Source of the DNA: Phanerochaete sordida
Taxonomy: Eukaryota > Basidiomycota > Agaricomycetes > Polyporales > Phanerochaetaceae
NCBI GenBank assembly: GCA_019973155.2
Contig: BPQB01000099.1
Span: 1-64,000, forward strand
Reading direction: 5' to 3'
Length of the DNA: 64,000 bases
The position numbers and the translations under genes are program-made. Under the pieces are notes generated by a model that was not told the origin of the DNA, did no database searches, and saw only the letters and a program-made list of their open reading frames with translations. Shown piece by piece: positions 1 to 64,000 of this stretch (positions are counted from its first letter, which is position 1; the number at the start of each line of letters is the position of its first letter).

Positions 1-480
1 TATACATGTGACGCTATGGCATCTTTACGTTCTGTGCTGCTTCAAGTTTGTTCAACTCATGTACTACACTCATACCTCAAAGTGGCATCTTTCCGCGGCT
101 GCGCCAGCCTGTACGTCCGCGGCAGTGTATAGATTCATATTTTCAGAATTGTTCGAGGTATACATGTGACGCTATGGCATCTTTACGTTCTGTGCTGCTT
201 CAAGTTTGTTCAACTCATGTACTACACTCATACCTCAAAGTGGCATCTTTCCGCGGCTGCGCCAGCCTGTACGTCCGCGGCAGTGCATAGATTCATATTT
301 TCGGAATTGTTCGAGCTATATGCGTAAAGATATGGCATCTTTATCTTGTATGCTGCTCAAAGTATCCTCATCCATCGTGACATCATATCACCTCAAAATT
401 CTATCTTCCCGCGGATGCGCCAGCCTGCACGTCCGCGCTTCTCCGTGTCATCTTATTTTCAGAATTGTTCGAATTTTATG
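1..480. repeat. 158-bp tandem repeat, three copies
   Basis: The block beginning tatacatgtgacgctatggc at position 1 recurs at 159 and, diverged, at 317, a period of 158 bp. Copies 1 and 2 are almost identical. Copy 3 carries many substitutions and runs to about 480. Each copy contains a CCGCGG-bearing segment that resembles the spacer of the minisatellite that follows, so the two arrays may be related. Short open frames inside the copies repeat with the same period and are not genes. Confidence 0.9.
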
Positions 481-506
481 GAAAGAATTATGAACACTTA
501 GTTGCT

Positions 507-890
507 TCCGCGGATGTGCAACTCTGCACGTCCGCGGATGTTCAACTTGGCGCATCCGCGGACGTCCAACTCTGCGCATTCGCGGATGCGTCAAGATGCG
601 TGTCCGCGGATGAGCAACAATGCACGTCCGCGGATGGGCAGCGAGGTGCGTCCGCGGATGGGTAGCCATGCGCGTCCGCGGATGCGCAGAGTTGGACGTC
701 CGCGGATGCGCCAAGTTGAACATCCGCGGACGTGCAGATTTGCACATCCGCGGACGCGCATCTTGACGCATCCGCGGATGAGCAGAGTTGGACGTCCGCG
801 GATGGGCATCTTGACGCATCCGCGGACGCACCTCGCTGCCCATCCGCGGACGCGCATCGTTGCTCATCCGCGGATGCATCAAGATGCCCA
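507..890. repeat. 24-bp minisatellite with palindromic TCCGCGGA spacers, 16 units
   Basis: The 8-bp palindrome TCCGCGGA, or a one-base variant, starts at 507 and then every 24 bp up to 867; a decayed copy sits at 891. The 16 bases between palindromes vary. Variable part 8 is the exact reverse complement of part 3, part 9 of part 2, and part 14 of part 6. Parts 10 and 15 are near reverse complements of parts 1 and 5. The array is therefore tandem in its spacer but inverted in blocks. Because the period is a multiple of three, several frames stay open on both strands; these are not genes. Confidence 0.95.
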
Positions 891-1575
891 TCCGCAATTT
901 CACCGGATAGACCCTGTTATGAGTGCACATTTTACACTAGCGCGCAGTGTTAATTTGGAGGCCCTTTTTAAATTCTATAACCATGGAACCCCCCTTGGAA
1001 CCTAACCCCCCCCCCCTTTTCAGCCCATAATGGCCCTCATTTGTGTTCTTGGCCCAAGAATGTGTTCTCTCATGCCTGCTGCTCAAACAATGCCTCCGGA
1101 GCACAAGTCCAACCATTGTGTGAGCTGAGTGCCACAGTGTAAGCCTGCCCCTTGCAGACTTACTGCTTCAGGCCTGTCTTATGTAATATCCTCGCCATTA
1201 CTTCGTTCTCGGACTCGTAGGTTTATCTCTAACTTTTACCATCACCCACTGTACTTACAGGTTTTTACGACCTCGCCACTCACACATTTTGGCAATACAG
1301 CGTGGTCCCGTCACTCGACTGATCATGCATGCACTCAGTGTTCTCCGCTTGGCCAGCGGTATTCCACACAGGTTACTAAAATCGGACCAAACAAAAGTTT
1401 GTTCACAAAGTAACACCCCGCTCTGCGACCTGTGACACAGGGCCACTAACAAGAACCTCGTGGGTTTGTGATACATGACTGACTGACTGGTCATAAACCT
1501 ACAGTAAGCAGGTGCACGAGTCCACTGGCTTGTTTAGTCTCATTGTTTAGGTCATGCCCTCTCAGCCCTGCTTGT
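891..1575. other. Intergenic sequence, no gene seen
   Basis: No supported gene lies between the minisatellite and the 3' end of the lactate dehydrogenase gene. A run of eleven C lies at about 1006-1016. The short open frames here have no recognisable content. Confidence 0.6.
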
Positions 1576-4283
1576 TCATGATAAGTCAATGTCTGGGTAA
1601 AGCTACGAGTGTTTGGTAAAGGATGTCAGAGCGCCAGACTAAAATTGAGACTGGAAGGCTCAAGACACACCTTCCCTGGATTGAACAAATTATGAGGGTC
1701 AAGAGCATGCTTGATTGTCGACATCAGACGGACGGTGCCTTCTCCGAGCTCCTCACAGAGGTACTCTCGCTTACCAATCCCGACACCGTGCTCTCCCGTG
1801 CCTATGACAAACAAAGGAAAACATCAGCACGTCCGCAGGTTCCAGCCGATTGAGGCAAGGATGGTCGGGACGCACATGTCCCGTCAAGTCGAATGGCCCG
1901 CTTAACCATTCTATGAACCAGCCCACGGACGATGGCGAGCTCGTCCTCGGTCCGGAACAGCAAGACGGCATGGAAATTTCCTAAGGCACCAGGAGGGAAC
2001 GTAAGAAGAATATTGACACAGAGGCAGAAAATACACGCACCGTCGCCCGCATGGCCAATAATGGTGCTCACGATCCCACTCGCTTCGATGTCCTGCTTCG
2101 TTTCGTACACGAGCTCCGGAAGCCTGCTCACAGGCACGCTGCGGACGGAGCACGTCAGAGTCACCTTTTCAGCAGTTGCCCGGCTGGACGTACCAAACGT
2201 CGGTGCTGCATGCCTGGCTGCCCTCGACGAGCGCAAGCGTCGAGTACAGCGCGTTCTTGCGGTCGGCCCAAAGCGCTTCCGCTTCTGCGTCGTTCGCCGC
2301 GCACGTGAAGCCCGTTCCGCCGTGCGGCGCGCAGATCTGTTCGTCGCGAACACGTCAACCGCGGTGGCGGACGAGGCGGGCGCGAGAGCGCACCTTCTCA
2401 ATTGTTTTGCTGCCCTCTCGCATGCTCATCGCTGTAGGCCCCTGCAGCTTAAGGAAGAGCGCGTCCTTCTCGGGCCATTTGCGCGAGCTCTGGCCGTATA
2501 GGTTCGTCGCACGCATGAATGCGTTATCGACAAGTTCGACACATTCTATACGAGGGCGTGCAGGTCAGAGAGGCATTATATAGACGAACTGAACGGTCGA
2601 GGGGGGTGGTGCGATAGAGAGCCCGGTCGCAGACGCGTGGTGCACGAACGGTATCCGGGGAAGAGTGGGTTATGGCGAAAGCACGTACGTATCCCGACAC
2701 CGCTGTTGACGATGTTCCTTGCGGCCTCAGATGCAGCGCGCACGTCCGGGAATTGCACGACGGCGACCGTGGTCGGCAACACCGGCGCGAGCCGAATCGT
2801 CACTGGAAGCCTCGATTAGCCACTGGTACAGCGGTATGTTGAGCGCAGGCAGGATAGGAAGTGGACGTACCTTCGGTGATGATGCCAAGCGTGCCCTCCG
2901 CGCCGACGAAGAGCTTCGTCGTGTCGAACCCCGCGCTGCTCTTACGCGAGCGCCGTCGGGTCTTAATGACCTCGCCCGAGGGCAGGACGACTGTCTACGC
3001 GGTCGCGGGCGAGGACACGCGTAGTGATGGAGTGAACGAGATAGAAGGAAGAAGGAAGGTACCCGAGTCGTTAGCAGGTGCGAATAGGAGGAGCAGTATC
3101 GTGGACTTACGACATTCAGAAACCACTCGCCCTTCGCAGTACCGTATCGCACCGCGTTCGCTGCACGCACCGTAAGCTGTGAGCTATGCGCGGTCGAGCA
3201 ACGCGAAGGGACACGTACTGCCTGAGCACCCCGTGCTGATCATGCCGCCAATGGACGCACCCGGTCCAGGGTCAAGCTGCCCGCGACCTGTGAGCTTCAA
3301 GCGTAAGACTAAGGCCATAACAGGACGTACCGGGAAGAAAAGCGGGATACCGCGCCGCTTCAGCTCGGCATTAACCTCCATCCAGCCGACACCGGGCTGG
3401 CAGACGAGGTCCGAGTCCTCCTCTGCGCGCGGGGACGTTCGTGGCAAGAGCGTTTGAGCATTACGAGACGGGGCGAAGAGGGCACAGCCGCCAGTCGCGG
3501 TGGCAAAGAGACGGGTATAATTTATTGTGTTGCAAATATTGGAGCAGGAGGTGGCACCCGCCGGTGGCGAGGGCGGCAGAGGGGATAGCACGGCCAACGC
3601 GTAAAGCGACGAGACGCGTACATTATCGGGTCAATGTACGCGAACGACCATCGAAGATACAAGGTGACAATCATGATAAGCGTATATTCGCGTGGATAAT
3701 TCCCTGACGCACCGTGTACCTCCAGAATCCTGTCCATATCCCGCATATCCACACAGATAGCCCCTCCAGGCGGCGCACGCCAATGTCCCTCGATGGACGT
3801 CCCGCCGCCATACGTGACGATCGGGACGAGGTATTTGTTCGCGAGCTTGACGATTTCGACGACGTCCGTGGTCGAGCGGGGGTACACGACGACTGTGGGG
3901 TTCGAGCCAGGGTGGTGGTCGTTCTCGCTATAGCCATGTACGTGCAGGACCTCTGGGTCCGTCGAGACCCTCCCGAACGCGTCTTCCGCGTCGTCGAGGG
4001 CGCGCCGCAGTTCGTTTGCGAGGGTATCTACGTCGACTCGAGGTACGCTCGCCCGAAGGCCAACGGTGCTGGTGGCGATTCGCGCTTCGCTCTGTACGAC
4101 GTTCAGCCGCGGCTCGTCCTGGGTCGGACGCGCGAGAAAGAACGCTGTCGTAAGTAGGACACCGGCTCCTACACCTAGAGCTGCAGACTTCAAGCTGGAC
4201 TGGGGCGGGCGTGGAGAGGTGCTGGCGAGACGCGTCTGCCGCGCACAGAGAGCGTTCGCGCGGAGAAGCCGTGCGCGAAACAT
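1576..4283 (-). CDS. DLD1: D-lactate dehydrogenase (cytochrome), mitochondrial
   Basis: FAD-dependent oxidoreductase that turns D-lactate into pyruvate and passes electrons to cytochrome c. I resolve twelve exons: 3713-4283, 3331-3422, 3219-3276, 3111-3160, 2871-2994, 2689-2802, 2394-2545, 2194-2336, 2041-2138, 1876-1980, 1671-1801 and 1576-1602, giving 554 codons. The ATG at 4283 begins an Arg-rich presequence ([16 protein letters not shown]) followed by a hydrophobic segment, which fits import into mitochondria. The FAD-binding part shows [29 protein letters not shown] and [11 protein letters not shown]. The C-terminal part shows [13 protein letters not shown], with the HGVG motif split by intron 10, and ends [14 protein letters not shown]. 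The last 27-bp exon restores the usual NPGKLYP ending. All introns are GT-AG, 53-290 bp. The family identity is secure. Confidence 0.93.
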
Positions 4284-4881
4284 GGCAGCGAGCGAGAGTG
4301 GGAGGTGCACGTCGTCGAAGAGTAACGTCCCGCTCTATATGCCTCGACGGCGAGGAACGCGGGGTCCGATGCGACCCTGCACAGCGTGATGGTCGGCCAA
4401 TGACCGCGCCAGGCTGCGCGTCGGCGAGAGTCTGAGTAGCGCGGCTGGTCTTCTTGCAAAAGCTCTGAATCGAGACGCGTCGGAAGATTGAAATCCTCGA
4501 GGGCAATCACAACGCCGTTGAAAGAGCGTGAGCATCACGAAGAGCTTGAGGGAGGAGGGAGGAGGCGAAGGTAAAGAGACGCCCAGTTTGGGCTTGAGCT
4601 CGAGGCTCGTTTCGCAGCTTTCTCATTGCCGTCTCCCTCTCCCTTCAGATGTTTGCTCGAACTTCGTAAATTCTCTCCTGGATTGCTTCAGCGTGCTGGC
4701 GACAGCTTGTCCGTCTCTCTCGCACTGCTGAACAGCAGCCTTCTCCCGGCATCATCAGCTTCGCCGACCTCGTGCCTACCACGACCTCACACTCGTTTTT
4801 TTCCGCTTCCAACCACACGGACTGCTCCCTCGTTACTTGCTGGACTGCCTCTGATCTCCTGCTGTCTCTGTCACCCATCGC

Positions 4882-7800
4882 ATGCCTGTTTCTCTCGCTC
4901 CCAACCCTTCGTCTCCACGCTCTGCATCAAACCGTCAAGATGCAGCAGATGTATCGCGTCGCGCCGACTCACATCCCGACATCCCACCGACCCCACAAGT
5001 CCAGGTAAACGGAAGGCCCGCCAACACAAGCATTAGCATACCTGCAACGGCAGCGCAGCCGAGACCGTCGCTCAGCAGCGCCGGGCCCGCCAGCGACGGC
5101 ACGGGATGGGGAGCCAACTTTTGGGTAACACTCGTCGACCCTCAGGTCCGTGGCCCACTTGTGCGCGGAGAATTACTGATTTACATGCTTTGTACAGACT
5201 GGTGTATCGTTCTTTGCGTGTCCGGCCACCGGGGAAGTCAGTTGGGACCCTCCAGTAGGCAACTTCTTGTGAGTTGCAGCCTCTTCTCGGTACGGCGTGA
5301 GGTTGACGTTGCTGCAGACTTCCCCCGAGTGAAGAAGGCGAATGGTGGGAGATGGTGGATGAGGAGAGCGGGCTTCCGTACTACTACCACACGAAGACGG
5401 GAGACACCGTTTGGGAGAAACCTGCGCAGGCGTTCGTCATACCGCTGCGCGTGCTCCAGGTGCGTCACAGCCAGGCTCACCGCACGCATGCGCCTAACTT
5501 TATCGTTGCGCAGAACACTGCTCTGAGCCGCAGGCTGTCCCTGACGAACAGGCATTCAAAAGTCGACCCTGATTCACCTTTGAAAGCGGAAAGCTCTGGC
5601 AACAAACCCTCGTACCGTCGCTCTCGCTCGTACGCCAACGACATGGACTCGAGCCCAGCCGCGCTGCAAGCACAGAACGACGCACGACCCCGCAGGCGGT
5701 CCCACTCGGCGGCGCGACCGCATACAGCCCAGTCACCGAACTCTTCTCCATCCCCAAGCCCCGGCTCCTCGAAGGCAGCCCGGCAGTCTCTTCGCCGTTC
5801 TCTATCAAGCGACCGCTTCGGCACGAACTCGGCCTCCGTTTCGCCGCTCTCGTATGAGCGTGGTCACCCGCTCGCACCCATTCCTGGCTCGCCCTACGCG
5901 ACCGACGCTTCGCCCCCGCCAAGCCCGTCCACGAAGCGCAAGCAATCACTCACGTCTAGCAGGCGCGATCGCGACACAGGCAAAGCTCCGACGGCGAGCG
6001 CTGGCGGTACGCCGCCTCGCGACACACCACCGCGCGAGTCCCCGAAACGCAAGTCTGCGGCGTCCGACGCCAGCGTCGCGCGCACGCGCTCCAGCAAGTC
6101 GACACATTCGGCCAAACTCGTCAGCTACCATGCCCCCGTCCCGCAAAGCCTCAGCGCTGCGCTCGAGAAGATCGGCATGAGCGCGTCGCAGTCTTCGTCT
6201 ACGTCCGCCCACGACTCCCCCGACCCGCCGCGCCCATCGCAGCAGCTCGCCACGCCCGAACGCCCGCGTCAGTCCGTCTCGCTCGGCCGAGCGTCGGGTG
6301 CGAGCATCGCGCGGCCCCGCGTGAGCACGGAGCCCGCACGCTCGTTCCAGCACCCTGGCGGGACCGCGACCGCGCCGAGTTCACCTCGACGAGACCCAAG
6401 TGCGCCGTCGCCGACGCCTGCGCAGGGGACGTTCGTGAACGGGAACGGGGCGAACGGCATGCCGCGCCTCGTCGGGCGTCAGATCAGCGCGCCAGTGTTC
6501 GACGTCGAGGCGACACTGAACATGACACCGGTGAAGATGAGGAACGCGGGGCGGCCGATCCTCGTCGAGCGCAACGAGGTGCCGCGCGCGTCGATGAACC
6601 CTTCCGGGCGCCCGCCGCTCGACGAGGAGCTCGGCATGTATTTTGAGGCCAAGCGGAGGACGTCGTTGCATACTGGGTGAGTGCGGCTCGGTCCGTGAAC
6701 GAGTGCGGTGCTAATCGAGGTGTAGCACGTACCCTGCGCTGCCGGACGACCTCGCCAGCGACATCCAGCAGTTCTCAGAGTCGCAGTTCGCAAAGCAGTA
6801 CTTCTCGACGCATCGCACGGGCTTCATCTTCCGACGCAAGGTCCCAGTCGAGCAGATGATGACCTGGCAGAAGGTGCGTCCGTCGCCTGGCGACTCCACA
6901 TGGCGACTTCACGTGCCGTGGCTGACAGTCTCGCAGGGTCCGCTGAGCTCGCCACTGCTCCAGCTGAGCAAACACCTCCATAAAGAGGCGATCAAGACGT
7001 TCAAGGCGATCCAGCGCGTGATGGGCGACCGCGACCGGCCGCACAACGGCTCGACGACGTCCCTCGTCGCGTCGAATGCGTTGCTGGAGGAGGAACGCGC
7101 GCTGCTCGGCGACGGTATCACCCACGGCGAGCTGCGCGACGAGATTTATTGTCAAGTCATGAAGCAGCTCACGGGGAACCCTAACCCGTACGCACTCTGC
7201 GTCTTAGCTACACGCTGATGCTAACATGGCCATAGCGAGAGTGTCTTCCGTGGCTGGCAGCTGTTGTGCGTGCTGCTGGTGACGTTTCCGCCTTCGAAGA
7301 ACTTCGAGGCGTCGCTGCGCTCGTTCATCAGCCAGGCGACGCACACGCAAGAAGGCCGGGTCGACGTCATGGCGAAGTACTGCCTGCGCCGGCTCGAGTA
7401 TATCTCCCGCAAGGGCCCGCGTGGCAAGCCACCAACGCTCACGGAGATCGAGAGCGCGTCCGACGCCGCGTTCCACCCGTCGATCTTTGGCGAGTCCCTC
7501 GACGGGATCTTCCGCCTGCAGGAACGCAATTATCCGCAGCAGAAGGTGCCGATCATCCTACCCTTCCTGGCCGATGGGATCCTCGCGCTGGGCGGGACGA
7601 AGGCAGAAGGCATCTTCCGCGTGCCTGGCGACGGCGACCTCGTGTCGGAGCTGAAGCTACGTATCGACAAGGGCTACTACACGCTCGACGGGTTCGACGA
7701 TCCGCACGTGCTCGCGTCATTGCTCAAGTTGTGGCTGCGCGAGCTCGCGGACCCGCTCGTACCGGACGAAATGTACAACGACTGCATCGCGGAGTCGCGC

Positions 7801-8175
7801 GACCCAGCCGCATGCGTACGTCTCGTGCACCGCCTGCCGACGATCAATCGGCGCGTCGTGCTCTTCGTGGTCAGCTTCCTGCAGCTGTTCCTCGACGAGA
7901 AGGTGCAGGGCATCACGAAGATGACCGCGCCGAACCTCGCGCTCGTCATGGCCCCGAACCTGCTGCGGTGCAACTCCGAGTCGATGGCGGTCGTGTTCAC
8001 CAACGCACAGTACGAACAGGCTTTCGTACACAACCTCCTGCTCCACCTTAAGTGCGACGAAGTCGACCGCGACTACGTCCCAGCTCACGGCCGTGGTGCG
8101 ATCCCGTCGCCGCCGCCGCCTGCGCAGCAGCGCAACGCAAAACCCGCCAAGGCGCGGCACCGCTCTAACTCGTAG
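4882..8175 (+). CDS. WW-WW-MyTH4-RhoGAP protein (Vilse/ARHGAP39-like)
   Basis: Predicted GTPase-activating protein for a Rho-family GTPase, acting on the actin and polarity machinery. Exons 4882-5145, 5198-5268, 5318-5459, 5514-6676, 6726-6873, 6937-7187 and 7236-8175 give 992 codons. Two WW domains lie at about residues 74-150: the first has GWGANFWVTLVD with SWDPP, the second has GEWWEMVDEESGLPYYYH with VWEKP. A Ser/Pro/Arg-rich, probably disordered region of about 370 residues follows. The MyTH4 domain (LVASNALLEEERALLGDG, ELRDEIYCQVMKQL, GWQLLCVLLVTFPPS) comes next. The RhoGAP domain carries the arginine-finger segment AEGIFRVPGDGD, then LWLRELADPLVP and MTAPNLALVMAPNLLRC. The ATG at 4882 is the first in frame after a CT-rich leader. 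The domain order matches animal Vilse/ARHGAP39. Confidence 0.9.
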
Positions 8176-8682
8176 TGCCGCCGCCGACCCCCGCCGCTCC
8201 TTTCGTTCTTCGCTTTCCGTGCCCATGCCCTCCGCCCCCTGGAATCTGTGCTCCGAACGCTTTATTGCCGCTATTTACACTCTGATATACTTCTCGTCGA
8301 CGGTTGATACCTCGCTCTTATCGATACCTCGCCCATTTGTGGACTCTAATTGCTCTCGTGCCGCCTTAGTTTTTTGTGTCGCCCGCCGAAGGTCTTTGGT
8401 CTGTGTATAATATGTATTGTCGGGTAGATTGGTGCAGCAAATATTACTTGAGGAATCCGCGCAGGGCGGTGCGCCCGTGGGACGGCGAAAGCTTCGCATG
8501 GAAAGGTACGCACCACGCGTCGCGCACTATCGCAGTTTCTGAACTTTGCCTCCAGTACGCTGTTTGGCGGACCCATGACGTGGTGCTTTGCCTTCCTGGT
8601 GATAAGCAGCGAAGTCTACCACGCATCTGCTTGCACGCCTCGTTGTTCCCCTACCCTTGACCGTTCGCTAGGCCGACTCGCG

Positions 8683-10894
8683 ATGTCCACGCAGGGCGGC
8701 GATTTCTCGACTGTGTTCATCTCATTGCTGATCGGCATCGCGCTCGCAAGCTTTATATACAGATATCGTCGCACGCCGCCGCTTCCTCCAGGCCCGACGA
8801 GATGGCCGGTCGTCGGAAGCGCGTTCGGCCTCCCGAAAGAGCACGAGTGGCTCACCTACGAGCGGTGGTCGCAGGAGCACGGTGCGTCGCGCACGGCTCG
8901 GCACTCTTCGCTGTTCTCAACGACGTCTTCATGTTAGGGTCGGGCCTGCTGTACTACAGCTCGTGGGGCAAGCCGTTTGTCATCATCAACTCGCACGAGG
9001 TCGCGGTCGACCTGCTGGAGCGCAGGTCTGCGATCTATGCGGATCGGTAAGCACTTGGTGCCGCTGCGCACCTTTGATTTTGTGCTGAGATACCCTCCTA
9101 GGCCTCGTATGCATATGCTCAATGATTTGTACGACCAGCCACCCTTCGCGGGCTACCGAAACTGACCGTTCACAGATGCGGCTGGGGTTGGGACCTCGGG
9201 CTGCTGCCCTACGGCGACGACTGGAAGCTCGCGCGGAAACTCTTCACGCAGCATTTCCGGCAGGCAGCGTCTGTACGCTACCGTGACGAGGAAACACGCT
9301 GCGCTCGTGAGCTCGTTCGCGACATCATGCGCGACCAGACACAGCTCTACGAGCATGTGCGATTGTAGGTTCTCGAGCATGCTTGTGCTTCATTCTTTTT
9401 TTCCGACGTGCCTGCGCAGGCTCTACGGAAAACTCATCATGAGCGTTACGTATGGGATCGACGTCCGGTCGGCGGATGACCCGTATATTACCATCGCGCG
9501 AAAGGCACTGTACGCAATCAACGTCGCGGGGAACGTAGGGACGTATCTCGTGGACTCGATACCCGCGCGTACGTTCTTACCCTGCGACTTGAATCGCGAC
9601 TACGCGCTGAGCTTTACCAGTCAAATATGTTCCAACCTGGTTCCCCGGTGCGCAGTTCAAGCGGGATGCCAGGGAATGGAAGAAGTGTGCGACGGCCATG
9701 GCGCACAAGCCATACGAAGCCGTTAGGGCTGCCATGGTACGCTGTGCATTCCAGCAGGCTGCAACGGACCACTGACCGCCAGGCTTATCTGCACCAGAAA
9801 AGCGGAACTGCGAAGCCGTCCGTCCTTAAGTCCATGCTCGAAGAGCTTGGGGAAGATCTATCACATCAGCAAGAGAAAGCAGCCATCAGCGCGACAGGGA
9901 CCGCATATGAAGGTAAGAAATCGCGTCGACGTGGTCGATTTGTGTCTAACATCCTGTTAAATCAGCGGCGTCCGAGACGGTTAGTCTTTTGTGCACGATA
10001 GATGTCCAACCCCCTGATAATGCACACGCCTCAGGCCTGGTCCGCTAGCCTCACAGTTATTCTCGCTATGGTCCTCTTCCCAGATACACAGCGCAAAGCG
10101 CAGGAAGAGCTCGATCGCGCGGTCGGGCGAGAGCGGCTGCCCGAGTTCTCCGACCTGCCATCTTTGCCATACATTACCGCAATTTGCATGGAGGTACAAC
10201 TCTTCGTCGTGCGTTTGGTGGCGGGTACTGAGTACTGAATTTCGACGCCCCGTAGGCCGTCCGATGGCGACCGCCTCTACCATTAGGTACGATACATACA
10301 GTACTTCATGTCGAGTCCTCAAGAGCTGACATGCACGAGTAGCGGTTATGCATCGTGTCACGAAGGACGATCTGTACCAAGGATACCGCATCCCCGGAGG
10401 CTCTACCGTCGTGCTCAACTCGTGGTACAACGGGACGCCTTTCCGTATCGTGAGACGGCTGCTGATGCTTACATTCCGACAGGGCCCTTCTCCACGATCC
10501 CGCGAGATATCCAGACCCAGACGTCTTTCGACCGGAGCGCTACCTGACGCCGTCCGGGGCCCTGGATCCCTCTGCGCCAGAGCCTGTCGCCGGCTTTGGC
10601 TTCGGGCGGCGCGCATGCCCGGGAAGCTTCATGGCGCAGGATACGCTCTGGATCGCTGCTGCGTCGCTTCTGTGGGCGTTCCGAATGGAGAGAGCAATCG
10701 ACGCGGCTGGGAGGCCTATAGAGATCAGCGGCGAGTACACCGTCGGGGTGGTTAGGTACGCGCTAACGCTTCTACCATTGCGCCATGAGCGATAAGCTGA
10801 CGCTGCGGATAGCTATCCCGCGCCATTCGAGTATGCGTTGAACCCGCGAGCTGAGAGCTTGCTTTCCTTAGCAGAGCTCGTAGTTCCTGTATAA
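8683..10894 (+). CDS. Cytochrome P450 monooxygenase
   Basis: Membrane-anchored haem-thiolate monooxygenase; substrate unknown. Thirteen exons: 8683-8881, 8938-9046, 9102-9128, 9176-9364, 9420-9568, 9621-9736, 9783-9912, 9966-9979, 10035-10193, 10256-10286, 10343-10424, 10483-10755 and 10813-10894, giving 519 codons. An N-terminal transmembrane helix (VFISLLIGIALASFIY) is followed by the PPLPPGP hinge. Helix I carries YEAASET, the oxygen-binding (A/G)Gx(E/D)T motif with Ala in place of Gly, and is built across a 14-nt microexon. The ExxR motif is EAVR. A PERF-like RPERY and the haem loop FGFGRRACPG with its Cys ligand are intact. The 27-nt exon 3 supplies PRMHMLNDL and is required for a continuous alignment. 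The gene lies 507 bp downstream of the RhoGAP gene with no other biosynthetic gene nearby. Confidence 0.9.
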
Positions 10895-11044
10895 GAGAAC
10901 GTTGCGGGTTTTATGTCCCAGCCTATGGTCTACGTTTTTCAGTGCCTAAGGGGAAACGGATGGCGCGTATCATGCGACGACTCAGATAATCGATCCATTG
11001 GACTAGAAGTTCGGAGTACAATACACGAGTAGGCCTACCGCTGC

Positions 11045-13514
11045 CTACCACTCTGCGACAGGGATGTTTATTCCATCCCACGGCACGCCTAGCTTTATCG
11101 AAGGGATGGATGGCGGCTTGCACTCATTGTCCCTGCCCAATCGTACGTCCAGGATGTCTTGCATGAGAAGAGCACTCCTGAAGAAGTCTTTCCAATGTTC
11201 CCGGGTGAGATTCCTTTCTTTGATGATGTCCTCCATGCGGGTGACCTGAGTGACGTCGACGCGGCACACACCAACTTCGACAGGGTATCCATCTTCCGCA
11301 TCGGCTGCCAGAAACGGCGCGGGTTCGACAAACACCCCGGCTGAGAACGCACGCAGAGCATGTTCTGCCTGCGAAACCGTTCGACGTCGGTCAGCATATA
11401 GTTAGCAGGAGGTGATGCGACATACAGCAAGTACCGACAACATAAGAGCACCGAGCGGTGGTTTCCACTGGCAGTGTGGATCAGACATTCGTTTGAAAAA
11501 TACTTGGCGGCCCACGGTGTCGACGTGGTGAGTCAAGGTATACAGGACAAGCGGCGTCTCGAACGGATATGGCTTCGGGGTCTGTACGGTGTCAAGAAGA
11601 CAAACCAAGTTAGCATGACACGCAGAGATCGTACATGAGACGCCATACCATACTCTCTTCATTCTCATCGTACCAATACCAGAACACACGTTCGCGTTTG
11701 TCGCAGCAAGAGCAGCGGAACCAGCCAAGCTGTTCTTTGATTATATCAGCTACGGCCGCCGGGATCTCGTCGCTGGCCATCCCCTTGCTTTCCAAGATTT
11801 TCGTCATGTGCGCCACGAGGATCTTCAAGCCTCGAATCGCAGTCGAAGCGAAGCCAGATTGCCACCTGCGAACAAAATCCATGGCCTGCACGGAAGACAA
11901 TCAGTCCGAGCGCATGAACGTCGGCGAGGTAGGGGCATACCACTCGAACTCGGGTGTGTCTGTCGTTCCAGAGTTGCCAATGGTACCGATACGCAGGCAC
12001 CTCGTCTAGAATATGCTGTAGCCCGGGAAGATCTGATGTCCGAAAGAGCCGGGCCGTCCCCACTTGCTCGAGCACCAGCGGAATCACTCTGTGCAGGAAG
12101 ACGTTTAGGAGGTATCCACTCTGCGTGCAGCGGGCGCATCGAGTCTCCGGCATCTTTGACTCAAGTCGTCCTGGGACGGGCTCAGGCGAACTGTCCAGGT
12201 ACCGGAACTTGAACTTGCCAGCCTCGATGAGCAGTTGAAACGCTCGATTCCTGAGGTTCAGGTTCTCCGACCACTCCGACCGCCGCGAGCTCTTGATGAC
12301 TTCGACGTGCTGTAGGTGCGGAAAGCGGAGGGCTACGTCGGAGAAATGGACCCAGAGAGATTCCGGACAGTGGGCAAGCGCGTCAGAACACCGACAAGGA
12401 CTATCGTCGACGTAAATGCAGATCCTGCGTACGCGCAGCCGGGTAGGCTCGGCTTGTGCTGCGTTCGCGGTAGGGAGAACAGGGAGGTTGGCCTGAATGG
12501 GGTCGAAGTCGACACGAATCTTCGGGTACATCCATGTGTAGCGATCCGTCTCGCCAGCTATTTCCTTCGCGAATGCAAAAGCTACATCTAGGGTCTGATG
12601 TTAGTCTATCACCCAGGGAGATATATCTGCTGCGACTGACGTTTCATGCATTGTGCATCGATAGCAAGGTTGGAAGGCTCACGCGTTGCAAAGATTTCGG
12701 TGGACGACCCAAGCGTGAAGGTGTCGAGTAAGTCACGTAGGCTCGCAAAATCTGCGGGATCGAGGAAACACCTCGGAGTCCGGTGTGGCCTGGACGGTGG
12801 GTCCTGAGGAGGAACGCTGTCCAGAACACGTGGAAAGATGGCGAGAGAGAGTAACAGGTCGTCGCATTGTGTGACACACAAATTAAGGCCGAACGGAGGA
12901 GTGAAGAAATGTTCAGGAGCGGGCTGAACGTCGAATCTTGCCCTCACTACCACTAGTCTCTCGAGGCTTGGGAGGGAACAAAGAAGGCGAGCGAGGACGC
13001 GGCCGTTGGGGAACCAAACATTGCACATGAGAAGGGTGGTGAGGGGTATCATCGATCCCGGCAGAGGACGTGGTAACGCAGGGTCCAGCGTACGCCAGAC
13101 GTACCTGCTGGAATGATGAATCTCCACGGACAGTGACGGTGGGCTTGGCAGCTCCTTGGACAGCTTCGGCATGACATCGATGTACACCCGGTGATGCCAC
13201 AGCATGCCTTCTTCGCTGACCACCGCGCATACTCCTTGGACGAGCTCGTGTATGCGCGATATACTGGGGATGTTTGGGGCATCCAGAATCGCGCAGAAGC
13301 GATCGACGTCGTCTGAAGACGTGAGCCGTAGGTACGGGAAGAGCGAGCGGCGCGCGAGATTGGCCCAGTACTTGCACACTGTCCCGTACGCAGAGAAGGA
13401 ACGTTTCATCGCGCGGTCGAGCACCGAGCGTTCGGACAGGAGGTTGTAGCATCCGTGCCAGACGATCCTCTGGAAGAGCTCTTCCGGGACTTCAGCAGCT
13501 CTGGAAGACTGCAT
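11045..13514 (-). CDS. F-box/LRR-like protein with unassigned C-terminal region (long form 1)
   Basis: Probable substrate adaptor of an SCF ubiquitin ligase. Five exons: 12641-13514, 11941-12581, 11649-11885, 11426-11581 and 11045-11368, giving 743 codons with intron phases 1,0,0,0. The F-box is near the N-terminus (AAEVPEELFQRIVWHGCYN ... CKYWANLARRSLFPYL). A leucine-rich repeat-like middle follows (ALPRPLPGSMIPL, GRVLARLLCSLPSLERLVV). Exon 2 ends in YRYHWQLWND. Exons 3-5 encode the C-terminal region shared with the genes at 19523, 48809 and 56992: RRWQSGFASTAIRGLKIL, then VFWYWYDE, TPLVLYTLTHHV, GALMLSVLA, EHALRAFSAGVFVEP and LGVPWDG. I do not recognise that region. The ATG at 13514 matches the start of the paralogues (MQ-S/T-S-x-x-AE-P). 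Confidence 0.82.
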
Positions 13515-14289
13515 GGTAGAGGGATGCGGGATATGAGGAGGGCGCAGGTCAGGATGTGGCCCGGAGCTGGCGCACGATCACGGCGCGGTAAGGAGCGAGG
13601 TGGGTGCGATGCTCTGGCAAATTCAGGGCCCCGAACGCCCGGAGTGCTTCGAGGTCGGAGAGGCAGAGGGGAGGCGATAGATATAGTGTCGACAGCACGG
13701 ACGGGAGCTCGTGTTGTGGGCTATCAAAGCTCTAGCTCAGCGTCGAGAATATGTGCACAATTTCGATAAAGGCGTCTCAACATACCACGGGAGCGGGAAT
13801 ACAATGTCGACGACGGGCAGAGCGACGGTGAGGAGGTTGGGATGCAGAAGGCGTGAAGGGACCGCAACTCCTTATCACGGCGCTCGTCGAAGCTCTGCCG
13901 TCCGGGCCAGACGTCATGAGCCATTAAAGCCACGCAGCCGCACAGCCTGGCAATCGATTGGATAGAAGGCTAGGCTGTCTCGTCGGAACGTTCTTCAGCC
14001 ACGTTCTAGCGATTCGACGACGCTGGATACTTCTACCAGGAGGTGTCCGCATGATCGGGGGAGCGCTCTACTAGCATGTTTTGTTCTGAGCTCCACTTTC
14101 GCCGTCGCGTATGCCTGTGGGCAGACGAGAAACGTTGTACGTGCGGGCCAGCGCCCTGTGTGGATGCAGTCCTCAGTACACGGTATGTGGAGAGGCTGTG
14201 CAAAGACGCTGACGCACCGTTGCACTTGCGGTTCATGAAGCAGCGGAGATGAGTCGCAGCGGAGATTGTTCTGCGGCAGGGAGGACGGC

Positions 14290-14600
14290 CTGCCTGCAAG
14301 GTGACGCCCTTGCGCCCCGCGGCGCCATCGTGGATCGAGAGCAAACACCGTCAGGTGTCCCGGCTATTCCTAGCATCCAGTCAATTTAGCCTGTGGGACT
14401 AGCGGAGAGCCATACCGACTCTATGCGCGCAAACACACGGCAAGTCTGCTTGCGAGGTGCCGCCCTTGCGCTCCGCGGCGCCATCGTGTATCCAGGGAGC
14501 AAACAACCCCGCTGACTTTCCCTGCCATTCCTAGCTAGCATCAGATCAGTTCAGCTTGTGGGACTGGCCGAGGGGGACGTAGCGACTATATGCGCCCAGC
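14290..14600. repeat. Tandem duplication of about 156 bp
   Basis: The segment with cttgcgccccgcggcgccat at about 14309 recurs with one change at about 14465, an offset of 156 bp. The similarity extends through ttcctag...catc and gtgggact on both sides. The copies differ by scattered substitutions and small gaps. Confidence 0.8.
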
Positions 14601-14767
14601 CCCGCGACAGAATCGCCCCTGCATGCAAAGCCCTGCAGATGCACCTGTATATCGCACGGTTAGCCCATTCGAACGACCTCGTGTACGACCCAGATGCGTC
14701 GACTGCATCGGGACTTAGAAACGCTGTGAACCGGAGGCAGACGTGGGTGACGCGAATAACGAAGAGC

Positions 14768-14945
14768 GAGCTCACCTGTATCCCACAAAGCCTTCAAATT
14801 ATGCAGTAAAAGTTGAACAGACAAACATCAGAGGACCTAAGAATGCTGGGCGATTTAGAGTCAGATATCTGCGCCGCGAAGAACGAAGCGCGGACGCACC
14901 TGTATCCCACAAAGCCTCCAAATTCTGCTGTAAAAGTCAAACAAA
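14768..14945. repeat. Tandem duplication of about 125 bp
   Basis: The string cacctgtatcccacaaagcc occurs at about 14774 and again at about 14899. In each case it is followed by a related stretch (caaatt, then gtaaaagt and acaaac). The copies lie immediately upstream, on the plus strand, of the 3' end of the CHK1 gene. Confidence 0.8.
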
Positions 14946-15108
14946 CAAACACCAGCCCGCCCCGCCCTACGCCCCGTCCGCCCCAGGCATCACAGCGAGC
15001 GCACAGAAAGAAGCACAAGCATCCAATACAACCAGCCGATATGATACACAGCCCCGACATACACTCTAGATCGCCGAACCCCGCGCACCCTACGCCGCCA
15101 GCCTACGC

Positions 15109-19522
<4,414 letters not shown>

Positions 19523-22112
19523 ATGCAGACGTCCAAAGCTGCAGAAGTCCCGGAGGAACTGTTCAAGCAAATCCTCTGGCATGCATACGAGTGCGGTCGA
19601 GAAGCTGCGTTCCTCAGTCCACAAACGAAACGCCCCCTGTCTGCCTGTTCAACTGTCTGCCGGTACTGGGCTCGCATGGCGCGCCGTCAGCTCTTCCGTC
19701 ACATGGTCCTGGCGTCCCTGGACGACGTCAAGCGTCTCTGTGCGATCCTCGACGCACCGGTCCTCCCGGGTCTCGAGCATGTCAAGGAGCTTTTAGAGCA
19801 TCTCTGCGCGAAGACAAGCAACAACGGCCCGCCGTGGCACCACCTGGTCTTCCTGACCGTCCTACCTAAGCTGCAGAAGGGCATGCATTTACAAGTGACC
19901 ATTCGCGGGAGTAGCCGCGAGACATGGCGCACACTCAATCCTTCCCTGCCCCGCGCGCTGCCCGGCTCCATCATGCCAGTCCACTACCTTCATATCGACC
20001 ACGCGCACTTCCCCGACGGCCGCGCTCTCGCCCGTCTCTTGCTTTCCGTGCCACAACTGGAAGAGCTGGAGACTCGGAAAGTCGTGTTCAATGTCCAACC
20101 TACCTATGCAGATTTTCTCAGCCCTCCGTTCGGCTTGAAGCTGTCCACCATATGCTCCGATGATCTATCTCTCTGCCTTGCGCTCATTCCACGATTGCTC
20201 GGCAACGCGCCTCAGGACGGGGTACGCCTCAAGGTTGAACGTACTGCGAGGATGATTCTTGAGGAAGGCGATCTTGCAACGTTGGACGCGCTTTTCGGTC
20301 TGTTTCGCGCCACGCCCGCAGTATTCCGTCTGTCATATAGGCATGGCAGAATCCTCCCAGCTGGGCCACTCGTAACTTGTACGTGACGCATCCGATCCTA
20401 GTGGGTCGACGCTGAACTTTGCCACAAGTCCTGAGGCTTTCTATGCTGGTGAACGACACTCAAGGTCTTCGCGAGAAAGCCGCTCCCTACGTAGCTCCTC
20501 CGATCATCGCTGTGCTGGAGCCTGCTCCTCCAGGGCTTCGCAGGCTAGGCATAGAAGAAACGGAAGCACAAGAACGACCAGCAGTTATGTACGTACGGAT
20601 GGTCTACATAGATCTCGTCGAAGAAGCGCTGTCGCATCTCGCATTCGAACTCTGCGACGAGCAGCTTTGGACGCGGCTAGCAGAGACAGCGGTCCGATTC
20701 CGACACTTGCGCGCCGTCGAGGTCACGTCCTCCACGCGCGCGGAGGTGCGCAAATGGGCGTACACGCTCAGGCTCACGAACGCGGCGTTCCACGCGCTGA
20801 TCAAGGACGATAAGTTCCGGTACCATCTCCTCGATGTCTCCGCCAATCCAGCGGCGCCACGGACGTCTGCGCGCGTGGAGACGACGATCCCTGCCCTTGC
20901 ACAAAAGTACAGTCTGGATGACCTGCCGAAGGAGACACACGGGACCTTCTCTCGGATAGTCATGCCCCGTGTCCTGCAGGAGCTGGGCCGTTTTCGACCG
21001 TTTTCGGAGCCCTGCCCGACTGGGCTGCACAGGATGATGTGCTCCATGGCAGCCTACGAATCGCTACGAGTGAACGACGTGGTGGCTGTCAGACTAGTAA
21101 GCACAAACTAGTTCAGATCACAATGCAGAACGAGTACTCACATATCTACCCTCTACCTAGGCGAAGGGACGTATTCGGGATTGGCAAAGCGGGTTCGGCA
21201 CAGCTGCGATCCAGTGCATGGCTTTAGCCGTGGACCACGTCACGACGACGATGCGGGACAGAGGAATGACAGACGACGCTATCAGAGCAGCCCTCTCTGG
21301 GTACATCCAGAAGCAACTCGGCCCTTCGAGCGAACATAGTGCTTGCTCGTGTCGCCGGTTCTGGTGGTGGTATCACGATGGCGGCCATGCAAAGGTATGC
21401 TCCTATTTCCTCTGACTATGAGGATGTAAAGTTGACGACAACCCGATCTCTGACTGACAATTTTGTGGCCACCGCAGCGGTCTTTCGGAGGCCCGCTCGT
21501 CCTGTACGCTTTTTCGCATCATATCATAGCGGCGGGCGGAACACAGATCCTCCGTCAAGAGCGCAGAGGCCCCTGGAGAGGCCCAGCGCAGGGCGCACTC
21601 GTGCTTTCGGTGCTGGCCGTGCGTAAATTCCGTCAGTGTGAGAGTACGTTGACATTTTGCTGCAGGCACAGCGCGCCCTCCAGGCGTATTCGACAGGAAC
21701 GTTCGAGGAGCCGCCGTCCTTCTCGGCGTCGAGCTGGCGAGACGGCTGGCATTACCTTGGAAAGTCCGCCCACACAAGCAGGATGCCGACGGCACACTTG
21801 GACAAGGTCGTCCCCCAGCTCACTATCCACGAATGGCATCACCTTGTTCATCGCGCGCTCGCTGTACGTGGATATGTGGACATCACAATGGCCTCGCCGA
21901 AGGGGAAGCAGCGCGAGGATCCAGCAAAAGATTTGATGGGGACGCTTTGGGATGGAATCTTGGGCGTTCCAGACGATCCTCTACTCTCCGCCAGCCCTGT
22001 CGCGGAGAGTGTCAAGGTTGGGAGGATCGTTCCCAGGGCCGTCACTGCCGACGAATCCAGGGAGCCATCCAGCGGCGGCTCCTCGCAGACTTGTGGATTT
22101 GTGTTTTTTTAG
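19523..22112 (+). CDS. F-box/LRR-like protein with unassigned C-terminal region (long form 2)
   Basis: Paralogue of the gene at 11045-13514, on the other strand. Exons 19523-20378, 20429-21096, 21161-21394, 21478-21618 and 21666-22112 give 781 codons, again with phases 1,0,0,0. The F-box reads KAAEVPEELFKQILWHAYE with CRYWARMARRQLFRHM. The LRR-like part has PRALPGSIMPVHYL and GRALARLLLSVPQLEELE. The C-terminal region has IRDWQSGFGTAAIQCMAL, CRRFWWWYHD, GGPLVLYAFSHHI, GALVLSVLA, QRALQAYSTGTFEEP and WDGILGVPDD. Exon 5 is about 120 bp longer than in the paralogues and ends in an extra Ser-rich tail. Exon 2 lacks the YRYHWQLW string of the other three. An AATAAA hexamer at 22241 may be its polyadenylation signal. 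Confidence 0.82.
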
Positions 22113-22631
22113 TTGACGATGAGGTGGAATTAGGCACTAGGCCGATTTCGGTGTCTTGAACAACGCCATCTACATGCGCTTGCGCTGGTGCAGTTCCTGA
22201 GACTGTCCGCGCGCGAGCGTACTGTGTAATGGTGGGAGAGAATAAAATTGCGAGTACATACGCTATCTAGCACGTAGCATATACGCAGTCGCGATCCGTT
22301 TGAGAACTATGGACAGGCGAGGTCCACCCACAAGAACTCATGTCCAGTGACCTCTTCGGAAAGACCGTGCGAGTGCAGCTCTGCATGCCATTGAGGCATC
22401 GGCCTCGCCAGTGGTCGTACCTTCGCATTGAACAGCAGGATCAAGTGCGAGATCGGCGGGTCCTTGCGGAGCGTGCGCGGGAGACAGACGGGTCTGAAGA
22501 CGAGGGACGCCTCCCTTGCGCAGCTTCGTTATAATATCGTCGTTGAAAGTTCAACGAGAAGTCTACAATCTTGTCAGCACTGAATGCAGCGTACATGTGC
22601 ACAAATACGCACCGGGTCCTCACAGCCCAGC
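22113..22631. other. Convergent intergenic region
   Basis: Sequence between the 3' ends of the F-box gene (+) and the unknown gene at 22632-23366 (-). AATAAA at 22241-22246 is the only element I can point to. Confidence 0.5.
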
Positions 22632-23366
22632 TCACTTCCGCAACGACTGATCCACCGCGGTCAGCAGGTTGACCACCGTTGCCGCGCTCTCCTGCATCCG
22701 CTGGTGCTTCGCGTACTCCGCTTCGATAGACTTTGCTGTGTCTTCGAGCAGCTTCTCTTCCGTGGGCAGCGCAGCAATTGGGTTGACGGGGTCGAGCAGC
22801 GGCAGTGCGCCGACACCGGTCTGGCGCAGGTACTCTGTAAGCTCGAGAAGCATCTGCCTGAGGGACTCTGCCTCCGCTGAGAGACAGTCAGACTTGCGTG
22901 GTCGCGGTGTAAACATGGGCGCAACACGCACCGGCGGTCTGGATGGGATTCGTGCCAGGCTGGTACGCGTGTTCGCTGGCGCCGCGCAGATGAGCGTGCA
23001 GGTGCATGCAGCACGGTGCCGGACCTACATGCCGGCGAGCACGCTGCGCGCGAGGCCCTGGATGCGCGCGAGGTGCTGCTGCACGACGTGGATGCTCTGC
23101 TTGAAGTCGTCCTGCGGGTTGCGCGCGGCGAGCGCGGCGTCCGAGAGCGGCTGCGCGCCGAAGGGCTGCGAGCCGAAGGAGACGTCGCTGAAGCCGAGCG
23201 GGCCGTAGAGCGACGTCTGGCTGGCCGAGGCGGGGAACATCGTCGAGGAGGAGAGCAAGGCGCGGGGACGCGCTTGCGGGGTCGGAGGCTCGTTAACGCG
23301 CTGGGCGTGACCCCGGGCACTGCAGTCCGCAGGCGGGACGTTGGGCATAAATTCTGTTCTGGACAT
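22632..23366 (-). CDS. Conserved alpha-helical protein of unknown function
   Basis: Exons 23029-23366, 22932-22975 and 22632-22876 give 208 codons, with GT-AG introns of 53 and 55 bp. The N-terminal 70 residues are Pro/Ser/Ala-rich (SSSTMFPASASQTSLYGPLG). The rest looks helical: DDFKQSIHVVQQHLARIQGL, AGIEHAYQPGTNPIQTAAEAE, LRQTGVGALPLLDP, then a Glu/Lys-rich segment ending VVNLLTAVDQSLRK. The 44-nt middle exon joins the halves in frame, which argues for a real gene. Alternative starts are the Met codons at residues 7 and 43. No signal peptide or membrane segment is evident. I do not recognise the family. Confidence 0.7.
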
Positions 23367-23489
23367 CCTGACAGAGCATATGTACTAAACGCAGCCTAGT
23401 GACTACAGGTCCATTTTAACGGGAGATATTGAACGCAAAATCGAGAAAGTGAATGTCAAATGTTGGGTATCAGCGCACGCCCTCCGAGG

Positions 23490-24580
23490 CTACTGAGCGT
23501 CCTTCAGCCTATGCACGACCTGCCCGATACTCCCCATCGTCCACGTCCCACCCCACCCCTGCCTACGTTCGCTGCGCATCGTCCTCGGTGTCTTGGGCAC
23601 CGCGCCACCCGTCTTAGCGGTCTTGACCCAGTAAGGCGCCTGCGGCGAGGGCAGGCTGCTCGCGGGGATAGTGACGAGACGCGCGTACGCGCTCGCCTGA
23701 GGGACAACGACGACCGCGCGCGGCGCAATGAGCGCAGGCGGGAGAGGCGACTTCACGCTGAGCAGCGCGGACGGCGGCGGCGGCGAAGGCAGCGGGGCGT
23801 CGGGCGGCGGGAGACGTGCGGCGAGGCGGGCGGGGCGTGCGCCGAAGCGGCGGCGGAACTCGGCCATGCGGCGTGCGTCACCGTCGACGATCGCGCGCTG
23901 TGCAGACTCGAGCGGCGTGTCCGACCCGGGGCGCGCGGCGCGGTTGACACCGCCGGGATGGCCGTCGAGCGTCGCTGCGCGCCGCGCCGTGGGGCTGTGC
24001 ACCGCGTCGCTCGTGAGCGCGACGCCGCGCTGGATGTCGCTGAGAGAGCGGCTCCTGCGAAGGGTGCCGCGGCGCCGACGTGGGACGCTGGGCGTGCCCG
24101 GAGCAGCGAGTGGCGCCCACGCTTCGGCGTCGACGGACGTCGGGGACTTGACGGTCGCGAGGTGTGCGTCGTCGGATGCGCGCACGCGGTAGAGATCGAG
24201 GAACGTCGAGACGTGCGCGGCCGTGGTGGCGACCTGGCCGAGCGAGGGGTACACGATCTCGGCAGGCATGCTCGAGGCGAGGCACGCGGTGAGCTTTTCC
24301 ATGCGATGGCGGGGGCTGTGCAGGGGCGAGCAAGGCGTGAAGAAGAGCGAGGGCGACGTCCCGCTGGCTGGAGGAGTGGGCCTAGAGGAGATTAGGATCT
24401 GATGATAGTCTCGATACAAGGATGGTCGCACCTTCCGCTAACCTGCAGGAACGCGCTGTCTCTCAAGGGCGACTGGGGCGAGATCCCGGAGAACCTATGG
24501 GCCTGAGAGAGCTGCAGCGCCCTCGGTACATTCTGCCTGCGAGCAGCACGAGAAGTGGCAGCAGCGGTCCTGTTAAGCAT
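23490..24580 (-). CDS. Unknown Pro/Ser/Arg-rich protein, possible mitochondrial presequence
   Basis: Exons 24432-24580 and 23490-24381 give 346 codons; the 50-bp intron has phase 2. The start at 24580 yields an Arg/Ala-rich N-terminus (MLNRTAAATSRAARRQ) like a mitochondrial targeting sequence. A downstream ATG at 24302 (MEKLTACLASSM) could be an alternative start. The middle is rich in Pro, Ser, Arg and Ala and low in complexity. The C-terminus ends with GWGGTWTMGSIGQVVHRLKD. A related tail (GGGTWTTASTGLALDRFMDD) is encoded about 2 kb away at 25903-26094, overlapping the end of the four-unit F-box gene in another frame. Function unknown. Confidence 0.6.
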
Positions 24581-25374
24581 TGTCTCGGTCGTGAGGCGGG
24601 TCGTGAGCGTGATGTGAATGCGAATGATGTTCGAACGTCAAGAAAGTAGAGGTGTAGAAAGCAGAAACCACCAATTGGACCAGCCAAGCTTGGGATTAGA
24701 AACTAGAATAGAGTAGAGTAGCGAAAGATTGTCGTCGGTCGACCTGGACGGAGGGGAAAGGGCGTCGCGCGGCCGCACTGCGTCTTATATGAGCATCAGC
24801 GACGCATCCAGGAGCAGCGCCTTGCGCACGGAGAGTCGTCAGGGTGCATTGTTTGAAACACTGCAGCAATCAAGACCGCACTGCCTGTAGCACCGACGCC
24901 GCGGGGCAATCACGCCCGGACCGGGAGCCTGATGGCGCATCAGCCCCGCCTCGTCCGACCGCGGGGCGGCGTCCAGGAGCGCTGTAGCGACGGAAATGAA
25001 GGATGACGCGGTAATCCGAAGGTTGAGGGTGGCCCTGGCAATATCTGCTGGAGGGGATGACAACTGCCCGCCCAGCGCGCTTAGCGCCCGGCGGTGGGCA
25101 GGCAGCAGTTCGCGTGATGAGGCAGGATGGGTGCCATGTTGACCGACAGGACAGATCTGATATGTGGGAAGGCGCGAGACAAAGCGAGATGCGTGCAAAG
25201 CAGTGTCGAGGTGTACCCCCGCCGCGCGGATGCATTTATCAGAGGGGATCAGGAGAAGCTCGGGACCGCGAGCCAGACGACGCCGCGGGTGACCGTGTAT
25301 CCTGCACATTGTGCAGCCGAGCGACTTTAAAGTGAGAATCGACGACAGGATACATGGATCATATGGAAATTTAC
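24581..25374. other. Intergenic sequence, no confident gene
   Basis: An open frame of 179 codons on the minus strand (24839-25378) overlaps the F-box relic and has no recognisable motif, so I do not call it. No repeats or RNA genes were seen. Confidence 0.5.
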
Positions 25375-25790
25375 TCACGAAATGCGGAATAAAACTGCCA
25401 CTGGGCCTGGTGCCGACTTCGACGTCCGCTGCGTCCCATTTTTGCGCAGCGCGACGGTACTGCCTAGCACTATCGATCCACTGCGTACGCGCAGCTTTTC
25501 CGCAGCAATCAGCGGGGCGAATACGAGATCACTGATGCCGCATTCAGCGTCGCCCATCGCAGCGTAGCGGACGAGCTCGACCGCGCGGAGACGCGGCAGG
25601 CCTGCGAAGTGGGCCCACGAGCCAGTGCGCTCGCCGAGTCTATGTTCCGCAGACTGCGCGAGGTCGCCCATAATTTTGACGTGTATCTCGCTGATCTGCA
25701 TCATCGTCAGCACCGGCGTGGACAGCGTTCTGGTTGCACTGGGCGTGAGCAACACGTTCAACTTACGGAAGAGTTGTCTGGTGCGTCTGT
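25375..25790 (-). pseudogene. Relic of the second exon of a short F-box unit
   Basis: The minus strand encodes a stretch matching the C-terminal exon of the neighbouring F-box units: LPRLRAVELVRYAAM, ISDLVFAPLIAAEKLRVR and NGTQRTS. In the intact single-unit gene the same places read LPRLRAVELVRPATL, VSDRAFAALIAAGRLRAR and NGTQRVP. No F-box or first exon accompanies it, and the sequence downstream of NGTQR is unrelated. It is a remnant of a tandem copy and probably not expressed as an F-box protein. Confidence 0.75.
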
Positions 25791-25993
25791 CTAAGACGCT
25801 GTATATAATGTCTGCATGTCGGCCAGTTGGTCATTAATTAGTACAAATGGAGTGAAGAGCATGCGACGTACATGTGTATTGTAGAACCTGCCATAAAGGT
25901 GCTCAGTCTGCAGCCACATCGTCCATAAACCGATCCAGAGCAAGCCCAGTACTTGCCGTCGTCCACGTCCCGCCGCCCCATCTGTCCGGATCC

Positions 25994-28900
25994 TCACCGC
26001 GCAGCGCCCTGGGAGCCTTCGGCAGCACTGGCAATATCGCTGCGCCCGCCCTCGCGCTCTTGGTCCGGTAGTCCGGGTGTCCGCTGCGTGCCATTTACGC
26101 GTTGCGCGACAAATTCGCCATACTGCCCTTCAATCCACAGGGCATTCATCTTTCCCGCAGAAATGAGCGGCCCGAACGCACGGTCGCTGATGCCGAGCGC
26201 GGTATCGGGCATCGCGGCAGGGCGGATGAGCAGGACAGCACAAAGGTTCGGCAAGCGCAGCGCGGTCTCTGCGAAGCGAGACCATGTGTGCTCAACGAGT
26301 GTATGGACGGTGGCCGGTGAGAATTCCTGGGAGAGCATAATACACACCGTGCCGACGTGCATTCCCGTTGGCTCACAGACGGACGAGTGAGGCGTGTCGA
26401 TCATGAGGCGCACGAACACGGCAGGACTGAGCTGTCTCTTGGTGTGGCGCTCAAGGTGGGAGAATGTAAAGTCTGCGTGGCGATCAGTGATGACTGGATA
26501 AATGCAAACTTGACATGGCGTACATAGATGCTCGGGCTCGTTTGCACTGAACTGGAGATCCACGCAACGAATGCTGGGTTGGCATTGCGCCGGCAGCGCA
26601 GCGCAGGAGGGTGCGGAAGGTGAACTTTCAAGGATGCTGAGCAAGTGCAAAATTGTGAAGTAGTCGCTGTTGTTGTTGATGCATGCTGAGAGCCGGTGGC
26701 GTCTACGGTTGTTTCTTGAATGCCGGCTCTCATGGCTCGAGACGAGCAGGGGTAGAAGATGTAGCGCAAGCAAGCTGTCTGACTTGATGTTGTGGAGGCG
26801 ACCTCTGTACGGGAAGGCGAGAAATTCGCTAGTAGCAGGCTGAGTGTCGAACGAGATGTTTTGGATGTCGAGTTCGCCGAGTGACGGCACAGATACAAGC
26901 AGCCGGAAAAGCGCATGACCGTCCCTGAAGCGTAATCCATTGAGCATAAGCCCGGAGATGCTCGCTCCAGGAACCGCACGGGGAAGCGCAGCTTGCAATA
27001 TGTGTGGGCTGGCAAGCGGAGAGTCAGCAGTGGCGCAAGCTACAACAATGAAACCGCTGCAGTTGTGCATGGCTTGGGCAGCAGGCGCTGCAAGGTGTAG
27101 CCAAGGTCTTCCTGTGCCGTTGACGAACATGCGGATATGGAATATCAGGTCGGTGATGGGCTCGAGCCCTGCAAGCGTGGGGGCTGCGAGGAAGAGCTGC
27201 AATTGTTGGAAGTCTGCAGCGGAGCGTAGGTCCAGTGAATGAAAGAGGAATTGCCGCGATAGGCGTGCCCAGTAGCGGCACACCCGGCCGATGCACGAGT
27301 GCGCAGTCTTGGCCTCATGCTGGGAGAGCAGTGTGAGCCCGGAGGCACAGGCGTGCCAAACGACATGCTGGAACAATTTCTCCGCATCTTGTCCAGGGCA
27401 CAGAGTGCCTTCCGTGTACCGCCAGCACTGAGAATGGCATGGTCATATCAGAAAGTGTGCTTCCAGATGAATCTGACGTGCTTACAGTCTGTGCAAGCAG
27501 CGCACTGCACCGCCCCGTTGCCTCGCCCAGTGTTCTCCCAGACGCCCGCTGCGTTCCGTTTACGCGTTCCTCGACAATCTCCAAGCGCGACATCTTGCAC
27601 GCAATCCAGTGTGTGCATAATTTCCCTTCAGAAATGAGTGGCGCAAACACACGGTCGCTGATGCCGAGCGCTGTATCAGACATCACGGCAGGGCGTATGA
27701 GCTGGACAGTAAGAAGGTGCGGCAAGCGCAGCGCGGTCTCTGCAAAGCGAGCCCATGTCTGCTCTACAAGTGTAGAAACTGCGGCTGGTACGAGTTTTTG
27801 GAAGAGGTCAATTTGCACCATCACGACATGCATGGCCATCGGCCCGCCTGCAGGCAAGTCAGACACGTCGGGCATGAGGTGCACGAGCATGACAGGACTG
27901 AGTGGTACCCCAGTGTGGCGCTCGACGAGAGAGAATACCAAGCCTGTGTGGCAGTCAGTGATGCTTGGATGATAAACAAGCTTGACATGACGTACATGTC
28001 ATATCGGGCTTATCTGCATCAAGCCCAATACCCTTGCGATAAACGCTGCGCTGATACTCTGCCGGCAGCACAGCACATTCTTGTGCGGAGGATGAACCTT
28101 CAAGGATGCCAAACAATTGCAAGATTGGGGAGTAGTCGCTGTTGTTGTCGATGTATGCTGAGAGCCGCTGATGTCTCCGATTGTTCGCTGAATCCCTGCT
28201 CCCATGGCCTGAGATGAGCAGGGGCAGAAGATGTAGGGCAAGCAAGCTGTCTGACTTGACGCTGTGAAGACGACCTCTGTACGAGAGGGCCAGAAATTCG
28301 CTGGATGCAGGCTGAGTGTCGAACGATATGTTTTGTATCTCAAGTTCGCCGAGTGACGGCACGGATACAAGCAGCCGGAAGAGCGCGCGACCATCCCTGA
28401 AGCGTAATCCGCCGAGCAAAAGCTCGGAAATGCTCGCTCCGGGAACTGCATGGGGAAGCGCAGCTTGCAGTATGTGCGGGCTAGTGATCAGAGAGTCAGC
28501 AGTGGCGCAAGCTACAACAATGAAGCTGCTGCAGTTGTGCATGGCTTGGGCAACAGGCGCCACAAGGTGTAGCCAAGGTCTTCCTGTGCCGTTGACGAAC
28601 ATGCGGATATGGAATGTCAGGTCAGTAATGGGCTCGAGCCCTGCAAGTGTGGGGGTTGCGAGGAAGAGCTGAAGTTGTCGGAAGTCTGCAGCAGAGCGTA
28701 GGTCGAGTGCATGAAAGAAGTGTCGCCGCGATAGGCGTGCCCAGTAGCGGCACACCTGACTGATGCACAATTTCGCAGTCTGGGCATCATGCTGGGGGAG
28801 CAGCATGAGGCCGTAGGCGCAGACATGCCAAACAACATGCTGGAACAATTTCTCCGCATCTTGTCCAGGGCACAGAGTGCCTTCCGTGTACCGCCAGCAC

Positions 28901-31776
28901 TGAGAATGGCACAGTCATATTAGACAGTGTGCTTCGAGATGGATCTGACGTGCTCACAGTTTGTGCAAGCAATGCACTGCATCGCTCTGCTGCCTCACTC
29001 AGTGTTCTCCCAGACGCTCGCTGCGTTCCGTTTACGCATCGCGCGACTGCCTCCCAGCGCGACTCCCCGCCCGCAAGCCAGAGTGCATGCATCTTTCCCG
29101 CAGAAATTAGCGGTAGGAACGCGCGATCACTGATGCCGAGGGCGTAATCAGGCATTACGGCAGGGCGGATGAGCTGTACAGCACGAAGGTGCAGCAAGCG
29201 CAGAGCGGTCTCTGCGAAGCTAGCCCACGTGTGTTCGACGAATGTATGAACCGTGGCTGCTGCGAGGTCCTGGGTGAGGTCGATGTGCATCATGTCGACA
29301 TGCATGGCCGTCGACTCGCAGGTGGATGATACAAGTGCATCGAACTCGGGCAGGATATGCACGAGCACGGCAGGACTGAGCAGTAGTCCAGTGTGGCGCT
29401 CGAGGAGGGAGAATTCAAAATCTGTGTAGCAGTTAGTGATGCTTGGGTGCTGAAAACCCACAATATGACGTACATGTGTGCTTGCTCTGGCCGTAAATGC
29501 AACAAACTCTGAGTTGGCATCTGAACGGTGGCATCTTTTGCTCGGATGTAGATGACGAGCCTTCAGGAGTGCTAGCCAGGTGCAAGAGCGTGAGATAGTC
29601 CTCTGCGTCGAGGAAGTATAATGGGTCGCGTCTGCGCCTGCCTGTTGGCACAATATACCCACACACATGACTTGAGGCAAGTAAGGGCAGAAATAGCAGC
29701 GCGAGAAGCCCGTCCGACAAGACGGTCCTGAGCCGCCATCCATATGGTGGTGCGAAAAAATCTCCAAGGCCAGGCTGGGTGCTGAATGAGACCTTGTGCA
29801 GATCAAGGGTGTCGAGTGACGGGACAGATGCGAGCAGCCGGAAGAGTGCGTGGCCATCCGCGAAGCACAGCCCGTCAAGCACGAGCTTGGAGACATTCAT
29901 CCCAGGAATTGCGCGAGGGAGCGCAGCCTGCAGTATGTGCGGGCACGCAAGTGGGAAATCGGTAGCGGCGTGGATTAAAACAGTGAAATTGTCGCAGTTG
30001 CACATGGCTTCGGCAGCAGACGCTGCAAGATGTAGCCAGGGTCTGCCCGTGCCGTTGACAAATACACGAATGGAGAAAATCAGGTCGGCGATAGGCTCGA
30101 GCCCTACCAGTATGGGTGCCGCAAGGAAGACCTGTAGCTGTCGAAATTCCGCAGCAGAGTGTAGGTCGAGCGAGCTGAAGAGGTCTCGCCGGGATAGGCG
30201 TGCCCAGTATTGGCAGACCCGGCTGATGGGCGATATCGCAGCCTTGGCCTCGTGCTGGGGGAGTAGTGCAAAGCCGTAGACGCAGGCGTGCCAAACGACA
30301 TGCTGGAATAGTTTCTCTCCATCCCAGATAGGGTGCAGATTCCCCTCCGTGTACCGCCAGTTCTGAGAGCAGTATGGTCAGTTCAGATAGGCACAAGGTG
30401 CTTGAAAATATGAAAATGTACCTACAGTCTGTGCAACCAGTCCGCTGCATCGTAGCGCGGCTTGACCCAGCGTCCCCTCCGGTGCCCGCTGTGTCCTGCC
30501 GATGCCCTCGACGACGATCGATCCTTCGTTGTACCAGTGTGTACACAGCTTATGCGCAGCAATGAGCGGCTGGAATCCACGATCGCTGATGCCGAACGCG
30601 GCGTCGCGCGTAGTAAAGGGGCGGACAAGTAGAACCCCGCAGAGATGGCGCAGACGCAGCGCTGTCTCCGCGAAGCGAGCCCACATATGCTCAGCTAGCG
30701 TGTCTTGTGCAGCCGGCGCAAGGGAGGTTAGAAAGTCAATGCACAGCTCCTTGATGTGGATGGCCGTCGGCTCGTGCTCGGACGTGCTTGGCTCTTCGGG
30801 CGTGAAGCGTACGAGCACCCTGGGGACAAGCCGCGTGTAGATGTCGCTATCGCCCTCATCATAGAGGCAAATAGAGAGGTCTGCGCGGTGGTGAGTGGTG
30901 ATCGTAGGCAGAAGAAATTGGTTATGACGTGCATATCAGTTCGGGATCTGCCTGTTGTTTGACCATCTCGACGATGCGTAAAGACTTTGCCCGACGCACA
31001 GCCCAGTCCTCCACAGATGCGGAACCCTCGAGGATGCGGAGTAGCTGTAGGAGCGTGTGGTAATCGTCGCTGTCAAGGAGGCGCGTCGCGCGCGTGCGGC
31101 GCTGGTGAGTAGGAGTCGGTCGGCTATGTCGGCCATAGCTGTTGCTCGCGACGAGCAGCGGCAGGAAGTGCATCACAAGCAGGTTGTTTGACATAATGTA
31201 GTTAAGGCGCCACAGGTACGGCGATGTAAAGTCCGTCCTTGTGGGCTGGCTGTCGAAAGTGAGATCGTGTAAGATGAGATCGCCGAGCGTCGGAATGGAC
31301 GCGAGCAGCCGGAAGAGCGTGCGCCCATTCGCGAAACGCAGGCCCAGAAGCTGAAGTGTGGAGATATTCAGTCTAGGGAGCGATCGCGGAAGCCCGGCGT
31401 GCAGCACGTATGGACTCGTGAGTGACGATTCGTGGTTGGGATTTACTATGACAGTAAGTTTTTTGTGCATAGCTTGAGTCATGGACGCAGCTAGATGAAG
31501 CCATGGTCTGCCAGTACCTTTTACAATCACATGGACGTCATAGATTAGATTGGCGATAGAATCGAGTCCTACAGGCGTCGGTGTAGCCAGGAAGGCCTTG
31601 CACTGCTGGAGCTCCGTGGCGGAACACAGCGTGACTTCGTAGAAGAGCTTTCGCCGGACCAAATTTGCCCAATAGCGGCACACCTGGCCGATGCGCGACA
31701 TAGCATACTTGGAGTCGGTGGTTAGCACATTCTCGATTATGTGCTCGAACAGCTCTTCTGGAATGCGAGTGGCCAT
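25994..31776 (-). CDS. Predicted four-unit tandem F-box/LRR-like protein
   Basis: Four F-box units appear to be spliced into one protein. Exons: 30933-31776, 30426-30880 (unit 1); 29474-30362, 28958-29421 (unit 2); 27996-28899, 27486-27943 (unit 3); 26524-27427, 25994-26472 (unit 4). They total 5,397 bp, 1,798 codons, without a stop. Only unit 1 has a start (ATG at 31776, MATRIPEELFEHI). Units 2-4 begin with a conserved linker (WRYTEG) directly after a phase-0 3' splice site, then EKLFQHVVWHxC. The matching 5' splice sites lie in the conserved tails of units 1-3 (VAQT or LAQT, then GTAGGT, GTGAGC, GTAAGC). The intron inside each unit is phase 1. The unit-1 internal intron is GC-AG (GCACGT). 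Each unit has an F-box, LRR-like repeats and a VEHTW/AEHMW-ARFAETALRL block. If the units are not fused, units 2-4 have no initiator. Likely SCF adaptor. Confidence 0.62.
25994..31776 (-). repeat. Four tandem F-box gene units of about 1.4-1.5 kb
   Basis: Units run 30426-31776, 28958-30362, 27486-28899 and 25994-27427 on the minus strand. First-exon lengths are 844, 889, 904 and 904 bp, second-exon lengths 455, 464, 458 and 479 bp. Units 3 and 4 are the most alike, including their splice sites and the 58-bp introns before them, so they are the youngest duplication. Unit 1 is the most diverged. Confidence 0.85.
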
Positions 31777-32341
31777 CGCGGAACGATACAGTGGGGGAGG
31801 AGAAGTGGAGGGCTGTGCTTTGCTGCTCGAGTAGAATCGACGCCTGGTACTGAGCCATACATACGGCGAAACAACATTGTTGTCGGATTCCTGGCTGGCC
31901 ATGTGCAAAATCGGCCGTAAGGATAGCGTAGCCATATCGGTGATGGAATCTCTTGATTTGTTATGTTGTTAGCGTGTGTGTTGCGGGCAATAGAGTATGT
32001 CCTTGGTAGTGACTTGAGAAGCTGGAGGGAAAGCGAATGCCTTGACTTCCAACGGACGCCTTGTCATCCTGCGAGTATATAACGGGTCGATATACGTTCC
32101 CACAGAGCCCATAGGAACTGACAAGTATTAATTGTACCCAACAAATGAGAGCACAGCATGGATAGCTTGATGACTTTGTAACGCGCGTTCTTGTCCACAG
32201 TGAACCTTTCAGCATAGCATCGACGGGAAGCTTGACAGCGCCGCAGGCGACCATGTATCCCCTGTGCTTCCAATAAGGCAAAAGGTTAGTACTTCTCACA
32301 GTGTACAAGGTTCCAGCTGGACGTACTCGCACATTATGCAA
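31777..32341. other. Intergenic sequence between two F-box genes
   Basis: This should hold the promoter of the four-unit gene and the 3' end of the single-unit gene. The frame upstream of the ATG at 31776 is open to about 31935, but the paralogues start at the position equivalent to 31776. Confidence 0.5.
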
Positions 32342-33700
32342 TCAGCTCCTCACTTCGCCCCTCCTCTCCTTGGGCACCCGCTGCGTCCCATTCACGCGCA
32401 GGGCGACGGTCCGGTTCGAGTACGCATGCTCGAGCCACCGCGCGCGCAGCCTGCCCGCAGCAATAAGCGCTGCGAACGCACGGTCGCTGACGCCAAGCGC
32501 GGCGTCGTGCAGGGTCGCGGGGCGCACGAGCTCGACGGCGCGCAGGCGCGGCAGGCGCAGCGCGGTCTCTGCGAAGCGCGCCCACGTGCGCTCCACCAGA
32601 ATGTCCGCCGCGGCCGGCGCAAGCGTGTCGGCGAAGCTGATGTGCACCGCGTCGACGTGCATCGCCGTGGGCCCGTGCGCGGGCGCGCCGGGTGCGTCGG
32701 GCGTGAGGTGCACGAGCACCTCGGGGCCGAGCCGTGCGCCGCCGCGGCGCTCGACGAGGTAGAGTTGGATGTCTATGTGGCACTGAGCGCGCGTGTATGC
32801 GAGCGGAGAGAGGCGCAGCGTACAGGTCTGTGCGGGTCCACCCGCATATAGTCGGTCGTGGATCCGCCCGACGGCGCGGCGGCACTCGACCGGCGGCACG
32901 GCCCAGTCATCCGCGGACACGGAGCCCTCGAGGATGCTGAGCAGGTGCAGGAGCGTGCGGTGGTCCTCGACGTCGAGGAGGTACGGCGGCGCGCGCTCGC
33001 GGCGGCCTCTGGTCGCGGGGTGGCCGCAGCCGTAGCTTGCGACGAGCAGCGGCAGGAAGTGCAGCGCGAGAAGATCGTCCGACACGACGCCTCCGAGGCG
33101 CCACCCATACGGCGGCGCGAAAAAGTCGCCGGTCGTGGGCTGGGCGTCGAACGCGATGTTGTGTAGGTCGAGCGCGCAGAGCGATGGGACGGACGCGAGC
33201 AGCCGGAAGAGCGCGCGTCCGTCTGCGAAGCGCAGCCCGTCGAGCACGAGCTTGAAGACGTTTCCACTTGGGAGCGACCGCGGAAGTGCAGCCTGGAGCA
33301 TGTGTGGGCGCGCGAGTGGGCAGCCGTCGGCGGGGTTTACGACCACGGTGAAGTATTCGCAATTGCACATGACCTGATTGGCAGACGCTGCGTTGTGTAG
33401 CCAGGGTCGGCCAGTACCGTCTACGATGGCGCGAATGGAGAAAACGAGGTTGGCGATAGGCTCGAGGCCTGCAATTCCCGGCGCCGCAAGGAAAGACCGC
33501 AGCTGCTGGAACTCCGTGGCGGAGCGCAGAACGAGCTCGCCAAAGAGCCGGCGCCGAGACAAACGGGCCCAGTAGCGACAGACCTGGCCAGAGCGCGAGA
33601 TCGCAGTCTTGGTTTCGCGCCGAAGGGGCAGCGCAAAGCCGTAATCGCAGGCGTGCCAGAGTATGTGTTCGAATAGCTCCTCAGGGATGACATTTGCCAT
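32342..33700 (-). CDS. F-box/LRR-like protein, single unit (short form)
   Basis: Exons 32824-33700 and 32342-32772 give 435 codons. The 51-bp intron (T|GTACGC...CATAG|AC, phase 1) sits at the position used by every unit of the neighbouring four-unit gene. It is a multiple of three without a stop, so retention would add 17 residues. The ATG at 33700 gives MANVIPEELFEHILWHACDY, a clean F-box, with CRYWARLSRRRLFGEL. LRR-like features are GRALFRLLASVPSLCALDL and LLALHFLPLLVAS. The second exon has LVERTWARFAETALRLPRLR and NGTQRVPKERRGEVRS. The gene is GC-richer than the four-unit gene and ends without its splice-donor tail, so it stays a single unit. Confidence 0.82.
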   Translation of the reverse strand: MANVIPEELFEHILWHACDYGFALPLRRETKTAISRSGQVCRYWARLSRRRLFGELVLRSATEFQQLRSFLAAPGIAGLEPIANLVFSIRAIVDGTGRPWLHNAASANQVMCNCEYFTVVVNPADGCPLARPHMLQAALPRSLPSGNVFKLVLDGLRFADGRALFRLLASVPSLCALDLHNIAFDAQPTTGDFFAPPYGWRLGGVVSDDLLALHFLPLLVASYGCGHPATRGRRERAPPYLLDVEDHRTLLHLLSILEGSVSADDWAVPPVECRRAVGRIHDRLYAGGPAQTCTLRLSPLAYTRAQCHIDIQLYLVERRGGARLGPEVLVHLTPDAPGAPAHGPTAMHVDAVHISFADTLAPAAADILVERTWARFAETALRLPRLRAVELVRPATLHDAALGVSDRAFAALIAAGRLRARWLEHAYSNRTVALRVNGTQRVPKERRGEVRS

Positions 33701-34589
33701 CGCGGAGCGGGACCGTTGAGGGCGGAAGAGGGAGATGATACTTGGCAGTCCGGATATCGGCACCGGGTTATGAGCACACAGGGTGTTCTCGCATCGCCTT
33801 CAGGTTCCTGACTGACATTTGCGCACAGCCAGCTTTGACGATGGCACGGTCATGTGGAATAAGAGACCTTCGAGATGGCTATCGCTGGAGCAGATCAAAG
33901 CGACCCCTGGGGGCGATGTGCTGGACCCGTGGGTGCGACCTAGATACACTCCAATAAGTTAGAACGCATGGAACGTAAACGCATGGCTCATTACCTGTTT
34001 TCAGGCATATAAATGGTTTCTGGTGAGCAGATGCTTCCGTCGGAGATCTGAGTATTATGCCGTCTCCAACGAGTGGGTATACAGCATGCGCAAACTGCTG
34101 ACTTCGTGCAGTGCCGCACCTAAGGCGCGCAGCGAACCTTTGAGCACAGCATAGTTGTCTTCACGCAGGACTTTGCATTAGACAGGACTGCTAGCTTAAC
34201 AACCAGGGCGGTTTCAGTGAATAAGTTCGGCAATATTTCTGGAGTTATTGGACTGGACACAAGAGCCGTATGAGAAGTGAACTTACCCCGCCCATTCGCA
34301 ACTACCACGGAGGACACGCGCATACAACCAGCTTTTCTGCTTGCATTTTTCGGGAATATCGCTGTTGCCAGCCGCACGCCCTAGAAGTGTCGAATGCGGT
34401 GGACAACGAGGAAGAAGCTGCGAGGAGCCAGAGACGGAGGCGGATGCGGGCGAAGCTCGGGCAGGGCGAAAGCGCGCCGAAGGGGTCCCCACGTGCCATT
34501 CGCGTGGACGGAAGCGCCCGTTGACAATCTTTGCGCGAAAGCTTCTGCTCGTCACCGTCAACGTCCTCAAGCCTCAAGACCTCAACAAA
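33701..34589. other. Divergent intergenic region upstream of eL8
   Basis: No gene seen. The last 100 bp before the eL8 ATG (ending cctcaacaaaATG) form the leader of a ribosomal protein gene. The short open frames on both strands are not convincing. Confidence 0.5.
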
Positions 34590-35858
34590 ATGGTGAGTAC
34601 GGCCGCCAGCCCGCGCCGTGGAGGTGTGCAGGAGCTCGACAACCGTGGATGTCTGGATATTCCGTGAGTTACGAGGGTGGATGGTACGTCGCTCGTCTGG
34701 ATGACCCTGTGAAGGCTGCTCACGCTTTCCCGCAGACAGACTCGTCGCCCCCTCGCAGACATCCATGTCAGCGAACACAAATATACATGTGCGGAGCTCC
34801 TTGAGCGATGAAGCATATTGTGGATGCTGGGCCCGTGCTCACTCGCTTCGGCGAGGCGAGTGCGGGCGTTAGAGCTCCGAGTACACCGACATGACGACGG
34901 GCTACCCGCTTGTTCGAGCATATCGCTGATATTCGTCTCAATGACCAGCCCAAGGCCACCAAGACCGGAAAGAAGCCCGCTGCTGCGCCCTTCGCCAGCA
35001 AGACCGGCAAGGTCCAGAAGAACCCTCTCTTCGAGTCTCGCCCCAAGAACTTCGGTATTGGTGTGTACCGCTTGCGCTGCGCGAGAGCCGCGGCGTGCTA
35101 ACAGTGCTGCAGGCCAGGACATCCAGCCCGTCACCGACTTGACCCGCTTCGTCAAGTGGCCTGAGTACATCCGCCTCCAGCGCCAGAAGGTCATCCTCAA
35201 CCAGCGCCTCAAGGTGCCCCCTGCCATTGCGCAGTTCTCCCACACCCTGGACAAGAACACTGCCACCCAGCTGTTCAAGCTCCTCAACAAGTACCGCCCC
35301 GAGACCAAGCAGGAGAAGAAGGCTCGTCTCGACGCCGTCGCGAAGGCGACCGCCGAGGAGAAGGAGGCGCAGGCCAAGGACTCGAAGAAGCCCCTCTTCG
35401 TCAAGTACGGCCTGAACCACTGCGTTGCTCTCATCGAGGCCAAGAAGGCGTCGCTCGTCGTCATCGCCCACGATGTCGACCCCATCGAGCTCGTCGTCTT
35501 CCTCCCCGCGCTCTGCCGCAAGATGGGTGTCCCCTACGTCATCGTCAAGGGCAAGGCCCGCCTCGGCACGGTCGTCCACAAGAAGACCGCCGCCGTCGTT
35601 ACCCTCCAGGACGTCCGCTCTGAGGACTCTCGCGAGCTCGCGACCCTCGTCTCCGCCGCCAAGGCCAACTTGTGCGTATCTCATCGTATCTTACAGCCGC
35701 CCCGTTCGCTCACTGTCCCTCGCAGCACCGACAAGTACGACGAGCACCGCCGCCAGTGGGGTGGAGGCATCCGTGGCAACAAGTCCACCCAGATGCTCCG
35801 CAAGCGCGCCAAGGCTGCCGGCCAGACGCTGTCCGCGGCCAACGCTGCCAAGCTCTAA
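34590..35858 (+). CDS. RPL8: 60S ribosomal protein eL8 (L7a/L8)
   Basis: Component of the large cytosolic ribosomal subunit. Exons 34590-34592, 34949-35060, 35113-35671 and 35726-35858 give 268 codons. The first coding exon is the ATG alone, followed at once by GTGAGT. Joined to exon 2 it gives [20 protein letters not shown]. Diagnostic strings are [69 protein letters not shown] and [19 protein letters not shown]. Codon use is strongly biased to C-ending codons, as expected of a highly expressed gene. The first intron is 356 bp, against about 50 bp for the others, a common pattern for ribosomal protein genes. Confidence 0.97.
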
Positions 35859-38312
35859 GTGTGCCTTGTGGTCGAGTAGGCTTGAGGTTTCTTTGAGACG
35901 GTCGTCGTGTGGACGTGACGGAAAACAGCGTTCGCGCTGCCACGCATGGGTCGAGTCGTGTACCCGATACTTGTTATGCTGTATGCTATACACATCTGTA
36001 TGCTATTCTGCATTTGCCGCTTCGTGTATCAATAGTCGTGCTCTGGAGTTTGAACTTCGCCTTGAATATGAATCTGAGGTGAGATGCTTTGCCAGGGATT
36101 CCGACTGTCGTCATCGACCGATTGTCGTCACTCGTGAAGACAAAGTCAGGCCACATTCCGCGACATTCCACGGTATTTCGCGATACATGGGATGGTGCGA
36201 CAGATTCCTGCATGCGTACGCCTCATTTCGCATGTCAGGTTGCGTATATGACGTGCTGCCCATGTCCTCCTTCGCGTTTCTCATGCAGGATGAGCGTGCG
36301 ACTGCGCGCGGAGATCGGCACCAGACACACCGCGGCCAGCGACATTGCAATCACGCAGTGACATACGGGCTGCGGCGATAGCGGGTGTGCAGATAGCGGG
36401 TGTGCGTGCACAGCAAGGAGACGGGGTGCGTATGTACAGGAGGATCGCGAGCATCGTCAGCAGGACGTGTGAACGCCCCGGGCCCCAGCCAATTGCGCGC
36501 CGCGCGCCGTGTGGCGGTCGCGCGAGCCTCGGGTCCTGACGCGGACGCGGAGGAGCGTACGTGCCCTGGAAGCGGCGCGTCGAGATCAGAATGTGACGCA
36601 GGACAGAGCACGGCGCGCGTACCGGGGGCTCTCGCGGGAGGGCGCAGGTGCCACGGGCCTGACGTGGGCTTGACAGCGATGGGCAAGGACGGGCCTGACA
36701 TGGACGTGGCACGGGCGTGGCACGCGTGTGGCAGTATCAGGGCGATCCCTGTGTACGTCACCGCGGCGTTCCTGGGTAGTTCCTGTGGGCGACACAATAA
36801 GGGCGCATGTCAGACGGAGGGCCCGCGATGGCGAAAGAAGCGCACCAGGCGCGGCCGGAGCTGCAATTCCGCGGGCGAGCGGCGTAGGTTGCGGGGTGCC
36901 TGCCGCGGGCGACGGCTGCACGGTGACTGTTGCGCGGTGACTGTTGCGCGAGGTGTGGTTGGACGAGGCCGGGACGGTGCGCCGCCGGTGTGCGCGGAAA
37001 GACACCGGCCGCGGGAGCTCTTCGCGCTGGCAGCTCGCTTGACAGATTCTCCACCGCGTGGATGCGGCCGAAAGGCACAGCGGTGGGCGTCAGCGTTGGG
37101 CGAAAGAAACACCTGCGCGATATGGAGTTGAAACGGCCTGCCGGGGCCGTCTGTTGGGTCGTCTGCCGGGTCACCGCCGGTCGGCGTCCCCACAGAGCAC
37201 GCGCCCCACCAATCCTTGCGGCCGCCACGACATAGCGGCTGGCGGCGCCCCGAGCGGGGCAGCCTGCAAGGGCCGCTGAGTTGTGACGCCGGAAGTCGAG
37301 GTGCGGCGCGTGCGCTGCGGGATGGTGCCTGCTCGCCAGGGGCAGCGTGTCTGCGCTGTGCTTCCCCGCGGGCTGTCAGCCGTGACGCGATGACGTCGGG
37401 TGGGTGTGTACGCCTGGGGCAGCAGGCAGGCCTGTGCAGACGGGGAGCGGAGGGTGGCGGGGGAGGGAGGGAGTGAGTGGTGGTACGACAAAGAAGCGGG
37501 CGTATGTCGCGGCTTTATAGGCCCCAGGCGGGCTTCTAGCGCGACTGGGCACGCGCGCGCTCCCGTATGGGGGCACCCGCTTTCCCCACTGGCACCGGTG
37601 GAGAGCCCCTGCGAATGAAGAACATCAGACCAATTCGGCGGGGGCCCGTGATAGCGCACCCAGTAAGCTATCGCAGCTGTGATCGCGAAGCCCCCGGGCG
37701 GCGGGGCCAGCGCCGGCGACACGCCCGTGCGCACACCCGCGTCCGCCTTTGCACAGTGTGGCGACAGATGGCGAGCGCGGGCGTGCTGCGCCGGCGCGGA
37801 AGCGAAGGCGTGCCCCGCAATGAATGCCTGCGCGGGATGCGGCCGTTCCGAGCGAGATAAGACGGCCCTGCAGGGAGGACACACACGAGATTTCTGGGGC
37901 TGTTCTGGACGAAAATCGGTCGCCTTCCAAGCCAATTGAGCGGGCTGGGGGTGGCCAGCGTGCCACAACGCTCGCAGGGGTTGCGCGGCGGACGTAATAC
38001 CGGCTGTCCGAGCGTGTGGGCCCTGCGAGCCACGATAGCGACCCCGGAGCATACCAGGGAACCGCCGATTGAACCCAGCGAATTCGTTGTTCTGCCCACG
38101 GTGCACTTGATGTGTTATGTTTGCGCGGGTGCCCTGCAGATGAATGCGGTAAGGGCAACGACTATCTAACCCCTAACCCTAGACGCTTACATCATATGCG
38201 GCTGGCCGCGGGTGGAGCAGCGTGAAGCGCGGCGGGACAAGGAGAGGCTCGCATCTCGACTTGCTACCTTTCATATCGATACCTGAAGAATAGGATAATC
38301 AGCTGAGAAGCC
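35859..38312. other. GC-rich region without a supported gene
   Basis: About 2.5 kb between eL8 and the small gene at 38313. From about 36360 to 38100 it is GC-rich, with long overlapping open frames on both strands (for example 36400-37131 plus and 37171-38106 minus). Their composition is dominated by Arg, Ala, Gly and Pro, with no recognisable domain and no convincing introns. I see no RNA gene. Confidence 0.5.
38166..38182. repeat. Short telomere-like motif
   Basis: The string CTAACCCCTAACCCTAG reads as about two and a half TTAGGG-type units on the minus strand, one with an extra C. It is far too short to be a telomere and may be chance or an interstitial remnant. Confidence 0.5.
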
Positions 38313-38970
38313 ATGTCGAAGGGACACGCCAAACATGACAGCCCGAAGGCAAGCATTGGCGAGCGAATGAGGTGCGTGCCCGCCCGCCACCGCGAACTCT
38401 AGCCACACTGACACCGATCGCTCGCAGGGAAGCCCTACATGGTGAGAGCGAAGCCGTCTGCGCGCATGTGCCCCGCCCCGCGCGGCCGTCACGCGACTGC
38501 ACCCTGCGCTGACACGGGAGCGGTGCACAGGTCACTTCCGCGAAGCCCTCGAGGGCCGGCACAGCGCGGCGTCCGAGTACGGCGACCCAGACCGCGAGCT
38601 CGCGGAGGCAGAGGCAGAGCGGCGCACAATGATGGGCGAGACGCCGAAGGGCTACAGCAGCGAAGCTCCCTACGACAGCGACAAGTACCTCGGAGGCGGA
38701 CGCGGGGCAGGCGCGCCCGCGGCCTTCGACTTGGGCATTGCTGCCGGCGCCGCCGGTGCGAATCTGCAGGGTCTGTACGGCGCGTCGGAGGGCAACAGCA
38801 CGGCGTTGGAGCCGCGCAACGGCGGTGGGAGGAACAATCGTGAGTTCGAGAGGCGCGAGGGAGTGTCAGGGGGCGACGTGCGCATGGAGAGCACGGAGCC
38901 TGCGGTCGACCATACGTACGCTGGGCCGGGCACTGGCGTTCCGTCGAGTGGTATCCAGCGCCTGCCGTAA
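38313..38970 (+). CDS. Small acidic and Gly-rich protein of unknown function
   Basis: Exons 38313-38371, 38428-38441 (14 nt) and 38531-38970 give 170 codons. All splice sites are GT-AG and phases agree, which supports a gene despite the microexon. The N-terminus is helical and charged: GERMREALHGHFREALEG, EYGDPDRELAEAEAERR. The C-terminal half is Gly/Ala-rich with SSEAPYDSDKYLGGG, DLGIAAGAAGANLQGLYG and a disordered end. No signal peptide or membrane segment. The repeated REAL-x-G pattern at residues 20-30 spans the two introns. I do not recognise the family. Confidence 0.6.
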
Positions 38971-40850
38971 TGACATTTTCCATTGGGGGTGTCGCTTGCT
39001 GCGTGGCGCTGCGCCTGTGTCTTGGCCGCGCTGGGCGGCGTGCTTGCGGTGTGATGAATACGATGCGCCTGTGGAAGCGCAGGTTAATATTCTCATGTAC
39101 AGCGCTGCGCGGGCGTCGAAGCTGGGCTGAACTACGAACGTGGCTCGACAGCTGACAGATACCGCACCGGTGCGTAAGGAATGCGGCCGCCGACCACACA
39201 GACGATGAAGCGGACCGTCCAATTCGGAGGTTGACGGGAGCATGCGCTCAGCGAAGGCGTGCAAGCTTGAAAGCTTGTAATTAAGTTCGGGTGCAATCAG
39301 TGGCTTCTCTGTTCGGGAAGTGCGCGGCCCTGCGAGATATATCAGAGAAGCTTCATTAAAAGTGTGAAGAGAAGTACGTACTTAATGTACTCGTGCGGAG
39401 CCGCGGTTCCCATGTACGCGGGATGGCCGACGTCCCCGCTGTTCATTTTAGGTTGGACGCGGAGCTTCGATAAACGACCGTGTCCGGTCGGGGATGAGAT
39501 GGGCGAATGAACGCTGGCCAGGAATAATGAAAGCGAAGCACGGCGTGCGGGAGAAGAAGGTCTGCTCCTTAACCGTGTAGAAGATCCATCGCGTGATCGA
39601 GGAGAACGCGTCACAAGACGACTCTTCTACGATCGCGCTTGACGGCAGTCTGGTGGTTCTCAACCTCGTAGTAGCACCGTTGGGTGAAGGTGGGGCCGAA
39701 TGTATGCGCGCAAGGCGCGGAGCAGCGTACTGTGGGTGCGCTTTCGCTGGCCTGGAGTCAAGCGAGGATCGTCGCTCGCCGTCTGATAGCAAAATACGGC
39801 TGTAAAGGAGTGGAAGTAAGCATGCAGGCAGATACGGACGCACAGATACTCACAAGAAGGGGCGTGGATTTGTAAATCGCGATTGTTGTGGCGAATGCCG
39901 GCTTCTGCCCCTACACGACCCGCAGAGAAGCCGGGCACGTGAGCGGCGGCGGCTTGGGAGACTCGGCAGAGCCTACTCGTGCGCATACATGCGGCGGCGG
40001 AAAGAGAGGCGGCGGGACCTCTCGAATTTGGGGGAAGACGGCTGGCATGGAGCTGCGCTCGGCAGCTGAAGGAAGTTGCAGGTGAATTTGCAACGTACCC
40101 TAATGGAGATAGGAATCCCGCGGTCGAGTGGCATCCCTGCAAAGACGGCACTCTCAAAAAATTGGGCGCATATACCCAGCTGCTATGCTTCGCATACATC
40201 TCTGGCTGCGGTTTTCGCAGGATCACGTCGTCGCTGGAGTTTGGCGGGAAGAAACTGACGATAAGTTATTATTACGCAAGAAATTGAGCTCAAATACATA
40301 GAATCACGTACCATTCAGTTATCAGCCTCCAAACATTACCGGAAAGTGTGTCCTACCGCACCGTAAGTCTTGACCCTCGCGTACGACTTGGTTCAGCCTT
40401 GTGATCGCAGTGTGGGACTGGCGGAGTGCATAGCTCTGGAAGGAACGATATAGCATCGGTTTCGCAGCAATCAATTATCGTATGTAATGCCACGACTGTG
40501 GATGGCGGAGGCAGGGGGAGGATGGTGGTTGAAAGAGAAAGACGTCGTCCGAGACGTGCGCTTGATTTGGAAGGCGGCGGCTTTGGATCCTAACACAACC
40601 AAATAAAGCTGCTTACCGTGGGAGTATCTGCGTACTTACCTTCGTCTTACCCTAGCACTTGGTCTGGCTCGGGCTTGGGAAGTATGTAGACCACCTGTGA
40701 AATTGAATGTGCAGTGATGCGTGCATTGAAAGAGGATCCATTACATAGATACATAAGTGCGTGTGCGACGATTATACAAATTGCTGCGCTGAGATGAGGT
40801 GTATTCGTGAGATTAAGCAACGTGAGAGACCAATCCAAGCAAATTATACA
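38971..40850. other. Convergent intergenic region, no gene seen
   Basis: About 1.9 kb between the 3' ends of the small gene (+) and GCN2 (-). Open frames are short or low in complexity. From about 40230 on it becomes AT-richer, as expected for a 3' flank. No repeat or RNA gene recognised. Confidence 0.5.
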
Positions 40851-43800
40851 CTAGAGGCTGATGAGGAACGGCCGCTCCTCCTTCACCGCAAACAAAATCA
40901 GGAAGCGGCAGCCGTCGGCCTTGCGCCGCAGCACGGCCTCGCGGATCTGATGCACGTACGCCGCCTGCGCGGGCGGGACCTGCGCGAGGAGTGCCTTCCA
41001 CGCGTTCTCGTCCGCGAGCCACGCGGTGCTCTGCGTCATGCTGTCGAAGACGCTGTCGCCGACGTCGACCGCGACGATGGGCACGTGCGCCTGCGCCATC
41101 GCGTTCCGCAGGTCGACGCCGAACTCGAAGGCGCGGTCCATATACATCTGCTTCGTCTGCTTGCGCTGCTTCTTGGCGTCGCCCTGGAGCACGAGCTGCA
41201 CCTCCGGGCCCGTCGTCTCCTTGGAGGCAGCAACGGCTGGGGTGCCTTCGGAAGCCGAGACCAGAGGCGCGCCAGAAAGAGAAGCGTCGATCCGCTTCTG
41301 CTCGGCGATCTGCTGGTGCAGGAATGGGACAAGTTCCTGTCGAGACACTGGGAAACGATGAGCTGGGCGTCTCGCAGAGACAGAGTGGACACTTACGCTC
41401 GTGTTCGACACCCTTCAAGACACTCTTAACCTTGAAAGCCGGCTGATCTCGACGGGCATTGCGCGGACGGGGATAGACGATGAACCTGAAGCGGGTCAAC
41501 AAAGGGTCGATGCATTCGTTGGGTCCAGACTCACAGGATGCCCTCGCGCGAGCACTGCTCGACGACGTTCTCGTGCTCGACGGTCTGGAGACCAAACTCG
41601 TACATCATGTCCGCGCTGATGCCGCTGCGCCAGAGGAGCGCGGCGACCTCGAGGCGGTCCGCGAGGTGGCCGGGCTGGTGCGAGACGACGTAGACGTCGC
41701 AGCGGCGCGGGGACCAGTAGCCGTACGAGCGGCGCTCGCGCAGCAGCGTCTTCTGCGCCGCGCTCTGGAACGCGGCGAGCGCGCCCGTGATCTTCTCGAG
41801 CGAGATCTGCACCGCGACGGCGGAGAGGCCCTCCGTGCGCGTGCGCACCGGGCTGAAGCGGTTGATGAACTTGTCGTAGCGCCCGCCGATCGCGAGCGTG
41901 TCTGACTTGCGCTGCGCCTGCTGTCGCTTGACGACCTCGAAGCAGAGGCCGTCGAATAGATGCGACGGGTTGCGCATCATGAAGAGCGGGTGGAAATAGA
42001 TCGTGCGCGTCACGCCCGTCGCGGCTGCAAAGTACAGAGTGCTCTTGATCTCCTGAGTAGCTTGGTGAATGCTGAGGACCATCTGTGGCGATACGCGCTC
42101 CAAGCGCGCGACCATCTCGTCGACATCGGCATCTAGAGAAACGTCAGTAAAAGGCGATAGGGACTGATCGTAGTCGCCTCACCATTGTCTGCCAAGATCT
42201 CGATACAATCGACAAAGCTCCGAGTCAACCCCTTCTCGATAAGAAGCTGTCGGCGCTGGGATGACGACGCGTTTGACTGCACGAGAAGCTTGAGGACATC
42301 GCTACGGATCTGAGGTGGAACCTGCTCGAAGAGCGCGTCGTAGACTGGAACGCCTGTCAGCCATGCTCGCGAAAAAGGACCCGAAAGAGCGTACTCCGCG
42401 TATGTGACAGGTGAATGTCATACTTCTCCAGATTCGCGAAGCTGTCGAGGACGTCGTTGACGATGGCGATGGCTTCCGCGGCAGCAGCGCTCGGGCCGGA
42501 CTCGAGGTCCTGGGTGATGATGTCGAACACAGCTGCCTTGAACGCCTTCGGATGCCCGGCAACAGGACTGCTCAAGGTCAGACAATGATACACACCTCAG
42601 ACTGCGGGATGCAGACTCACTCTGGGCGGTAGATGTCGCTGATGTGGAAGCGCTTGATCCTGCGGATGTTGATCCGCGCAGCCATGCGGGCGAAGGGAGC
42701 GAGAGGGTTGTTCGGGAGGGCGACGACATCGCCGTTGCGGTCCAGGAAGACAGCACGAGAGTACTCCTCATCGGGGTTGAGTACAGGAAGGAGCAGTGGC
42801 GGCTCCATGTCGATGGCGCCGTGTACGCGGAAGATTTGGACCATGCGGTCGTGTACAATGCCGTTCAGAGTCGTATGTTCGGGCACCTCGTCTTGGTCGT
42901 AGAGAACGCCGTGGGACGGCTTCGTGGTCTGGCTGAACAGCGTGGTCAACACCGACTGGCGGTAGGGCGAGTCGTGTTTGACTGCGAGGTAATTCAATAC
43001 AAGTCGAAGGCAAAAGAGGATCAACGAACTCACCTATTAATTTAAGGGTATCTTTGAAGAATTCGTCTTCAACTCGTGGAGGCAGGAGGTTGCTCTGCGA
43101 CAATTCCAAAGCGCTTGGTCGTTCGTCAGGATCGTGCTTCAGCAGCCACGAAATGACTGTTACCAACAGTGAGCAAAAGAAGGTAATAAAAATGCCATGA
43201 ACGTACTGTCTCTCTGCCTTGTCCGGTGCGAGTCCCACGTCGAAGGGAAGACGACCTCAGGCGTCCGGAGCTGCTCGAGCACCTTGATACGTTCGGAGCC
43301 CGTCGTGAAGGGGTGGTTCATCTCGAAGAAGACAATACCGAGGCTGTACATGTCCGCCTTCGCATGGTTGCGCGCCTTCCCCTTGGACGACTGCACCTCG
43401 GGCGCGATGTACAGCCGGGTGCCGACGTCGAGCGTCATGTCCGCCTCGATGAAGGGCGTCTGCACGAACTCGGTGGGGTCGACGACCGCGAGCGCGCTCG
43501 TCGCGAGGCCGAAGTCGCCGATCTTGCAGTCGCCCTTGCCGTCGATGAAGATGTTCGTCAGCTTGATGTCGCGGTGCAGGATGTTCATGCTCGACATGTG
43601 CACGAGCGCGTCGACGATCTGCTGGAAGAGCCGCCACGCCTCGCTCTCGCTAAGGCCCTCCGCGATGCGTTCCTTGAGCGTCTGCCGCTCGACGAACTCC
43701 ATCTGGATGTATAATGTCCGCGAGATGGAGGGCTGTGGTGTCGCAGGGCGCTTAATGATCTCGCGTCCACGCCCACTCACGGGCAACGCCACCTCATCAC

Positions 43801-46800
43801 TGGACGTCGAGGTACCGTCGTCACTGCTGGTAGACTCTCCCTCGTCTGACCGAGGGGTGCCGCTACGCGTGAAGGTGATCGCGGGGAAGCTGTGACTCGG
43901 CGTGTCGTTGAAGTCGTCGAGATCGTCGAAGTTGATAGCGAACGGGTCGCTCTCCTCTTCTTCGGTCGTCGAGCCGTTGCCATTGGCGGTCTCTGGCATA
44001 GATGTCCCCGCGGACGAACCCACCGCCGAAGTCGCATTCGACACGTGGTCCGAGGTCTCGACCCAAGTCGTGTAATATCGTACGATATACCTATGGTTCA
44101 ACCTGCTTAAGGTATCGACCTCGCGGAAGATCTTCTGATCGCTCTGGCTTGTACGTAGCCGGATCTTCTTGACTAGAGACCGGAGTCAGCTGCCAGTCAC
44201 ATGCGCGTCAGGTGGTACGCACCGGCATAGATTCTGGAGTCCATCTTGTTCCGTGCTTTGACGACTGAGCCAAACGCCCCACGACCCTGGTTTCCATCAG
44301 CATTCGTACGAAAACCATGCACGGCGAACACCAACCAGAAGCTCGAGTTCTTCCCAGTCCTCCTTCCATCTGCTCGCGTGCCGTGGTCGTGCGGCGATCG
44401 TCTTGTTGAAGTAGTCCGACTCGGGCGAACCACTGTAGTTTGTGACCGCGCGTGGCGTCTTGGGGCCATGGCCATTGCCATTGCCTGCGCTCATCGTCAG
44501 CTATGGTCGTCGTACCAGAGTGCTGGCACCCACCATTAATCGGGATCGATGGCGTACGAGCTGCACTGCTGAGCGCGACACCAGCCATGCTTGCCAGTAG
44601 TGAGTGCGGAGAGACATGTTTCTTGGAAGGCACGAGCATCGCGAGCGCATGCGCCTGCATGACTTGCGAGACGTTCGCTGTTGTACGCGTTAGTCCTGAG
44701 CATATATGCGCCAGGAATCAGGTCACGTACAGTTCCGTAGGGCGAGGTGGAAGTCTGGATAACGGTTCATGACGTCCAGGCCAAGCAGCATCTGCAGAAA
44801 TATGATGCCGACGCAATGCACGTCACGATTCTTTGTATACTCCAATGGAGAATCCTGCGCGTCCTTCGGAAGCCTGTCGATATCATGAGCGATGGCTGAC
44901 TATGACCTGAACGAGTTAGAGACGCACCAGCCCTCTGGGATCATCTGGTGCTCGGGTTTGCCAGGACACGAAGACAAGAACCGCTCGGAACGGTTCATGT
45001 CCAAGAGGGCGACGTAGAAGCCGACCTTGAATATCTTCACGGTCTTCGGGTCGCCTGGGTGTTTGCCAGGGACGAGCCCGACGCACTTCGGAGTCAGGCC
45101 GCGGTGAAGGATATTGGCGGTGTGTAGCGCGTTTAGCGCCGACAGTATCTGGGCGAGGTAGTCCGACGCGCGGTCTTCGCGGAGCGACTCGCAGTCTTCG
45201 AGGACATCGCGCAGAGTGAGGGATGGGCGGCGCTCGTGCAGAATGTATAGCTTCGGGGGAACATTCGTGTTCGGCAAGAGCAGCTTGGAGGCAAGCACGG
45301 CCAAGAGGTTGGTGTGCCGTACAGAGGACAGTTGGCGAAGCTCGTCGGCAAGAACCTTGAGTTTCTTCCGACCATGAGCAGTGGAGTAGTATCTGCCATT
45401 GAACTCGACAACCAGAAGCTCGAGCTGGAGCGAGTGTTCCGTGTCACAGAGAGGCTCGGCCTGCCATACCACGCCGAGGCATTCTACGAAGAGTCAGCGT
45501 GAGTCACAGCAAGTTCCTCATGACGCGCACCTTTCTGAGCCTGGTACAGCTTCACATGCGAGAAGTGGACGCCGTCCCAGAGTATCTCCTCTGGGAACGA
45601 GACTATCTTCGTCCCATCGTCGATGAGCGTGGCGATCGTAGTCTCGGTCGCGTCGGACTCAGATCGCTCGCGGTTGCGGTTGAGCCGCGCACGCTCGGCC
45701 TGCTGGCGTTCTGCGTCTGCGCGGATCTGCTCCTCGAGCTCGAGCTGCCTCTGGGCTTCGCGGCGGAGCGCAGCCTCTGCCTCCGCCTCCTCACGTTCTC
45801 TGCGAGCCTGCTCGGCCTCCAGGGCTCGGCGGTTCATCTCAGTCGCGAGCGAGCCAAGGGGCTCGATGGGTGGCATCACGTTGTTCTGGAGCCAGTCTTG
45901 CGCTGCGGCAACGGCCTATATGCGAATCAAAGGCCGGTTAGTCGCGTGTGCATGGGTAATCAGATAGGCAACAGGAACGGTCAAGCGAGGCGGGAGAAAC
46001 GCGGTTGCCTGCTCCGCAGGAGGCGTGGCACAAAAACGAGTATAGCAACAGACACGAGGTGCCACGGGGCACGTAAGCTCTGCCAGGTGACCATTTACGG
46101 CAGGGAGATCGGTGTCCCATCGGGGACGGCTGGGCTAGTCTTGCGACGGGGGAGAGTCCGCGAGAGAAAGATGAGAAGCGACAAGATTGCCTAGAACATC
46201 GTCGCGGAGATGGTTCTCTTGAGCTTGCTACCCTGCGCCGGGCTCGAAGGCGTGGTCGAGGCGTATCGGGAGCCACGCGAAGTTATCCCGCGTTTCGGCG
46301 AATGTTCACGTTGAACGGCAACGTGTAGTGCAGGGGCAGCGTGGCAGATATGGGAGCAGGGCGAACACGAGGCGGGGGAAGGGCTCGAAGCGAGGCACAA
46401 GGTCGTGGGCACTTACCGAGAAGACCGTCTCCGTGTCCTTCAACTTCTGGATCTCGGCATGTATCACGGCGGATATCTTCGCTATATGTTGCGGCTTCAA
46501 GCCCGCGTACTGTTGCTGCACGGTCAGGATTGGCGGAGCCAAGGTCGGGTATGTCTTCGGGAACCTGGAAGACGGGATCAGCGATCACTGCGAGTGAAAT
46601 GAACGGTCCAGACGCACTTGACATGGAGATTAAAGTAGATCTTGCTAGCATGTTCAGGGTCTGGGTGTCGAACGCGTATAATAAATTCTGGTAGTCGTGG
46701 TGCTCCCTGTGGAGCGGTCAGTGCGGCTCCCGTGGAATGGCGAGTGACGACCACGCACCTTCCAAGCTTTTGGAGGGGGGCAGTCAATAAAGTCGTCTTC

Positions 46801-46860
46801 GTAGATGCTCTTGAGCGCAGTGATTTCTTGTTGCTGTCGATTCTCTGGAAGATCATCCAT
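40851..46860 (-). CDS. GCN2: eIF2alpha kinase GCN2
   Basis: Amino-acid starvation kinase that phosphorylates eIF2alpha when uncharged tRNA binds its HisRS-like domain. Seventeen exons give 1,586 codons: 46759-46860, 46618-46706, 46417-46564, 45531-45915, 44928-45483, 44731-44873, 44534-44677, 44336-44484, 44223-44286, 43207-44172, 43034-43156, 42621-42981, 42395-42570, 42183-42353, 41535-42132, 41397-41485 and 40851-41347. Order: RWD domain (ENRQQQEITALKSIYEDDF); Glu/Arg-rich coiled coil; pseudokinase (HRGLTPKCVG replaces HRDLKPxN); kinase (LGRGAFGSVVKARNKMD, VKKIRLR, ILHRDIKLTNIFIDG, IGDFGLAT) with an acidic insert of about 80 residues; HisRS-like domain (VLTTLFSQTTKPSHGVLYDQ, IGGRYDKFINRF); C-terminal ribosome-binding region. 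Intron 3 is 501 bp; the others are mostly 41-60 bp. HRDIKLTN keeps the catalytic Asp and Lys but has Leu-Thr after the Lys. Confidence 0.93.
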
Positions 46861-48808
46861 GACTCGAAATGTGCGGGGTAGGACCAACAAGCGGGAACTT
46901 GTTGCTTGAGAGGGGAGGCCGGGAGGGACCTCAGCAGCTCAAGCCGACGTCGACATCGCGCTCCGCGGTCTGAAGGGGGTGAAAGGTGTCTGGGAATGGG
47001 GAAAAGGTAAAGAAGAGCGTAAAAGGATGAACGACCTCGCCGTCCCCACATGAGTATCACGTGATGTAATTGCATCTGAGATCTAACTTCGGGCAGGTCG
47101 CTGAAAAGTCCGAAGGTCAGGCACGGAGCGCCGCCTCAATCCTGGTCTAGACCCCGCGCACTCCGGTTCGTCACAAGCCGCTTTTCAGCCTCTGCTCACA
47201 CCACACGATCCTTGGCTAGTCAACGAATTGGCAACCCAAGGAGGGGATAGCCGTCTCCAGTTGCTCAAGCTACGCTGAGCTACCGCCGTGATTAAGTAAT
47301 GCATGTCATGAATCGCCGGCCCGACAGACGACATCAAAGTTGCAGGCGGACAGACGGGGCAGGAGATACGCTATGCGTTTACACAGGGGATCTGGAAAAT
47401 TTCCACACTTGCTACACACTCCCGAACAGCGTGGAGATGCACATGCCAGATAGCCTCATGCTTACGCGTGGGGCAGCGAGCACGCGCATCAGCCGCAGCC
47501 GAACCGCGTTCACCGCGCGAATGTATATGTGTACGCATCCCGTGTCCAAATTCGAGTCAGATATTCTGATATTCCGACTGCAGTGAATTAATTAAGCATC
47601 GCTCATTGTTTTCTCTTCTGTGGCCACGGCCAGCAGCTACTTGTAGACAGGGGGCGCACCAACGGCGCACATAATTTAACTCGTGGCAAGTAGGCAGATC
47701 ATTACCACGTAAGGAACCAGGTTCGAGATAGCGACGGTCTCTCCTTTACAGACCGGAGATTCCACACGCAGACGAAACGAGGCGACGCGCGACTCTGATG
47801 ACGAGATGGCGAATTCACTCGATGATAGCCTGCGCTCAGCGGTACACGGGGTCAAGCGCTAAGGAGGCTCGACCCCACAAGCGCGTCTGCCCTGCTCTCG
47901 AGTTTCCTCCCCGACGACGGTCACTTCACCACCTCGGGCAGCTTGAAATCGCTCCGATGTGTTTATATGAGCCTTTCTAATTTCTTTGTAACCTCTACCG
48001 GTCAGCTCGCTGCCTATATCGAATATCTTGACTACCATTCGGCTGCGCGACGTCAAGCAGAACATCCAACTCGGGTGCCAGCAGCCGAGCCCGCACACGC
48101 CTTGTACTTCACCGCATCAGCTAGCGGCTGCGTTGTGGCATGTAGCAGGCCTGCGCGCGCCTCGTCAGCGAGGCATGGACTGCGTGCAGGCGTCGGTGCT
48201 CTGCACGGTCATGCGTACGCGGCAAATATCCGAGTTCGCCAGTCCAGCACCGCTTTGATCAGTTCAACTGGCCTGACTAGTACTATTGGAGTATATCCAC
48301 TAGGTGTATGTTGATGCGCCGCTGCTTCTCGATCTGATTGACTTGTGTCAGACTGACGGAAACAAAGCTGAGAAAAGGTCCTTTTGGGCCGGTCGGAGCA
48401 GAACATGCGCCGCGCCAGCGCACGAAAAAGCGTGTGGAGATAGTCGTTGATTTCGTGAAGACGGTCGACCGGTTTTTGCAGAAGCGAAACTCTGCTGCTA
48501 TCAACTGGTGTTCGACTGTATCGTCGTGCTAAGAGTCTGCACTAATGACCCTTCATAGAATTGCTCTGCGCCAGAACGAAGCCTGAGCTCGAAGTACAAG
48601 CCTGGAGCCAGTATCAGCGGAACAATGTCGCGCTCGCATAATTGTTTTATGCACTCCCTTGCGAATAGGACCCTAACGGTTCGGACGTTGATGTCCATAG
48701 ATAAGCCCCGAATATATTTCTCCGAGTCTTTGAATGGGTGATCCGTCTGCACAAGCTCTAATGCGGCGAGACAAAGCAATCCAGCAGATTGTAAACTCGT
48801 CACGTAGT
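46861..48808. other. Intergenic sequence upstream of GCN2, no gene seen
   Basis: About 1.9 kb. Open frames on both strands are short and have no recognisable content. A GGTTCGA-like string at about 47719 has no matching tRNA acceptor stem or A box. Confidence 0.5.
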
Positions 48809-51224
48809 TTAGGACAATACAGCCGGTGCCGGCTCGTCCCACGGAATCCCCAGCGGCAGTCCCTCGTCCTTGCCCAGCTCCCGCGGCGCCTCTCCGGGCC
48901 GCATCTCGTCTATTTGCTTGCGCATGGTAGACGCACCGCTGACAAAAATATTCCAGTGATCAAACGGCATTGCGCGAATAGCCTTCTGGAGATGCGGGAT
49001 ACGGGTGATGTACCGGCTGGTTCCAAAATACTCCTGTTCAACGTAGTGCCAGCCGTCCATCCAGTTCGACGCGGAGAAGATACGAGGTTCGATGAAGACT
49101 CCCGTGGAGTATGCTTGCAGGGCTCGTTCCGCCTACGGGCATACAGAGTAAGAATAGGGGGTAACGCAGAGTATGATGTCACGTACCGCGAGAACAGAGA
49201 GAATCAAGGCCCCCTCTGGCGGCACCCAAATGCCAGGTATGTACCCACCCAGCGGCCGAACGTGGTTGGAGAAAGTATAGTGAATTAATGCGGAACCGAA
49301 CAGCTATGATTCGGTGCCCATGATCATAAATAACCCATCGCGACTGCATTATAGAAACGAACGCACCTTGCCTTGCCCAGCCACCAGCTGGTACCACCAG
49401 AACGGTCGGTCTACGTCATTTGCGTCGCCAAGGATTTCCTGGATTTTGTCCGACAGTACTAGCTTGGCAGCGTCTTTGTCAAGCCCTTTGCTGAGTAATG
49501 TCGCCTTCACATGGTTCGCGAGGATTTTCAACCCCTGAAGGGCGGTTGCGCCAAACCCAAGTTGCCATTCTTGAAGACGGTCTCGCACCTGAATCGCAGA
49601 TATCCTGTAAGCTACATCTCACGCATGAGCATTGCCACGCACCAGTCTTGCACAGATCTCCCGATCTTGCCACAGTTGCCAGTGGTAGCGGTATTCCGGG
49701 AGCTCGTCCAACATGTGCTGGATCTGTGCCAAGCCTGGATCCGAAAATGCATCACGCGTCCCCATTTTCTGGATCATGCGTAAGACGATCTTGTTGGTGA
49801 ACACGCCGCGAACCTCTTCCGGCAGGTCGTCGACTTCATACCGCAGCTCCGAGCCCGGCAGCCGTGGCTCGAAGTCGTCCATGCCGAAGCCGTACGCAGT
49901 GATCTCGGCGTCGGCCGCCATGAACTTGAGCTTTCCGGCCTGGATGAGCGAGCGGAACGCGCTGTTGAGCGTTCCGAGCTGCGTCTCATGCCTGTGCGAC
50001 TGGGACACGAGCTGAACATGACGCAGGCCCGAGAACTTGAGCGCGATCGCGGCGAACCGCGCCCAGAGCTCCCCACCACACAGCTCGAAGGCGCGGTGCG
50101 GGGCCTCCCCGAGGTGTACGGCGATCACCTGCACTTGAAGAGGAGTCGACCTGTCCGGCGGATCGACGACGTCTTTGGCTCGGCGCGAGTCTTCGTCTGC
50201 TGGGGCATCGGCGAGAGCAATCATAATTGGCGGAGCCGTCGACTGGAAACCTGTACGATCACTCGGATCTTTGTCCCGCTTGTTGAAAAATACACCTGCC
50301 ACACATAAATTCAGTATACGATATGTTGGCGTGAACCTGATGAAACCCACAGTTCAGAGTCGGTACATCCCTTGAGGCAGAGTGCTCTGCAGCTCTATAG
50401 TCGCGTGTCATCTCGATTTGCTGCGAAGGAGTTGTGCCAAATAGGTTGAGGAGCTCGCAGATGATTCCCAGCTCGCTCGCCGATAAATGGTATTTCGCGA
50501 TACGGCCAGGACTATCCGTAGGTCCATGGGAGGTGGTGTTCCTGAGCAAGCGCGGGAGCATAGCTATGGGGAGAGCGACATCGTCCGCCACGACGCTGTG
50601 CAGACGCAGGCCATACGGAAGGAGGAGAAAGTCGTCGGGGGTCGGATCGATGTCGAACGAAATATTCTGTGCAAACAACTTCACCAGCCGCGGCATGGAC
50701 GAAAGCAGCCGGGCTATTGAGCGTCCGCTGGGAAAGCGCATGTCGTGCATCACGAGGCTCTCCATGGGCATCAGGGAGCCCGCGAGCGGACGTGGAAGGG
50801 CGGGATGCAGTGTACGCCATGGTCGGCGGCCGGTGGGTAGAAGCTCTACGGTGAGGGATACGTTTGGGTGCAGCTTTGGGAGGAGGTCGAGGAAGACGAG
50901 ATGTAGCCACGGTGATCCGTGGCCGTCCGTCATAGCAGTGATGTGCTCTACTAGTCCGGCGATAGAGCATAGGTCGCTGACAGGAATGGATGTCTCCACG
51001 ATGGTGCAAAAGGCCTTGACATCGTCCAGAGATCTGAGCATCGTCATGCGGAAGGCCTCGCGCCTCGCTATTTGAGCCCAATATCTGCAAACTCTGGCGC
51101 AGATGAATAACCCACGCAGTGAGCCTCGTTGCAGGCGTTCGTGTTCTCTATCACGGAAGCACGCGTGCCAGAGTATGATGTCGAACAACTCTCCTGGGAT
51201 CTCCGCGCCTTTCGAAGTTTGCAT
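48809..51224 (-). CDS. F-box/LRR-like protein with unassigned C-terminal region (long form 3)
   Basis: Third member of the long family. Exons 50351-51224, 49643-50295, 49367-49588, 49187-49303 and 48809-49132 give 729 codons, with phases 1,0,0,0. Exons 1 and 5 are exactly as long (874 and 324 bp) as in the gene at 11045-13514. The first donor is GTGGGT, chosen because it restores phase 1. F-box: KGAEIPGELFDIILWHACF with CRYWAQIARREAFRM. LRR-like: GRSIARLLSSMPRLVKLFAQ. Exon 2 ends EYRYHWQLWQDREICARL. C-terminal region: LQEWQLGFGATALQGLKIL, DVDRPFWWYQL, FGSALIHYTFSNHV, GALILSVLA, ERALQAYSTGVFIEPRIFSA, GWHYVEQEYFGTSRYITRIP and GIPWDEP. Confidence 0.83.
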
Positions 51225-51922
51225 CGTGTATGGACGAAAGGATGGTAGCTGTAAGGTGCGTGCAGAGGCCCGAGTATGCGAACGGTCGTGAGGTGCAGAA
51301 ATAAGGCAAGATAATCCTATAAGTGCTGAAGATCAGCGCTCAGCGGTAACCATGAGCGACGTGGAGAAGCCGTTAAGGAAACCTGCACCACATGCCACCT
51401 GATTGCTTCTGCGATGTCTTCAAGCGTGGGAGGAGCGGAAAAGTGAGCAAATCATGAAACATGTGTTTTATGTGACATCGCAGGATACGTCGCATAAGTA
51501 CATAGTCTGACAGCTTTCGTCGTCTCACCATTCGGCCAGAAAAGTGTTAAAGCGAATGCCCAGGATAAAGAAAAAAAACCCTACGTAACGTCGATCCCGT
51601 CGATCTCAATACCGCTGTTAGTGTTCAAGGAAGATTTCGCGATGCACAAATGTCTCTTCAGCTGAAATTCGTGCGAACCGATGCCGCACTGTAACTGCGA
51701 TCTTCATTCTCATTTGAGATCACACAGAAAAGAGTTGAGTGACATCGGGGGAGAGGAAGAGATCACCTAGCTATCAGAGACGTCCGACGAGGCGCAGGAC
51801 CATGGAGGACAAAGGCCGACACGTTATGATGCATCGTCCACAGGCGCGTTATATTATACAGTCATACATACAGGCACAGAGGCCGCGAATTCATCAGGGA
51901 TTCGTAAGATATACGATGCATG
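51225..51922. other. Intergenic sequence, no gene seen
   Basis: About 700 bp holding the promoter of the F-box gene (-) and the 3' flank of the metacaspase gene (-). An A-rich run lies at about 51570. No gene recognised. Confidence 0.5.
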
Positions 51923-54239
51923 CTACAAAATAAACTTCAAGTTCGTATCCTGCACACGCCAGTCAGCTCACGCGCGCCACACTAAACACACGAACACTCA
52001 CGATCTTGTGCGAGCTCGATAGCTGCGGCTTCTGGCTGTAGTGCTCGCGCAGGATCTTGCGCACCGAGACGAGGAGCTCCTTGTACGTCTGGTTCGGGTT
52101 GTGGCGCCACGAGCGGATGAACGCCTGCCCCCGCCTTTCAGCATCACTTATAATCATACGAAAGGAAGCACCCACGTAGGACATCGCACCGGCAGCGACG
52201 CCGTCCTCGACGGTGTCCGCGCTCGTCTGCGAGTCTTTGCAGCCGCTGAACGAGATCTGCGGGGCGAGGCGTTGGTAGGGGTAGGCAGGGAATGACGAGG
52301 GACGTACGACGTCGGCGCTCGAAGCCTTGCGTTGCTGGTGTGCGCGTGCGATGCGCGTGCCCTTGAGGCGGCCGTCGGTGTGGTACTACGCGAGGCGTCA
52401 GAGGGTTAGTCATCGTGAGGCGCGTACGACGTACGAGGTACGGGAGGTCTGTGTATGCGGTCAGCGGGTGGTACAGGGAATAGCGGGGCGGTGCATACCG
52501 AGTGCAGTGCCAGAGTGGCAGGACTGGGGGGTCATGAAGACAGGTTAGACCTGTGTGGGTAGATAGAAGGAAGACGTACGTCAAATAAGGCCTGTATTAG
52601 GTTCGATCAGACGAGGCTCAAACAGGTCAACCTAGGAATCCTCACCGTGAGACGGCAGCCCGTGGGCAGCGGCGTGACCTAAGAAGCGTCAGCCAAGTCG
52701 CACCGCACAGACAGCCCAGAAACGCACCATAATATCGTGCATAACCTGTCCAGCCATCAGTATTTTACTAAGGCGCAGACAAGCCAAATGGGACTTACGT
52801 CGTCGGTGATAATACCTGCTTTGCGGAAGTCGACGGGCAGGATGACCTCGTCGAAGCCGTCGACCTCGTCGCCATCGCGATCCTTGACCTGCGAGCCGTG
52901 TCCCGAGTCTGCGAAGGGGGTCAGTGCGCCATCGCAGGCCCCGCGTGCGGGGACGTACAGTGGAAGAAGAGCGCGTCGTGCTTCTGCGCGCTGCGCACGA
53001 GCCACTTCATGCCGTCGATCATGTTCTGGCGCGTCGGGATTTGGCGCGGGTTGCGCGAGTCGTCGGTGAGGAGCACGATGTCCTCGGAGCGGTACCCGCA
53101 GTGGGCTACTCGTGTCAGAGCCATGTCCGCCACAGGAGGCGAGGAAGACGCACTGATCAGGAAGTTGCGCACGTTGTGCGCGTCGTTGATGCATCCGCTG
53201 AGCTGCTCCTGCGTGCCGATGTAGTTTACGCCGATCTGCGTGGGGCGTCAGTGCTGCGCCGGGATTCGTGCGGGGCGGCGTACGCAGAGCGCCTTCTTCC
53301 GGCCAGTGCACTTGGAGTACTCGAAGTGCGGCGAGGGCATCTGCAGTGGTGCGTCTGTTGGTGCGTCAGCGGCCGAGCCGGTGGGTACACAACGATGAGC
53401 TCACAGTGCTGCTGCTGCGGGTGTGGCTGGGCGACGTGCCCTTGGGCGCCATGGTGTCCAGGAGCCTGCTGAACGACTGTAGCGGGTTACCAGACGAGAC
53501 GATGGAAGCCTGTCGAGATAGACATACCTTGCGGCGGTCTCGGCGAGTGGGAGTGCGAATGCGAATGTGAGTGCCTACGCGAGCGGTGGACGTGGCTGGA
53601 CTCGTTCGAATATTCGACGCGTATGTCGACAGGCGATCGCGGGACGCCTCCGGACGGGTACGACGACGGCGCGGCGAGGGGCATTCCATACTGGCTGTGG
53701 GCCGAAGAGTGCGATGAGCTGTAGGACGGGGTGTGCTGGACCACCGGCATGAACGGCGATGGACTATGAGCGCTGTGAAACCGCACGTCAGCATGAGCAC
53801 GGCGAGGATTTGCGGCGATCTTCCAGAAGATCGGCCGATCGAGTTCATGTCCCCTTCGGAACGACAGAGAAGAGCCGCTACCGTCCGAGCGGCCACGGTA
53901 CGGGAGGAAATAAGCGTGCGCGGGGCTGGACGGTCTGCAGCTCTGCTTTGAGGCGAGCTCGTCGACATCCAACTCCGGTCCGTGGTGGGAATCGACGCCA
54001 TGGGCTCATTTCCCAAAGGCCTGGTCACTGCGCCAGCGACCCGGCCCATCCAGAGTGGTGCGAAATGACAGAAGCTACTCACGCAGGAGGATACGGGCTC
54101 TGTCTAGTAGTGCGGTCAGCGCATGACGACAGGCGAGTGAAAGCTGATCCTAAACTCACTGTGGGGGGTACACCGCCGAGCGAGGGCGCTGCTGCTCCTG
54201 TCCAGGGGTGTAGGTGTGGTCTCCGAAATCCCACATCAT
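51923..54239 (-). CDS. MCA1: Metacaspase (type I)
   Basis: Caspase-fold cysteine protease that cleaves after Arg/Lys, involved in stress response and aggregate clearance in fungi. Sixteen exons give 405 codons: 54160-54239, 53528-53772, 53391-53476, 53284-53340, 53154-53235, 52959-53105, 52799-52908, 52728-52745, 52646-52678, 52580-52591, 52499-52523, 52435-52448, 52308-52385, 52176-52256, 52002-52124 and 51923-51949. The prodomain is Pro/Gln/His-rich ([13 protein letters not shown]). Catalytic His lies in FFHYSGHGSQ and catalytic Cys in [16 protein letters not shown], which is assembled from exons of 12, 25 and 14 nt. The small subunit has [15 protein letters not shown] and AMSYAFIRSW. The end [17 protein letters not shown] is typical. 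The first exon is the least certain part: intron 1 would be 387 bp, so the true start may differ. Confidence 0.88.
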
Positions 54240-55215
54240 CTTGGGCGAAATTCGATGTGGTGGTCAAGATGAAAGATGTGGTGTGCAGCGGGTCGGGGAC
54301 GTTGTCTCGGAGACGGAGTCAGGATGTACAAGGGCCCCGCGACCGTCCGGGGGCTGATATGGACAGCTCTGGCGCCGTGCCTACCGCCGAAGACGGATCT
54401 GACCGATGCTGTGTGTCCGAGAGAGCCTCACGGGGCCAATTGAAAAGCGACGGGACTCTTTCCTAGTTGCGGGCTTAAGCGGAGAATGCGACCTTCCGGG
54501 CGCGTTCACTACCTGAGTCGAGGAGAGACCCCTCCTGCAACACTAATTTCAGTCAGTTTCCTGTCGTATCAGAGAAGACGATCCCCGCGAGACTCACGGA
54601 GCCTTGTATCGTGGCTGTATGGAAGTAAGAGACGGACCCTGACATGAACATCGTGAGAGTCAATCACACACGAACAAGGCTGGGCTGGGAAGATGCGGAG
54701 CCAATTGCACCAACCTTGGTCATTGGCCCCAATCCTGCCGGAGAAGGCAGTCTCTCACGCGCTGCATTGTCGTAAACATTCTCTTCCACATGAAAAACTC
54801 AGGTAAGCCTCGAGAGTCCAAATAGTGAGTAAGGCTTGGAACGATGATGCTTTGAGGCTGAGCGAGTGAGCTCCGTGGACTCAAGAGCGAAACAGTCGTT
54901 TTCGCAGCGATTTGCAGCGAATGGGGCCAGCTCTGTGACCGGAAGCTGTACTGATGAGGGCTCCATACAAGCCAAATGCAGCAAAGCCAAGAGAATTTAC
55001 CGAAGACTATTTGGGACGAACGGGACGAAACCAAGAAAGCAATGCGTTGGCGGGACGCTCTACCCCGCCCTCGGGGTTGCGGTCCGCGCGCCTCATGTGA
55101 CAAAAAGGGCGGGTCACGCGTCACATCCCGCCGCGCCGTTTTCCTCCTCTGCTCCCAGCCTCCCGCCCGCTTTTCACCTCCACACCCTATCCTACCGTCC
55201 CTCCCTGCGGCCACC
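54240..55215. other. Divergent promoter region
   Basis: About 980 bp shared by the metacaspase gene (-) and the gene at 55216 (+). A minus-strand open frame (54720-55439) overlaps the start of the plus-strand gene antisense and is not supported. Confidence 0.5.
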
Positions 55216-56175
55216 ATGTCTCGCAGCCAGTCACCCAGCGACGACGAGGCGCCCGAGGCGTTCTCGTTCGGCGCGTCGAAGAAGTCCGCCGAGGGCGAGG
55301 AGCGCGCCCTCCAGCAGTTCCACGCCGCGGAGAAGCAGAAGCTGAAGGAGAAGCGGCGGCAGAAGGACCGCGTGCTGAAGGAGCGCAAGGCGCAGTCGAC
55401 GGGCAAGGGCAAAGGCAAGGCGCGAGAGATCGCGTTCACCGAGGAGGACGAGGAGAGCGAGGCCGAGAGCGCCGCGCCGGAGAGGGACGATCTTGAGGCA
55501 CGGATGGAGCGGGCTATGCGGGAGGCGCAGGCAGAGATGGATGAGGAAGATGGTGACGATGACGAGGACTTTGAGATGGGTGGTATGCAGAGTGAGGAGG
55601 ATGAGGAGGATGGGTCCGGACAAGAGGAAGAGGTCGAGTCTGCGGACGAAGAGCCATCACCCGCCCAGTCGCGAACAGCCCAAAAGAAAGACTACCTCCC
55701 AGACCACCTCTTCGCCTCCGCCTTCTCCCAGCTTCCCTCAGACGACACGCCAAAGTCGAAGTCAAAATCGAAAAAGCGGGCTGCATCTCCGCCGACGAAG
55801 AAGCGGAAGCGCGTGCAAAAGTCGGCGAAGGACCTCGTCGTTGGGTGCGTGCGCCGTTCCTCGTTTGTCTGGCGAATGCTGACATCTTAACGCGACCGCA
55901 GGTCCCGCGTCGTCCGTACGCTCCCCTCGCAGACGGCACGGCCGTCGACCACACATCCAAAAGGCCTCGCGCCGCCGCGCGCAGCGACCAAGCTCGTCGA
56001 GCGCACGCTGAACCTGCGCGGTGATGCGCGAGCTGCAAAGTTGCGAGGCTGGGAGCGGAGACCAGGTGCGTGTGCCGCTGTTATGTTTGTTCGGTCGTGG
56101 TCTGACAGCCTTGCAGCGAATGTAGGCGTTATGAAGCGGAACGGACCCGCCGCGCGGTTCGTCCGCGACGACTAG
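55216..56175 (+). CDS. Acidic/basic nucleolar-type protein (Utp16/Bud21-like?)
   Basis: Exons 55216-55844, 55902-56065 and 56117-56175 give 283 codons. The ATG at 55216 sits in gccaccATGtc, a strong start context. The protein has EAFSFGASKKSAEGEERAL at its N-terminus, a Lys/Arg-rich helix (KQKLKEKRRQKDRVLKERK), long acidic tracts (EEDEESEAESAAPE, DEEDGDDDEDFEMGG), KR-rich probable nuclear localisation signals (KSKSKSKKRAASPPTKKRKR) and a basic C-terminus (LRGWERRPANVGVMKRNGP). This composition is typical of ribosome-biogenesis factors, and the layout recalls the Utp16/Bud21 family, but the assignment is weak. The N-terminal exon overlaps antisense open frames that I reject. Confidence 0.75.
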
Positions 56176-56991
56176 GCTTGTGTTGTGCATATGACTGTAT
56201 GCGCTATCGATCCTCGTCAATATTGACGTTACACATACCTCATCTGCATTTTCACTCCGAGTATATGCACAATGCTCAAAGCCTGGGTTGTCTGACGCAG
56301 CTCGTCTTCACCGAAATGCGCCTATTTCACGGGCCTAAGTCTTTACACGATTACCCTACGACCCCGACATCGTCCCCAGACCTTCATTCTGCGAAGTCCT
56401 AGCAGCATGCTGATGCCAACCGGAAATCTCACCTCTAAGTTACAGAATATATGCTGTCTTCCCGCGGCGGATACGTGTACGGCAAGTTTGCGCCGAGCGG
56501 TGGTTCTGCTCGGCGACGAGATTGTAATTCCAGGAGTGCATTTCTACAAACCGTACCGCGCAGAACCGAGAAGGTCAGTTAGAGTCGCTTCGATGGGCCA
56601 GGGTGTGAGCTCACAAACACGACTATTCAGGTCGCATGTCGTCGCTCTAGCTACGACTGCCTTCGATAGCAACGCACATCAAGTAGCTTGCCCTATTGAA
56701 CTCCGAGTCGTCGCCTGAGACCATCGCAAGCTTGTGCCGCTACAGGCGTAACTATGCAATGGCAAGGGTCCCGAGGCTGTGTGCAGCTGCGATCATTACC
56801 AGCCCACGTCGCTCAATCAGCACTAGGTGAGCATGCCCATATCATGGACCTGAAAGCTCGAGATCAACGCTAGAGAAATCGACAGACATCTCGTCCTACT
56901 CCGCCAACGACTTTCTAGTGACGTCCACTTTCTACCTCTCCTTTACCAGCTTCTGCCCAGTCTCAACGTCGTCTGATTAGTGCCGCGGGCC
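56176..56991. other. Intergenic sequence, no gene seen
   Basis: About 800 bp between two plus-strand genes. It should contain the promoter of the F-box gene at 56992; ctacctctcc and similar pyrimidine-rich strings precede the ATG. No other feature recognised. Confidence 0.5.
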
Positions 56992-59390
56992 ATGCAGGTC
57001 TCCAGAGCCGCCGAGCTTCCCGAGGACCTCTTCGACCACATCCTGTGGCATGCATGCTTTCGCAGCTGGAAGCAGAAGATTCTCACATCCGTCGGGAAAC
57101 AGTGCTTCCTCACCTGTGCCGCGGTGTGCCGCTACTGGGCGCGGCTCGCGCGCCGCGAGGTCTTCCGCTTCGTCGCACTGCGCTCCGCGGACGACCTCCG
57201 CCGCTTCCGCGTACTGCTCGACGCGCCCGCTCTCCGGGGCCTCGAGCCCGTCGCGCTCCTTGTGGAGGACCTCATCGCGATAGTCAGCAGCGCCGGCGCG
57301 CCGTGGCTGCACCTCGTCTTCACGAGGGTACTGCCTGTGCTGAAGAAGGACGTCGTGCTCGCCGTGAACCTCCTCCCTGCGCCGGACCACACCTGGCACG
57401 CACTTTCACCAGCGCTGCCGCGCCCGCTCCCGGGCTCCGTGATGCCTGTTCGTACGCTCGCCATCCACAACATCCACTTCCTCAGCGGGCGCGTGCTTGC
57501 GCGCTTGCTGGCGTCGCTGCCGAGGCTCGTGTCGCTCCTCACGGACAATATAACGTTCGGAACCCGTCTTACTTCCCAGGACTTCTTAAGGGTGCCCTAC
57601 GGCTTGAGATTGCATAGCGTCACTTCGGATAGTCTCACCATCCCGCTCGCCCTGCTGCCGCGTCTGGTCAGGAATAGCACCCCCAAAGGTCCATCAGCTA
57701 GACCCAGTCGAGTTGCGGGGTACTTCTTGAGAAGGGATGACGAGACTCATCTATGTGAGATCCTTGGCCACTTTCGCACTGTGCCCTCGGATAGCTATAA
57801 GCTGGTCCGTCAATATGAAGCCTCGCCTAACGACAATCCTGCGTCGACGCGGAACCGTACGTGGACTTCGATCGCAGATGGTAGTCTCCCTCACCGTGTT
57901 TCCCAGACTTCTGGTTCAATACCCATGACCTCGATGTGCACGGCGGCCAGCGATACACCTCTCCCCCGCTCATCATCGTGCTCGAGCCCTATACGATGAC
58001 CTCCGACGCGCCGACACCCCTCTACGTGCGCTTCATCCACATCCACCTCGAGCCCTCCGGCGGGCTCGGCCTCACCGACTACGGCGCGCGGCTCTGGCCG
58101 GCCTTTGCGGCAACCGCGGCCAAGTTCAAGAATCTGCAGTGCGTCGAGGCGATCACGCCGCTCGCGCTCCTCCAGGGCGCGGACGGCCGTGCACCACACG
58201 ACCTTGCGCCCGCACACGAGGCGTTCGCGCCGCTCGTCAAAGCGAACAAGCTCCGCTTTCGCGTCGTCCGCCCGCTTTACGGCCCGTCGGGCGCGCTCGA
58301 GACGGTCTGGCTCGCGTCGCGCCTGCCGCCGCCGCCGCGGCGCCCCGCGCTGAGCGATCTCCCGGCCGACGTGCAGGACGTGTTCATGCGCGCGATTTTG
58401 CCTGCCGTCCTGCGCCACGCCGGCGGCGCCAAGGCGTTCTGGGAGCCGCGCCTGCCTGAGGTCCAGCGCATCCTGGACGCGCTGCCCGAGTATCGGTATC
58501 ACTGGCAGCTGTGGCGCGACCGCCGGGTGTGCGCGACGTTGGTGAGCATGTGGTGCTGTGCAGATGGGTGCTGGCTGATATATAGTTGCGTTTAGGCCCA
58601 GGAGCGTGTGCGCGAATGGCAGTCGGGCTTTGGCGCTGCTGCGCTCCGCGGCATGGCGCTGCTTGCCGGACGCATGGCCGACGCGATGCGGGCTCAGGGT
58701 ATGGATGACGACGCTGTCAGGTCGGAGATGTCTCGTATCGTGAAGACTGGGCTGGGCGACGCGAGAGCTCCCGATCGACGGTTCTGGTGGTGGAACCTGG
58801 TGTTCGACGGCGAACCAAAGGTACTTTGTTGCCCTCTCGCGTTACTAAGAGACCATTCTAAGCGTCTGCTCGGCAGCGCATGTTCGGATCGCCGCTCGTT
58901 CTGTACACTTTCTCGCATCACGTCCAAACTGTGGGGTCGGTCAGAATTCTCATCCAACCGCCATTCGCCCCGTGGCTATCGCCCTCGGGAGCCTTGATCC
59001 TCTCCGTGCTCGCCGTACGTCCATCGTCGCTCAATCATCGTGCAGCATCTGACACCGATACAGGCGGAGCGTGCACTACAGGCATACTCGACCGGTGCCT
59101 TCGTCGAGCCGCGCGCATTCTCCGCTGCGAACTGGAAGGACGGCTGGTATTATAACCAAGCCTGCCACCGCTTCGAGGACATCTCGCGGACTGCCCACTT
59201 GGAGAATGTTATCCGAGATTTACACGGCAAGTACTGGCCGCTGCTGGTCAACTGCGCTGTCGCCGTCCGGGCGCAGGTCGACAGGATGCCGTTGCGCAAG
59301 GGCGAGGGTCTCGGAGTACTAGGGGCGCTGTCTCTAGGGGCGCCTTGGGATGGACCGTTCCTCGCTGCTGGAGAGACCGCAGCGAAATAG
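56992..59390 (+). CDS. F-box/LRR-like protein with unassigned C-terminal region (long form 4)
   Basis: Fourth member of the long family. Exons 56992-57856, 57907-58541, 58596-58820, 58877-59014 and 59064-59390 give 729 codons, the same as the gene at 48809-51224, with phases 1,0,0,0. The ATG at 56992 gives MQVSRAAELPEDLFDHILWH; an in-frame ATG at 56980 lies four codons upstream but falls outside the family consensus. CRYWARLARREVFRFV completes the F-box. LRR-like: GRVLARLLASLPRLVSLL. Exon 2 starts after an intron with NHFWFNTHDLDVHGG and ends EYRYHWQLWRDRRVCATL. C-terminal region: VREWQSGFGAAALRGMALL, PDRRFWWWNLVFDGEPK, FGSPLVLYTFSHHV, GALILSVLA, ERALQAYSTGAFVEPRAFSA, NWKDGWYY and GAPWDG. It is the GC-richest of the four. 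Confidence 0.84.
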
Positions 59391-59579
59391 CGTACGTTTC
59401 TGTCTTCCGTCGATGCTGCAGATAGTTCCTCCGCCAGTAACACCACTCACTAGCGCACATCCTGCGATACATGTCCGTAATTTGATGGGTCTTGGCGAGC
59501 CGGATCCAACAGGCGCAAAGAAATCTCTATACCAACATCCTGTGGTCTTCATGACCGCTGCACGTGCGCGCTCCGCATT

Positions 59580-59725
59580 ATACGCCTTCACGCGCCCGCC
59601 CTCCGCGGGCGGCCACCCGCGCGAGCGAGCGTCCACCCGTCGACAGTGCCGTCGGGCCAGTAAAAGCCGTTGACGAGCGAGCGGTGCGCGCCGGACTTCG
59701 TGTGCAGCGCATCGACGACGGTGCA
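59580..59725 (-). pseudogene. Aldo/keto reductase 3'-exon relic
   Basis: On the minus strand the sequence encodes LHTKSGAHRSLVNGFYWPDG followed by a TVDGWT-like string. This matches the last exon of the intact reductase at 60181-61637 ([20 protein letters not shown]). The relic lies in the opposite orientation, lacks the rest of the gene, and its reading frame degrades after the match. Confidence 0.75.
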
Positions 59726-60180
59726 TTTCTAGCAACGGTACTGTGCACAGTCGAGAAGGTCAGTGACAGTCGGTCCAATGTGCCAAGACGTGAGCCAACA
59801 CGCCCTTTGCGCCTACAACCGCGTCCGTATTGCGATCGCCTCTCGCCGCACCACGAAACCCCATTGGCTGCGACACCTCCCACCGACTAAGCAGGTCTCG
59901 CCTCCGACTCGCAGGCAGCAGAACCCCGTACAAATCGGAACCGCGCAGCGGAACCACGCACGGCGAGCGACGGCGGTCCGCAGCACCGGCGGCCCCTTCG
60001 CCCCTGCCATGTTCTCGGGCACGCCACGCCGGACGCGACACCCCACGCATTGCAGGCGCGCCACGCGCCGCCGAGTCGCGCGCTCGTGCTGAGTAAGGCG
60101 TGACCAAGCGTCCGACGCGGACGCGGCCCACACGCATTTAAGTCTCTGCCTAAGAGCAAGCAGCGAGCAGCGCCGCAGAC

Positions 60181-61637
60181 ATGGCAGACATCCCCCGCGT
60201 CACGATGAACAACGGGCTCAAGATGCCCAGCGTCGGCCTGGGGTGCGTCCACCCTGTCTCGAGACGATGCCTCCGAGGCTGACGACGCGGCAGCTGCTGG
60301 CTCGGCCTCGACGGCGGGCCCGGCGTCGCAGAGGAAATGTGCAGGAACGCGCTCAAGGTGCGCTGCACTCCGCGCGGATTGGAAGGCAACGCTGATCAGG
60401 GATTTGCGCCCGCAGCATGGCTACCGCCACATCGACACGGTGGGTGGCCCGCATGTGCCCCTGTTTCGCGCTGACGTCTGGATCGCTGTGCCACTGCGCG
60501 TCGGTTCGCACGCCAGGCGACCGGATACTGTGAGTGCTCGTCTCCACCGCCGGACTGCTGTGCCACTGACCACTGCTCTTCCGCGGAGAAGTCAACGAGG
60601 AGCTCGTCGGCAAGGCGATCCGCGAGAGCGGCGTGCCGCGCAGCGAGATATTTCTTACGACGAAGCTCTGGTGCGCCTCGTACAATCGCAAGGCGTCGCC
60701 CGTGGCTGACAAGGACTCAGGTGCTCGCACTTCGGACGCGTCCGCGAGGCTTTCGAAGACTCCCTCAAGGCGTTCGGCCTCGATTATATCGACCTCTATC
60801 TGATGCACTTCCCGCAGCGGATCGCCGAGGACAGTACGTAGAGTTCCACAGCCTCGCAGCGCGGCGCTGACCTGCGCTCACGCAGACAGCCGCGCATTCC
60901 CGTTCGAAGAGCACCCGAATTTCGTCGACGTCTGGGCCGAGATGGAGAAGCTCCTTGGGACAGGTGCGTCTCCTCTCTCGCGTTCGGAACATGACTCAGG
61001 CCAGCCATAGGCAAAGTGCGCGCGATCGGCGTCTCGAACTTCTCGGTGATGAACCTCGAGATCCTGCTCCAGTCCTGCACCGTCGTGCCCGCGACGAACC
61101 AGGTCGAGGCACATCCGTGCCTGCCGCAGCATGACCTGCAGGCGTACTGCGAGGCGAAGGGCATCGTGCTCTCTGCGTACTCGCCGCTCGGTGCGTCCCA
61201 CGATCGTGCTCGTGTGGGCCGACGCACGGTGTGCTGATGCCCATGCAGGCCAGGGCAACCCCGCGTTCTTCAGCGACCCCGACTTCCTCGGCGTCGCGCA
61301 GGCGCACGGCGCGACACCCGCGCAGGTCGCGATCAGCTGGCTCGTGCAGCGCGGCGTGCCCACGCTCGTGAAGAGCGCGAACGTCGAGCGGATGAAGGCA
61401 AACATCACCGTGCGGCCTTCCCGTCTCCTCCTCCCGTGCTTGTTTCTCACCAGGGTGTACTCGCAGCTGCTGAAACTCACGCCCGACGAGATGCGCGTCG
61501 TGAACGAGCTGCACACGAAGCCCGGCGCGCACCGCTCGCTCGTCAAGGGGTTCTACTGGCCCGACGGCACCGTCAACGGGTGGACGTTCGAGCAGCTCGG
61601 GTGGCCGCTGACGGAGGGCGGGCTCGTGAAGGCGTAG
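60181..61637 (+). CDS. Aldo/keto reductase
   Basis: NADPH-dependent oxidoreductase of the AKR superfamily; substrate unknown. Ten exons: 60181-60242, 60294-60357, 60416-60439, 60517-60529, 60592-60670, 60721-60833, 60886-60963, 61011-61190, 61249-61409 and 61467-61637, giving 314 codons. The catalytic residues are visible: Asp in GYRHIDT, Tyr in ATGY (13-nt microexon 4), Lys in IFLTTKLW and His in LYLMHFPQR. Further signatures are [54 protein letters not shown] and VKSANVERM. The C-terminus ends [20 protein letters not shown]. The acceptor before exon 5 (GGAGAAG) is weak but is the only one that keeps the frame. The two neighbouring reductase copies are decayed. Confidence 0.9.
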
Positions 61638-62647
61638 GTAGCACACAGGCAGAACCATAACGGCAGGCGTACAGCGTATCACATCGACAGTCATCCGCGC
61701 GTGTACCCGATACGCGCATCAGGCAGCTATGTCCGTCAATCAGCATTTCGAACCGCTCACAGAGAAGCGCCACGGACCATTTCCTCGTAGAACAGCGCCC
61801 ACTCGCGAGCCGACGACGGCTCGTCCCGTTAGGTCTCCGACAGGGCGTACTCAAGCCTCAGCGCGCCCCGTCCTGTTGTGCACCGCTGCATCGCCCGGCG
61901 CATGCACAGGCACGTACCCCTCGTGTACCTAGCGTCCTGCGTTAACTCGCCGTCTTCCAGCCGAGGACCAGTCCTGAGGTCTGCTTTTCTCTCTGCTGAC
62001 TTCTTCTCTTCTTTCTTTCCACGGTCACCTGTGCCTTCGGGCTTGGTATGTGCCTCATGAGAACCCGGACGCATTTTGAATATCTAGGCACATGTGACTA
62101 CGGTAGCCTACTCGTCCACCATAGGGCCATGTCCTCGAGGACGTAAAGCAAGGAGTTCTAAAAAAAACCCTCGTGTCCGTAGAAGCCACACCTGCCGCAA
62201 CACTAGCAGGCCGCCTCGCCCGCGTCCTCCAGCACGTCTCTTGCACGTCGTACCGTGATATGCGTCTGCCTGCTGATGCACAATGCACCGCACGCATCGG
62301 CCAGCAGAGGCGAGGGTTGGCACGCGCGTTCGCGCACGGCGGGCCGCAGGCACGCGAGGCTGCACCAGGGTGCCCGCAGCGTGCATCTCGTTTCCTGAGC
62401 GCACTGCCACGGCCGTCCACAGCCATGCGCCGCCGCCGTGTGGCGCTCCGGCGGGGAGTGTGCTGCGGGCCGGGCGCGGGGCCTGCTCGGCGGTGGCTCG
62501 GCGGTGGCTCGGCGGTGGCTCGGCGGATGGGGACTAGTGGCGCGGCGGTGGTGATTGGGACGCGGTGCGTGGTGCTGTGTCTGGGTGCTGAGGCAGGGCT
62601 CTGTGGTCGTGCGTACGAGACACAAAGCACAAGACGGTCGTATTTGC
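61638..62647. other. Intergenic sequence between two convergent reductase copies
   Basis: About 1 kb. No gene recognised. An A-run lies at 62160-62166 and an 11-bp repeat array near 62485. Confidence 0.5.
62485..62526. repeat. 11-bp tandem repeat, about four copies
   Basis: The unit gctcggcggtg is repeated about 3.8 times in a row without change, ending in gctcggcgga. Confidence 0.85.
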
Positions 62648-64000
62648 TCACAAGTACGCACACATCTGAGTTCGTGGTCCCGCGCACAGCGCTATCCTGC
62701 ACTCGCGCACGGCGCCCTCGAGCTGATACGGCCACCCCAGCAGCCCATACGTCCACCCAAACACACTGCCATCGGGCGTGTTGTGCACAAGCGTGCGGTG
62801 TATCCCAGGGTTCTTGCAGACGCCCTCGATGGCCTGGGTCTCCGCTGGGGAAAGCGTAACAAGCTGTATGGTTCTTCAGCGGGAACGTTCCGGGCGTAGG
62901 GTAGGCTGTGGACGTACCCCGAGATTCTCGCTCGCGCTCAGAAAGCACGCGCTGCACGACGGGCGGCGTGCCGCGCTGCACGAGCCAGCTGAGCGCAACC
63001 TGGGCCGGCGTCGCGCGGTGCTTCTTTGCGATGGCGCTGGCGGTGGCGGGACGGTGCGCGTGCCCTGACCGGAGCGCTTTCGGCGTCGCTACGGGCGGGC
63101 GCTGAAGGAAGGGAGCGCACCGCGCGGCGTGCGCCGTGCGCAGTATCCCCTTCTCCTGGCAGTACGTGCGCGCGCGAGGCAGGCACACGTGCCGAGGCGT
63201 GGTTCACCGCCGGGACAACTTTGCACGAGTTGACCAGGATCGCGAGGTTCTTGGCGGAGAAGTTCGACACGCCAATCGCGCGCACTTATGCCCTGGGGAT
63301 GTGCGTCAGATTGGGGTGGGGGCGCGGGGCGCGGGGGCGGAGGGCGCGCCGCGCGCGCGCAGGCACGCCGTTTCGCGGCACGCACCGGCGAAGGGTGGGT
63401 GCGCGGCGCGCGGCGGGATGTGCCCGAAGAACGGGCCAGGCGCCGCTACGGATATCAACGACGTGTTATTCTAAGATAATGCACGAATCAGGTGACATAC
63501 GGAGCTCGCTCGTCTGCGGCCAGTGCAGAAGGTACAGGTCGATGTACTCGGTGTCGAGCGCCTTGAGCGAGGCGGCGAGCGCGCCAAGGGCGGCGTGGAC
63601 GTGGCTGCGGCGGATCGGCGGCCGGGTGGGTGGGAATGCTGTGGAGGAGACGTACCCAAGCTTTGTGCAGATGAAAACTTCGTCGCGCGGGACGCCGGAC
63701 TCGCGGATTGCTTCGCCGATATGCTGCTCGTTGCCTGAAAGGGTACACCAGTCAGGTTGACGGGTGTGCGAGCAGTAGAATTGAGAGCCCACCGTAGCCC
63801 GGTGCCTGCGCAGGGTACTGTCAGAGCCCAATTCCGTGCGGGAAAGCACAGGACGACGCACAGTGTCGATGTGACGGTATCCAATCTGCGTTCATGCCCC
63901 GCTCAGTGCATCGTGGGTTGGGATAGAGATGCACGACGCACCTTGAGCGCGTTCAAACATATTTCCTTCGCTTCTGCGGGATTGGCGGTGATCCCTAGCC
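62648..64000 (-). pseudogene. Second aldo/keto reductase, decayed; 5' end outside the window
   Basis: Runs off the right edge. Early exons are well preserved and copy the exon lengths of the intact gene: 63862-63885 (24 nt, IGYRHIDT), 63793-63805 (13 nt, APGYG) and 63656-63734 (79 nt, [20 protein letters not shown]). The 63604-side exon gives EYIDLYLLHWPQ. Decay then shows. The part that should encode the VWAEMEKL helix is missing; an extra base puts a TAA before [13 protein letters not shown] near 63285; and the frame shifts again between VVPAVNHAS and HVCLPRARTYCQEKGI near 63185. AYSPLG is replaced by an unrelated string. Later parts (KKHRATPAQVALSWLVQRGT, GIHRTLVHNTPDGSVFGWTY) remain readable. 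Sequencing errors could explain one lesion but hardly all of them. Confidence 0.75.

Follow-up and report, generated by a model that had tools for sequence, protein, structure and literature searches.

Four similar F-box-like units (U1 to U4), arranged in tandem on the minus strand of a 64,000-nt stretch of Phanerochaete sordida YK-624 DNA (the window, which here means the whole stretch analysed), are probably one gene encoding one long protein. The locus is best read as a putative fused gene, young and specific to this lineage, whose product would have one plausible F-box at the N-terminus and four putatively LRR-like modules. In the preliminary description it was proposed that four F-box genes are spliced into one multi-F-box protein. 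The chain is supported by a shared ATG loss, by selection, by coding-like junctions and by the public gene model, which joins two of the three junctions, but the four F-boxes are not.

The splice model comprises eight exons which, joined on the minus strand in the order given here, make up 5,397 nt and code for 1,798 residues followed by one terminal stop. Unit 1 opens with an exon (31776-30933) holding the start ATG, the F-box-like match and the first putatively LRR-like part, and after intron 1 (30932-30881, 52 nt) it closes with a second exon (30880-30426) that ends in the tail GLVAQT. Unit 2 (exons 30362-29474 and 29421-28958, intron 29473-29422 of 52 nt) opens with the linker NWRYTEG instead of an ATG and ends in the tail ALLAQT. 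Unit 3 (28899-27996 and 27943-27486, intron 27995-27944 of 52 nt) runs from the linker CWRYTEG to the same tail ALLAQT, and unit 4 (27427-26524 and 26472-25994, intron 26523-26473 of 51 nt) again begins with CWRYTEG and finishes with a divergent tail and the only stop codon of the array. All four intra-unit introns are in phase 1, and that of unit 1 lies at the same position as those within U2-U4; it is GC-AG, not GT-AG, and it is the sole odd splice site of the model. The inter-unit introns (30425-30363, 28957-28900 and 27485-27428) measure 63, 58 and 58 nt and are all in phase 0. Fungal introns are usually 50-70 nt long. The joint frame described earlier was reproduced exactly in coordinates, phases and lengths, including its single terminal stop and the phase 0 inter-unit introns of 58-63 bp. 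The statement that units 2-4 have no ATG ahead of the F-box region was confirmed as well, the first Met being residue 120 in U2, 32 in U3 and 100 in U4.

If the inter-unit introns are not removed, the frames of U1, U2 and U3 stop 15, 56 and 56 residues past the tail. An in-frame intron with consensus donor, branch site and acceptor was found in 21/5,000, 75/5,000 and 53/5,000 dinucleotide shuffles of junctions 1-2, 2-3 and 3-4, respectively, where the last two counts are not independent because these junctions are mutual duplicates. A degenerate pattern of the linker DNA, derived from the three junctions, occurs exactly three times in the 40.8-Mb genome, always at these junctions.

Upstream of the array lies a standalone paralogue (S, 32342-33700, minus strand), which has its own ATG and stop and is closest to the ancestral form of the units. 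Where the units have their internal introns, S contains an intron-like segment of 51 nt (32823-32773, minus strand, GTACGC...ATAG); it is divisible by three and open in the frame of S, so that S may either be spliced, giving 435 aa, or be read through. Downstream of U4 an exon-2-like remnant of a further unit was detected (25417-25824, minus strand, E=3.8e-11), and no match to a first exon adjoins it. The sequence that includes and follows the end of U4 (25840-26110, minus strand) resembles the 3' end of a neighbouring gene (23450-23720, minus strand; local score 86, scored without a shuffle control), and the odd tail and stop of U4 may derive from such a 3'-end fragment. Four single-unit F-box-like family members are also located in the window, at 12618-13484 (minus strand), 19553-20200 (plus strand), 50472-51191 (minus strand) and 57022-57756 (plus strand), of which the second reaches the Pfam F-box-like cut-off (24.3/24.3 bits). 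It can be said that these 64 kb form a local hot spot of the family, with members in both orientations. At least 44 weaker family matches, array exons included, were obtained genome-wide at E<=0.001 (94 of 98 candidates scored). Lineage-specific expansion and fast evolution are common among F-box genes.

The public gene model of the locus, PsYK624_152680 (P0001), is a hypothetical protein of 1,349 aa, and in a protein search with the fused chain it was 100% identical over the best local match. It joins U1 to U2 and U3 to U4 via the same introns and linkers and uses the same GC-AG intron 1, but it removes 31683-31351 and 29130-28059 as introns, so that parts of U1, U2 and U3 are dropped and the U2-U3 junction, with its intron, is lost. 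The stretches removed have counterparts in S and partly in a P. carnosa relative, and therefore both introns are regarded as probable prediction errors over conserved-looking coding sequence. If transcripts confirm the chain, automatic annotation will have both joined and mangled this array, which would be a warning.

The claim of four F-boxes found little support in Pfam. A nearly full-length F-box-like match was obtained in U1, although it is weak (E=0.0012, 19.0 bits, cut-off 24.3). The profile search gave no Pfam match in U2, and U3 and U4 matched the second, C-terminal half of the F-box-like model only, at 13.5 and 12.8 bits, below the cut-off, with exon 1 searched alone; when the whole U4 was scanned, no F-box-like match appeared. 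S itself scored 15.2 bits against the cut-off of 24.3. In none of U1-U4 was there a match above the curated cut-off of an F-box profile (PF00646 or PF12937), two or more recognisable F-boxes per chain were not found, and none of the 41 matches of a genome-wide PF00646 search (150 of 250 candidates scored) fell on the contig of the array. Four functional F-boxes were rejected on account of this absent Pfam support. The membership of the units in the family is seen in a different way: F-box-like is matched at E<=1 by 9 of the 12 family members in the alignment (the best at 2.7e-5, at the cut-off), and the units align with such members across the N-terminal region. Among solved structures the family profile had no sequence match at E<=1, and Foldseek and VIA-align returned weak matches only, which were for the most part LRR proteins with the U2 model and mixed with S; Skp2 chains ranked low. 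Several SKP1-CUL1 modules on one scaffold, as proposed in the preliminary description, are unlikely as stated, given this pattern of weak, absent and half matches in U1-U4. One N-terminal F-box with four substrate-type modules would be a more plausible arrangement.

A tree of 12 proteins, with the other six family members as outgroup, has the form (P. carnosa,(S,(U1,(U2,(U3,U4))))), and the forks shown carry starred support. The start-less units U2-U4 are one clade (support 100/99) and have the linker in common, hence the ATG was most simply lost once, before these units split, although gene conversion between units could mimic such a pattern. The P. carnosa copy falls outside the array in this tree, so that the array appears to postdate the divergence from P. 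carnosa, unless gene conversion produced that appearance. The origin of the junction DNA was approached with the strictly non-coding flanks of S (queries that included coding tail sequence gave higher tail scores and the same picture). At junctions 2-3 and 3-4 the intron and linker are similar to the 5' flank of S, with scores of 62 and 59, above all 500 shuffles (means 26.5 and 24.6, maximum 41 each). The last tail codons and intron resemble its 3' flank more weakly, with scores of 33 and 28, which were reached by 1/500 and 5/500 shuffles. By the likeness to the 5' flank, an intergenic gap seems to have become intron and linker at these two junctions. At junction 1-2 neither flank of S rises above shuffles (86/500 and 108/500 as high), and its origin is presumed solely from its shared linker. 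The tail of U4 gave no match to a flank of S above shuffles, and the 5' flank of U1, tried as a source of the linker, gave none either.

The evolution of the start-less units was described by codon models, in which the overall omega is 0.395. A joint omega of 0.50 was obtained for the start-less branches (U2, U3, U4 and the U3/U4 stem), with omega=1 rejected at p=3e-12, and this value is higher than that of the background (S, U1 and the stem of U2-U4; 0.30, p=0.001). The U2 branch (0.40, p=5e-4 against 1) and the U3/U4 stem (0.33, p=3e-4) were under purifying selection after the start codon had been lost. In the terminal branches of U4 (0.65, p=0.07) and U3 (1.08, p=0.84) no clear constraint was found by these models, and both units look nearly neutral recently. 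The omegas observed for U2-U3 and U2-U4 were reached by 0/60 neutral simulations per run; four runs were made, two with eightfold CpG mutability. The U3-U4 omega of 0.63 is within the neutral range, with values as low or lower in 5/60 simulations, or 11/60 with CpG bias. In neutral simulation a unit stays free of stops in 15/2,000 (U2), 74/2,000 (U3) and 23/2,000 (U4) cases. Alignment gaps among U2, U3 and U4 measure 6 or 15 nt, multiples of three, outside the last 14 residues of U4, where gaps of 7 and 17 nt (sum 24) occur and the tail of U4 differs; between U1 and U2 there are gaps of 4 and 11 nt (sum 15) near the end of exon 1.

In the tails and linkers of the junctions, change is mostly silent and coding-like. 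For tails and linkers together, pS and pN are 0.60 and 0.23 between junctions 1-2 and 2-3 (p=3e-4), 0.58 and 0.23 between 1-2 and 3-4 (p=5e-4), and 0.20 and 0.04 between 2-3 and 3-4 (p=0.0099), in comparisons which overlap in sequences and whose counts were rounded before testing. For the tails alone p is 0.0019, 0.004 and 0.0116 in the same order, and for the linkers alone it is 0.052 for junction 1-2 against either of the others; the linkers of 2-3 and 3-4 are identical and for this reason uninformative. What is expected of fused tandem duplicates, a joint frame under selection across the former gene boundary, was thus found, clearly for U2, the U3/U4 stem and the junctions. A unit without a start codon is hardly translatable alone, and together with the constraint this favours translation of U2-U4 within the joint chain for most of the history of the array. 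By the codon models and the neutral simulations, constraint on U3 and U4 would at present be weak or gone.

The start-less units are depleted of CpG. The observed/expected ratio is 0.92 in U2, 0.84 in U3 and 0.99 in U4, as compared to 1.31 in S and 1.16 in the window, and five of the six 1,400-nt segments with the lowest CpG in the 64 kb lie in the array (chiefly 26601-30800), the sixth starting at 701. In U2-U4 this loss is accompanied by an excess of TpG and CpA, which fits CpG methylation and deamination of repeats and suggests that these units were methylated, and perhaps silenced. Classical RIP was considered and rejected: the TpA/ApT index is low (0.48-0.58 in U2-U4, 0.65 in S), which by the usual thresholds speaks against it, and the TpG/CpA excess fits CpG loss.

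It could be assumed that U1 is a single gene, which ends in the first inter-unit intron (at the unspliced stop 15 codons past the donor) or at the GC-AG intron, and that U2-U4 are decaying start-less copies whose open joint frame is a leftover. Such an explanation would account for the near-neutral terminal branches of U3 and U4, for the CpG depletion of U2-U4, for the GC donor and the early read-through stop of U1 and for the missing F-box match in U2, and the exon-2 remnant beside U4 shows that local copies do decay. Nevertheless, decaying copies are not expected to show purifying selection in the U2 branch and the U3/U4 stem once the ATG was lost, or coding-like change in tails and linkers; moreover, three units are stop-free, no frame-breaking gap occurs in U2-U4 before the last 14 residues of U4, and consensus splice sites are retained at 3/3 junctions. 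This explanation is considered unlikely. Expression of the units as separate genes, each with an internal promoter, a start codon other than ATG or a first exon within the unit before it, perhaps from a polycistronic transcript, is improbable. Each unit is as large as a complete member of the family, for example S, and the selection on U2-U4 would be equally expected if each was translated alone, but the late first Met residues of U2-U4, the ends of U1-U3 without an in-frame stop ahead of the donor, the spacing of only about 60 bp and the constraint on tails and linkers in the joint frame all stand against it.

An artefact of assembly, in which a short-read tandem array has received a wrong copy number or order, might be suspected, as the units are repeats and the YK-624 genome is a MiSeq-only SPAdes assembly (PMC8530024). 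The reads were 301-bp paired-end with a length filter of 150 bp, and annotation was carried out by BRAKER2 with manual curation, RNA-seq not being named (PMC8530024). Exact repeats between units were found up to a length of 77 nt, which is shorter than these reads, hence the units should resolve and the array should be correctly assembled, which makes an artefact very improbable. The reading as one fused gene has its own weak points: the start-less branches are less constrained than the background, U3 and U4 are near-neutral, U2-U4 are CpG-depleted, the chain depends on one GC donor, junction 1-2 and the U4 tail lack a match to the flanks of S above shuffles, and P0001 drops the U2-U3 junction. 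Notwithstanding this, one gene with one long product is held to be the probable state of the locus.

A possible route to such a gene begins with tandem duplication of an S-like gene in the P. sordida lineage. A deletion would then have eliminated the ATG of a copy further downstream, and the end of one copy would have come to lie near the former 5' flank of the next, where splice sites would have turned the leftover gap into an intron and the former flanking DNA into the WRYTEG linker, as is suggested by the homology that junctions 2-3 and 3-4 show to the 5' flank of S. At a later stage the start-less unit with its intron might have been copied by unequal crossing-over, giving U2, U3 and U4. 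The product would most likely work as a single F-box-like adaptor, with the F-box at the N-terminus (U1) and then four similar LRR-like modules, which could bind several targets or one repetitive target; a transcript, a protein, SKP1 binding and a multivalent role are what we infer from the sequence. A more far-reaching and rather doubtful idea is that of a modular, lineage-specific ubiquitin-ligase adaptor that is still growing, with one F-box in front and a variable number of substrate-binding units, each carrying its own intron and linker from a collapsed gap; unequal crossing-over would add or remove in-frame modules, and the number of units would vary between strains. If transcripts confirm the fused chain of U1-U4, it would be a recent example of an intergenic gap in a tandem array turned into an intron that is spliceable and frame-neutral and by which complete genes are chained, with a single copy adjoining for comparison. 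For ubiquitin biology the chain would then be a natural adaptor of one F-box and many modules, the four-F-box scaffold itself being unsupported.

Fused relatives in other species, the search for which had been suggested in the preliminary description, were not returned: the 1,798-aa query and a two-unit profile each gave P0001 only, among the 7,984 and 7,993 candidates scored, namely those sharing most words. A single-unit query (7,999 candidates scored) gave S, one P. carnosa protein, one ENA protein and the C13 protein P0005, named F-box domain-containing by a source. The closest relative returned from another named species is PHACADRAFT_185756 of P. carnosa (P0003, 401 aa), which is 59% identical to S, but it consists of one unit with its own ATG and branches outside S and U1-U4. 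The single-unit members of P. sordida (the four in the window and P0005) have the same motif order around PEELF...VCRYWARLARR..LF as the units, but they keep a Met ahead of the F-box region and contain one unit each. It is well known that adjacent genes can be joined by splicing. Searches of open-access literature on multiple F-boxes, fungal F-box expansion and tandem fusion with F-box genes brought up no fungal case of this kind. Lef-7 of some baculoviruses is reported to have three F-boxes, and further multi-F-box proteins are said to be listed in Pfam (PMC6105029). The array is similar to Lef-7, as described there, in having more than one F-box-type region per chain; it differs in that Lef-7 is viral, with no relation claimed, and in that U2-U4 are without a recognisable complete F-box and the repeat is a whole unit of 450 residues. 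What is unusual in P. sordida is the chaining of four whole F-box-like genes, with introns seemingly derived from intergenic gaps at two junctions and with a single copy still adjacent.
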